From the IMG/VR virus record IMGVR_UViG_3300045978_000397, positions 1 through 43,461 of that record: DNA of 43,461 nucleotides. One strand, written 5' to 3'. This stretch comes from a virus. The notes beneath the pieces are model-generated. The model had not been told where the DNA came from. It made no database searches and saw nothing but the letters and a program-made list of their open reading frames with translations. Of this stretch, positions 1-43,461 are shown in pieces. A program made the translations under genes and the position numbers. Position 1 is the first letter of the stretch; each line of letters opens with the position of its first letter.

Positions 1-27
1 TGGCCCGCCTTGTGCATACAGTGTGAA

Positions 28-56
28 TAAATAGGCGTTTCGGCATGCCTTGTCAA
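28..56 (-). promoter_or_regulatory. Candidate leftward promoter for the lysogeny-side RHH gene
   Basis: On the minus strand TTGACA reads from 56 to 51, followed after exactly 17 bases by TATTTA (33 to 28). The ATG of the divergent RHH gene lies about 11 bases further on (17-15 here; 43255-43253 in the right copy). The -35 box is perfect and the -10 box is weak. The role is inferred from spacing and gene orientation. Confidence 0.55.
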
Positions 57-83
57 GCGACGGGTTGGGTTTAGCGCTTGACA
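51..83. promoter_or_regulatory. Hyphenated dyad holding two back-to-back -35 boxes
   Basis: TGTCAAGCG at 51-59 is the exact reverse complement of CGCTTGACA at 75-83, separated by 15 bases. Each arm contains an outward-facing TTGACA, so one symmetrical element supplies the -35 box for both divergent transcripts. It may also be a regulator site. The same element is repeated at 43289-43321. Confidence 0.6.
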
Positions 84-106
84 ACAGTATGAGTTAATCA
101 TACTCC
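78..106 (+). promoter_or_regulatory. Candidate rightward early promoter
   Basis: TTGACA lies at 78-83. The -10 region falls in the following palindrome, with CATACT at 99-104 the best match (15-base spacing, short of the usual 17). The first early gene starts at 120. A weak, operator-covered promoter would suit a regulated early operon, but only the -35 box is convincing. Confidence 0.5.
86..104. promoter_or_regulatory. Operator-like palindrome in the rightward promoter
   Basis: AGTATGA (86-92) and TCATACT (98-104) form a perfect inverted repeat around five bases. It overlaps the presumed spacer and -10 box and lies just upstream of the RHH gene at 120. RHH proteins often bind short inverted repeats in their own promoter, so this is the natural operator. 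The one mismatch between the two terminal copies (96 against 43334) falls in the spacer and leaves the arms intact. Confidence 0.6.
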
Positions 107-119
107 AAGGACCATTACT

Positions 120-335
120 ATGCCGAAGCTCGACACAATTGCATCACCCTTGGATCATCGGCGGCCTACGATCGTTCTGGATGGGGATGTCTGGGAAATG
201 GCGGAACAACTCATGCGTGAGCAAGACCGGTCATTCTCTTCGTTGGTGCGGGTCCTCATTCGCGAGAAGTATCGGCAGCGGGCAATGACGATCGAGCCCG
301 AGCCATCGGGCGCCGCCAAGGAGGATGCCCAATGA
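120..335 (+). CDS. Ribbon-helix-helix DNA-binding protein (early regulator)
   Basis: A 71-residue protein whose residues about 16-51 fit the ribbon-helix-helix (Arc/CopG type) pattern: a short strand reading PTIVLDGDVW, helix A through AEQLMREQ, a turn, then helix B from SSLVRVLIREKYR. RHH proteins bind DNA as dimers through the strand and usually repress. The gene opens the rightward operon directly downstream of the dyad and palindrome at 51-104, and faces a second RHH gene on the other strand. This suggests a Cro-like or repressor role in a lysogeny switch. Its stop overlaps the next start (ATGA). The first 104 bases are present again at 43358-43461. The fold is fairly clear; its place in the switch is inferred. 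Confidence 0.8.
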   Translation: MPKLDTIASPLDHRRPTIVLDGDVWEMAEQLMREQDRSFSSLVRVLIREKYRQRAMTIEPEPSGAAKEDAQ

Positions 336-625
336 TCGAGATTCTCGCATCGCTCGGCGGTGTCGTGGTGTGCGCCCTGGTGGCGTACCGGTGCCTCCGG
401 GCACCAAGGCCGAACTCGGCCAGCGACCCGTTCGAGTACGCCGAGCTGTCCGATCCGTCTCCGGCAGCGCGTCACCCGTGGTTGGAGGAAGACGCGTCCT
501 TCGATCCGGACGCGGACCTGGTAATTCCATCCCCGCCCTGGGAGCCCCAGAGGCCGTCCCGCAACTGCCGGGCTCACCGCTTGGGGAAGCTCCTCGGGGT
601 CTCAGGTTCGCTCCGTCGCCTATGA
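332..625 (+). CDS. Small protein with one N-terminal membrane segment
   Basis: A 97-residue product with a hydrophobic stretch at about residues 3-22 (LASLGGVVVCALVAY), followed by RCLRAPR and a proline-rich, acidic tail. This suggests a single-pass inner-membrane protein with a short periplasmic end. The start is well supported: AAGGAGG lies at 319-325 and the ATG overlaps the previous stop as ATGA. Its own stop overlaps the next start in the same way. I recognise no family. The position in an early operon would fit an exclusion or host-takeover peptide, but nothing in the sequence shows this. Confidence 0.65.
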   Translation: MIEILASLGGVVVCALVAYRCLRAPRPNSASDPFEYAELSDPSPAARHPWLEEDASFDPDADLVIPSPPWEPQRPSRNCRAHRLGKLLGVSGSLRRL

Positions 626-885
626 AGCCGACGCACGTTCAGGTCTCGGCAGCGATCGAGACCTTGCAGGCCGCCGGCTGGACCATTGCGCCGCCGCCGA
701 ATGGTCATCTCCGGCTCCTCTCGGTCGGTGAGGTCGCCGCGGTGCTTTCCATCTCAACCCGTCGCGCTCGGGACCTGGCCGAACAGATTCCCGGGAGCGT
801 GCGGCTCCCAGGGAACGATATTCGGGTCAAGGAATCCGCGCTCCAGAAGTGGATCGACTCCATGCCGCTGTGCCCGGAGACATGA
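622..885 (+). CDS. Excisionase/MerR-like helix-turn-helix protein
   Basis: An 87-residue protein. Residues about 34-80 read as an HTH_17/excisionase-type winged helix: LLSVGEVAAVLSISTRRARD, then VRLPGNDIRVKESALQKWID, where a wing precedes the closing helix. Members act as recombination directionality factors or small regulators. I place the start at the ATG of an ATGA overlap with the preceding gene; a longer open frame runs upstream to 325 but would overlap that gene fully. With a tyrosine integrase elsewhere in the genome, an excisionase role is reasonable but unproven. A second protein of the same type lies at 11030-11284. Confidence 0.7.
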   Translation: MKPTHVQVSAAIETLQAAGWTIAPPPNGHLRLLSVGEVAAVLSISTRRARDLAEQIPGSVRLPGNDIRVKESALQKWIDSMPLCPET

Positions 886-1274
886 AAGCAGACCTTACAC
901 ACCTGGACGCCTATCGCAGCAGGGCGGACGGGTTCACCTCTCCCAGCGGCGCCCGTTACGGTGCGTTCTGCATCCCGAGGAAACGCTCCCGGGAGCAGTT
1001 CGTTGTGATCTGCGACGACGGTGCGAATCCGGAGCATCCAACGGGTTGGGAACACGTCTCGGTCCGAATCGTGGTAGACGAGGAGATGGGTGTGTCGCGC
1101 GTGGCGTCGTACTACGAACTCGCGGAGATCAAGCGGATGTTCTGGGACAATCACGAGACTGTCGTTCACTTCTTCGTGGATGACTCGAGCAAGATCAACA
1201 TTCACCCGGCCGTACTGCACCTCTGGCGGCCGGTCGACGGTCAGTTCCCTCTTCCCGATCCCAAGATGGTTTAA
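882..1274 (+). CDS. Conserved phage protein, DUF7694-like
   Basis: A 130-residue protein with the layout I associate with a widespread phage family of unknown function (recalled as DUF7694). It shows GAFCIPR then EQFVVICDDG, WEHVSVRI, SYYELAEIKRMFWDNHETVV and HPAVLHLWRPVDGQFPLP. The start chosen (882) overlaps the upstream stop as ATGA; the open frame extends back to 849. There is no membrane segment and no catalytic motif I can assign. It is probably an early, non-virion protein because it sits among regulators. Confidence 0.75.
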   Translation: MKADLTHLDAYRSRADGFTSPSGARYGAFCIPRKRSREQFVVICDDGANPEHPTGWEHVSVRIVVDEEMGVSRVASYYELAEIKRMFWDNHETVVHFFVDDSSKINIHPAVLHLWRPVDGQFPLPDPKMV

Positions 1275-1290
1275 CGTAGCCAGACAACAC

Positions 1291-2016
1291 ATGAACACGA
1301 CCAGACTCTGCGCCGTGGCGATTGCCGCCATGGCGTCGGCAACCCCATGCCATTCCGCATTTCGCATCCGCGCCGAGGACGTCGGCTCCGGCGTCGGCAC
1401 CGTCATAACCGACAACCTTGGCGGTGACATCAACGCCACGCCCAACGCGGTGGTCTTCATCGGTGCCGTCGGACTCATCACGTTCAACCTCGAGATCGGC
1501 ACGCACGGGCCATTGGGCAGCCCGTTCGACCTCCTGCTCACGAGTGTGAATGCAACGGCCACCGGCCCGGCCACGCTGCGCGTCACGCTCGAGGCCGATG
1601 ACTTCGCCTTCCCGCCCGCGCCTTCGGTCCTGGCTGGTTACTTCTCGGGCGTCAGCGGTGGTGTAGGCACGACCGTTACCGGCCAGGCCTGGTGGCACGA
1701 CAGCGCGATTCCGCTGCTAGGCCCCGACCAGGCCGTGGGTCCCATCGGTGCCATTGGCGGGATCCCTGCGGGTTCCGTCCCGGCATTCCCGGTGGCGCCG
1801 ATAGTCGGACCACCCATCTGGTCCGTTGCCTCGCTCAGCCCGGGCATCATCGCGTCGGACCCGGACGCCATCTTCGCCCAGGCCATCGTCGCTTTCGGTC
1901 CGACAGGCGGCACAACCAGTTTCCAGATCGGAGCTGCCCATGTAATCCCAGAAGCCCGGTTGCCAGTGGGCCTGATGGCGCTGGCGTTGGCCGGATGGGC
2001 GTGGAGGAGGCGGTAA
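1291..2016 (+). CDS. Secreted PEP-CTERM-like protein
   Basis: A 241-residue protein with a Sec-type N-terminus (MNTTRLCAVAIAAMASATPC, cleavage probably near CHSA-F). The Ala/Gly/Pro-rich central domain is free of charged clusters. The C-terminus (about 219-241) begins VIPEA, continues with a hydrophobic helix and ends RRR. That tripartite tail is the PEP-CTERM sorting signal processed by exosortase in biofilm- and EPS-producing bacteria, including many Verrucomicrobia. The motif here reads IPEA rather than the usual VPEP. It sits in the early operon, 16 bases after the preceding stop, and overlaps the next gene as TAATG. A phage-encoded surface protein sorted by host exosortase is inferred; its task is unknown. 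Confidence 0.75.
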   Translation: MNTTRLCAVAIAAMASATPCHSAFRIRAEDVGSGVGTVITDNLGGDINATPNAVVFIGAVGLITFNLEIGTHGPLGSPFDLLLTSVNATATGPATLRVTLEADDFAFPPAPSVLAGYFSGVSGGVGTTVTGQAWWHDSAIPLLGPDQAVGPIGAIGGIPAGSVPAFPVAPIVGPPIWSVASLSPGIIASDPDAIFAQAIVAFGPTGGTTSFQIGAAHVIPEARLPVGLMALALAGWAWRRR

Positions 2017-2240
2017 TGAGCGAAGACACGTTTGTCCGTGATCACCTGCGGGTGATCTGCCGCATTGTAAACAAAATGATCCCCGAGGGATGGGGACTAT
2101 TCCTGTTTTGCGCTCCGTTCGACGAACGCCCAGGCCGGGCGAATTACATTTCCACAATGACCCGTGAAACGGCCATCGCGTGCATGAAGGAATTCATCGC
2201 GAAGCAGCAGGATGGTACCGGATGGGCGAAACATGTCTGA
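2016..2240 (+). CDS. Small conserved early phage protein
   Basis: A 74-residue protein starting inside the upstream stop (TAATG) with a GGAGG at about 2002-2008. It reads MIPEGWGLFLFCAPF, then RANYISTMTRETAIACMKEF and a short tail. I have the impression of a common small phage protein with the pattern PEGWGFFLF...NYISN...ME.FIA, but cannot confirm it here. There is no signal or membrane segment. It is likely cytoplasmic, and its function is unknown. Confidence 0.7.
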   Translation: MSEDTFVRDHLRVICRIVNKMIPEGWGLFLFCAPFDERPGRANYISTMTRETAIACMKEFIAKQQDGTGWAKHV

Positions 2241-2243
2241 CCT

Positions 2244-2648
2244 ATGAACAAGTCCGCATTCATCCGAGACATCGAGCGGGCAATCAATAAGCACGGCATG
2301 GAGTCGGGATGCAACACTCCCGACATCATCCTGGCTGATTTCATTTCAGGGGTGCTGGTGTGTTGGGATAAGGCGACGCGACGGAGAGATCGGTGGTACG
2401 GATTCGCCACGGCGGGCATCCCAGCACGGAGACCTCAGGCGCCCAACTCGAGCGAGGAATTGCCGGGGTCGTATCACGTCTGCGAGCCCGCACCAGGTGC
2501 TGGGTTTCTGCAGCGTTCCAATTGCTGCAATTCATCGGTTCGCGTTGGCGGCAGCGATGGACTTACCCAGTGGTTTGAGTGCACGAAGTGTGGGCGGCCC
2601 TGCGATGTTCGAGTTTGCGAGTCTCAAGACACTCCGGAGGAAACGTGA
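2244..2648 (+). CDS. Phage protein with C-terminal zinc-ribbon-like motif
   Basis: A 134-residue protein. The N-terminal half (SAFIRDIERAINKHGMES then NTPDIILADFI and a basic WYG) resembles a small phage protein I have seen alone in other genomes. The C-terminal half adds CC at about 92-93 and CTKCGRPC at about 117-124, a pattern that could bind zinc. The join near residue 54 (ATRRRDRWYG) may mark a fusion or extension. It ends in a GTGA overlap with the next gene. Function is not known. Confidence 0.65.
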   Translation: MNKSAFIRDIERAINKHGMESGCNTPDIILADFISGVLVCWDKATRRRDRWYGFATAGIPARRPQAPNSSEELPGSYHVCEPAPGAGFLQRSNCCNSSVRVGGSDGLTQWFECTKCGRPCDVRVCESQDTPEET

Positions 2649-2884
2649 GTGCGCAGAGCAAGAACGCGGACATTGAGCTGTTGAAACAGCATGCCGCCAA
2701 GCTGGGCGAGATGTTCGATTCGGTGCACATCTTCTGCACCCGCCACGAACCGGCCATGGAGGACGGCACGGTGACGGTCAATTGGGGCGTCGGGAATTGG
2801 TACGCAAGGTACGGCCAGATCATTGAGTGGACGATCCGGAGCGACGAGAACTCCAGGATGGCGGAACGGTTCGATAAGGAGTGA
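2645..2884 (+). CDS. Small conserved early phage protein
   Basis: A 79-residue protein from a GTG start that overlaps the previous stop (GTGA) and follows GGAGG at about 2636-2640. It contains LLKQHAAKLGEMFDSVHIFC, then TRHEP and GVGNWYARYGQI. This combination of an alpha-helical start, a TRHEP strand and a GNWYARYGQ turn looks like a short phage protein of unknown role. An ATG further upstream at 2579 would lie inside the neighbouring gene and is less likely. Confidence 0.65.
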   Translation: MSAQSKNADIELLKQHAAKLGEMFDSVHIFCTRHEPAMEDGTVTVNWGVGNWYARYGQIIEWTIRSDENSRMAERFDKE

Positions 2885-2888
2885 TTCT

Positions 2889-3740
2889 ATGAGTGCTCCC
2901 AACTTTCCAGTCACCAGCCTCGATGACCTGGCCGAGGCCATCACTGACCAGCCCAGTTTGTTTGACGCGCCGGACGCTGGAGTTGTCATGGAGGCCCGCT
3001 ACTGGGTTAGCACCGGTCGCGCGACCATCCGACACTCAGACCGCGTCGCGCGGATAGTCGCGGCATGGTTACAGACGGGCAGCCTGCGAGGGACCGCCCG
3101 TGTCAGTGGGTTCCCTCGCAATACCATCTCCGCGGTCCTCCGCATCCTAGAATCTGGGGGTGTGCTTGAACCCCTCAAGACCCGGTTCGAGCGTTCGCGC
3201 CTGGAGGTCGGGATGGATCAGTTGGAGTGGATTCGCGAGGTCATCGAATCCCGGGACCTCGAGGCGGCCGCCGTCGTTCTCCGTCCAGGATGGGTTGGGG
3301 TGGGCATCGTCTCCGACAAGGAGGCCGCCCAGCCCCCGAGCAACCTGCACTTCCACGTCCACCAGGCGGCCGCCAACCAGGCCGAGGACCCCGTCGCCGA
3401 GTACGAGCGGATGCTCCGGTCGGCCAGGTCGGCGGGCGAGATTCCGGCCGTCCTTCCTGTTGAGTCAGCAGGTTCAAGTCCTAAGTCCTTGATGCTGCCG
3501 GCAACGGATTCTCCGGATGCCAGTCGGGATACCAGTCCGGCGGCGATGCCACCCCCTTTCGCCCTCGATCGGGCCCCTTGCCTGGCCCCCGAGGTCGACC
3601 CCGCGGAACCTGCGGCGGGTCCCGCGACGCCGGTCACGCCGGCTACCCCCACGGCGCGCCGCGCCGATGGGGGGGGGGGGTCGGCGCGCGCGCGCGGGGG
3701 GCCACCGATGGATAGGTCAACCCCTGAGGGAGTTCTATGA
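2889..3740 (+). CDS. Helix-turn-helix protein with low-complexity tail
   Basis: A 283-residue protein. Residues about 45-90 form a homeodomain-like HTH: RVARIVAAWLQTGSLRGTAR, then SGFPRNTISAVLRIL. An alpha-helical middle follows (about 90-180). The last 90 residues are rich in Pro, Ala and Ser and include GGGGSARARGG, encoded by a run of 12 G and a CG-alternating stretch (3669-3700). HTH proteins of this shape occur as phage regulators, and the fold also resembles the DNA-binding part of small terminases. No other small terminase was found in this genome, so that option should be kept. It overlaps the next gene as ATGA. Confidence 0.7.
   Translation: MSAPNFPVTSLDDLAEAITDQPSLFDAPDAGVVMEARYWVSTGRATIRHSDRVARIVAAWLQTGSLRGTARVSGFPRNTISAVLRILESGGVLEPLKTRFERSRLEVGMDQLEWIREVIESRDLEAAAVVLRPGWVGVGIVSDKEAAQPPSNLHFHVHQAAANQAEDPVAEYERMLRSARSAGEIPAVLPVESAGSSPKSLMLPATDSPDASRDTSPAAMPPPFALDRAPCLAPEVDPAEPAAGPATPVTPATPTARRADGGGGSARARGGPPMDRSTPEGVL
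3669..3700. repeat. Run of 12 G followed by CG alternation
   Basis: Twelve consecutive G (3669-3680) are followed after T by alternating CG and six more G. The tract lies in the disordered tail of the HTH protein. Such a run is prone to polymerase slippage and to sequencing error. A one-base change would alter only the last residues and the overlap with the next start at 3737. Confidence 0.85.
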
Positions 3741-4315
3741 CAAGTTCGCAGCCTGATCTCACCATCGATCCGCCCAGCGCCCTGACCCCGTTCGCCATCC
3801 GCGAGGATTCCCTGGCGTCGCGCCTCGGCGTCGATCGCGGTTGGATTCGCGGCCAGCGAGCCGCCGCAGAGCTCGGGGTGCATTTCTACTGGGGACCCAA
3901 CCGGTGCTTCCATTGGTCTGAGGCGGGTGCGACCTGGCTCACGCAACGCCTACAAAGCCTCGCAGCGATCGAGGAATCCAGCGTGCCTCAAAGTCCCGCC
4001 CCTCCGCAAATCGCCGCGCTGCCTGCCGCCCTGGCTCCCCACGACCCCTTGTCGTCGGCCATCCTGGTCGTGACCCGGGTCGGCTTCCGAAATACCCGCG
4101 TCCTTCAGGCGCGCACGCCGGCCGGGGTCACCGTCACGGTGACAGGCGTCAACGCGGACCGTTGGTGGCCTGGGTTCCTGCTCAAGGCCATCCCACGCTC
4201 CGCGGACGTATGGGAGTATGACGGCCATCCCACCGACGCCGCGATCGGACGTCGGCAGCCGAAGGGGAAAAACGATCACGCATGGCCGAGGCAATCCACC
4301 AATGGCGCCGCGTGA
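3737..4315 (+). CDS. Early protein with possible HTH N-terminus
   Basis: A 192-residue protein. The N-terminal part (LTPFAIREDSLASRLGVDRG, then WIRGQRAAAELGVHFYWG) looks like a weak helix-turn-helix. A Pro/Ala linker (about 83-105) leads to a beta-rich C-terminal part (LVVTRVGFRNTRVLQ, GVTVTVTGVNADRW) and a basic end. It could be a DNA-binding accessory protein for replication, since it lies just upstream of the replication block. I do not recognise the family. The start is coupled to the upstream stop (ATGA), and the end overlaps the next gene by 34 bases. Confidence 0.65.
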   Translation: MTSSQPDLTIDPPSALTPFAIREDSLASRLGVDRGWIRGQRAAAELGVHFYWGPNRCFHWSEAGATWLTQRLQSLAAIEESSVPQSPAPPQIAALPAALAPHDPLSSAILVVTRVGFRNTRVLQARTPAGVTVTVTGVNADRWWPGFLLKAIPRSADVWEYDGHPTDAAIGRRQPKGKNDHAWPRQSTNGAA

Positions 4316-4500
4316 AACTGCGCAGGCTCATTCACCTGTTGCACGACGCAACGCCCGCCCTGCGATGGAAGCTCGATCCCACAGGTCAGTTACTCGAGAC
4401 GCCACGAGGACGGCTCTGGGAGTTGCGATTCAACAATGGCTGTTGGATACGCCGTCATCGTCCCGACCTATGCCTCGAACAAACTCACTTCCCATTATGA
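4282..4500 (+). CDS. Small hypothetical protein, translationally coupled
   Basis: A 72-residue basic protein rich in Arg, Trp and Leu (MAEAIHQWRRVKLRRLIHLL, later WELRFNNGCWIRRHRPD). It overlaps the end of the preceding gene by 34 bases and the next start as ATGA (4497-4500), which is the main reason to believe it. No family is recognised. Confidence 0.5.
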   Translation: MAEAIHQWRRVKLRRLIHLLHDATPALRWKLDPTGQLLETPRGRLWELRFNNGCWIRRHRPDLCLEQTHFPL

Positions 4501-4910
4501 CCATCCCGCCATCCCTATTCGAGCAGACCAGTTTCCTGAAGTTGCAGTCCATCGCAGGTAAAGACGCCTTGTGGGCGCTGGTGAAACTCCATCTCCACTG
4601 CGAGAACCGTCTGGAATGTCGCTTCTGGCCCGATGCGACCGCGGAAGCCCTGGAGACACTCTGCGACTGGAAAGGGGAACCTGGGGCGCTCTTCGCGAGC
4701 CTCGTGCGGTTTCGTTGGATCATGGTCATGGAAGCGTGTCTCGATAAACACCCGGACGGCAGGGTGACCTACTTCGGACCTGGGGTGCTCGTCAGGCGAT
4801 TGGCCGACTGGCCTGAATCCTGCGCCCCAACCTGCGAGACCTTTCGACCCCAGCCTTCAAGAATTCCAGCACCCGAAATCTCCTCAACCAACACCCGAAA
4901 CCCCGTCTGA
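4497..4910 (+). CDS. Replication-associated protein, paralogue of the next gene's N-terminus
   Basis: A 137-residue protein whose first 80 residues follow the same plan as the start of the next gene. Both have PSLF.../PHLL... followed by K-F-x-L, a long ALWALVKLHLHCEN helix (ALYILIRIWSHCQS next door), then CDWKGEPGALFASLVRF and WIMV (AQWRGKPGELAKILSETGWI next door). The rest is a short Pro/Thr-rich tail, so it lacks the second domain of its neighbour. This suggests a tandem duplication giving a domain-only copy, perhaps a partner or inhibitor of the initiator. The start overlaps the previous stop (ATGA). A longer frame back to 4218 would overlap two genes and is rejected. Confidence 0.65.
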   Translation: MTIPPSLFEQTSFLKLQSIAGKDALWALVKLHLHCENRLECRFWPDATAEALETLCDWKGEPGALFASLVRFRWIMVMEACLDKHPDGRVTYFGPGVLVRRLADWPESCAPTCETFRPQPSRIPAPEISSTNTRNPV

Positions 4911-4912
4911 AC

Positions 4913-6163
4913 ATGAACATCCAACCCCATCTCCTAAGCGATCTAAAGTTCATCCGCCTGGAGAAAAAACTCCCAAGAAGGGCGCTCTATATCCTCATCC
5001 GAATCTGGTCCCACTGTCAGAGCGTTACCCGGTCAGGGGTCTGGGAGGATGTAGACGTTAGAGACGTCGAATTGGTCGCCCAATGGCGCGGCAAGCCCGG
5101 AGAGCTCGCCAAAATCCTCTCCGAAACCGGCTGGATCAGCGTCATTTCCCCAACCCCGCCGGGCGTGGAATCTGGCCACTGTCTGGAGGGGAGTGGACCC
5201 AATGGGGCAGGTGCGGCTCCGGAACCCGCCCGGATGTCGATCCGCATCGTCGGATGGGAGGAGGCCAACTCCAACCTCATCCTCTCCTGGAAGCATGGCA
5301 AAATGGGTGGTAGACCAAGCCGAAACGAGTCAGCAGAGCTAAGTGCTTCAGCCACAACGCTAGAACAAAACCCGCGGGTTACCCGTGGGTTAACCCAAAT
5401 GGAACCCACGGGTAACCCGCGGGCTAACCTATTGAATAGAATAGAACTGAATAGAAAGGAAGTATCCACGTTGGGGGTAATTCGTACGTCTTGGGAGCCG
5501 TGTTCGCTGGGGGGGGCAGCACACACCTTGGAAGGTGGGCTTTCGAGCGATGGAGTGATGCCTGAAGCAAACAGCCCGCATGGCGTCCCCCCTCCGCCGG
5601 CTGACCCGGTACCAGGACGAGCGGATTCGCGGGAAGACGGGGAGGCGCCGGACGCCAGCGGTCAGGAGGACCAACTGGAGGAGGGGACGTTCCGAGTCCC
5701 TCCGGTAGTTGTGAACGAGAAATTGGCGCGAAAGTGGTTTCGCGAGTTCGTGGCAGAAGGTGCCAAGTTCGAGGAGGCTGATTTCAAGGACGTCTTCGGG
5801 TGGCTGCATGGTACTCGCGACATTCAGACGGGGCGGTGGAAGGTGGGCAAGTCAGGCCTGGTGACGGACCCGAGGCCGATCCTGGAGAACCGACTCTGCG
5901 ACGCAATGGAACGGAGGTTGAACAGGGCTGGGCAACTCACCACAGGCGGGATGGCACAACCGTCCAGTCCAGGTTCTAGGGCCTTCGTGTTGCGGCAACA
6001 GATCGCGGCTCTCGAAGAACAGCTTGAGAACCACAAAGGCAATCCGGATGGCGGGTATGCGGCCGATGTAAAACACATCCACCAGGAAGCGTGGCGCGTT
6101 AAGGCTCGTGAGCTCGATGCGCTCAAGACTCAGCTGACGAAGATCAATGAGCAGCCCGGCTGA
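4913..6163 (+). CDS. Replication initiator / helicase loader-type protein carrying the putative origin
   Basis: A 416-residue protein directly upstream of a DnaB-type helicase, the usual place for a phage initiator or helicase loader. The N-terminal domain (about 1-80) is a winged-helix-like fold with RRALYILIRIWSHC and WRGKPGELAKILSETGWISV. A linker (about 140-255) contains the 23-base inverted repeat and AT-rich tract at 5369-5460. The C-terminal domain (about 260-416) begins VNEKLARKWFREFV and ends in a coiled coil (ALEEQLENHKG...LDALKTQLTK). The arrangement recalls lambda O, where the origin lies inside the initiator gene. Function is inferred from position and architecture; no catalytic motif is present. 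It overlaps the helicase gene by 17 bases. Confidence 0.7.
   Translation: MNIQPHLLSDLKFIRLEKKLPRRALYILIRIWSHCQSVTRSGVWEDVDVRDVELVAQWRGKPGELAKILSETGWISVISPTPPGVESGHCLEGSGPNGAGAAPEPARMSIRIVGWEEANSNLILSWKHGKMGGRPSRNESAELSASATTLEQNPRVTRGLTQMEPTGNPRANLLNRIELNRKEVSTLGVIRTSWEPCSLGGAAHTLEGGLSSDGVMPEANSPHGVPPPPADPVPGRADSREDGEAPDASGQEDQLEEGTFRVPPVVVNEKLARKWFREFVAEGAKFEEADFKDVFGWLHGTRDIQTGRWKVGKSGLVTDPRPILENRLCDAMERRLNRAGQLTTGGMAQPSSPGSRAFVLRQQIAALEEQLENHKGNPDGGYAADVKHIHQEAWRVKARELDALKTQLTKINEQPG
5369..5460. other. Putative phage origin: inverted repeat plus AT-rich tract
   Basis: The arms 5369-5391 and 5403-5425 are reverse complements at 22 of 23 positions, around an 11-base loop. Each arm contains CCCGCGGG and ACCCGTGGG-type elements that read as two head-to-head iterons. 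Directly after it (5426-5460) comes a tract poor in G+C for this genome, with repeated GAATAGAA units. An initiator-binding repeat next to an easily melted tract, within an initiator gene, is the layout of lambda-type origins. No replication data can be read from sequence, so the call is inference. Confidence 0.55.
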
Positions 6164-7607
6164 AACAGACCGGCTGCCTCCTCATTCGATGGAGGTTGAG
6201 AAAGCGGTGCTGGGCTCGGTACTAGGCATGCCAGAGCTCTATCGGGAGTGCACTGCGGTCATGCCAGAGTGGTTCTACGGATTGAGTCACCGCATGATCT
6301 GGGAGGCCATCCAGAGTTTCGAGGCCAAGGCGCAACCCTGGAATCTGCGATGTATCTTCGAGCACCTGCGTTCGAGGGGAGCCCTTGAGAGTGCAGGTGG
6401 TGAGCAAGACATCGCTGGCATGATAAAGGCGTCCGTGTACGAAACGCTTCCAACGCATGTCGGTATTCTCGAAGAGAACTGGCGCCTACGGCGGTTGGGT
6501 GAAGTGTGTTCCAGATCGATCAGCAGGATGGACAATCGTTCCGGAAGCGCGGATGCAATTCTGGAAGAAGCGCAAGCTGGAATACTCGGAATCACCGAGC
6601 AAGGTGGACGAGAGCGTGAATCATCGATTCGATCGTTGGTTCCGGAAGTCCTCGATGTCCTTGAACGCTTCGGCCAAGGCAAGAAAGTTATGTCTGGCTA
6701 CTCAACTGGATTCAACTACATGGACAACATCATGGCTGGTTGGGAATCCGGTCAGATGTATGTCATTGCTGGAAGACCATCGACAGGCAAGACAAGTCTG
6801 GCGATCGATTTCATTCTCAACTTCTCGAAAGGCAGCGGGCCTGTCGCCTTCTTCAGCCTGGAGATGAACAAAATGCAGGTGGCAATGCGGATGTTAGCCA
6901 ATTCGGCACGCCAGGACTTCCAGACATTTCGCAATGGATTCATCAAGGAAGGGGATGCTCCGAGGATGATTGAAGCGGCCGGTAAGCTGGCAGATGCCTG
7001 TGTCTACATCGACGAGACCAGCGCGCTCAATGGGCAACAGATGATGATGCGGGCTCGAAGGATGATCCACCAGTACGGCATCAAGTTGATCGTGATCGAC
7101 TACCTTCAGTTGATGGGATCGAGCGAGCGGTTCCGCGAGAAGCGTGACAAGGTGGCTGATGCTTCCGAGTGGTGTAAGCGAATCGCCAAGGCTTTGGATA
7201 TGCCGGTTATCGCACTGGCTCAACTTAATCGGGCGATGGAACGCGCCGGCAAGTTGCGCGAGCCGATGTTAGCGGACTTGGCAGAGTCAGGTGACATCGA
7301 GCAGGACGCTGATTTTGTGGGTGCTCTATGGCGACCGAAGATAGACCCGCAGATTCTGGACGTCGCACATACCAGCATCGAGGCTGCACGAAGGCAGTAC
7401 GAGAACATGCAAGATCCTGAGTCCAAACGAGAGTTCTACTGGCTCCGCCGGCTGGATGCTGGCGCAGATGCCAACCTTGAGCCGATGGCGAATCATGTCG
7501 CACTGGTCAACTTGGCAGTGCTGAAGCAGCGCAACGGACCTACTGGCGATGTGGGATTCGTTTTCTATAAGCGCCAGATGCGATTCGCCGACGCATACAC
7601 AGGATGA
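6147..7607 (+). CDS. dnaB: Replicative DNA helicase, DnaB type
   Basis: A 486-residue hexameric helicase of the DnaB/RecA-core family, which unwinds DNA ahead of the fork using ATP. The N-terminal domain opens RLPPHSMEVEKAVLGSVLG, typical of DnaB. The C-terminal domain has Walker A GRPSTGKTS (about 209-217), FFSLEMNKMQVAMRML (about 233-248), Walker B LIVIDYLQLM (about 313-322) and the H4-type ALAQLNR (about 356-362). Length is normal for the family. The start at 6147 overlaps the preceding gene by 17 bases and keeps the conserved N-terminal segment. The upstream gene is the likely loader. No primase or polymerase is present, so the host would supply them. Confidence 0.93.
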   Translation: MSSPAETDRLPPHSMEVEKAVLGSVLGMPELYRECTAVMPEWFYGLSHRMIWEAIQSFEAKAQPWNLRCIFEHLRSRGALESAGGEQDIAGMIKASVYETLPTHVGILEENWRLRRLGEVCSRSISRMDNRSGSADAILEEAQAGILGITEQGGRERESSIRSLVPEVLDVLERFGQGKKVMSGYSTGFNYMDNIMAGWESGQMYVIAGRPSTGKTSLAIDFILNFSKGSGPVAFFSLEMNKMQVAMRMLANSARQDFQTFRNGFIKEGDAPRMIEAAGKLADACVYIDETSALNGQQMMMRARRMIHQYGIKLIVIDYLQLMGSSERFREKRDKVADASEWCKRIAKALDMPVIALAQLNRAMERAGKLREPMLADLAESGDIEQDADFVGALWRPKIDPQILDVAHTSIEAARRQYENMQDPESKREFYWLRRLDAGADANLEPMANHVALVNLAVLKQRNGPTGDVGFVFYKRQMRFADAYTG

Positions 7608-7666
7608 TTTCTCATGGCCCGTGAGAATGCCAACAACCAGGGCGAACCAAGCCAATAGCGCACACC

Positions 7667-8248
7667 ATGAAAGTCAGAATCACACTCACCGAGGAAATGC
7701 TCGGGACGAAGGCTGCCGACGAGACGGTCTTCGCCAGCTTCATCGCGTCGAAGGCGCCGAACGAGGACCTGAGACGACAGGAAATCGAGACCGCCGAGCA
7801 CCGCGAGGAGGCGGGCACGACCGTGTTCCACGCGGTCGGTGGCAGGAAGGGCATCTGGGATTACCAGGTGAAGGGATTCTTCAAGGACGCTTGCGGGGCG
7901 CTCAAGCGAGCGGACGAGACCCGGAGCAAGGAGTTCGCGGCGCACAAGACCAAGATCGATGGCCTTGTGTTCGTAACCCCGAGGTTCATCCATGCGACTC
8001 TTCCCGAAGGGAAGGAGATCGGTGTGTGTGAGAGACCGCTGAGAGCGGACACGGCCCAGGGGCCGAGAGTGAGTGTGTGCCGGTCGGAGACATTGCCGGC
8101 GGGCACGACATTCGAGTTCGAGGTCAGGTGCCTGGCGAAATCGATCGAGCCCCTGGTGCTCGAATGGTTGGCGTACGGGCAATTGCGCGGTCTCGGTTCC
8201 TGGCGGAATTCTGGAAAGGGCAGGTTCGATGTCGAACTGGTCCGCTAG
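7667..8248 (+). CDS. Conserved phage protein with RAMP-like glycine-rich C-terminus
   Basis: A 193-residue protein that I recognise as a phage family without an assigned role. It begins MKVRITLTEEMLGT, contains TTVFHAV, IWDYQVKGFFKDACGALKRA and DGLVFVTPRFI, then PLRADTAQGPRVSVCRSETL. It ends YGQLRGLGSWRNSGKGRFDV. The final glycine-rich segment after a beta-rich body resembles the loop of RAMP/ferredoxin-fold proteins such as Cas5-Cas7, but no catalytic histidine set or CRISPR locus is present. It is the last early gene before the repeat array at 8250. A nucleic-acid-binding role is a guess. Confidence 0.75.
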   Translation: MKVRITLTEEMLGTKAADETVFASFIASKAPNEDLRRQEIETAEHREEAGTTVFHAVGGRKGIWDYQVKGFFKDACGALKRADETRSKEFAAHKTKIDGLVFVTPRFIHATLPEGKEIGVCERPLRADTAQGPRVSVCRSETLPAGTTFEFEVRCLAKSIEPLVLEWLAYGQLRGLGSWRNSGKGRFDVELVR

Positions 8249-8249
8249 A

Positions 8250-9107
8250 GCATGCAACGGCGAAGCTAGGCGGCGCCTCGCATGGCGAAGCAACGGCAAG
8301 GCAGTGCAAGGCGTAGCGAAGCAATGGCGCTGTGTGGCGAAGCATCGCGAAGCAACGGCACTGCGCTGCATTGCCAGGGCAATGCTCAGCTTAGCTGCGC
8401 GGCGCAAAGCAACGGCGAGGCACAGCGTAGAGTTGCGATGCGAAGGCAACGCACGGCAGAGCAACGCCCGGCGAGGCAACGGCTATGCACCGCGGCGCAT
8501 GGCGCCGCAACAGCGCAGCTCTGCTCCGCTCAGCGGGGGCGTTGCGTCGTCCAGCCCCGCCCAGCGTGGCCAAGCAATGGCGTCGCGTAGCCAGGCCTCG
8601 CGTAGCAATGGCAAAGCTGCGCCATGCACAGCACAGCAACGGCCTTGCCGCGCGAAGCCCCGCAATGCCCCGCCCAGCAATGGCGATGCAAGGTACCGTT
8701 TCGCGCAGCAACGGCGAGGCATGGCCTGGCAGGGCGCCGCACAGCAACGGCACTGCCCGTCCCAGCTCTGCCCTGCAGAGCAATGGCAGTGCAATGCGAA
8801 CCTTGGCACAGCAACAGCAGCGCATGGCGTCGGGCGGCTCCGCGCAGCAACAGCAATGGGTAGCACGGCACAGCAACGGCGAAGCCCGGCTTGGCGGTGC
8901 GAGGGCAAGGCAGAGTTCGGCAACGCATGGCAACGGCCTTGCTCGGCAGAGCTGCGCATCGCGAAGCAGTGGCAGTGTTATGCACGGCCAGGCCCAGCAC
9001 AGCACCGGCTCGGCGGTGTACGGCTTCGCAACGCGGCGCGATGGCGATGCGTGGCAATGGCGAGGCTCGGCAATGGCAAGGCAATCACTCTAGCAATGCA
9101 CAGCACA
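8250..9107 (+). repeat. Phase-locked pentanucleotide (GCNNN) array with GCAAYG punctuation
   Basis: This stretch of about 860 bases without a credible gene can be read as consecutive words beginning GC every 5 nt, interrupted by 6-nt words, mostly GCAACG or GCAATG. From 8254 to 9080 I count about 160 words, roughly 148 of which begin GC. Most exceptions keep the G and the length. Successive GCAA-type words therefore lie 6, 11, 16, 26, 31, 36 or 41 bases apart: 31 at 8290, 8321, 8476, 8574, 8605, 8677 and 8780; 36 at 8254, 8708, 8744, 8811, 8930 and 8966. The mean step is 5.17 nt. All units point the same way. One hairpin, GCATTGCC-AG-GGCAATGC, lies at 8368-8385. It fills the space where a small terminase gene is expected. 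Function unknown. Confidence 0.9.
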
Positions 9108-9109
9108 TA

Positions 9110-11029
9110 ATGAGTGACTCAATCGCCACATCCCTGGATGCGCTTCCCGATCCGGAGGTGTTCTTTGCCGGTGAGCCGCAGAATCCTGTCCTACCGCTCC
9201 CCACGAAGGTCGAGTTCATCGGCCTCCTCCAGACGATTGGTGCCAACGGGATTCGCGAGATGCTAGCCAAGAGGCGTGAGCGAATCCTGGCAGGTGAACG
9301 CGAGCCGCTCGTGGCCCCGCGGCCGAAGCTCTGGCGGATCGCGCAGCGCGTGCTGGCCAGGAAGGAGATGAAGATCCTGGTGCTCCTCGGAGGCAACCGA
9401 TCCACCAAGAGTTTCTTCTGTGCCGATGCGCTCATGCGATCGGCCATGCGATCGGTCGACTACAACCAACGGCACGGATACAGCCAACCAACCATCTTCA
9501 CGGTCGGATCGGACTCGGAGGTCAATTCCATCAACACCACCCAGGCGCTAATCTGGCATTTTCTCCCGCAGCGGTTCAAGGAGTTGAACCAGGCGAAGAC
9601 ACAACGCGAGAAGCGCCTGGGCCTCGATGTCAACTACACGCCCGGCGACGGATTCGGCGATAGGACACTGGCCCTGGGATACGGTGTCGTCGTGAAGTTC
9701 GTGCTCTACTCGAACGATTCGGCGAACTTCGAGGGATCGGAATTCGGGGCCAAGGACTATAGAGATGTCTCCTGGTGGATGGATGAATCCCTGACGCTGC
9801 CCTGGCTGGCGATGTTGCGCCGCCGCGGCAGATTCCGGCCAGGCTACGGACTCTGGTCGTTCACCCCGGTGCGAGGCATCACGCCAGCCATCAAGAGTGC
9901 CGTCGGGGATGGTCGCGTGGAACGGACCAGGCGGGCATCACTGCTGCCTGATAACATCGAGCTCATCCGCGGCATGAAACCGGGAAGGGTGCCATTCGTG
10001 CAGCGCGGTTCGATGCCGGACACGTCGGTGGTGTATTTCCACAGCGACCTAACGCCTTTCTCTTCCGGGGGTCAGAAGTACGCCGACACCGTGGCTGCGG
10101 ATTGCGAGGGCAAGCCTCCGGCTTATGTGCTCCGGATTTTCTATGGGCACACGACCGACACGGTCGGGCTGGCATTTCCCACGTTCAGCCGCAAGGTGCA
10201 CGTCGTGCGCCAGGAGATGCTGCCGAGCGACGGCACCAACTACCTGTTCATGGATCCGGCCGGCGATCGGAATTGGTTCATGGTCTGGGTGCGCGTGGCG
10301 CCAGGGAACCCCAGGAGGGTCTTCATCTACCGCGAGTGGCCAGACTACGCGCGCTACGGAGAGTGGGCTGTGACGAGCGAACGCCAAGCGAGCGGCGAAT
10401 CACGCAAGGGATGGGATGGCGATCCAGGACCAGCCCAGCAGAACCTCGGGTGGGGCGTGTCCCAATACAAGCGGCAGATCCTCGATGACGAGACCGTGGG
10501 TTGCTTCGTGGACAGGGACGGGCGGGTCATCGAGCGGGATCCCTACCGCGTGCGGATTCTCGAGAATGCATCGAAGCCAGGGATCCGACGGGAGGCCCGG
10601 CGAGAGGAGGTGCGAGTGCGCAAGATCGACCCGCGCGCCGGCAAGAACCCATTCGCCGCCGAGGATGGAGGCACCAACCTGATCGATCTTTTCGCTGCCA
10701 GGCAGGACGATGGAGGCGAGTTCGGAGCGCCGATGGAGATTCTGCCAGCGTACACCGGCCGTGGGATCGACGATGGATTCACGCACGTCAATGAACTCCT
10801 GGTCTACCGGCGGAACCAACCGTTGTGCCCGTTCATCAACGAGCCCAAGCTATTCGTCGCTGAGAACTGCCACAACGTGATCTGGATGTTCGAGAATTAC
10901 ACCGGGCACGGCGGCGAAACCGGAGCCTGCAAGGATCCTGCCGACCTGGTGCGATACATCGCCCAGGACCAGGAGCTCATTCATCTCAGTCCCGAAGCCA
11001 TGCAGACACGGCCTGGAGTGACCTATTGA
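9110..11029 (+). CDS. terL: Terminase large subunit
   Basis: A 639-residue packaging ATPase/nuclease that drives DNA into the prohead and cuts it. The ATPase domain has a Walker A-like LLGGNRSTKS (about 92-101) after KEMKILV and a Walker B-like SWWMDES (about 222-228). The nuclease domain begins around YLFMDPAGDRNW (about 377-388), whose Asp is a likely metal ligand. The length is somewhat long but normal for podovirus-type enzymes. The start overlaps a TAA ending the array (TAATG at 9108-9112). A frame open from 8891 only reads through the array. No small subunit gene precedes it. The next gene follows with no gap. Confidence 0.92.
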   Translation: MSDSIATSLDALPDPEVFFAGEPQNPVLPLPTKVEFIGLLQTIGANGIREMLAKRRERILAGEREPLVAPRPKLWRIAQRVLARKEMKILVLLGGNRSTKSFFCADALMRSAMRSVDYNQRHGYSQPTIFTVGSDSEVNSINTTQALIWHFLPQRFKELNQAKTQREKRLGLDVNYTPGDGFGDRTLALGYGVVVKFVLYSNDSANFEGSEFGAKDYRDVSWWMDESLTLPWLAMLRRRGRFRPGYGLWSFTPVRGITPAIKSAVGDGRVERTRRASLLPDNIELIRGMKPGRVPFVQRGSMPDTSVVYFHSDLTPFSSGGQKYADTVAADCEGKPPAYVLRIFYGHTTDTVGLAFPTFSRKVHVVRQEMLPSDGTNYLFMDPAGDRNWFMVWVRVAPGNPRRVFIYREWPDYARYGEWAVTSERQASGESRKGWDGDPGPAQQNLGWGVSQYKRQILDDETVGCFVDRDGRVIERDPYRVRILENASKPGIRREARREEVRVRKIDPRAGKNPFAAEDGGTNLIDLFAARQDDGGEFGAPMEILPAYTGRGIDDGFTHVNELLVYRRNQPLCPFINEPKLFVAENCHNVIWMFENYTGHGGETGACKDPADLVRYIAQDQELIHLSPEAMQTRPGVTY

Positions 11030-11284
11030 ATGAAGGAAAGGGTATACACCTCGAAGGCGCTCGACCGACTTCCGCTGCTACTAAGCCTGTCGGAGTTCGC
11101 TCGGTGGCTTGGCGTCTCGAGGTCCTCTGTGATGCAGATGCGGCGCCGCGGAGAGATTGCGACAGTCAAAGTGGCGAAGCGGCACCGGTACCCGAAATGG
11201 GAGTTGCAGCGGCTCGCGAACACGAAACAGTCAACGGCCGAATCAACCGATGAATATGAGCGACGAAGTGACCCTGGCCAATGA
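11030..11284 (+). CDS. Excisionase-like small HTH protein between terminase and portal
   Basis: An 84-residue protein with an HTH_17/MerR-type domain: LLLSLSEFARWLGVSRSSVM, then QMRRRGEIATVKVAKRHRYP and KWELQRL, where the wing and closing helix follow the recognition helix. It is related in plan to the protein at 622-885. Its ATG follows the terminase stop directly, and its end overlaps the portal start by 35 bases, so it is expressed with the packaging genes. A DNA-binding packaging accessory, possibly standing in for a small terminase, is as plausible as excision. I cannot decide from sequence. Confidence 0.7.
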   Translation: MKERVYTSKALDRLPLLLSLSEFARWLGVSRSSVMQMRRRGEIATVKVAKRHRYPKWELQRLANTKQSTAESTDEYERRSDPGQ

Positions 11285-13382
11285 TCCCAAGAACCCGCGC
11301 TTGTCCGAGTTGCAGGACGAGTTCAAACGATGCAGTCCCGCTGATGGATTCTGGGACAGGCTCGCGGACAACGAACGAATCAGGTTTAACCTCTGGGTGA
11401 ACCAGAGCTCGGATGCCAAGAAGCATGGCACACGGGAAATCCCTGCCAAACCCTGGGAGGGTGCGTCGGACCAGCGCGTGTTCCTGGCTGACGAGGTGAT
11501 CAACGACGACGTGGCGATCAATTGCAATGCACTCTGGAGGACACTGCTCGATGTCCAGGGAGTCGGCATCGAGGACCAGGCCGACGCCGCGGTCGCCAGG
11601 CAGGTGATGACATGGATGATTCACAACGTGCAGGAGGAATCCCTGGACCGGGAGGTGGAGCTCTCGGCCCAGTACATGAAGACGTATGGCTGGACGGTCC
11701 TGTACACGACCTGGGAACGGGAACTGGCGCTCAAGACCATCGAGGTCATGGTGGGCCAGCTCCCTCCGGAGGTTCTGGAAGCCATCATCGATCCCACCCG
11801 CGAGGACGAAGCGATCGCTTTCGTCGATGGCATGTGGTCCAACTGGGTTGGCCAGGCCACCAGTGCGGTGCTGGATGAACCTCCGGAGTTGAGCACTGAC
11901 GAGGCTAAGCGAATGGTGACGGAGCTGAGGACGAACGGCAGCACGAAGATCGCTGTCCCCTACGTCTGCCGCAATGAACCGAGCATTCGTGCGCTGCGTC
12001 CTTGGGTTGACGTCTTCGTTCCAGACGACACCGGCGACATTCAGCGCGGCCGAGTCTACGTTCGGCTCTACTTCCGGACCGAAGAGCTCGACGAGAAGGT
12101 GGTGACGGAGGACTGGAACAAGGAATGGGTCGAGGCCGCCAAGAAGACCAAGGGCCAGAAATCAGTCTGGTCGACTTCCATCACGCCCAATCCCCTGGAC
12201 CGGTACGAGGCCGTGATCGATGACGCCAACGAATACGTCGAGGTGGTCTACGCCTACTCGAGGCGAATCAATGACCAGGGACTGCCGGCGATCTATCTGA
12301 CTGTTTTCTCCCCCCACTTCACCAAGGGCGAGAGCAGCCAGGACGACCTGGCCGCGACGCACGGCATCCTGGATTATTGGCACGGACGGTCTCCTTTCGT
12401 GGTCTTGGTCAACGAATGGATCGCGCAGTCCATCACGGCCTCCCGCGGCGTGCCGGAGGTGGCGTGGCCCATGCAACGGGTCGAGAAGGTCGAGGAAGAT
12501 TCGCAGATCGACCGGGCGGCGCTGACCACGCTTCCTCCTCGCCTTGTGCCTGGCAGGCTCCTAATGGAGAACCGCAACCTCGAGTTCGGGCCTGCCTCGA
12601 TCGTGCCGATCCTCCGCGGCGAAGATCCGAAGTTCATGTCCGTCCCGACGCGCGATGGGGTTTCGGACGCCATCCTGGCACGCAACCGCATGCGGGTGGA
12701 TTCGTACTTCGGACGGTTGTCTGCGGAGATTCCACCACCGCGGTCGCAGATGCGCCAACAGTTCGGAGTTTCGAAGTTCCTGCGAGCCTGGGGGCGGGCC
12801 TTCAGGCAGGAGTGGGCGCTCATTCAGCAGTATATGTCGCCAGAGGAATGGGAGCGAATCACCAACGTGCCGAAGCCGCAATGGGGTCCCAACGAGGTGG
12901 GACGTGGATACGACCTGATGTTGGCGATCGATGTGCGGGAGTTCGATGCCGACTTCGTGGTCAAGAAGCTGCAAGCGGTCTCGCAGTTCGTCCTGCCCGA
13001 GGACGCCGCTGGCGTCATTGATAGAGCTAAGCTCGTGATGATGAAACTGCGGGCGATCGACCCCATCCTGGCACAGCAGATCGTCGTCAATCAGAGCGAG
13101 GCCAGCCAGGCCTTGTTCCAGCGCGTTAACCTCGAGGTGGCGTCCATGTTCCTGGGCAACCCACCACAATTCATTGAGAACGATCCCACGGCGATGCAGC
13201 AGATGAACTTTGCCCAACAGATCGTCCAGGCGAATCCGAACTACACCCAGGCGCTGCAATCGGGTGGGCACTTCAGCGAATCGATGAAGCTCTGGGCGGA
13301 CAACCGGATGCAGAGCGTCAAGCAACAGCACAACAAGGTGGTCGGCCGATTGGGCGTCGACCCAACCGCTAACCAAACATGA
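11250..13382 (+). CDS. Portal protein
   Basis: A 710-residue protein following the terminase, of the right size for a podovirus-type portal (head-to-tail connector ring through which DNA passes). It is rich in helices and acidic residues, with WPMQRVEKVEEDSQIDRAAL, a conserved-looking RLVPGRLLMENRNLEFGP and, near the C-terminus, helices rich in Gln (NFAQQIVQANP, SVKQQHNKVVGRL) that may form the barrel. I chose the ATG at 11250 (MNMSDEV); ATG at 11256 is an alternative. Identity rests on size, position and overall pattern, not on a catalytic motif. It overlaps the next gene as ATGA. Confidence 0.8.
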   Translation: MNMSDEVTLANDPKNPRLSELQDEFKRCSPADGFWDRLADNERIRFNLWVNQSSDAKKHGTREIPAKPWEGASDQRVFLADEVINDDVAINCNALWRTLLDVQGVGIEDQADAAVARQVMTWMIHNVQEESLDREVELSAQYMKTYGWTVLYTTWERELALKTIEVMVGQLPPEVLEAIIDPTREDEAIAFVDGMWSNWVGQATSAVLDEPPELSTDEAKRMVTELRTNGSTKIAVPYVCRNEPSIRALRPWVDVFVPDDTGDIQRGRVYVRLYFRTEELDEKVVTEDWNKEWVEAAKKTKGQKSVWSTSITPNPLDRYEAVIDDANEYVEVVYAYSRRINDQGLPAIYLTVFSPHFTKGESSQDDLAATHGILDYWHGRSPFVVLVNEWIAQSITASRGVPEVAWPMQRVEKVEEDSQIDRAALTTLPPRLVPGRLLMENRNLEFGPASIVPILRGEDPKFMSVPTRDGVSDAILARNRMRVDSYFGRLSAEIPPPRSQMRQQFGVSKFLRAWGRAFRQEWALIQQYMSPEEWERITNVPKPQWGPNEVGRGYDLMLAIDVREFDADFVVKKLQAVSQFVLPEDAAGVIDRAKLVMMKLRAIDPILAQQIVVNQSEASQALFQRVNLEVASMFLGNPPQFIENDPTAMQQMNFAQQIVQANPNYTQALQSGGHFSESMKLWADNRMQSVKQQHNKVVGRLGVDPTANQT

Positions 13383-13621
13383 GCTCCTGGCACGAGATCG
13401 ATGCAGCACTTGGCGAGATTCCACCGGATCACCCGTGGTATCGGGCCGTCGTCGCCCTGGTGGACGAGCTGAAGCACGAGTCCTACATCGGCGTCCTGGC
13501 GCCGCCAGGGCAGGCCACGTCCAATGATTCGCGCAACTACGATTCCGGCCGGGTGGCCATGGCGGAGGACATCCTGACGAGACTTCGTGGCCGCTACTCG
13601 GCACTCCAGCCCGAGCGTTAG
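13379..13621 (+). CDS. Small conserved head-region protein
   Basis: An 80-residue protein coupled to the portal gene (ATGA). It reads MSSWHEIDAALGEIPPDHPW, then YRAVVALVDELKH and a C-terminal GRVAMAEDILTRLRGRY. Short proteins with the pattern WYRAV...L+DE...SGR.A.AED+L..L occur next to phage portals. Its function is not known to me. Confidence 0.7.
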   Translation: MSSWHEIDAALGEIPPDHPWYRAVVALVDELKHESYIGVLAPPGQATSNDSRNYDSGRVAMAEDILTRLRGRYSALQPER

Positions 13622-13894
13622 CGTTACAGTCCACCGTAGAAAGTTTGCTCACTTGTGAGCGTGAGTGAGCGTGAGTGAGTTATTCGTCCAGTTGTGGTTT
13701 CTTGAGCCCGACATTTCCCTTGTGACTTGAGTCCATACGGTGCTTTTGCATGGCGGCAGCGATGGAAATCCATGCCATGCAGATCCCGGGTGGTTCTGGC
13801 GGGCCCCCTAGACGGTCATGGCCGGCGGCAATCCTAACGGACTTGCCGCTGCGCTTTTATTGACCGCCTGGGCTGGCTTACCGAGCAACCTGGT
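13622..13894. promoter_or_regulatory. Intergenic control region before the capsid genes
   Basis: This is the longest clear gap in the late region apart from the array. It holds a 14-base palindrome GCTCAC-TT-GTGAGC (13647-13660). The right arm runs into a 10-base tandem repeat (GTGAGCGTGA type, about 13655-13680). GCATGG/CCATGC arms lie at 13748 and 13770. A stem GCGGCAA/TTGCCGC (13825-13831 and 13843-13849) is followed by TGCGCTTTT. It probably holds a late promoter, and the last stem may be a weak terminator or leader structure. No strong sigma-70 boxes are visible. Confidence 0.5.
13823..13858 (+). terminator. Weak stem-loop, possible terminator or capsid leader
   Basis: A stem of 7 bp, extendable to 9 with one G-T pair, has an 11-base loop. 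It is followed by TGCG and only four T. It ends about 36 bases before the scaffold ATG, so it could as well be a leader structure controlling scaffold and capsid expression. Confidence 0.35.
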
Positions 13895-15028
13895 ATGGCT
13901 GAGACGAAGGGCGACGCGGAGGCCCCAACACCCGCGGTGAGTGGCAGTGGAGGGAGCAGTGAAACTTTGTCTACCGACGACCTGGCATTTCTAATGCAGG
14001 AAGAGGCAGACGCCGCCGGGAGACCGGCGCAGACAACTCAAGCTCAAGATACAGCAGGTGCGGATTCTCCGCGTGACGCGCATGCCAACGCGACATCCCC
14101 GCAAGGGGAGGACCCGAAGGCTCCGCCGGCAGCGGACGAGGATGACGCCGAAGACGACACCGACACTGAGGACGACGCTGAGACTGACCAGGATGATCCT
14201 GACGAGATCGAGGCCGAATCAGACGAGGAAACTGACGAGCAGGAGAGGCCGAAGAGCCGGCTGGAGAGACGGATTCCGAAACTTGTTGCTGAACGAAACC
14301 AGCTCCGCAAGGAATTGGCGGAGCTCAAGCGCAGTGGGGCAAACCAGGGTGGAATTCCGCAGGACTTTCTCCTGAATGACCCGGAGTACAAGCGGCTGCA
14401 TGATGCCGAGACGGCAATCCAGACCGTGCTTGCCGGCACAAGGAAGCTGCGCTTACAGCTCGACAATGATCCGGACGAGGGACTGAAGGAATTCGGCAGG
14501 ATACTCAAGATAACCAATCCTGATCTCGACGAGGCTAAGGCCTGGGTAGACGAATTCTACGAGGAGCAGCGCGGGCGAATGGGTGTGGCAATTGCCGAGC
14601 GAGTGGCGCGGCGTTCCGAGCTCCAGCGTGAGAGAGTGGCCCAGAGGGTGGCATGGATGAAAGAAGTCGATTTGGACATGCCATGGGTTGGGAACCGAAA
14701 GGACCCGAGGCAACGCTACCGAGCCGCAATCCTCAAGGAGTACCCGTTCCTCGAGCACATTCCAGGTGGGCCGTGGATCGCTGCGGTGGCCGCGCATAAG
14801 ATGGCGAAGATGGAGAATCGTGGGAAGTCCACAGGGACTCAGGCTCCGGCGGGAACACAGCAGAAGGAACGAAGGGTTCTGCCCTCTGGAAACGTCGGCA
14901 CATCCCAGGCCATTCGCCAACCAATCGGTGATCGGAACAGGCGTTTGAGTGATGCCATGAAGCGTCACACGGAGAATCCGGACGATGCTGCCTTGAGTGA
15001 ATTCCTAGACGTTGTCTCCATCGTCTAG
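13895..15028 (+). CDS. Scaffolding protein
   Basis: A 377-residue protein immediately upstream of the major capsid gene, the usual scaffold position. The N-terminal 120 residues are disordered and strongly acidic (EDDAEDDTDTEDDAETDQDD within about 80-105). Next comes a coiled coil (LVAERNQLRKELAELKRSG, about 133-151), a helical middle with WVDEFYEEQRGRMGVAIAER, and a basic C-terminal part that would contact the capsid protein (RNRRLSDAMKRHTENP). This layout fits tailed-phage scaffolds that guide prohead assembly and then leave. No protease motif is seen. Confidence 0.8.
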   Translation: MAETKGDAEAPTPAVSGSGGSSETLSTDDLAFLMQEEADAAGRPAQTTQAQDTAGADSPRDAHANATSPQGEDPKAPPAADEDDAEDDTDTEDDAETDQDDPDEIEAESDEETDEQERPKSRLERRIPKLVAERNQLRKELAELKRSGANQGGIPQDFLLNDPEYKRLHDAETAIQTVLAGTRKLRLQLDNDPDEGLKEFGRILKITNPDLDEAKAWVDEFYEEQRGRMGVAIAERVARRSELQRERVAQRVAWMKEVDLDMPWVGNRKDPRQRYRAAILKEYPFLEHIPGGPWIAAVAAHKMAKMENRGKSTGTQAPAGTQQKERRVLPSGNVGTSQAIRQPIGDRNRRLSDAMKRHTENPDDAALSEFLDVVSIV

Positions 15029-15044
15029 AACAGACTGAACTCAC

Positions 15045-16058
15045 ATGGCAAGCGGAGTTTTACTACACGACGTCAAGGGCCAGCCCAGGGAAATCCTCGA
15101 TCGCGTTCTCATAACGAACGCCAAGAAGTTTCCGCTGATGGCCATCATTCCCAAGGGACCAGTCGTCGACACGGTACACTATGAGTGGCCTCTCGACACT
15201 TACGAGGACCCGACGGATAACGCGGCGATTGACGGAACGGACATCACCGATTACGACAACGCCCAGAAGAACTACACGATCGCCGCCAACAGAATGCAGT
15301 GGCTGCGTGATCGGGCGATGGTCGGCGAGCTGGCGGAAGTCGAAGCCCAGGCCGGCATTCCCAACAAGCGCGGGTACGCCATCAAGAAGAAGATGGAGAA
15401 ACTGTACCGGGACGTCGAGGCGATGCTCGGCAGTGACAACGACGTCCAGGTCGGAACTGGTGCTGTCCCCAACAAGTGCCGCGGAATCGGTGCCTGGATG
15501 CAGACGGTTATCGCAACCCCTGGCTATAGCCTCAGCACGGAGTTCACGCCACTCGCCGGACAGATTATCACGACGGCGACGGGCACGCTTGCGCAGACCG
15601 AGGTCCAGTCCGCACTGCAGACGACATGGCTGCGAGGCAACGCGGACGACAGCGACGAGTACAGTTTGGTGTGCGGCGCCAACCTGCGTGCCAGATTCAC
15701 TACGTTCACCTCATTCGCGGCAGGTACCAACACCTACGCGACTGCCAGGTTCTATTCGGCTGAGCTCAGCAAGAAGGTCATCTGGGCGACCATCGACCGG
15801 TTCGAGGGCGACTTCGGAAAGATCAACTTGATCCCGACGCATTGGAACGCTCACCCGAATGTCGGTGGCGACGCCGCCAAGAACCTGGCTCGAGGCTATG
15901 CGTTGAAACCGTCCAAGTGGGAACTCATCTGGAAATGGATGCCCAAGGTGAAGCCCCTTCCGGACAACGGCGGCGGCGAGCGGTTCATGGTGCACACCTA
16001 CATGGGACTGCGTGCGATGCATCCTGGCGCGAACTTCGCATTCAAGGGTGCGACTTGA
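15045..16058 (+). CDS. Major capsid protein, SU10 type (DUF5309-like)
   Basis: A 337-residue HK97-fold candidate. Near the N-terminus it reads KKFPLMAIIPKGPVVDTVHY, followed by EWPLDT and AAIDGTDI. This matches the P-L...I-P-K-G-P...EW-D pattern I associate with SU10-type capsid proteins (DUF5309). Later parts include the AKNLARGYALKPSKWELIW segment and a C-terminal RFMVHTYMGLRAMHPGANFA, which also looks family-like. It follows the scaffold with a 16-base gap. The family call is recalled, not searched. Position and length agree with it. Confidence 0.85.
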   Translation: MASGVLLHDVKGQPREILDRVLITNAKKFPLMAIIPKGPVVDTVHYEWPLDTYEDPTDNAAIDGTDITDYDNAQKNYTIAANRMQWLRDRAMVGELAEVEAQAGIPNKRGYAIKKKMEKLYRDVEAMLGSDNDVQVGTGAVPNKCRGIGAWMQTVIATPGYSLSTEFTPLAGQIITTATGTLAQTEVQSALQTTWLRGNADDSDEYSLVCGANLRARFTTFTSFAAGTNTYATARFYSAELSKKVIWATIDRFEGDFGKINLIPTHWNAHPNVGGDAAKNLARGYALKPSKWELIWKWMPKVKPLPDNGGGERFMVHTYMGLRAMHPGANFAFKGAT

Positions 16059-16103
16059 TCCGGTCCAGCGTCCTCTGCTGGAAACCTCAACCATAGGACA
16101 CCC

Positions 16104-16538
16104 ATGGAAGTTCGACCTCTGACAGTCCAGGAGATGGCGGGACGTGACATCACTCACGTCGTCAAGATCAATCACACCGATCTTAATGCGACGGCCGCAC
16201 TCATTAAGTCGTTAGCGATTCTGCCGACTTCAATGATCAAGAACGGCGTTCGCGTGCGGTGCATTGGCATCAATGTCACGGTCCCTTTCGTTGGAGTCAC
16301 AACGCTGACTCTACAGATCGGTGAGACCGATACGGATCGGTTCTTCACAGCAACCGATGTGAAGGCGAAAGCATTCACGGCGGCGTCGTCGGCAATTACG
16401 ACACAGCCGTTCGCGTTCAACGTGGCTGACACCGTTGATGCGCTATTCACGGCGACCGTGGACAATCTGACGTTGTTGAGTGCAGGAGAGGTCATCGTCC
16501 TGCTGAACGTCTCCGATGACAGTGTCGTGCTGATTTGA
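16104..16538 (+). CDS. Beta-rich head protein (possible capsid decoration)
   Basis: A 144-residue protein just downstream of the major capsid gene. It is rich in Thr, Val and Ala with alternating strands (GVRVRCIGINVTVPFVGVTT, then LTLQIGETDTDRFF) and almost no helix-forming stretches after residue 45. Small beta proteins in this position often decorate capsids or form head spikes. No family motif is recognised, so this is inference from place and composition. Confidence 0.6.
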   Translation: MEVRPLTVQEMAGRDITHVVKINHTDLNATAALIKSLAILPTSMIKNGVRVRCIGINVTVPFVGVTTLTLQIGETDTDRFFTATDVKAKAFTAASSAITTQPFAFNVADTVDALFTATVDNLTLLSAGEVIVLLNVSDDSVVLI

Positions 16539-16558
16539 AGCGCGAGCACGGGAGCCGA

Positions 16559-16942
16559 ATGTATTCCAATCTCCTGGCGAGGTCCAACTTCGACGCGCTA
16601 TTCGAAGGTGAGGGCGTTTCCGATGATGTCGTCCGGGATGTCATCGCGGAGTTCGCGTCCGACGACCAGAAGCAGGAGATGGAAGCCGGCCGCCTCCGGA
16701 CGGCGGCCGGCCACTGCAACCAGAACCTGCCGAATTATTGGAACGAGCTTGGGATGCCAGTGATGAGGCCAACCGTCGACGATTACTGGCGCCAACAGGT
16801 GAAGCACGACGCCATCGGTGATCCGGACTTTTGGGAGTGGTGGCTCCGACGTCCGGATGGTGCCTACGCCAGGGTCAAGTCCAAGTCCCCAAAGCTGATT
16901 GTTGGATGGAGCGGCGAGAAGAGAAGCACGACGAAATTCTAA
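16559..16942 (+). CDS. Hypothetical head-completion-region protein
   Basis: A 127-residue protein rich in Trp, Asp and Arg: LARSNFDALFEGEGVSDDVV, later NQNLPNYWNELG and DPDFWEWWLRRPDGAYARV. I prefer the ATG at 16559, preceded by GGGAG, over a TTG at 16535 that overlaps the upstream stop. It lies between the capsid and connector genes, but I cannot assign a role. The Trp-rich FWEWWLRRP segment is distinctive. Confidence 0.65.
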   Translation: MYSNLLARSNFDALFEGEGVSDDVVRDVIAEFASDDQKQEMEAGRLRTAAGHCNQNLPNYWNELGMPVMRPTVDDYWRQQVKHDAIGDPDFWEWWLRRPDGAYARVKSKSPKLIVGWSGEKRSTTKF

Positions 16943-16955
16943 CCTCCAAGGTCCA

Positions 16956-17252
16956 GTGCCAGCGCAAGCCTATTTCGAAACGGACGGTGTCGGCGACTGG
17001 TACGACGCTGTCGCAGCGACGGGACCTGGTCAATCGCCTGGAACGCACCCGGAGTTGTGGAGCAAGCTCGAGCTCCCGGCTTGCCTTGAGATGGCCATTG
17101 TCTCCGAGGCCGTCGCGTACCTCCAACGCGCGGATGGACAATTGGACAAGGCCGTTGCCCAGGCCCGCATCTTCGAAGTCGAGCTCGAGCGTCTAATCCT
17201 TCAGCACGGCGACTTCGGAACTCACACTCAGCCCGCAGTCTTCAGCCGATGA
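16956..17252 (+). CDS. Small head-tail connector-region protein
   Basis: A 98-residue protein from a GTG at 16956 with AAGG eight bases upstream. The centre is alpha-helical (LPACLEMAIVSEAVAYLQRA, then DKAVAQARIFEVELERLILQ), giving a helical-bundle shape seen in some connector proteins. It overlaps the next gene as ATGA. An ATG upstream at 16899 lies inside the previous gene and is unlikely. Confidence 0.6.
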   Translation: MPAQAYFETDGVGDWYDAVAATGPGQSPGTHPELWSKLELPACLEMAIVSEAVAYLQRADGQLDKAVAQARIFEVELERLILQHGDFGTHTQPAVFSR

Positions 17253-18271
17253 TTGCAGTGCCATACAGCTCTATTCTCCAGGGAGTGGCCGACGCAATGG
17301 GCTGGGAGATCAAGAGCGATGGCAGCCCCAACCTGAACAGCCAGCAATGGCACGAGGCTAAACGGGCGATATCATTGGCGGCCGGGGATCTGTGGCGCCG
17401 GGCATTTTGGCGAGAGCTCCTCGAATGCGAGGAGCGGTGGTTCGCTCCAACCTGGAACGCGACAGAGCTCGTGGAATCAGGCACGGTGCGATTCCACGGC
17501 GGCGCGAAACGGTATTACCTCGCTCTGCGCGATGCGCCGTCGCAACCCCCGGTCATCTTCGAGTCCGGTGGATGGCAGGACACCATCGGAGATTGGACCA
17601 GGGCTGAGATCGACTACGGAACCGGCACGCCCTGGGATAGCACGAAGGCCTACGAACCAGGTGAGCGTGTCAACGATCCGGTCCAGGCCGCGTCCTATGA
17701 GTGCATCAAGGCGAATACCAATCATGCCCCGCCATCGAGCGAATTCTGGGGATTGCTAATCCCGTTCGAACCGGCCGTGCCGAAGCTCGGCCCTGAACTC
17801 ACGCCGATCGGCAAGACGGAGGGGGTCTACAACGCGGACCCGTCGAGATTCCCGGGAGCCCTTCGGCACGCCTTCATCGACCAGGGCGACCGCCTGAGCA
17901 TGCGATCCATGACGTCGAGTTCGGCGTGGGTCAGGTTTCTCCGACCGCCGCCGGCATTCCGCGGCGACATCTGGTCCGCGGACGCCTCCTATAGCCCACC
18001 TCCGATCCATGGTGAGCCAGGAGGCGGGTCGACCCCAACGGCCGCGATCCTGGTGGCCATTCCCGGCAAGGGCGCTCTACGAGCTCTCACGGTGCATCTG
18101 GACGGGCAACTGGTGTTCCTCGATTACCTGACCACGCCAGGCGATGCCAACGGCGGCAATTTCGTTTTCCGGGCGACCCTCACCAATCCTGACGACGGAG
18201 TCGACATCCTCAAGCCGGACGATATCGACGCGGCCAGGCCAGGCCGGTGGCAACGATCTCTCAATCCATAA
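17249..18271 (+). CDS. Structural protein with carbohydrate-binding-like module
   Basis: A 340-residue protein in the connector/tail junction region. The first 100 residues are mixed (WEIKSDGSPNLNSQQWHEAK, then RRAFWRELLECEERWF). Around 128-170 lies a short module, WDSTKAYEPGERVND...SYECIKANTNHAP...FWGLL. It follows the pattern of chitin-binding type 3 or phage adhesion modules (Y..G..V....Y.....N..P......W). The C-terminal half is beta-rich. It may be an adaptor or tail-attachment protein. It ends as TAATG into the tail spike gene. Confidence 0.65.
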   Translation: MIAVPYSSILQGVADAMGWEIKSDGSPNLNSQQWHEAKRAISLAAGDLWRRAFWRELLECEERWFAPTWNATELVESGTVRFHGGAKRYYLALRDAPSQPPVIFESGGWQDTIGDWTRAEIDYGTGTPWDSTKAYEPGERVNDPVQAASYECIKANTNHAPPSSEFWGLLIPFEPAVPKLGPELTPIGKTEGVYNADPSRFPGALRHAFIDQGDRLSMRSMTSSSAWVRFLRPPPAFRGDIWSADASYSPPPIHGEPGGGSTPTAAILVAIPGKGALRALTVHLDGQLVFLDYLTTPGDANGGNFVFRATLTNPDDGVDILKPDDIDAARPGRWQRSLNP

Positions 18272-21200
18272 TGAAACTCGTCCGAATTGCGGCCTTTCTC
18301 TGGACGGCCCTGGCGGTGTGCGCCGCCGATGTCCGAGTCTTCGATTCGATAGCCGACCTCGCCGCGTGGGAGCCGTCACCGAGTGCATCCAACTTCGTCG
18401 TCCGGTCGTATGACGCCCGGCGCCCATTCGGAGCGCACCGGCCCGGGCACTACGACGCGAACAGCACGGCCGTGACGAACCAGGGCTGCGTCTTCGTCAC
18501 GAGCACGGGCGTCGGGCGCAACATCATGGATGACTGCCTGGGCAGTGTCATGGATGCCCGCTGGTTCGGTGCCGTCGGAGACGGCGCCACCGACAACACG
18601 GCCGCGTTCCGGGCGGCCCTGGCCGCCGCCCGGGTCAACCGCGCGGCCCTTTACATCCCGGGTGCGACGAATAGTTACCGGATCTCGTCCAGCCCATCGC
18701 CCGCGATCTCGCTCGACCAGTCCGGCATGCGCATCTATGGGACGGCCGCCGCCGGCAACCAGGCCGGTCTGCCGACCGTTCTGGTCGACACCTCGCCCAA
18801 TGTGACGCTTCGCGTGGGTGGCGGGACGGCCGAGATCCAGGGTGTCATCATCGAGGATATCGTCTTCCAGGCCGGCACGTCCGGCCAGGGCGTCGGGATA
18901 CAGCTGGCCGCCAGCTCTGCTGCGGCCAATCTCTCGCGTGTCGGTGTCCGTGGCTATGCCACGGACATCCAGATCACCGACTCTGGTGGCCACGTCCTGG
19001 ACCAGGTCAGCATGGTCGGCGGGACGACCGGCCTCTACATCAGCGGACCCGGCAACAACATCACGGTCACGTCACCGCTCTTCTCCGGCCAGACCCTCAC
19101 GGGTCTGATCGTCACCAACCAGCCCTTCTGGGCGCCTGGATCCATTCGGATCCAGGGCGGGATGTTCACCAACCAGGTCTGGGCCGTGGTCATCGACAAG
19201 GGAGGGGGCGTGACCCTCGCCGGCCAGCATTGGAGCAAGGTCGGTGTTGGTGCCCCCCGGGGTGCCATCGACCTTCGGAAGGACTCCTTCCACTGCACTG
19301 TCGAGGATGGCGTCTTCGACGCCATCGGGACCAATGCACTCAGCGTGCAGGGCCTCGGGCATTCGTTCGCCCGGAACGCGCTGCGCGACCGCCTGCCATT
19401 GGGAGCCTGGTTCTACAGGCTCCTGCCGGTGGCCAAGAACACCGCCATCTGGCAGGCGCCCGTGAACTTCGCCTCCGGTGGCAGTGGTGCCACCATTACA
19501 GCCACGGTCGGTTCCGCCCCGGGCGGCGGGCTGCAGCAGGCCAACCTGACTTTGGGATCGGGTGGCACGCTGTACACGTCCAACGCCTGGGTGCGCGTGT
19601 TCCACGCGACCGGCCGTGGCGCCACCGTCCGGCCGACTATCGTGAATGGCACGGTGACCGCAGTCACTCTCGTGACTGCGGGCACTGGCTACACCGGGAC
19701 GGCACCCGGGGTCGCTGTCGTGGACGCAGGCGCCGGTTACAATGGCGACGGCGAGGCGACAGTCATCGATGGGACTCGCTATGACCGCGCCGCGGGCGCG
19801 AGCCAGCCGCCGGCGCCGCTCTACCTGGGTTCCGGCCTCGTGTTTCACGAGGCCGACCGTCAGATCTACGCGACCCGCGAGGGTCGCGATCCCATCCCGG
19901 TCGAGAGCCGGTTCTACCGGGTGCCGACGACTGGCGCGGTCGATGCAATCTCGTTCTGGAACAGCAACAGCGTTGCTGTTGCCGGGTTCCGCGTGGACAA
20001 CACCCCGAGCCTGGCGATCACCCTTGGGTCGGTCGAGCAGGCCCGGTGGCTTGACCTGGGACGTCTGGCGCTTGCGCCCCAGGCCACCGATCCGTCGTCG
20101 GCCCTGGCCGACGGCCAGCTCTACTTCAACACCACGGCCGGCCTGAAGCAGCGTCTTGGCGGCGCGTGGACCTCGATGGGTGGGGGTGGCGGTGGGTCGG
20201 GCGACGTAGTCGGGCCGGCCTCGGCCATGCCCGGTACGATACCCGTATTCGCGGACACAACGGGCAAGCTCCTGGGAGCCCAGAGTGTGCTGTCGATCAC
20301 CGGCAGCGTGGCCAGGGTCTCAGGGAGCCTGGAGGTGGGTGGTTTGATAACAGCCCCCGATGTCCAGGCCTACAACGTGGTGGGGGATGACAGTCTGAAC
20401 ACGGACAACAGCATCCTGTCCGGGGATGCACGCACGAGCTGGCCAGTGGGCAATGGCCTTGTCCGCACCAACGTGAACGTGGCGATCTCGAACCCCTCCT
20501 TCGATGTCATCAAGCTGGGCGTGCTCGCTTCCTCCAATCTGACCCGCAGCGTCGCGATCCCGCGGCACGATGAGTCGACCAAGGGCCGGCTGCGCAGGAT
20601 CGGCTTCGGTCTCACCGCATTCTCGACGCTCTTCGCCAGCTTCGAGACCATCAGCGGGGATGGCGTCGATGCGGTGCTCATACCGGGCTTTTCTTCCTGG
20701 GCGAACCTTGGGTCGCGTGTGTCGCTTGGCGGGGTGGAGGTCGGCAGGACGGTCAAGCGGATGACACTCTACAACTACGTCGGGAATAACTATCAGTCGC
20801 CCTGGCCCATGCTTTCGGAGCACGACGGCAGTCCTGGAAACCTCTCCGGGGCCGGCGCGGTGCATACGCGCGAATACTTCCTGAACGCGAACGATGCCAT
20901 GCGCCCGGACCACTACCAGATCCACTACATCACCGAGCGGAGAGACCTGACCAACTTCGTCGGCACCGGCACGCAGAATGTCGAGTACGCGGCCATCTGT
21001 GACGTCACTCTGACCATCCCGCCGGGGGCGCCCGGGATGTCGTGGCCGCTTGACTTCGCGTACTATTTCAGGGGATTTGCAGACAGTTACGGTTTCCTGA
21101 CCGTCTACTATGAGTACGACGACGACAGCGTCAGCGGGCCGCCGTCGTCGGTCGCCGGCAACGTGGCCGTGTTCGCGGATGCCACCGGCAAGCGCCTGAG

Positions 21201-22683
21201 CGACGCGAAGGTGATCTCGGTCACGAGCACCAACGTGACGGTGAGGACCAACCTGGCGGTTGCCGGCAGTGTCGCCGTCAGTTCCAACCTGTCCGCCGGG
21301 CTGAACATCTCGGCCTCCTCGATGACTCTCGGGGGAAGCACGATCACGAGCTGGCCAAGTGGTGGCGGGGGTGGGACGGGCAATGTCACCGGGCCGGCGA
21401 CCTCGGTCGCGGGCCGTCTGGCGATGTTCTCGGACACCACGGGCAAGGTGATCGCCGACTCGGGCCGGATCGGCATCGTCGGGACCGACATCGTGGCCAC
21501 CAGTCCCATCCTGATCACCGAGCTGCGCACGTCCACTGCCGGCACCGTTCCGGGGTTTCCCGTGCATGTGCAGGATACCTACAACGGCTCCTATGGCATG
21601 CGGGCTCAGAACTCATCGGATGACTTTGCGGCAAGCGCCAGGTTCTATGTGCATTCCGGCACGGCCAATGCGTCGTCCGGGGGTCTTTTTGCCTATCATG
21701 GGGCTGCAGTCAGTCAGCTTTACCGGGACACGGTCGCGATCATCGCCAATGGTGATGCATCGGAGGGGATCATCCTGAACCCGACCGCGCCCGGGTCGCG
21801 CATCCGGCTGGTCACGGGCATCACCCAGTTATCGGTCGGAAATAGCGTGGATATCCTGGGTGACCTGAACGTGAGCCGTGTCATCAGTGGCGATGGCTCC
21901 GGGCTGACGAATCTTCCCATCGCCGGTGTCGGCACGAACCTCAACGTCTGGAACCTGAAGGCGACCAACAACGTCGCGGCGGCCTCGATGACCTTGGGCG
22001 GGACCACGATCTCGAACTGGCCGTCCGGCGGCGGGAGCGGCGATGTGACAGGTCCGCCGTCGTCGGTGTTCAGGGGCATACCGGAGTTCGCCGATACTAC
22101 AGGGAAGCGGTTGACCAACTCATGGATTTCGAGCGATGAGGCGTCTGCTTCCGTGGTCATTTCCAACACCGCCCCGGTGCTGAAACTCGTTGCAACGAAC
22201 AATTCTTCAGGTGCCCGACTTAACATTGTCGGTGGCGGAGGTAATATCCTTCGTATCCAGACCAATGGCGTGACGGTCGTGGATATACGGCCGGACAACA
22301 TCCGTAAGTATCTCAACGAGGTGATCAACCCGTCGGGCGGCATTTCCGGCGCCCGGTTCTGGGCCGATGATGGCAAGTGGTCCGTTCCCCTGGTCAGGAA
22401 GGTGCGAACCAACGAGGTGGCTGTCATCGCGCGCAGCAACTACATCGATGCGACCCTGGTGAATCTTCAGCTTGCGCGGCAGCAGGCGACCAATGCCCTG
22501 GCCAACTGGCTCTCGCTCACCCCAACCCAGAAGGACTTCGCCCAGTATCGCACCATCGAGGTCCTGGCCGAGGTGGTGAAGCTCATGGAAATCCTGATGC
22601 TCGAGAAACGCGACGACCTCTTCGAGCTGGGCCTGGACGAGCCATTCCCTCAACCGCCGACTCCACCAGTTCCTGACCCATGA
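18271..22683 (+). CDS. Tail spike/fibre with Sec signal peptide and repeated modules
   Basis: A 1,470-residue protein starting at the ATG of a TAATG overlap. It begins with a clear Sec signal (MKLVRIAAFLWTALAVCA, then ADVRVFDS), very unusual for a tail protein. Residues about 90-130 (DARWFGAVGDGATDNTAAFR, then ALYIPGA) open a pectate-lyase-3-like right-handed beta-helix. Four later modules share the plan GSGDVxGPxSxxxGxxxxFA followed by DTTGK (from about 20197, 21127, 21373 and 22035). Two SMTLGGSTITSWPSGGG-type linkers and a GDGSGLTNLP element join them. The C-terminus is helical and ends in a proline-rich tail. It probably binds or cleaves host surface polysaccharide. Confidence 0.8.
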   Translation: MKLVRIAAFLWTALAVCAADVRVFDSIADLAAWEPSPSASNFVVRSYDARRPFGAHRPGHYDANSTAVTNQGCVFVTSTGVGRNIMDDCLGSVMDARWFGAVGDGATDNTAAFRAALAAARVNRAALYIPGATNSYRISSSPSPAISLDQSGMRIYGTAAAGNQAGLPTVLVDTSPNVTLRVGGGTAEIQGVIIEDIVFQAGTSGQGVGIQLAASSAAANLSRVGVRGYATDIQITDSGGHVLDQVSMVGGTTGLYISGPGNNITVTSPLFSGQTLTGLIVTNQPFWAPGSIRIQGGMFTNQVWAVVIDKGGGVTLAGQHWSKVGVGAPRGAIDLRKDSFHCTVEDGVFDAIGTNALSVQGLGHSFARNALRDRLPLGAWFYRLLPVAKNTAIWQAPVNFASGGSGATITATVGSAPGGGLQQANLTLGSGGTLYTSNAWVRVFHATGRGATVRPTIVNGTVTAVTLVTAGTGYTGTAPGVAVVDAGAGYNGDGEATVIDGTRYDRAAGASQPPAPLYLGSGLVFHEADRQIYATREGRDPIPVESRFYRVPTTGAVDAISFWNSNSVAVAGFRVDNTPSLAITLGSVEQARWLDLGRLALAPQATDPSSALADGQLYFNTTAGLKQRLGGAWTSMGGGGGGSGDVVGPASAMPGTIPVFADTTGKLLGAQSVLSITGSVARVSGSLEVGGLITAPDVQAYNVVGDDSLNTDNSILSGDARTSWPVGNGLVRTNVNVAISNPSFDVIKLGVLASSNLTRSVAIPRHDESTKGRLRRIGFGLTAFSTLFASFETISGDGVDAVLIPGFSSWANLGSRVSLGGVEVGRTVKRMTLYNYVGNNYQSPWPMLSEHDGSPGNLSGAGAVHTREYFLNANDAMRPDHYQIHYITERRDLTNFVGTGTQNVEYAAICDVTLTIPPGAPGMSWPLDFAYYFRGFADSYGFLTVYYEYDDDSVSGPPSSVAGNVAVFADATGKRLSDAKVISVTSTNVTVRTNLAVAGSVAVSSNLSAGLNISASSMTLGGSTITSWPSGGGGGTGNVTGPATSVAGRLAMFSDTTGKVIADSGRIGIVGTDIVATSPILITELRTSTAGTVPGFPVHVQDTYNGSYGMRAQNSSDDFAASARFYVHSGTANASSGGLFAYHGAAVSQLYRDTVAIIANGDASEGIILNPTAPGSRIRLVTGITQLSVGNSVDILGDLNVSRVISGDGSGLTNLPIAGVGTNLNVWNLKATNNVAAASMTLGGTTISNWPSGGGSGDVTGPPSSVFRGIPEFADTTGKRLTNSWISSDEASASVVISNTAPVLKLVATNNSSGARLNIVGGGGNILRIQTNGVTVVDIRPDNIRKYLNEVINPSGGISGARFWADDGKWSVPLVRKVRTNEVAVIARSNYIDATLVNLQLARQQATNALANWLSLTPTQKDFAQYRTIEVLAEVVKLMEILMLEKRDDLFELGLDEPFPQPPTPPVPDP

Positions 22684-22760
22684 GCCTGCGGGACATCCTG
22701 ATCGCACTGGCAATCGCAGCCATCCTCTTCATCACGATCCTGATCTACATCTACCTATGA
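22680..22760 (+). CDS. 26-residue membrane peptide coupled on both sides
   Basis: The reading frame MSLRDILIALAIAAILFITI continues with LIYIYL and ends at TGA (22758-22760). It overlaps the spike stop (ATGA at 22680) and the next start (ATGA at 22757). Almost the whole product is one hydrophobic helix after a short charged start. The two-sided coupling argues for translation. It could be a tiny holin-like or tail-associated membrane peptide; nothing specific shows which. Confidence 0.6.
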   Translation: MSLRDILIALAIAAILFITILIYIYL

Positions 22761-23605
22761 AATGGATCGCGCTCGCTCTCGCGGCCACCGGGTGCTGCTC
22801 GGTCAAATCGATCGAACCACACAACGCCAGTAACTGCAGCACGACGACCACCTTCATGGAAGGTGGCCAGAAGTTCGTCCATGGCACGGTCGGCTTCCCG
22901 ACCGGCCGCATGGAGAGCAGCGGGCTCCTGCTCGAGAAGACCGTGCCAGTGGAGGTTCTCGCGGGCCGGCCATTCAGCTACGAGTACAGGATAGTCAACC
23001 TGCTGGACTGCCCAATCGCGGAGGTCACGGTCGTGGACCGCGTCTCTGGCGACTTTCAGTCGCCAGAGGCCTCGCCCAGGCCGGACTCCGTGCTGGGCGA
23101 GGTCGCGACCTGGAAGCTCGGCACGCTCGGGCCTCGCGAGGCCCGGGTCATCAAGGTGACCGGACAGGTCCTGGCCGAGGGCACCATCACGACGTGCGGC
23201 TGGGCCACCTACACCCCGGCGCTTTGTGCGCCAGTCAGGATCATCAAGCCAGTCAACGCGATCCTCGTGGAGGTCGTGGACGATCCCGATCCGATCCAGG
23301 TTGGCGAATCGACGACCTACACTATCCGGGTGACGAACCAGGGCGGGAACACGCCCCTCGAGGACGTGGCTGTCGTGGCGTTGTTTCCGGGTGGCCTCAC
23401 CCCGTCCGCGCCATCGAATGACGGAACCATCGATGGGCAGACGGTTCGATGGCGGCCCGTGACCATCGCGGTGCGTCGGGCCGTCGCGTACACCGTCAAG
23501 GGCATGGGCACCCGTAACAGTCGATGGTCCGATCTGCGGGTCGAGGTGACGACCAAGGGAAGGGAGCGGCCCATCTACGAACTGGAGGCAACCTCAGTTT
23601 ATTGA
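22757..23605 (+). CDS. OmcB-like DUF11 lipoprotein
   Basis: A 282-residue lipoprotein. The signal reads MKWIALALAATGC with Cys13 the likely lipidated residue. Two immunoglobulin-like DUF11 repeats follow. The first (about 55-140) starts LLLEKTVPVEVLAGRPFSYE and has TVVDRVSGDF and WKLGTLGPREARVIKVTGQV. It is joined by a Cys-bearing segment TTCGWATYTPALCAP. The second (about 165-265) has VGESTTYTIRVTNQGGNTPL. This is the plan of the OmcB cysteine-rich outer-membrane proteins of Chlamydiae and related DUF11 proteins of PVC bacteria. It lies between tail genes. It may be a virion part or may alter the host outer envelope. Acquisition from a PVC host is inferred. Confidence 0.75.
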   Translation: MKWIALALAATGCCSVKSIEPHNASNCSTTTTFMEGGQKFVHGTVGFPTGRMESSGLLLEKTVPVEVLAGRPFSYEYRIVNLLDCPIAEVTVVDRVSGDFQSPEASPRPDSVLGEVATWKLGTLGPREARVIKVTGQVLAEGTITTCGWATYTPALCAPVRIIKPVNAILVEVVDDPDPIQVGESTTYTIRVTNQGGNTPLEDVAVVALFPGGLTPSAPSNDGTIDGQTVRWRPVTIAVRRAVAYTVKGMGTRNSRWSDLRVEVTTKGRERPIYELEATSVY

Positions 23606-23608
23606 CCA

Positions 23609-24751
23609 ATGACAATCCACGTCGTCAACAACCCGCTCTCGCTGCGGCAGGGTTCGGGCACCGCCGGCGATCCCTACAACGCAGCCAACCGTTCAACCCA
23701 GCAGGTGTTCGCGGCCTTGCGCCCATTCGACAGCGTGGCCTTCGGCCCTGGCGTCTACGAGATCGAGTGCCCGGGCAACGTGGCCGTCGAGCTGCCGGAC
23801 GGTGTCTCGATCCGTGGCGCCGGCCGCGACGCAACCGCGTTCTGGTTTCGGCTGGGCAATCCGGTCGACCACTTCATCGGATTCCGCCATTCCGGCGAGG
23901 ACATAATGTCCCAGGTGTCATTCGGCAGTTTCACTGCCGTCATGCCGGATCAGGCCGCTGCGACGACCGCCATCCAGGCATTCGGCGACCGCGTCGACGT
24001 CCACGACGTGACCGTCGTCGGGGCCAGAGGCCACGACTACAAGGGCCAGGAATCCGGGTCCGGCCTGGCAGAGGGGTTTCCGATATTCGCCAGCAACCGC
24101 GTCGCGGGTGCCAACGCATATCGGACCAATGCCTCCGGCATCGCCATCGGGCGATGCCAGGTCATGTACGCCGATCAGGACTGGCGGGCCTACTCGACAG
24201 GAATCACGGCCGACGCCGAAGGCGTCAAGGGCAGCGTGCTCGACTGTGGCGTCAACGGAATCTGCCACGCCGCGTACACCGGCTCGGCGCACATCAATGC
24301 GTGTACGTCGAATGGACCAGAGCACTTCTACTACCACGATACATTCGGTAGCGGAGAGATGAGTCTTACGGATTGCACCGCAGTGGGAGCGGAGACCCTG
24401 TTCAAGACTATCTCCGCCGGTGGCCTTCGTGGTGCGATCATCAAGGAGTGTCGCATCTATCCCATGGTGCAGGAGGCGGCCGTCTACCTGGTCTACCTCG
24501 TGAATGCGTCCAACGTGGAGATCCGCGATTGCCAGATGATCCTTGATGGACCCGGCCCTGCCGGATTCCTCGGCGCCGATATCTCCACCTGCCGAGACAT
24601 TCGTCTCCTCGGCAACGTCCTTGCGGCGGACGTCGCGTCCGCCGTCGTCCAAGCCCCGGACACGTTCGCCGGCATTTCCGGCTGGCGCTCGATCGGCAAT
24701 CGCCTGCGGTTACCCACGGGCTTGCAGGCCCTCTACACCGACACCATGTGA
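23609..24751 (+). CDS. Right-handed beta-helix (pectin-lyase-fold) tail protein
   Basis: A 380-residue protein with the parallel beta-helix pattern. The N-terminus has GTAGDPYNAANRSTQQVFAA and VAFGPGVYEI, then PDGVSIRGAGRDAT. Repeating coils follow (DVHDVTVVGARGHDY, SGIAIGRCQVMYAD, SVLDCGVNG, NVEIRDCQMILDG, RDIRLLGNVLAAD). No signal peptide is seen. It probably forms a trimeric fibre or spike, or acts on host polysaccharide with the spike encoded upstream. It ends as GTGA into the next gene. Confidence 0.75.
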   Translation: MTIHVVNNPLSLRQGSGTAGDPYNAANRSTQQVFAALRPFDSVAFGPGVYEIECPGNVAVELPDGVSIRGAGRDATAFWFRLGNPVDHFIGFRHSGEDIMSQVSFGSFTAVMPDQAAATTAIQAFGDRVDVHDVTVVGARGHDYKGQESGSGLAEGFPIFASNRVAGANAYRTNASGIAIGRCQVMYADQDWRAYSTGITADAEGVKGSVLDCGVNGICHAAYTGSAHINACTSNGPEHFYYHDTFGSGEMSLTDCTAVGAETLFKTISAGGLRGAIIKECRIYPMVQEAAVYLVYLVNASNVEIRDCQMILDGPGPAGFLGADISTCRDIRLLGNVLAADVASAVVQAPDTFAGISGWRSIGNRLRLPTGLQALYTDTM

Positions 24752-25098
24752 TCCGTGAGACCGCCATCGCACTGACGATGTTATCGTGTGCCCGGGACCC
24801 CGGTCGCGTTTCCGGACAGTCGCACCGGGACTTCGACGTGCGCGGTGACGGCTGGGCCATGCGGATGCGGCAGAGCTCGGGTGCCGAGCTCGAGGGCTCG
24901 CTCGACATCTCCGTCTCGAGCAACGCATTCCGGCTGATCTTCACGGTGGCTCGGGCTAACCTTGTAGCTTCCCACGAGGTGCAGGCCGCCATCGAGGAGG
25001 CCCTGGCCAGCCAGGGCCTGACCCTGGATTCGGCGGTTGTGCGGGAGATCGGCAATGCTGCGGTGCAGTTGCTGCAGCGCCAGGAGGCGCCGCGATGA
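24748..25098 (+). CDS. Hypothetical protein, possible small lipoprotein
   Basis: A 116-residue protein from a GTG overlapping the preceding stop (GTGA). The start MIRETAIALTMLSCARD could be a short lipoprotein signal with Cys at residue 14, but Leu at -2 is a poor lipobox. The rest has a beta-rich middle (FDVRGDGWAMRMRQSSG, then LDISVSSNAFRLIFTVA) and a helical end (AAIEEALASQGL...AAVQLLQRQ). It is coupled to the tail gene downstream (ATGA at 25095). Function is unknown. Confidence 0.6.
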   Translation: MIRETAIALTMLSCARDPGRVSGQSHRDFDVRGDGWAMRMRQSSGAELEGSLDISVSSNAFRLIFTVARANLVASHEVQAAIEEALASQGLTLDSAVVREIGNAAVQLLQRQEAPR

Positions 25099-26855
25099 AC
25101 CGCCATAGGTCCTACTGGCCCCTGGACGAGAACCCAACGCCATTCGGCGACGCCGTGTTCACGGGTGTGAACGCCCTTCTCGATCCAGCTCTTTTGGCCG
25201 AGGGCCAGATGGCACTCGCCGTCAATGCCCGTTTCGATCACGGCCGTGCGGCAACCAGGCGCGGCATCAGAATCATGCCCTGGGGCGCCCTGGGCTATCA
25301 ATACCAGCAGCTGGCGGACCCCGGCATGGTCCTGCCCTACGGGCAGGCGATCATGGGCGAGTCCTTCCGCGACCCATTCGGGGTCGAGTGGGTTCTGATC
25401 ATCACCGCTGACGGTACCTACAAGACCCAGCCTGGCGGGAAGGGGACGCCCGTTCCCATCCCACCTGGCGAAGCAAGCTCTCTCGCGACCGATCTAATCC
25501 AGAGCTACAACGGCATGGTCATGCTGCGTGGCCGGGACGCGAAGCCCATGTACCTGCGCGACGTCGACGAGGGCTGGCGCCTGCCGCCGGCGCCGGACGC
25601 TGGGAAGGAGGAAATCCCGCCATCGTACCAGGGCGTCTACTTCCAGAACCGGCTCTTCCTCGTGGACGCGCGCGACGATCCCCAGCACCGGGATACGGTC
25701 TGGGTCTCGGACATCGGGGGCGTTTCGAGCACGTTGCAAGGTGAGCTCGCCTACCAGTCATTCAAGATCAACACGGGCTCGAGCGACCGACTGCGTGGGA
25801 TCGCCAAGTGGAACGAGACGACGCTCGTTGCAGGAAAGGACCAGTCAATCTACGTCGTCACCAACATCTACGGGTCCAACCAGGACCTTGCCTTGAACTC
25901 GATTTTGGCTGAGGTCACCCACGCCTATGGATGCATTGCGCCAAGGACATTCTGCCAAGTGGGCAAGGACTTGTGGTTTCTAGGTCATCGCCGCGGCATC
26001 GTATCGCTCTCTCAGACTGAGACGAACGCGATCCAGGGCGTCGACGTGCCGGTATCCAGGGACATCCAGCCGCTCATCGACAGGATCAACTGGGAGCACA
26101 GTGAGGTGGCGAGGGCCGAGGCGCACGAGAACGGCGTTTACTTCGCCGTGCCTTTGGACAATGCCAAGGACAACACCGCTGTTCTTGTCTACTCAACACT
26201 GACGAAGTCGTGGGCAGGCTATGACTTCTCGGCGGCCACGCGAGTGAGAGACTTTCTCAAATACACCTACTCCGGCGCCGTGCGCCTGGGATTCCTGTCC
26301 CAGGATGGGTTCCTCTGCCTCTACGGCGACGGCTACCACGACCAGGTGGGTGATGCGGCAGGCCTCGTGACTAATGTTCCGATTGCGACCGTCTTGAGGA
26401 CGAGGGCCTACGCTGGCACCACAAGCGGGAACAAGAAGTTCTTCCGTGCCACGGCGCGGGTTGCGACCTGGAACGGAAGTTTCACTGTCCATGCCCTTCC
26501 GCAGGGTTACAACGAGACGTTCCAGTTGGATGACATCGACCGGGACAACCGGCGTTATATCCGGCCGCACGGCGCGCCGCCGTGGTCGGTGGACAATGGC
26601 GGGGATGACTGGGACACGCCCTGGCGCGAGGACTACTCGGCCGATATGCATCACACGTCGGTCACCGCTGCGGTGACCGGCGTCGGGACGATGGGATTCG
26701 ATATACTGCAGGAATTGGAGGAGATATGGAACATACCAAAATTCGAGGGCAACCACGCCCAGCTCGAGATCAGCTCGAGGAGGGGGAGGCTGGAACTGTG
26801 CGGACTCGTCCTGGACACGACCCGGGGCTCAACGGCTTCGGGGACGCACGGGTGA
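25095..26855 (+). CDS. Tail tube/stabilisation-type protein
   Basis: A 586-residue protein with the beta-rich, propeller-like layout of podovirus tail proteins (T7 gp12 or P22 gp10 class). It has AVNARFDHGRAATRRGIRI near the N-terminus, WVLIITADGTYKTQPGGKG, then NGMVMLRGRDAKPMYL and VYFQNRLFLVDARDDPQHRD. Later come AYGCIAPRTFCQVGKDLWFL and GHRRGIVSLSQTE, a motif I recall as typical of this class. It would form or seal the short tail. The family call rests on pattern and position. It ends as GTGA into a glycosyltransferase-like gene. Confidence 0.75.
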   Translation: MNRHRSYWPLDENPTPFGDAVFTGVNALLDPALLAEGQMALAVNARFDHGRAATRRGIRIMPWGALGYQYQQLADPGMVLPYGQAIMGESFRDPFGVEWVLIITADGTYKTQPGGKGTPVPIPPGEASSLATDLIQSYNGMVMLRGRDAKPMYLRDVDEGWRLPPAPDAGKEEIPPSYQGVYFQNRLFLVDARDDPQHRDTVWVSDIGGVSSTLQGELAYQSFKINTGSSDRLRGIAKWNETTLVAGKDQSIYVVTNIYGSNQDLALNSILAEVTHAYGCIAPRTFCQVGKDLWFLGHRRGIVSLSQTETNAIQGVDVPVSRDIQPLIDRINWEHSEVARAEAHENGVYFAVPLDNAKDNTAVLVYSTLTKSWAGYDFSAATRVRDFLKYTYSGAVRLGFLSQDGFLCLYGDGYHDQVGDAAGLVTNVPIATVLRTRAYAGTTSGNKKFFRATARVATWNGSFTVHALPQGYNETFQLDDIDRDNRRYIRPHGAPPWSVDNGGDDWDTPWREDYSADMHHTSVTAAVTGVGTMGFDILQELEEIWNIPKFEGNHAQLEISSRRGRLELCGLVLDTTRGSTASGTHG

Positions 26856-27694
26856 ACGAACCAGAGCTTATCCGGCCGGCCAGGCTGGCCGAGTCCCTGA
26901 ACGACCGGGAGGCCGCGCTTGCGCGGCAGGTCGAGGAGCAGGTCAAGCGCGCCGAGAAGGTCGAGCACGACTTCAACCTCTACCGGTCACAGCGGAATCC
27001 CTGGCGCCCGGGCCGTGTGTTCGGGGTCGCCATTATGATTTCCTGGAACGATCTTGGCAGCGCAATCCAGCAGCTGGACTGGATCGCCGAGCTGGGTGGG
27101 TTCGGTGCTTTCGGCGCCGTGATCTCCGTCCCGCACGATTTGCCGAAAGATCTGGGTCAGGCGATCCAGGCGCGCGCGCCTTCCGCCGAGCTTGTGTGCC
27201 GCCCGTTCCGGCTCTCGGCCGAGGCGTGGCCGGTCGGTCCCAACTGGAGTTTCGCCTGCGTTTCACAGTGGTGCCACGATCGGCAGTGGGATTTCCTCCT
27301 GCTCGAGCCGGACGCTGTCCCGCTAAAGCGGGGATGGCTCGAGGCCATCGAGCGGGAGTATCGGGGCTGCGGCCGGGCCTTCATGGGCTACCATGAACCG
27401 CCTGGCGTCGATCACCAGATGCACCTTGCCGGCGTGGCGGTTTACCATTGGGAGGCGTACCAGCGCCTCCACTGGCACGAGTTCCACCGGGCCTGGGACG
27501 TGACGCTCGGACCTACGCTCGTCGCCGAGGCGCACCAGGCCCGGACGATCCAGCAGGTCTGGGGAACGCCTGGGGCACCGCCGACCTTCCCGCTTGCGTC
27601 AGACGTCGAGCGGATCATTCGACCGGAGGCCGCGTTATTTCACCGCAACAAGGACGGAACCCTCATCCAGAGGCTAAGGGAGGCCCTGACGTGA
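26852..27694 (+). CDS. Glycosyltransferase-like protein (first of three)
   Basis: A 280-residue protein. The GTG start overlaps the tail-gene stop. After a coiled start (LNDREAALARQVEEQVKRAE), residues about 60-220 look like a GT-A type glycosyltransferase: FGAVISVPHDLPK, then CVSQWCHDRQWDFLLLEPDA and VPLKRGWLEAIEREY. EPDA stands where a DXD-type metal-binding motif is expected (about 150). Such enzymes transfer sugars onto glycans or proteins. Together with the next two genes it could decorate virions or alter host surface sugars. Family-level identity is moderate. Confidence 0.7.
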   Translation: MNEPELIRPARLAESLNDREAALARQVEEQVKRAEKVEHDFNLYRSQRNPWRPGRVFGVAIMISWNDLGSAIQQLDWIAELGGFGAFGAVISVPHDLPKDLGQAIQARAPSAELVCRPFRLSAEAWPVGPNWSFACVSQWCHDRQWDFLLLEPDAVPLKRGWLEAIEREYRGCGRAFMGYHEPPGVDHQMHLAGVAVYHWEAYQRLHWHEFHRAWDVTLGPTLVAEAHQARTIQQVWGTPGAPPTFPLASDVERIIRPEAALFHRNKDGTLIQRLREALT

Positions 27695-28341
27695 TGGCGT
27701 TCGCGTATCACGAGCCCCTCGAGGAGCCGTTCTTCGCGCGCGAGCGAGAGTTGCTCGAGAGGTGGCGTTGCAACTGGCGGGACCGCGGGTGGGAAACCCA
27801 GGTCCTTCGGGAAGAGGACGCCCTCGCGCATCCCCTGTACGGACGCGCGCGCACGCTAGTCCTACTTTCAGGCGGGACAACGTCCGTAGCCTACAGGCAG
27901 GCCACATGGATGCGATGGCTGGCGTGGGCGATCGTAGACTGGGGTGTGCATTCTGAGGCGATCCTCGTGGATTACGACGTCTTCAATCTACGCTTCCGGA
28001 TTGAGCACGCGGTCGCGTTGTACCAGCCAGGCCACATCGTGAACCTGCACGCCGGCAACTGTGCCATGCCAATCATCGCCGACAAGAAGGCGGCCTGGAC
28101 CATTCCCGCACTCCTCTGCGCGCACGGCGAGCGTGCTGTCACCGGGCCGCATGGCGAGCTGCACGATGACCCGTGGATCAATGAGTTGCGGGACAGGCGC
28201 AGTGGCCTTGTGGAACTCCATGACGTCGTCGACACCATCGGGCAGGAAAGGGGTGGACCCCTTATTCACATCGCCAATTCCCATCGTGGGAGTGAGTCCA
28301 AGATAGATGCCTGGGACAGGCTCGCCCGGGCGCACGCATGA
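27694..28341 (+). CDS. Glycosyltransferase-like protein with DYD motif (second of three)
   Basis: A 215-residue protein starting at ATG 27694 (TGATG overlap; GTG at 27691 is an alternative). It reads LLERWRCNWRDRGWETQVLR, then EEDALAHPLY, WMRWLAWAIVDWG and EAILVDYDVFNLRF, with DYD at about 91-93. The W..RGW...VL...DA..HP start followed by R+..L.WA and a DXD-like motif is what I expect of GT32-like or related sugar transferases. It is paralogous to the next gene. The substrate cannot be told. It ends as ATGA. Confidence 0.68.
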   Translation: MAFAYHEPLEEPFFARERELLERWRCNWRDRGWETQVLREEDALAHPLYGRARTLVLLSGGTTSVAYRQATWMRWLAWAIVDWGVHSEAILVDYDVFNLRFRIEHAVALYQPGHIVNLHAGNCAMPIIADKKAAWTIPALLCAHGERAVTGPHGELHDDPWINELRDRRSGLVELHDVVDTIGQERGGPLIHIANSHRGSESKIDAWDRLARAHA

Positions 28342-28994
28342 AAGTCTACGCCTACTACGAGCGCCTGCCTCACGACGGGTTCGAGGATGATCCGCTTCTC
28401 ATTGAGAAGTGGCGGGCCTGCTGGACCCGTCATGGGTGGGACACCCATGTCCTGGATGAGTCTGGCGCGCACGCGCACCCTATGTGGCCCGTGTTCGCGA
28501 GCGCAGCTCGCGAATGGCCGACCATCAACCCGAAGGGGTACGAGTTCGCCTGCTGGGTGCGGTGGTTGTCCCTCTCGACAGCCATGCGGCCGGGCGAGAC
28601 TGGGCTTTTCGTCGACTACGACGTCTGGAATGGCGGCTTTACGCCGGCTGACGCCGCCATGCATGGCAGGCCCGAAGGACCTGTGGGGCTCTTTGGCGGG
28701 TGCGGCTCGAGTCCCGTGGTTCTGAACAAGTGGCAGGCCGACGCCATGGGGCCCTTGCTCTACATGGGTGCGCGGCTGCTCCTCGAGGAGCAGCCCGGGA
28801 TTCATCATATCGCGGATATGATGGCGTTAGAGCGCGTGGCGAAGCTCGGCTGGATGAGTCAGGTTCGTGTCTGCACAACGTATGGCGAGGAGCCCCGGGG
28901 GAACCTCGTCCATGTGGCCAGGGACGCTGCGGTCCGGCACGGCATCGCGAAGGACAAGGCTTTCGACCAATTGGAGGATTACTATGGCCATTAG
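28338..28994 (+). CDS. Glycosyltransferase-like protein with DYD motif (third of three)
   Basis: A 218-residue paralogue of the preceding gene. It has LIEKWRACWTRHGWDTHVLD, then HAHPMWPVF, CWVRWLSLSTAM and GLFVDYDVWNGGF, with DYD again near residue 91. The shared order and spacing indicate a tandem duplication. The rest differs (GLFGGCGSSPVVLNKWQADA), suggesting a different acceptor or donor. It follows in an ATGA overlap, so all three are expressed with the tail genes. Confidence 0.68.
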   Translation: MKVYAYYERLPHDGFEDDPLLIEKWRACWTRHGWDTHVLDESGAHAHPMWPVFASAAREWPTINPKGYEFACWVRWLSLSTAMRPGETGLFVDYDVWNGGFTPADAAMHGRPEGPVGLFGGCGSSPVVLNKWQADAMGPLLYMGARLLLEEQPGIHHIADMMALERVAKLGWMSQVRVCTTYGEEPRGNLVHVARDAAVRHGIAKDKAFDQLEDYYGH

Positions 28995-29952
28995 CGTCAC
29001 TGTTTCGCGCGGGTACACCATGGTCGCTGGCGTTAAGCCAAGCGTCGACGATTGGAACGCAGGGTTTCTCCCGCAGATTACGGTCACTGGCCTGGTCGGC
29101 ACGTCAGACCTGGCGGCCGACGCGGTCACGTTCGCGAGCCTCAACCCCAACTTCATCCTTGGCGGTACACTCGTCACCAAGATCGCTGGCGACGACATGC
29201 TCCTGATCGGTCAGGCCTCGAGCGCCGACAACCGCGTCATCAAATGGGAGCGCGTACTGGGCACGGCCGCCACGGCCGTCACCGACGCGACGGCCTTCGC
29301 CGACGTGACCAAGGACGTGGGCGTCTTCTGGAACCGGACCGCCGAGACGGCCCGGGCGATGACCGTCAGTCGGTGGGCCGAGAAGCTCATCGAGCAGAGC
29401 TCGGAGACGACGGTCGTCGCAGTCGACGACGAGATCGGTGTGCGGGACGTGAGCTTCGCCGAGGGCGCGCGTTACCGGAAGGTGAAGGTAGCCAACATCC
29501 TGCCGGACATCGTGACGGCCGCGACCGTGGACATGCCCACGCGGATCGCCATCGATGCCAAGGGCCGCGTGACGGCCGTGTCGTCAACGACAGGCTCGGA
29601 CCAGAACACAAGCGGGGAACTGGCGCTGCCTACGGCCGCCGGCGCGGCCACGTCAGTGCCATGGGCGCACGGTCTTGCCGTCAGGCCACTGGAGGTCTCG
29701 GTGATGCTCGTGTGCAAGGTCACCAACGCCAACTACGCGGTGAATGCTGTCATCGACCACCGGGCAGTCCGGTTCGACTGGGACACGGGCGAAGATCGTG
29801 GCAGTGGCTACGTCATCGAGGTCGACGCCACCAATGTGCGGCTGATCCAGCCCAGCCAGGTTAACGGAATGTACCTCCCCGACCGGACGTCCGGCACCCC
29901 GGTCACGTTCACGCCCGCGAGCTGGCGTGCCATCATCCGAGCACGGAAATGA
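28984..29952 (+). CDS. Tail fibre-type protein
   Basis: A 322-residue protein from an ATG preceded by GGAGG (about 28974-28978), overlapping the previous gene by 11 bases. It contains ITVTGLVGTSDLAADAVTFA and DNRVIKWERVLGTAATA, then a beta-rich C-terminus with ALPTAAGAATSVPWAHGLAV and SGYVIEVDATNVRLIQPS. The V-T-G-x-x-x-x-D-L-A-x-x-A-V segment is common in phage fibres near receptor-binding ends. It probably forms a fibre or fibre base. There is no chaperone domain. It overlaps the next gene as ATGA. Confidence 0.68.
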   Translation: MAISVTVSRGYTMVAGVKPSVDDWNAGFLPQITVTGLVGTSDLAADAVTFASLNPNFILGGTLVTKIAGDDMLLIGQASSADNRVIKWERVLGTAATAVTDATAFADVTKDVGVFWNRTAETARAMTVSRWAEKLIEQSSETTVVAVDDEIGVRDVSFAEGARYRKVKVANILPDIVTAATVDMPTRIAIDAKGRVTAVSSTTGSDQNTSGELALPTAAGAATSVPWAHGLAVRPLEVSVMLVCKVTNANYAVNAVIDHRAVRFDWDTGEDRGSGYVIEVDATNVRLIQPSQVNGMYLPDRTSGTPVTFTPASWRAIIRARK

Positions 29953-30359
29953 TCATCTTGGCATGGCAGATCGCGAAGGAGGAGTGGACGAAGTGCGGCG
30001 ATGGATCGCCATTCGAGACGCTGCTGGGAAACTATTTCCAGCGCGGAGGCTATGTCGTTAATTTCCCGGAAGTCTTCGTCATGGCCATGCCTACGATGTG
30101 GCGCAATGGGAGGTGTGCGGCTTGCTATCCCGACAACGCTGACACCTGGTTCGTTCACCTGGCCGCTGGGACTCCGGCCTACATGGCAATCTGCGGTAAT
30201 CCCGTGATGATGTTTCTCAAGCTCGCACCTTTCATGCTTCCGTATGTCGCATGGCACCGACGTGGCCAGGGCAGATTGCGGAGATACTCGACAACTCGAA
30301 TCGCCAGAATCCTGGCCTCAACTCATGGGAACAAGCATCTCAACCCCGCCGGATCGTAG
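29949..30359 (+). CDS. Conserved phage protein of the ejection-gene block
   Basis: A 136-residue protein with the core YVVNFPEVFVMAMPTMWRNG, then CAACYPDNADTWFVHLAAG and LAPFMLPYVAWHRRGQGRLR. I have met this pattern (MAMP..W...P...DTWFVH...LP+VAWHRRG) in phages next to ejection proteins. Function is unknown. It starts in an ATGA overlap. Its end overlaps the proposed start of the next gene by 35 bases, so one of these two boundaries may be wrong. Confidence 0.68.
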   Translation: MIILAWQIAKEEWTKCGDGSPFETLLGNYFQRGGYVVNFPEVFVMAMPTMWRNGRCAACYPDNADTWFVHLAAGTPAYMAICGNPVMMFLKLAPFMLPYVAWHRRGQGRLRRYSTTRIARILASTHGNKHLNPAGS

Positions 30360-31170
30360 CGTCGCAGAGGAAGGACGCGAAACGCTTCAAGCGCAAGTGG
30401 ACCTGGCGCCGCAGATTTATGCCGCCAGGGCCGAATACGATCCACGATACACCGACCTGAACCTCAACCTGCTGCGCAGGGGGCTCTTCGGGACCGAGGG
30501 TGCGCCAGGCCTATTGCAGACCTACGAAGAGGCATTGCCGTCCATGAACCGACTTACTGCCGCGGCGCAAGCAAGCCAGCGGGAGTCCGACATTGCCGAC
30601 GTCGAGCGGTTGGGAGGCCGGGCATCCGAAGCGTTCAGGACGGCGGACCCGAGGGCAGCCGAAATCGAGGATACCCTGGCAACGCAGGCGATGGATGAAC
30701 TGCGAGCCGGAGCCAGTCTGGATCCCGCCCTACGCAACGAGGTGACCCAGGGCGTGCGTGCGGCCCAAGCCGCGCGGGGATTCGGCATGGGCCAGTCCGA
30801 TGCATCGGTGGAGGGTCTCTTCCTCGGACGGGAAGCCGAGAACATGCGGCGGGCGAGGCAGAGCTTCGCCACGGATGTTGCGGCGAGGAGACGTGCCGCG
30901 AACGTCGATCCGTTCCTGGCCGTCCTCGGAAGGCAATCGGTGGCACCTGGTCTGGCCGGCGGTGCCGTGCAGCAGGGCGGAGGGTTGAGCGCCGGTGCGC
31001 AGCAGTTCGACCCGTGGACCTCCTACGCCTCCGACGTGTACAACACCAATTACAACGCCGCGGCCGCGGCGAACATCGGTGAGGCCAACAACCGCAATGC
31101 CCTGGCCGCCGCCGGCATCGAGGCCGCCGGTAGTATCGGGGGTGCTGGAGCCAAGGCCCGTGGCCTATGA
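30325..31170 (+). CDS. Internal virion/DNA-ejection-type protein
   Basis: About 281 residues from the ATG at 30325 (the frame stays open to 30244). The beginning (DRSVAEEGRETLQAQVDLAP, then QIYAARAEYDPRYTDLNLNL) and the long Ala/Arg-rich helices (SQRESDIADVERLGG, AAQAARGFGMGQSDASVEG) match the usual first ejection protein of podoviruses in style. The C-terminus is Ala/Asn/Gly-rich. Such proteins leave the capsid with the DNA and help build a channel in the host envelope. The start is uncertain. It overlaps the next gene as ATGA. Confidence 0.68.
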   Translation: MGTSISTPPDRSVAEEGRETLQAQVDLAPQIYAARAEYDPRYTDLNLNLLRRGLFGTEGAPGLLQTYEEALPSMNRLTAAAQASQRESDIADVERLGGRASEAFRTADPRAAEIEDTLATQAMDELRAGASLDPALRNEVTQGVRAAQAARGFGMGQSDASVEGLFLGREAENMRRARQSFATDVAARRRAANVDPFLAVLGRQSVAPGLAGGAVQQGGGLSAGAQQFDPWTSYASDVYNTNYNAAAAANIGEANNRNALAAAGIEAAGSIGGAGAKARGL

Positions 31171-31580
31171 GTGACGAACGATCCGAATTCGAGGTGATCT
31201 ATGAACTCGCAGCCAATGGAGACGCCGACGCCTTCAGGTTCCTCGTGCGATGGCACCTCTGGTGCCACGCGATCGACGATCACATCGATGAAGCCCGACC
31301 GCAGATCGAGGTCGTCGGCGTTTGCCAGGCCGCCGCGGAAGTGTTTGCCAGTCCATACTTTCAGCGGCGTTCGGAGGTCCTGGTGCCCGTCGTCATGTCG
31401 GTTGCGGAGAAGTATCGCATGAGTGTGCTCTACGCGAAGTCCCTCGATGGCTTGCGATTCTCCGGCAACGACATGGTCCTGGTCGTGGCCGCGATGCAGG
31501 GAGGCATCGCGCTCGTGCGCAGCGTCTCCGATCGACTCTGGCCAGCCGTCATTCGGACTCAAGTGACAGACACGAAATGA
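31167..31580 (+). CDS. Small conserved phage protein between ejection genes
   Basis: A 137-residue, mainly helical protein: FEVIYELAANGDADAFRFLV, then RWHLWCHAIDDHIDEAR and a hydrophobic SGNDMVLVVAAMQGGIALVR. The W-H...DDxxDE segment recalls a widespread small phage protein of unknown function. The late hydrophobic stretch may be a buried helix rather than a membrane segment. It is coupled to the upstream gene (ATGA). Confidence 0.65.
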   Translation: MSDERSEFEVIYELAANGDADAFRFLVRWHLWCHAIDDHIDEARPQIEVVGVCQAAAEVFASPYFQRRSEVLVPVVMSVAEKYRMSVLYAKSLDGLRFSGNDMVLVVAAMQGGIALVRSVSDRLWPAVIRTQVTDTK

Positions 31581-31595
31581 GAGAGCGAGGCAGCT

Positions 31596-32561
31596 ATGCC
31601 CTACAATCCTGGAATCCAATACCGAGGCGACCTGTTCCTGAACCGGGCGATCGCCAATGCTGGCTCGAGCATCGCTGACGCCATGATCGAGTACCGAAAG
31701 CAGAAGGATGAATCGGCGTTCCTAGACGCCCAGGTCGAGGGATTGGCAGGTGCGGCTAAGAAACTCGTCGACTCTGGCGACCTCGAGCCAGAGTTGATCG
31801 AGGAGTTCAAGAAGTTCTCGGGTCAGTCCCTCGCCAAGAAGAGGGGAATGGCCGCCAATGCATTATTCCGAATTCAGATGGCGAACCAACAGGCCGACCG
31901 CGCGGCGGCTCGCAGTCGTGACATGGCGAACCTCGAGCTTAATCGTGGGCGACTGCTTCTGGAGGCCGGTCGTGAGGGTCGCGCCTCGGCTCAGGACGCC
32001 AGGTTCGCCGACTACAATAGGCGCATGGCGGAGTATTTGCAGACCCCTGAGATGCTGCGCCGGCCTGGCATGGAGGAAGCGATCGCTGCCCAGGCTGGTG
32101 TTGGCACGCCAGAGGCGACGCTCGATCGCCAGAAGATGGAGGAAGCCAGGAGGCCGCCGTTTACTCCTTCGATAGTGACCGTCGACGGTAGGAGGTTCGT
32201 CACGACGTCGAACAATTCGGCGATCCCGTTGCCGGCACTTTCAAGCGGAGACCTGCCGGTTGAACCCTGGATGTTGGCGGAGGATCGAGAGGCGTTCCTG
32301 CGGGAGATTCAGAAGCTGCCAAGGGAAGCGGCCCTGGAGGTCCTCAACCTCCGGCGTCAGGCGAGGCCCGAAGAGTACAGGTCGACCAACCCGATCGATG
32401 CGTTGTTCGCCGCCCAGAATGGAGGCCGCGGCGTGTTCCCTGCCGGACCGGCTGGCAAGAAACAGCTGGACGATGCCACGGCGCGACGGTTCCTCAATGA
32501 AGCCAAGGGCGACCGTGCCCGGGCACGGGAGCTCGCGAGGCAGGCCGGCTACGAGTGGTGA
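31596..32561 (+). CDS. Internal virion-type protein
   Basis: A 321-residue protein placed between the first ejection-type protein and the giant protein. The first half is helical and charged (NRAIANAGSSIADAMIEYRK, then QKDESAFLDAQVEGLAG), like internal virion proteins. The second half has a beta segment (PSIVTVDGRRFVTTSNN) and an Arg-rich tail ending ARRFLNEAKGDRARARELA. A role in the ejectosome is inferred only from position and composition. Confidence 0.6.
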   Translation: MPYNPGIQYRGDLFLNRAIANAGSSIADAMIEYRKQKDESAFLDAQVEGLAGAAKKLVDSGDLEPELIEEFKKFSGQSLAKKRGMAANALFRIQMANQQADRAAARSRDMANLELNRGRLLLEAGREGRASAQDARFADYNRRMAEYLQTPEMLRRPGMEEAIAAQAGVGTPEATLDRQKMEEARRPPFTPSIVTVDGRRFVTTSNNSAIPLPALSSGDLPVEPWMLAEDREAFLREIQKLPREAALEVLNLRRQARPEEYRSTNPIDALFAAQNGGRGVFPAGPAGKKQLDDATARRFLNEAKGDRARARELARQAGYEW

Positions 32562-32564
32562 CCT

Positions 32565-35500
32565 ATGCCAGACATCTTCGATCGCGTCGCAACGGGTGAT
32601 GACGTGTTCGATCGCGTCTCCCCTGGGGAGGACGTGTTCGATCGCGTGGCCAGAGGCGAGGACGTCTTCGACCGGGTGGCCGGTGATGAAGGTGTCTGGG
32701 AGCAGACCAAGCTGGTCGGCAGTGCCCTGGTGACCGGCATCAAGCGGGCGGGGCGTGACATCGATGTCATAGCTGAGGCGCGCAAGGACGTTCCCACTAC
32801 CGGTCAACAGCGGCGTGCTCTCGAGGCCGCCATGGCCGATCCGCGTAGGCTTGGGACGTGGAATCCGGCGACCGGTCTAATGGACGATGACCGGCAGCAG
32901 CGTTTGTTCGGCGTTCCGGGCAAGCTCGAGCAGGTGCGGCGGCCGATCCAGACTGGTCGCGAGGCCCGTCGGTTCGACATTGCCGTGCAGACGGAGGAGT
33001 TGGCTGGCAGGCCGAAGTCCCAGACGATGAGGAGATGGGAGGCAATCCCGGACGACGATTACTGGAGCATGTTCAAGGCTCTAGCGACAGACCCGGTCGA
33101 GATTATCGCCACCATTAGTGCCGAGAGTTTGCCAGCGTCCCTGGTTGGATTGCCGCTGGGGCCGGTTGGAATCGGTGCGGCGTCCGGCTACAGCGAGTAC
33201 GCCTCCACCTTGGTCAGCGAAGCCGAGAAGATGGGATACGATTTCAAGGATCCCGAGCAGATCGGCCGGTTCTTCCAGAATCCGCAGGCCTTCGACCAGG
33301 CCTCGGATGTGGCAAGCAAGCGCGCCCAGGTCATCGGTGTCATGGACGCCGTAAGCGCACGCGCCGCAGGTACCATTCTGCGACGCACTTTCGGGAGGGG
33401 AGCCAGCCGGGTCCTTGGGGCCGGAGCTGCCGAGGTCGGAATGCAGATGGCTGGCGGAGCTGGTGGCGAAGCCCTTGGCAGCGTCCTGGCAGGGCAGCCC
33501 GTCAGCGTGAAGGACGTCATCAGCGAGGCGATCGGTGAGCTGGGAGGTGCACCGTCTGAAACGGTCCAGAATCTCCGAGAGGACTTGCGCGAGCGCACGA
33601 AGGAACGGCGTCGACAACTCGTCGACTCGATTCGTCGCGAGCCGCCACCACCGGCCGCGGATTCTGACCTGGTGATTGACCAGGATCTGAACCCATCGCT
33701 CCAGGCGGGTGCTGTCGAGGGGCAAGCAACGGGTGAGGCAAGAGACCGTTGGATTGACGAGACCGACTGGTCGCAGGTCGGTGTGATGCCCATCGAGGAG
33801 ATGGCGCCAGACGAGGAAGTGCCCCGCTGGCTCGATCGTCGGACCCGGATGCGCAGCGTGCGCGCCAGGGCTGCCGAGTACGGCATCGTGGATCCTGATG
33901 TCCGGTGGGCTCCGGATTTGAAAGATCCCAACGGGCAGATGATCGAGGCCTGGGTGGATCCCGAGACGGGAAGAGCGGTGTTCAACGCCGCGGCTTCGGG
34001 ACTGCACGTCGACGAGCGGGCGGGACCGATCTTCAGGGAGGAACGGGCTCATCAACTCCTGCGGTCGGCCAACGGCACAGCGATGGTCAGGCGATTCGCC
34101 CTCGAGCGAATGACGCCGGATGATGTCAGGGTCCTCGAGGCCTCCGGCTACGGCAGGCAAGCAGGATGGTCTGACGAGAGGCACCAAACGTGGCTGGCGA
34201 ATGAGTTCATCGCCAAGAGCGCGCGTGAGCAAGCGCCCTGGTGGCGAGACCTGGTTGAGCGGGTGAAGGTCATCATCTCGGACATTTCCGGTGGTCGCGT
34301 GAAGCTCACGAATGAGGAAGCTGCCCGGGCGATTCTGCGTTCGTTGCGATCCGAGGAACGGGCAGCCGCAAGGCAGGCCGCTGTGGAACCAACAGCGCAG
34401 ACGGTGGCACAAGGCGTCCAGGAGGCAGCACCTGGTGCACCTCAGTTCTCGATCGAAGGTTTCGACGAGGACTGGTTGCGTCGAGCCATAGGCGATACGA
34501 CCCAGAATCTGCAAGCGGCACTCAATCGCCGGCCCGAAACCGGCGTGGCCAAGAACAAGGCCGCCAGGTTCTCCGATGCCTCCGGCAGACCTCTCTGGAT
34601 CGGGGCCGACACGACGGAGGGAGGAAAGCCCTTCAAGGCCTGGGTCGAGGAGATGGATGCCTGGTTGTCACCGGATGAAATCGCCAGGGCCAGACGTTGG
34701 TACGATGAATTGCACGATCGTTTCGTGGCCACGTATGGGGAGAAAGACGCCAGGCGGCAGATGATCGCTTGGCTTTCGGCCCAGCAGAATGTCAGTCCCA
34801 TTGGCGCCCTGCAGAATGTCGCGCGTGTCGAGGACCGGCTCGCGGGCTTGACGCACGGGAAGCGCGGCGGGTTGGCGGATCAGAAGATCGAGGCCGTTCT
34901 GACCAAGACATTGAGTTCTGAGGGATACGGTCCGAAGCTGAGCGATTTCGTTGATGCCGGGTTTCGGAAGGAACAGAGGTCCTACGTTGGAAATGATCCT
35001 CGTGGCGGACGTCCATTCGTGGCGGACGTCCACACTGGACGCGATAGCGGACATGTCGATCAACAGACATTGTCCAGACTCGTTGACATGGCGAAGGATG
35101 GAAATCTCCTGGTCGACGGAAACCCCGTCACGGCCCGGATTCTCAAGTCCAAGCTGGTGAAGGAAGGTGGAGAAACAGTTCGCGTTCCGGAATCCATCCG
35201 CCTGAACTGGCCGGGTGGTGGCATGACCGTGAACCGGGACATGACCGGTTCACCCCAGGGCGGAAAGTACGAGGGGATCTCGAACTGGGGTAACCGCCTC
35301 ACCGATTACCTGAACCAGACTGGCTACCAGGGAGGCAACTGGACCCCGGCCCAGGCTCAAGCGGCGGGTTGGATGAGAATCCTGAGGCAGTACGGCCTGC
35401 GGGAAAGCACGGTCGACGAGGCGATCGAAGCCAATACCCACCGCGTGTCGGCAGAAGTAAACTACTCCATGGGTCGGCTCCTGCCAGCCCACTATCCACG

Positions 35501-38500
35501 CTTCGACGCCCTGCCTCCATCGGCGCAGGCGGCCATCACCGGCGAGGTGCTGACACGCACGGTCAATGACCTGGCCGATATCGTCGGCGGCTCCCTGCGG
35601 GTCGTGGGCATCGAGATCTCCCAAGGTTACTGGATGGGAGAGAAATCTCCAGCAATCCAGGCGTTCGTGATGGGATCTCCCGAGGCGGCGGACATCATGC
35701 GCGCGGCACTTGGCCTGGTCACCGAACAGGCTGGCACGATTCGGGTCACGTTCGGGAAGGGAGGCGAGGCCTCACGGGCTGTGATCGTCAGGCACGCGGA
35801 CGGAAACCGGCTATCGGAGGCAGAGATGGATTCCCTGGTCCGTTACGCCAAGGAACAGGGAAAGGAGCAGTTGATTCCGGGGTATTCGAGCTTCCCGAAA
35901 CCAGGTCAGGATGGGCATGTCATCGCGGGCTTGACCGGAACCAAGGCGGCGAAATTGGTTGACCTCATCAAGGAATGGGGCAGTACATTGCCGCCGGAGA
36001 TTCACATAGACTATGTGAACCTCCCTGCGGAAACGGACCTGAAATCCAACGACTGGGCAAGGGAAACCAATGGGGAAAGTTACAGGGCGGAAATTGAACG
36101 CCGAGGAGGCGGTTCGAGAATTCGGCGGATCCTTGATTATCGTCGGGCGTATGCCGGGCTCCTCGAAGACGCCATCGCCCGCCACGCCCCCGAAACCCTC
36201 GACCCGACCGGTCGCGAACAACGAATCCACGCCGTCGGGCGGCAAGAAGCAGGGGTCGGACCAACAGCGTTAGCGCCTCCGCCGGCGCCTCCCTCGGGGG
36301 CGCCGGTCCAATTCTCGATCGCACCAGGCACACCGCCTGGGCCCCCGGAGGAACGGCGTTTCTCCCGCCAGGTCGAGGAATCCGCGGACGTCTCCAATGC
36401 GGTCCGCGCCGGCTTGACGAACCGGCTCTATAACCCCAGGCGGAATGAACCGGACGCCGCGTTTGCGCAGCGAATTGTCTCCGAGGCAGGCGGGCCCGAG
36501 GCCGCCATCGATGCGTTCCGGAACCGAACCAATGACCTGCCGGACGCGGTCCGTGGGTTCCTGGCCCAGAACATCGTCAAGGGGCTGGGCGCCGCGGAGC
36601 AGTCCGCGGCGCTGACCAATCCTGCGGAGTCTCAACGCCTGGCCGAGCGTGCCGCGCGCTTTCTCGACGAGGACGTCTTTCCGGCGACGACGTCGGCTGG
36701 CCAATTCATCCAGTCGTTCGCCGCCTTCTCAGCCCTCACCCCTCAGGGGATGCTGTCCACCTATCGACGTGTCATCGATCGGGCAGGGGATACGGTGCGG
36801 CGCCGGCTGCAACCGGCGTTGGACCGGATCTCCCGGGACTTGCAGAAGGTCAACAGCGATGGGTTAAAGGAGCTCGCAAGCGATCCAGCGGCGCAGAGGG
36901 CCACCACGGCCGCCGCCAATGAGGCGATCCAGGAGAGCCCCTCGGTTCGCAATGCCATCACGGTGCGGGTGGCGAAGGCCTTCGGGAATTCGTCCACGGT
37001 GATGAACGACGTGCGCAAGTTGGTCAGGCGTGCGCTTGCCAAGGTGGATCATGGGAAGACGCCGCTCCCGTTATGGGAACAGTATCGCAGGGCCGCGGCC
37101 ACCCAGCTTGCGCGGCAACCCAAGGGCGCCAGGAGCCCGGGCATGCTCGACTCATTCGTGCGACGAGCAGTCGAGACACTGCGCAGCCAGATCGAGCAGG
37201 CGATGCCGCCTGGGAAGAGCGGTGGTCCTCCGCCACGGTTCGCGGCCATTGGCAAGTTGGTTGAGGCTTTCACCAATCGTGAGAAGTACGGCCAGGTATG
37301 GGAGAGTGCTCTGGCGAAGTTAAAGGAGGAATTCCCGAACGATCCGCGGGTGGACAGATTGGCGGCTGCCCCGGCGGCGCTTGTGTCACCGCGGGTCATG
37401 CGCCAGGCGCTCGAGGAGGAACTCGCCAAGGGCGATGTTGGACTAGCCGAGCTCATTGCCAACGGGTACCAGGTCAACACTGGCCGCGTGCTCAAGGACA
37501 GGATCCGTGAGGCATTGGACACGGCCGGAGTGCCCCTCGAGGACGCCGATGCCGCGGACCTGGCGCGAGTCGCCGATGCCGAGTGGAAACGCCTCGTTGA
37601 GAAGGAACGGGCGAGCGTGGCGTCCAGGACCCGCACCGTGCGCGACCGCGAATCGCGCGCCATCCGAGCCGCCACGAGCGGGCTCGTCGATGTTGAGAAT
37701 CTTCCAGTGGACGAGCTCGACGCGGCAATCCGTGACGAACTGCGCCGGTTGCGCACGAACCTGGGGGCTGTCCTCCGCGAACACTATTCGGGATGGGAGC
37801 GCACCGGAGAGACGCTGGCGCAGCGCCTGGCGGACCGTGCCGGGCTGCCGAAGGCGACTGCTGATCGGTTGGCCACGCAGTTGCAGGAACGGTTTCGCAC
37901 CCTGCTGTCCGAGAGTCGTCGCAAGGCGATCATGGCCCATGCTGCATCATTGCCGAGGAAGTACCGGCGCAAGCTACCGATCGACGAGATCGCTGAGCTC
38001 GCCAACCTGGGGCTCCTCGAGCGGAAGGAGGTCTGGGACGCGGTTCGAACCAAGCTCGGATTGCCAGGCTATTCTAAGGCGACCTCCGCGGAGGTGGTGC
38101 GTCGGGCCAATGAACTCCAATCCAAGCCCGAGGGATTCCAGCGGGACGAGGCGGCGCTCGATTTGCTCAACTACATCGCCAGGCAGAGTGGCGTCTCTCC
38201 GTGGGAATTGGGTATGGCCTTCTGGTATGCGAACACGCTGAGCGGACCGTTCACCCATCTAATCAATGCCGGAGCTAACGCCCAGCAGATCGCGGCGCAC
38301 AGCGTCTTCGCCGGTACGCGCGATCCGAAGGCGATCCCTGGTCTGATCGGCGCACTCGCCGACGGGTTCATGGGTGGACTCAACGAGGCTGGCCGGGTGT
38401 TGCGCACTGGCAAGGTCACCGGGTCGAGGGCCCTCCAGCTCGAGGCCGGATCCCCCCTCGAGCTGATGGGCAATGAAGCCTGGTGGCAGAAGATCCTGAA

Positions 38501-39944
38501 CAAGTGGAAGTACGTCGCGCGCGCTCTGGCGGCGAGCGACATGCTTTTTTTCAAGACTGCCGAAGCCCAGCGGCAGTACGTCCTGGCTCGAGCGGTGGCT
38601 CGCGAGGAGGGACTCGGAGGCGAGGAGCTCGAGAAGCGAACCGCGGAGCTGTTACATGGCACGGAGGAGCAGCAGGCCCAGATCAAGGACCAGGTCGAGC
38701 GGGAAGGCCTTAGCGGCACGGCGAGGGACAAGCGCAGGCGGGAGCTTCGGGCCAGGCTATTGCCGCCCGGCGTGGCGGAGAACGCCAAGGAGTTCGGGCT
38801 ACGGACGATCTTCAACGGCGAACCCTACGGGCTCCTGGGCACGGTGGCACGGTGGCTGAAACCGATGCTCGCGGAATCGCCTGCGCTGCGCCTGGTCGTG
38901 CCGTTCGTTGACGTCGTTGCCAATGTGACCAACGAGGCCTTGAACTATTTCCCGCCGGTCGGTGCCGGCCGGGCACTGGCGGGCCGATACGCCGGGACGT
39001 TGAACGGAAAGACGCTCGACCTGGGGACCGAATCCGGCAGGGCAGACCTCTTCGACCAACAGGCGAAGGCGGCGGTCGGGCTTGTGGCCATGGCTGGAAT
39101 CGCCGCCGCGGCGGCACCAGGCCTCGATGACGAGGATCCAAAGTTCGCCATCTACGGATCCGGCCCAGGCGACCAGACCGCGAAGGCGAACTGGCGCGCC
39201 GCCGGCGGCAGGCCTTGGACAATCAAGGTGGGTGACCGATCGTGGTCCTATGCCGACAGTCCGTTGGCGATTGGGTTGGCCGTCCTCGGGTCCTACATGG
39301 ACAACATCCGGTGGCGGAAGATGGAGGATGCCACGGCCCTCGATCGCGCCGCGGTTGCGCTTACGGCGTGGCCCCGGGTGATCGTGCAACGGAGTTTCCT
39401 GCGGGGCGTGTCCGACCTGTTCGCTGCCATTTCTCGCGACACGGCACCGAAGAAGGCAGGTGAGCGGGCGGTCAGCGGACTTGCGACGACCGGTTCGTCC
39501 TTCGTCGTGCCGAATCTGCTGCGCCAGGTCGACCGACTGTTCGATCCGACCGTGACCGATTCGAGCACCGTGAAGGGCGCCCTGATAGGTCAGATTCCGT
39601 TCGTGCGGCGCTTAGGCCGACCCGCCCTGACACCCCTCGGCGACCCCGTCGAGGCCTCTCCCGTGGACCGCATCACCTCGGTGGAGTCCACGGATCCACT
39701 CCTGCGCACCCTGGCCGCGAAGGAGGCCTGGGTGTCGATGCCAAGCCAGGGCGAACTGACGGCCGACGAGCACTATCAGCTGGTCCAGGAACGAGGCAAG
39801 TTGTTGCGCCGTGCGCTCGAGGGCCAGGTGGCGTTTTTGGAGCGAGCGACGCCGAAACAGGCGGAGGCAATCGTCGATCGAGTGTCGTCAGAGGCGACGA
39901 AGGCCGTGCGCCTCCGGATCCTGGCGGCGCGACGGATGAAGTGA
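32565..39944 (+). CDS. Giant internal virion (polyvalent-type) protein
   Basis: A 2,459-residue protein, the largest in the genome, in the last ejection-gene position. Residues 3-43 are four 10-residue repeats of the form (I/V)FDRVxxG(D/E)D. A Gly/Ala-rich hydrophobic region follows (about 190-310, LPASLVGLPLGPVGIGAASG). Near 490 EERAHQLL resembles a degenerate metallopeptidase motif. About 660-1130 forms a domain with WYDELHDRF, IAWLSAQQNVSP and KRGGLADQKI (DUF7178-like, recalled). The C-terminal third has FWYANTLSGPFTHLINAGAN and GPGDQTAKANWRAAGGRPWT, then SYADSPLAIGL, as in large polyvalent phage proteins. It is probably ejected with the DNA. Confidence 0.75.
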   Translation: MPDIFDRVATGDDVFDRVSPGEDVFDRVARGEDVFDRVAGDEGVWEQTKLVGSALVTGIKRAGRDIDVIAEARKDVPTTGQQRRALEAAMADPRRLGTWNPATGLMDDDRQQRLFGVPGKLEQVRRPIQTGREARRFDIAVQTEELAGRPKSQTMRRWEAIPDDDYWSMFKALATDPVEIIATISAESLPASLVGLPLGPVGIGAASGYSEYASTLVSEAEKMGYDFKDPEQIGRFFQNPQAFDQASDVASKRAQVIGVMDAVSARAAGTILRRTFGRGASRVLGAGAAEVGMQMAGGAGGEALGSVLAGQPVSVKDVISEAIGELGGAPSETVQNLREDLRERTKERRRQLVDSIRREPPPPAADSDLVIDQDLNPSLQAGAVEGQATGEARDRWIDETDWSQVGVMPIEEMAPDEEVPRWLDRRTRMRSVRARAAEYGIVDPDVRWAPDLKDPNGQMIEAWVDPETGRAVFNAAASGLHVDERAGPIFREERAHQLLRSANGTAMVRRFALERMTPDDVRVLEASGYGRQAGWSDERHQTWLANEFIAKSAREQAPWWRDLVERVKVIISDISGGRVKLTNEEAARAILRSLRSEERAAARQAAVEPTAQTVAQGVQEAAPGAPQFSIEGFDEDWLRRAIGDTTQNLQAALNRRPETGVAKNKAARFSDASGRPLWIGADTTEGGKPFKAWVEEMDAWLSPDEIARARRWYDELHDRFVATYGEKDARRQMIAWLSAQQNVSPIGALQNVARVEDRLAGLTHGKRGGLADQKIEAVLTKTLSSEGYGPKLSDFVDAGFRKEQRSYVGNDPRGGRPFVADVHTGRDSGHVDQQTLSRLVDMAKDGNLLVDGNPVTARILKSKLVKEGGETVRVPESIRLNWPGGGMTVNRDMTGSPQGGKYEGISNWGNRLTDYLNQTGYQGGNWTPAQAQAAGWMRILRQYGLRESTVDEAIEANTHRVSAEVNYSMGRLLPAHYPRFDALPPSAQAAITGEVLTRTVNDLADIVGGSLRVVGIEISQGYWMGEKSPAIQAFVMGSPEAADIMRAALGLVTEQAGTIRVTFGKGGEASRAVIVRHADGNRLSEAEMDSLVRYAKEQGKEQLIPGYSSFPKPGQDGHVIAGLTGTKAAKLVDLIKEWGSTLPPEIHIDYVNLPAETDLKSNDWARETNGESYRAEIERRGGGSRIRRILDYRRAYAGLLEDAIARHAPETLDPTGREQRIHAVGRQEAGVGPTALAPPPAPPSGAPVQFSIAPGTPPGPPEERRFSRQVEESADVSNAVRAGLTNRLYNPRRNEPDAAFAQRIVSEAGGPEAAIDAFRNRTNDLPDAVRGFLAQNIVKGLGAAEQSAALTNPAESQRLAERAARFLDEDVFPATTSAGQFIQSFAAFSALTPQGMLSTYRRVIDRAGDTVRRRLQPALDRISRDLQKVNSDGLKELASDPAAQRATTAAANEAIQESPSVRNAITVRVAKAFGNSSTVMNDVRKLVRRALAKVDHGKTPLPLWEQYRRAAATQLARQPKGARSPGMLDSFVRRAVETLRSQIEQAMPPGKSGGPPPRFAAIGKLVEAFTNREKYGQVWESALAKLKEEFPNDPRVDRLAAAPAALVSPRVMRQALEEELAKGDVGLAELIANGYQVNTGRVLKDRIREALDTAGVPLEDADAADLARVADAEWKRLVEKERASVASRTRTVRDRESRAIRAATSGLVDVENLPVDELDAAIRDELRRLRTNLGAVLREHYSGWERTGETLAQRLADRAGLPKATADRLATQLQERFRTLLSESRRKAIMAHAASLPRKYRRKLPIDEIAELANLGLLERKEVWDAVRTKLGLPGYSKATSAEVVRRANELQSKPEGFQRDEAALDLLNYIARQSGVSPWELGMAFWYANTLSGPFTHLINAGANAQQIAAHSVFAGTRDPKAIPGLIGALADGFMGGLNEAGRVLRTGKVTGSRALQLEAGSPLELMGNEAWWQKILNKWKYVARALAASDMLFFKTAEAQRQYVLARAVAREEGLGGEELEKRTAELLHGTEEQQAQIKDQVEREGLSGTARDKRRRELRARLLPPGVAENAKEFGLRTIFNGEPYGLLGTVARWLKPMLAESPALRLVVPFVDVVANVTNEALNYFPPVGAGRALAGRYAGTLNGKTLDLGTESGRADLFDQQAKAAVGLVAMAGIAAAAAPGLDDEDPKFAIYGSGPGDQTAKANWRAAGGRPWTIKVGDRSWSYADSPLAIGLAVLGSYMDNIRWRKMEDATALDRAAVALTAWPRVIVQRSFLRGVSDLFAAISRDTAPKKAGERAVSGLATTGSSFVVPNLLRQVDRLFDPTVTDSSTVKGALIGQIPFVRRLGRPALTPLGDPVEASPVDRITSVESTDPLLRTLAAKEAWVSMPSQGELTADEHYQLVQERGKLLRRALEGQVAFLERATPKQAEAIVDRVSSEATKAVRLRILAARRMK

Positions 39945-39961
39945 TTTCGGGAGGAGCCAAT

Positions 39962-40102
39962 ATGCCACTCAAGAAGGGAACATCGGACCGGGTCGTATCC
40001 GCGAATATTCGGACGTCGATCCACGAAGGCAAACCACGGAAACAGGCAGTCGCGATTGCCATGCGGATGGCCGGGCGGCCGAAGCCTCGGCGGCGGAAGT
40101 GA
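39962..40102 (+). CDS. Small basic phage protein (MPLKKG family)
   Basis: A 46-residue basic protein at the end of the late operon, preceded by GGGAGGAG. It reads MPLKKGTSDRVVSANIRTSI, then HEGKPRKQAVAIAMRMAG and a tail of Arg, Lys and Pro. This M-P-L-x-K-G-x-S...V-S-x-N-I-x...H-E-G-x-P-x-K-Q-A-V-A-I-A pattern is a very common small protein in tailed phages. Its role is unknown to me, and DNA or RNA binding is likely from its charge. It is too short for many gene finders. Confidence 0.85.
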   Translation: MPLKKGTSDRVVSANIRTSIHEGKPRKQAVAIAMRMAGRPKPRRRK

Positions 40103-40114
40103 CCATAGAGGCTC

Positions 40115-40142
40115 ACGGCTTGGTGGCGGTCAAGAAAGCCGT
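40115..40142. terminator. Weak stem-loop between convergent genes
   Basis: ACGGCTT (40115-40121) and AAGCCGT (40136-40142) form a perfect 7-bp stem with a 14-base loop. It lies between the end of the late operon and the stop of the opposing gene at 40130. It has no T-run, so it is at best a weak bidirectional terminator. Confidence 0.3.
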
Positions 40143-40978
40143 TCGCCGTCGACCATCATGACTTGGTAGATCTTCTGATCGGACCCCCGCCACTCTTTTG
40201 GACCGACCCAGGCGGAGCGGACTTTGACGAGGCGCCCCTTGGCATGCACAAAGACGGAACTGGTGAGTCTACGCAAGTGGGCTCTCCTCCAGTGCGAGGC
40301 CCGTTTGAGTTGGTGATCGGTGAAAGGCAGCCTGGTCTTCTGGAGTTGGCGGGCGTAGGCCGAGGGCACGATCAAGTAATGGCTGTGGGAATGAACCCAT
40401 TCCACCGACTTGCCGGCTCGCTTCGGGCAAATTCTGAGAAGCGTCGATCCCGGAAGGTTCAGGTACGCCAAGAGAAAGTACAGGCTCTCGCGCACACAGC
40501 CGTCGAAGGCTTCCCATATTCCGTGTTCATTCCAGTACTGATAACGCTGCCCTGTCTCGTCATCCGAGAGTATCCGCTTGCCATGCTCCAACACGTGAAG
40601 CTCATGCGCGAGGTGGCCGTCGCTCGAGCAGAGGAAGTCCCTAACGTAGACGACAGACCAATTGTTCTGAATGTACCAGTACCTCATGTACGTTTTGCGA
40701 AGATCGTATAGGGCGCAGACCGAGAACGATGGATCGGAGGCGGGCAGCTTCAGGCGCAGCCATGGGAATGGAGGCAAGAGAATCTTTTGTTGGACGTAGT
40801 CGTAGCAGAGCTCACTAACAAATTCTCGCGCTTCCGGGGAGAGTTTCGTACCAGCAGGGATCTCCAGGATGAAGAAAGGGCTCATTAAGGCGTCCTGAAG
40901 TTCTGAGGATCTGGCCGGGATTCCAAGCCCGTGTCGCCCGATGGTTCGGACGATCCGTAAGATCTCCGGAGGATTCAT
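40130..40978 (-). CDS. Unknown minus-strand protein beside the integrase
   Basis: About 282 residues from the first ATG (MNPPEILRIVRTIGRHGLGI); a TTG start at 41023 would add 15. The middle has FPWLRLKLPASD and SVCALYDLRKTYMRYWYIQN, then DGHLAHELHVLEHGKRIL. The C-terminal part is distinctive: HQLKRASHWRRAHLRRLTSS, then VKVRSAWVGPKEWRGS. An H-W-R-R-x-H-x-R-x-L...WVGP.EW.G pattern seems to recur in phage proteins of unknown role. It lies on the lysogeny strand between the late operon and attP. After tRNA integration it would sit near a prophage end, typical for accessory (moron) genes. No function assigned. Confidence 0.6.
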   Translation of the reverse strand: MNPPEILRIVRTIGRHGLGIPARSSELQDALMSPFFILEIPAGTKLSPEAREFVSELCYDYVQQKILLPPFPWLRLKLPASDPSFSVCALYDLRKTYMRYWYIQNNWSVVYVRDFLCSSDGHLAHELHVLEHGKRILSDDETGQRYQYWNEHGIWEAFDGCVRESLYFLLAYLNLPGSTLLRICPKRAGKSVEWVHSHSHYLIVPSAYARQLQKTRLPFTDHQLKRASHWRRAHLRRLTSSVFVHAKGRLVKVRSAWVGPKEWRGSDQKIYQVMMVDGERLS

Positions 40979-41061
40979 GGAATGGTATCCAGTGCGGTAT
41001 CTGGTAGACCAAATAGTACGCAAGTTGTTTCATGTGAACGTGATAGCAGACCTACCATAAT

Positions 41062-41101
41062 ATCCGAAGTCAGAAGCTCTAGCCAATTGAGCTACGGACG
41101 C
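41062..41101 (-). other. Probable attP: 5' half of a tRNA-Arg(TCG) gene
   Basis: Read on the minus strand from 41101 the sequence starts GCGTCCG, then TA, a D-arm GCTC-AATTGGCTA-GAGC, T, an anticodon stem start TCTGA and loop CTTCGGA with anticodon TCG. All expected bases are in place: T8, A14, G18-G19, A21 and T33. After T39 it departs from a tRNA (ATTATGG instead of the matching stem), so only positions 1-39 exist. It overlaps the 3' end of the integrase gene: the stop TAG at 41094-41092 is tRNA T8-A9-G10. This is the expected signature of attP for an integrase targeting a tRNA gene. Here, unusually, the phage carries the 5' half. Confidence 0.8.
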
Positions 41102-42435
41102 ACTTCTGTTGCCCCGGAAGGACTTGCTTGTCCAACTTCCGGGAAATCAATGACATGGATCGCCGTCTGTCCAGCCGAAACCGCATTAGACGCCCCCAAG
41201 TTGACGGCGGTTGTGGTTGTTTGGACGCCAGATGGGGTGGTATCCAATCCGGCTACCGGCACATCACTCGCGCAGGTGCGCACGTAGCGGCCATAATGCC
41301 GCTCCGTCGTGGTGACCGAGGAGTGCCGCAGCCAGTCCCGCGCCACCAGGAGCCCGTCCCTCATCGCGACCCAGCAGCCAGCCAGGGCTCGGAATTCGTG
41401 GTAAGCCTTCTGGGTCTCCCACCCCAGGCCCCGCAACCAGGTCGAAATCTCGTCGAATAGCGCGTCGGCCCGGTAGGTGTCGGTTCCGGCCGGCGCCAGG
41501 ACGTGGCGGTCCGGCGGCAGGAGCGCGACGATCGGAGCCAGGTGCTCCCAGGCGCCGTTGGCCACGGCAATCCGCGGGCTGATGGACCCGTTCTTCGTGG
41601 CGGTGTTCGTCTGGCCCGGAGTACCGGGCTGCACGACCTCGCGCAGTTCGAGGTGCAGCCGCCCGTTCAACCTCACGAACCAGCCGGCGCGGACCGCGGC
41701 GGCCTCCGACTTCCGAAGCCCGAAGCCAAGGGCCAGCCAGACCGCGGCATACCGGTCCGGGTGCGTCAGCCGGGTGGCTTCGAGATCGGCGAGGGTGGCG
41801 CGCACCAGGTCGTCGCTCGGGATTCGGTAGTCGTCCTTTGAGACGCCGCGGAATCCGGGCGCGTCACGGAATCCGCTAAGGTCGGGCAAGGTGAGATTTG
41901 CGATGATCCGGTAGTGCTCGAGCAGATGAGGGGAGAATAGCGCGCGTGCGGAGCGAAGGGTGGTATTAGCGGAGCGGCAGAGTTGAGTCCGTCGCGCATC
42001 GTCCTCCCCGGCGGCATTGGCCTGGACGGCCTGGCGGTACCGGAACACCAGATCGCGTGTCAGATCGGACACCGGCCTGGAATCCCATGCCGGGTCCTTC
42101 CCCAGGGCGACCTCGAGAACCGCGCGAAGGCCTCCGACGTACCCTCGCCTGGTGTGTGGCGTCCACTCTCCAGGGGCAGTCTCGAACGCGCTGATGATCT
42201 CGCGGATGGTGACCGCGTTGGGGTCCCGCCGAAGCGACGAAGCAGCTACGTCCTCGAGGCGGCCCTGGGCCATGGCCTTCCGCAATGCGGCGCCGAAACG
42301 CTGTGCGTCCTTGAGCGATAGGAATCCGGTATTTCTCAGGATTCGCTTACCGCGCCAGCAGAACCGCACGTAATACTCGTCCGATTCCACCACCGTGCCG
42401 TCGGCCTGCTTTCTCTTCCTGCGGAAATAGTTCAT
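41092..42435 (-). CDS. int: Tyrosine integrase
   Basis: A 447-residue site-specific recombinase. The N-terminus (MNYFRRKRKQADGTVVESDE) with YYVRFCWRGKRILRNTGF looks like an arm-binding domain. The middle is a core-binding SAM-like domain (about 75-175). The catalytic domain holds Arg241 (LALGFGLRKSEA), a candidate Lys281, His346 and Arg349 (YHEFR), His371 (DWLRHSS) and Tyr381 (TTERHYGRY). All the expected catalytic residues are therefore present. The last codons lie inside a tRNA-Arg 5' half, the likely attachment site. It follows a BamE-like lipoprotein gene with a 5-base gap. Confidence 0.93.
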   Translation of the reverse strand: MNYFRRKRKQADGTVVESDEYYVRFCWRGKRILRNTGFLSLKDAQRFGAALRKAMAQGRLEDVAASSLRRDPNAVTIREIISAFETAPGEWTPHTRRGYVGGLRAVLEVALGKDPAWDSRPVSDLTRDLVFRYRQAVQANAAGEDDARRTQLCRSANTTLRSARALFSPHLLEHYRIIANLTLPDLSGFRDAPGFRGVSKDDYRIPSDDLVRATLADLEATRLTHPDRYAAVWLALGFGLRKSEAAAVRAGWFVRLNGRLHLELREVVQPGTPGQTNTATKNGSISPRIAVANGAWEHLAPIVALLPPDRHVLAPAGTDTYRADALFDEISTWLRGLGWETQKAYHEFRALAGCWVAMRDGLLVARDWLRHSSVTTTERHYGRYVRTCASDVPVAGLDTTPSGVQTTTTAVNLGASNAVSAGQTAIHVIDFPEVGQASPSGATEVRP

Positions 42436-42440
42436 GGGGG

Positions 42441-42767
42441 TTATCGGATCGGGCCTGGAGCAACCTGAATCCTCACCGGCTGAAACTCGTCGTCGCGCCC
42501 ATATGCAACGACGCTTCCATTCACCAGTTGCACGGTATAGTCGTCTGCGAATTGACGACCGTTTGGATTCAAGACGGGCGCGTATCGGCCGCTCAGTTGA
42601 TAGCGGAGGAATTCCGAGCCGTCTCGTAGCGAAACGCTCTTCGGATCGCCGAGCAGCTTGACGACTTCCGCCTTGGTCATGCCGTTCTCGACCTGGCTAA
42701 GTTTTTTGGAAGATGTAACACAGCCCGACAACAGGGCGGAAACTAGGATGATGAGGATTCGTTTCAT
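42441..42767 (-). CDS. BamE/SmpA-like lipoprotein
   Basis: A 108-residue lipoprotein: MKRILIILVSALLSGC with Cys16 the likely lipidated residue. It is followed by SQVENGMTKAEVVKLLGDPK and a beta-rich end with EFLRYQLSGRYAPV and YTVQLVNGSVVAYG. The G-M-T-x-x-E-V-x-x-L-L-G-x-P signature is that of SmpA/OmlA (BamE) domains, outer-membrane lipoproteins linked to the Bam complex. I chose the inner ATG because it gives a clean signal. The open frame starts 11 codons upstream. Being in the lysogeny transcript ahead of int, it may be expressed in lysogens, for example to alter the host surface. That is inference. Confidence 0.8.
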   Translation of the reverse strand: MKRILIILVSALLSGCVTSSKKLSQVENGMTKAEVVKLLGDPKSVSLRDGSEFLRYQLSGRYAPVLNPNGRQFADDYTVQLVNGSVVAYGRDDEFQPVRIQVAPGPIR

Positions 42768-42849
42768 GTTCTTGGTGGGGTCTGGTGGGTTGGTCGCCAT
42801 CGCTTGCGGCGGTGTCGACGTCCAACGGGCTGGCTAGCCTCTCGTCCCC

Positions 42850-43041
42850 ATGACACAACGGGAATGGCGGGAACTCTTGTGCCGTTCCGCGGAGGAACGG
42901 CTGGCCTTGGCAACCGAACTTGAAAGGCGCGTCGCGATCATTCGGAGGTCTCTTTGCGCCGAGGCCGGCGGGTCGTGCGACCGATGTCGCGGGTTACCTT
43001 GTCCGCTGCTGCCTGAACGTCGAATGGATGAGCAGAACTGA
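42850..43041 (+). CDS. Possible small antisense ORF with Cys cluster
   Basis: A 63-residue frame on the plus strand: MTQREWRELLCRSAEERLAL, then a helical run and GGSCDRCRGLPCPLL, which could bind a metal. It looks protein-like, but it overlaps the opposing RHH gene tail-to-tail by 104 bases and lies alone on the strand opposite the lysogeny genes. I give it low weight. Confidence 0.3.
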   Translation: MTQREWRELLCRSAEERLALATELERRVAIIRRSLCAEAGGSCDRCRGLPCPLLPERRMDEQN

Positions 43042-43255
43042 CCTGCGAAACATCGGGAGTCGAGACCATCGGGCCATGGCGTCGTTCCCATTCTTCACGA
43101 ATTAGAGCCTGTATCAGGCTGCTCAAGTCGGGATGCGCGAGGTCTGTGCGCAGCAGCTCGGCCCTCATTGCGAGGGCGAACGGCATCGAAATCGTCTTGC
43201 GTACTGAAACTGGTTTGCCGGTCTCAGCTTCGCGAGCTTGGCCCGCCTTGTGCAT
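42938..43255 (-). CDS. Ribbon-helix-helix regulator of the lysogeny side
   Basis: A 105-residue protein. Residues about 17-60 fit an RHH domain: SVRKTISMPFALAMRAELLR, then SSLIQALIREEWERR. The strand KTISMPF, helix A and helix B ending in a basic run mirror the protein at 120-335 (TIVLDGDVW ... SLVRVLIREKYR). The C-terminal 40 residues are charged and disordered. I chose ATG at 43255 (MHKAGQ), about 11 bases after a candidate -10; a longer frame reaches 43339 but would run over the promoter dyad. The pair of diverging RHH genes suggests a lambda-like two-regulator switch. Which one is the lysogenic repressor is inferred from its place ahead of int. Confidence 0.72.
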   Translation of the reverse strand: MHKAGQAREAETGKPVSVRKTISMPFALAMRAELLRTDLAHPDLSSLIQALIREEWERRHGPMVSTPDVSQVSSAHPFDVQAAADKVTRDIGRTTRRPRRKETSE

Positions 43256-43461
43256 ACAGTGTGAATAAATAGGCGTTTCGGCATGCCTTGTCAAGCGACG
43301 GGTTGGGTTTAGCGCTTGACAACAGTATGAGTTCATCATACTCCAAGGACCATTACTATGCCGAAGCTCGACACAATTGCATCACCCTTGGATCATCGGC
43401 GGCCTACGATCGTTCTGGATGGGGATGTCTGGGAAATGGCGGAACAACTCATGCGTGAGCA
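43239..43461. repeat. Right copy of the terminal direct repeat
   Basis: This is the second copy of bases 1-223, with C at 43334 in place of A at 96. It contains the intact divergent control region in the context of the minus-strand RHH gene: dyad at 43289-43321 and palindrome at 43324-43342. It also holds the first 104 bases of the plus-strand RHH gene (from 43358), cut by the window end. Confidence 0.95.

Follow-up and report, generated by a model that had tools for sequence, protein, structure and literature searches.

The RAMP proteins of CRISPR systems oligomerise on their guide RNA, and CRISPR gains guides by means of Cas1-Cas2. A phage-encoded system, VIPR (Viral Interference Programmable Repeat), was described in 2026 as a likely ancestor of CRISPR effectors (PMC13142463, bioRxiv 2026). 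According to that preprint, VIPR consists of a small phage RAMP protein and vrRNAs made of tandem GGY/NN pentanucleotides, in which the NN letters pair with DNA and one target base is skipped per repeat. The complex represses competing phages and other mobile elements, for which experimental proof is given, and the examples include Escherichia phage SUSP1 and a P. fulva prophage (PMC13142463). The same text mentions related consensuses, staggered arrays and seven types (PMC13142463).

The locus considered here lies in the IMG/VR virus record IMGVR_UViG_3300045978_000397, whose analysed stretch of 43,461 nt is referred to below as the window. Positions 8254-9107 of the window are very probably a VIPR-type multi-guide RNA array with an adjoining RAMP gene, in a GCR/NN version that has 6-nt unit delimiters. 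The features of the locus are as follows:

7667..8248, + strand: predicted Vipr-like RAMP gene, 193 aa, with the C-terminal glycine-rich loop GLGSWRNSGKGRF (AlphaFold2, Foldseek, VIA-align, profile searches)
8254..9107, + strand: probable guide array of 165 words, with 5-nt GC-R-NN words and 29 6-nt putative delimiters, mostly GCAAYG, in about 25 units (word parse, letter analysis)
8254..8259, + strand: first 6-nt word, GCAACG, with which the array opens (word parse)
9086..9107, + strand: 3' end of the array, a CACTCTA interruption followed by GCAAT GCACA GCACA (word parse)

The array starts 5 nt past the stop codon of the 193-aa gene, and a gap of 2 nt separates the last letter of the array from the likely start of terL, which encodes the terminase large subunit (9110-11029); a DnaB helicase is encoded upstream of the locus. 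Genes for a major head protein, an amidase and an integrase (41092-42435, - strand; phrog_1, E 8.8e-18) are located further along the window, and this gene content indicates that the virus is probably a temperate tailed phage. Most structural proteins of the window match only distant PHROGs, which places the virus far from characterised phages. A 2459-aa open frame (32565-39944, + strand) contains a 30-bp tandem repeat of 3.2 copies near its start (32577-32671).

Word grammar of the array

The best parse of positions 8254-9107 comprises 165 words, of which 136 have 5 nt, 29 have 6 nt and none has 4 or 7 nt, and 152 of the words begin with GC; the initial annotation, made from the sequence alone, had been nearly exact in counting about 160 words, 148 of them starting with GC. 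The mean step is 5.18 nt, and the phase is kept over 854 bp. The 6-nt words are represented by GCAACG (ten), GCAATG (seven), GCAACA (three) and nine others. That the array is phase-locked, as had been claimed, is confirmed by autocorrelation: GC-GC pairs at lag 5 number 113, compared with 33.3 +/- 4.8 in 500 dinucleotide shuffles (z 16.7), none of which reaches 113. Strong signals (z 7-13 against dinucleotide shuffles) also occur at lags 10, 15, 16, 21 and 26, and lags 4, 9, 14 and 19 are depleted. Lag 6 by itself is without enrichment (27 vs 33), and the 6-nt step appears as lags 11, 16, 21 and 26. The parse score of the array is 289.5, compared with 76.7 +/- 7.7 for shuffles. Because the content of the units varies, Tandem Repeats Finder recovers just two short pieces of it.

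Letter information was measured in many phages, for a total of 922 contexts of 6-nt words. It amounts to about 1.3-2 bits at position 1 (G), to about 0.5-1.3 bits at position 2 (C) and to about 0.15-0.6 bits at the purine-biased position 3, these three values being somewhat inflated since the positions are part of the parser model; positions 4-5 of ordinary words, which are unaffected by it, hold mostly 0.01-0.07 bits. The array word is G-C-R-N-N, with three constrained letters and two free ones. The formula GCNNN given in the initial annotation was therefore correct with regard to the GC start but left out the constraint on the third letter, and GC-R-NN describes the word better.

The 6-nt words cut the arrays into units mostly 4-8 words long, with a mode of 5-6 and a non-random distribution (70 arrays), and an array opens with a 6-nt word in 43 of the 70, where 16% would be expected (p 2e-17). 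In the window, about 25 units are distinguished, mostly of 5-7 words. We infer that the 6-nt words serve as unit delimiters. Near the 3' end, immediately ahead of the final three words and terL, the grammar is broken (9086-9107, GCAATCACTCTA), and this break could be a boundary signal. The 3' end in the window resembles a terminal unit present in some gut-phage arrays, GCAAAG GCACA GCACA; the likeness is weak, as this unit is found by exact string in 2 of 72 arrays.

The RAMP gene and its link to the arrays

The 193-aa protein itself has no match in Pfam, PHROG, NCBIfam or PADLOC. An AlphaFold2 model built from 43 relatives has a pLDDT of 86.5, and its top Foldseek matches in the PDB are type VII Cas7 (E 1.2e-6) and type III-A Csm3 (E 2.6e-6); all 50 listed PDB fold matches are CRISPR proteins. 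VIA-align of the model gave a Z of 12.8 and an rmsd of 4.0 over 161 residues. Independently of the model, a sequence profile matches Cas7 (E 0.0012) and Csm4 (E 0.0097) at the G-loop, and Cas7_IIId models are matched by 10 of the 43 relatives. On this evidence of fold and profiles, the protein is a predicted Cas7/Csm3-type RAMP.

The link between this gene and the arrays was found from both directions. The word syntax, which the initial annotation had proposed looking for in other phages, is indeed present there: when IMG/VR was scanned twice with parts of the grammar, 16 contigs were recovered, some of which are duplicates of one virus and one of which (L010) is the window's own virus, and the RAMP gene lies directly 5' of a same-strand array in 16/16. 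In L001, L008 and L013, the gene is flanked by a further array on its opposite side. A C-terminal motif, YGxLRGLGQWRNSGKGRF, together with 22 invariant columns is common to the relatives of the gene among these loci. In the reverse direction, 331 relatives of the RAMP gene were collected from IMG/VR by gene family alone, and the best 80 of the 331 were kept; the grammar parser detected an adjoining same-strand array in 74 of these 80 contigs. In 48 of the 74 it lies only downstream of the gene, in 21 only upstream, and 5 contigs have an array on either side; the median gap is 18 nt for downstream arrays, counted from the stop codon, and 44.5 nt for upstream ones, counted to the start codon. 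Among the remaining six, four have same-strand array tracts somewhat further off, and two have none detected. Human faecal phages in GenBank also carry the RAMP gene and an array; DNA similarity to the window array was not found in GenBank phages, nor was the RAMP gene found in plasmids. The grammar (GC-R-NN words, 6-nt delimiters and an array beside a G-loop RAMP gene) can serve as a simple detector: applied to 1.15 Mb of larger phage contigs, the parser found arrays only at RAMP loci, except for one seemingly split over contig ends.

GT-core arrays are situated beside relatives of the window RAMP in L090 (4776-5955), L098 (5469-5933) and L038 (4710-5350), so the second letter differs between phages. 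Among the syntax matches in bacteria, L025, L026 and L028 look like ordinary tandem repeats and were rejected, L027 and L030 gave no array, and no credible relative of the RAMP gene was found in the genomes of the matches L025-L030. An isolated array-like tract of 46 words is present in L029 (910-1144, - strand), a short Verrucomicrobia MAG contig, with the RAMP family absent from both the contig and the genome; it may represent an orphan array, an array of another RAMP type, or chance.

Array turnover and target searches

In six related gut-type phages, whose RAMP genes are about 90-94% identical, the arrays can be read as lists of units, each opening with a 6-nt word. The units are common, missing or private largely as modules, and their content is not conserved; L086, for example, is without a block of units that is present in its relatives, up to the same terminal unit. 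Clean indels between the gut-type arrays number 17, one of which is a single base, while the rest range from 5 to 367 nt. L039 and L040, which have identical RAMP genes, show no indel relative to each other across 1600 nt and differ by 19 substitutions, most of which fall into two patches. Since the indels are mostly of word or unit size, the phase is maintained through word- and unit-sized change and not through the absence of indels. The drift without indels that the initial annotation had envisaged thus holds for the interior of words, where single-base indels are rare, but not for whole units, which are gained and lost among related phages. Arrays of this kind, with shared and private units, make guide gain and loss in phages directly testable.

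Word position 1 changes less between relatives than the other positions (15/471 vs 150/1884, p 1e-4), a difference that the G preference of the parser may inflate somewhat. The absence of substitutions from positions 1 and 6 in the 6-nt words was not accepted as evidence, the observation being largely circular because the parser favours G there. In L039, a near-identical run of words, GCTAT GCAGA GACTC GCAGG GCGATG, occurs twice in one array (about 4998-5050 and 5200-5260), and the L039-L040 differences cluster at this duplicated run; the pattern suggests duplication or gene conversion of units.

When sliding 9-word guides with 0-3 skip bases were searched against fetched loci amounting to 0.9 Mb, targets were no more frequent than for guides with shuffled word order. 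Guides from the gut-phage arrays produced 34 exact matches at skip 1 in 1.8 Mb, compared with 8 for shuffled guides, and this excess was rejected as a sampling artefact because it is confined to L113-L126, which had been fetched using those same guide patterns, and nothing is left without them. Extension of the skip-1 matches beyond the unit was at chance, and three further 20-letter guides had 0 matches in IMG/VR.

Interpretation and comparison with VIPR and CRISPR

Before the guide reading is developed, other explanations of the array have to be weighed. The initial annotation had suggested the binding track of a filament-forming protein, and it came close, since RAMPs oligomerise on guide RNA. 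Taken as a filament that is not RNA-guided and that makes one contact per half helical turn of the double-stranded array, the suggestion agrees with the mean step, two of which are close to 10.4 bp, with the phase kept over the whole array, and with the self-complementarity of GC, which makes the step visible on both strands. However, the grammar is strand-specific (264 for the same-strand model vs 98 for the opposite strand in the window), nearly all arrays are on the strand of the RAMP gene, their constant neighbour is a RAMP of RNA-binding type, and two free letters per word would be needless for a fixed DNA-binding protein; we therefore consider a DNA track very unlikely. The half helical turn is also unnecessary as an explanation of the step, which equals the repeat length of the published VIPR vrRNAs (PMC13142463). 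The contact of the window array with terL could point to a packaging (pac) site or another terminase recognition region, and a packaging or replication element was among the earlier suggestions, but the neighbours change from locus to locus, the RAMP gene alone is kept beside the arrays with no other family in common, and some arrays lie upstream of it in early regions with repressor, SSB or recombination genes. With the RAMP gene and not the terminase as the kept neighbour, this explanation retains hardly any credibility.

The ability of GC words to pair with each other would suit a structural or decoy RNA with a defined fold, which had been proposed as well. The array RNA, however, folds less well than its own shuffles (MFE -403 vs a shuffle mean of -414, z +1.98; 20/20 shuffles fold at least as well), an Rfam scan gave no match for the array, and unit content is not conserved; weak folding is a better fit to a guide than to a structural RNA, and the latter appears extremely improbable. 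The same low estimate applies to a functionless sequence, either degenerate coding or a tandem repeat made by slippage. ORF 8073-9110 does run through the array without a stop, but stops are rare there in all six frames (0-4 each), so that one open frame is expected, and a 5/6-nt period cannot hold a reading frame, on which ground the initial annotation had rightly regarded the array as non-coding. Moreover, many diverged phages have the same grammar, in nearly every case together with the RAMP gene; this recurrence and the reciprocity of the link contradict such an origin, and the slower change of word position 1, even if partly inflated by the parser, also speaks against it.

Returning to a guide array with its own RAMP protein, we propose that the array is probably transcribed together with the upstream RAMP gene (7667-8248); on the + strand between the RAMP gene and the terminase, neither a promoter nor a terminator belonging to the array was recognised. 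RAMP subunits would polymerise along the array RNA, one per 5-nt word, with the protein holding the constrained G-C-R and the free letters at positions 4-5 pairing with DNA, and one target base would probably be skipped for each word, a rule that has been measured for VIPR. Boundaries of the guide units would be marked by the 6-nt words (GCAAYG in the window); a mature guide may extend into neighbouring units. By analogy with VIPR, the resulting RNP would bind and silence the DNA of competing phages or other mobile elements. It is also conceivable that every 6-nt word is both the end of one guide and the beginning of the following one, that one transcript gives rise to about 25 short guides, and that phages swap, add or drop guides as intact units, like the spacers of bacterial CRISPR but without Cas1/Cas2; this extension is offered tentatively, and we lean slightly against it.

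Among known systems, class 1 CRISPR-Cas (types III and VII, with Csm3 and Cas7) resembles the locus in the RAMP fold and G-loop, both predicted here, and in an array whose variable units are set apart by short constant words and turn over unit by unit among relatives. In contrast to CRISPR, there are no 25-40-nt repeats with spacers but 6-nt delimiters and a 5-nt internal period, and a lone effector RAMP gene stands in place of a cas operon with adaptation and several effector genes. Tandem-repeat and Rfam scans revealed no repeat family of CRISPR length in the window, and none of the ten window proteins scanned around the locus had a CRISPR-associated match.

The likeness to VIPR includes a small single-domain RAMP of about 20 kDa with a conserved G-loop and an RRM core (predicted fold; 193 aa in the window) and adjacent non-coding 5-nt tandem repeats with three constrained and two free letters. 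In addition, a 6-nt word, GGTRTG, which resembles the 6-nt words of the window, occurs just before the last word and the tail in each of the four SUSP1 vrRNAs, which were read as a positive control. The differences are as follows. The window RAMP is only faintly similar to SUSP1 Vipr (E 0.08 for the profile of 43 relatives, at the G-loop). An accessory (vap) gene, typical of VIPR, was not found here, and within about 4 kb a simple ORF caller detected neither vap nor any other gene family common to many loci. The arrays reach hundreds of words per block and are cut by 6-nt delimiters, whereas VIPR has separate ~100-nt vrRNAs with structured tails; no structured 3' tail follows each unit here, and the 6-nt words may play that part. 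Finally, the constrained triplet is GCR and not GGY, which bears only on membership of the SUSP1-type subgroup, since the preprint allows 'a related consensus'. The GCR/NN delimiter form may already be among the seven types of the preprint and, if the supplementary figures of the preprint do not show it, would constitute a new VIPR variant.
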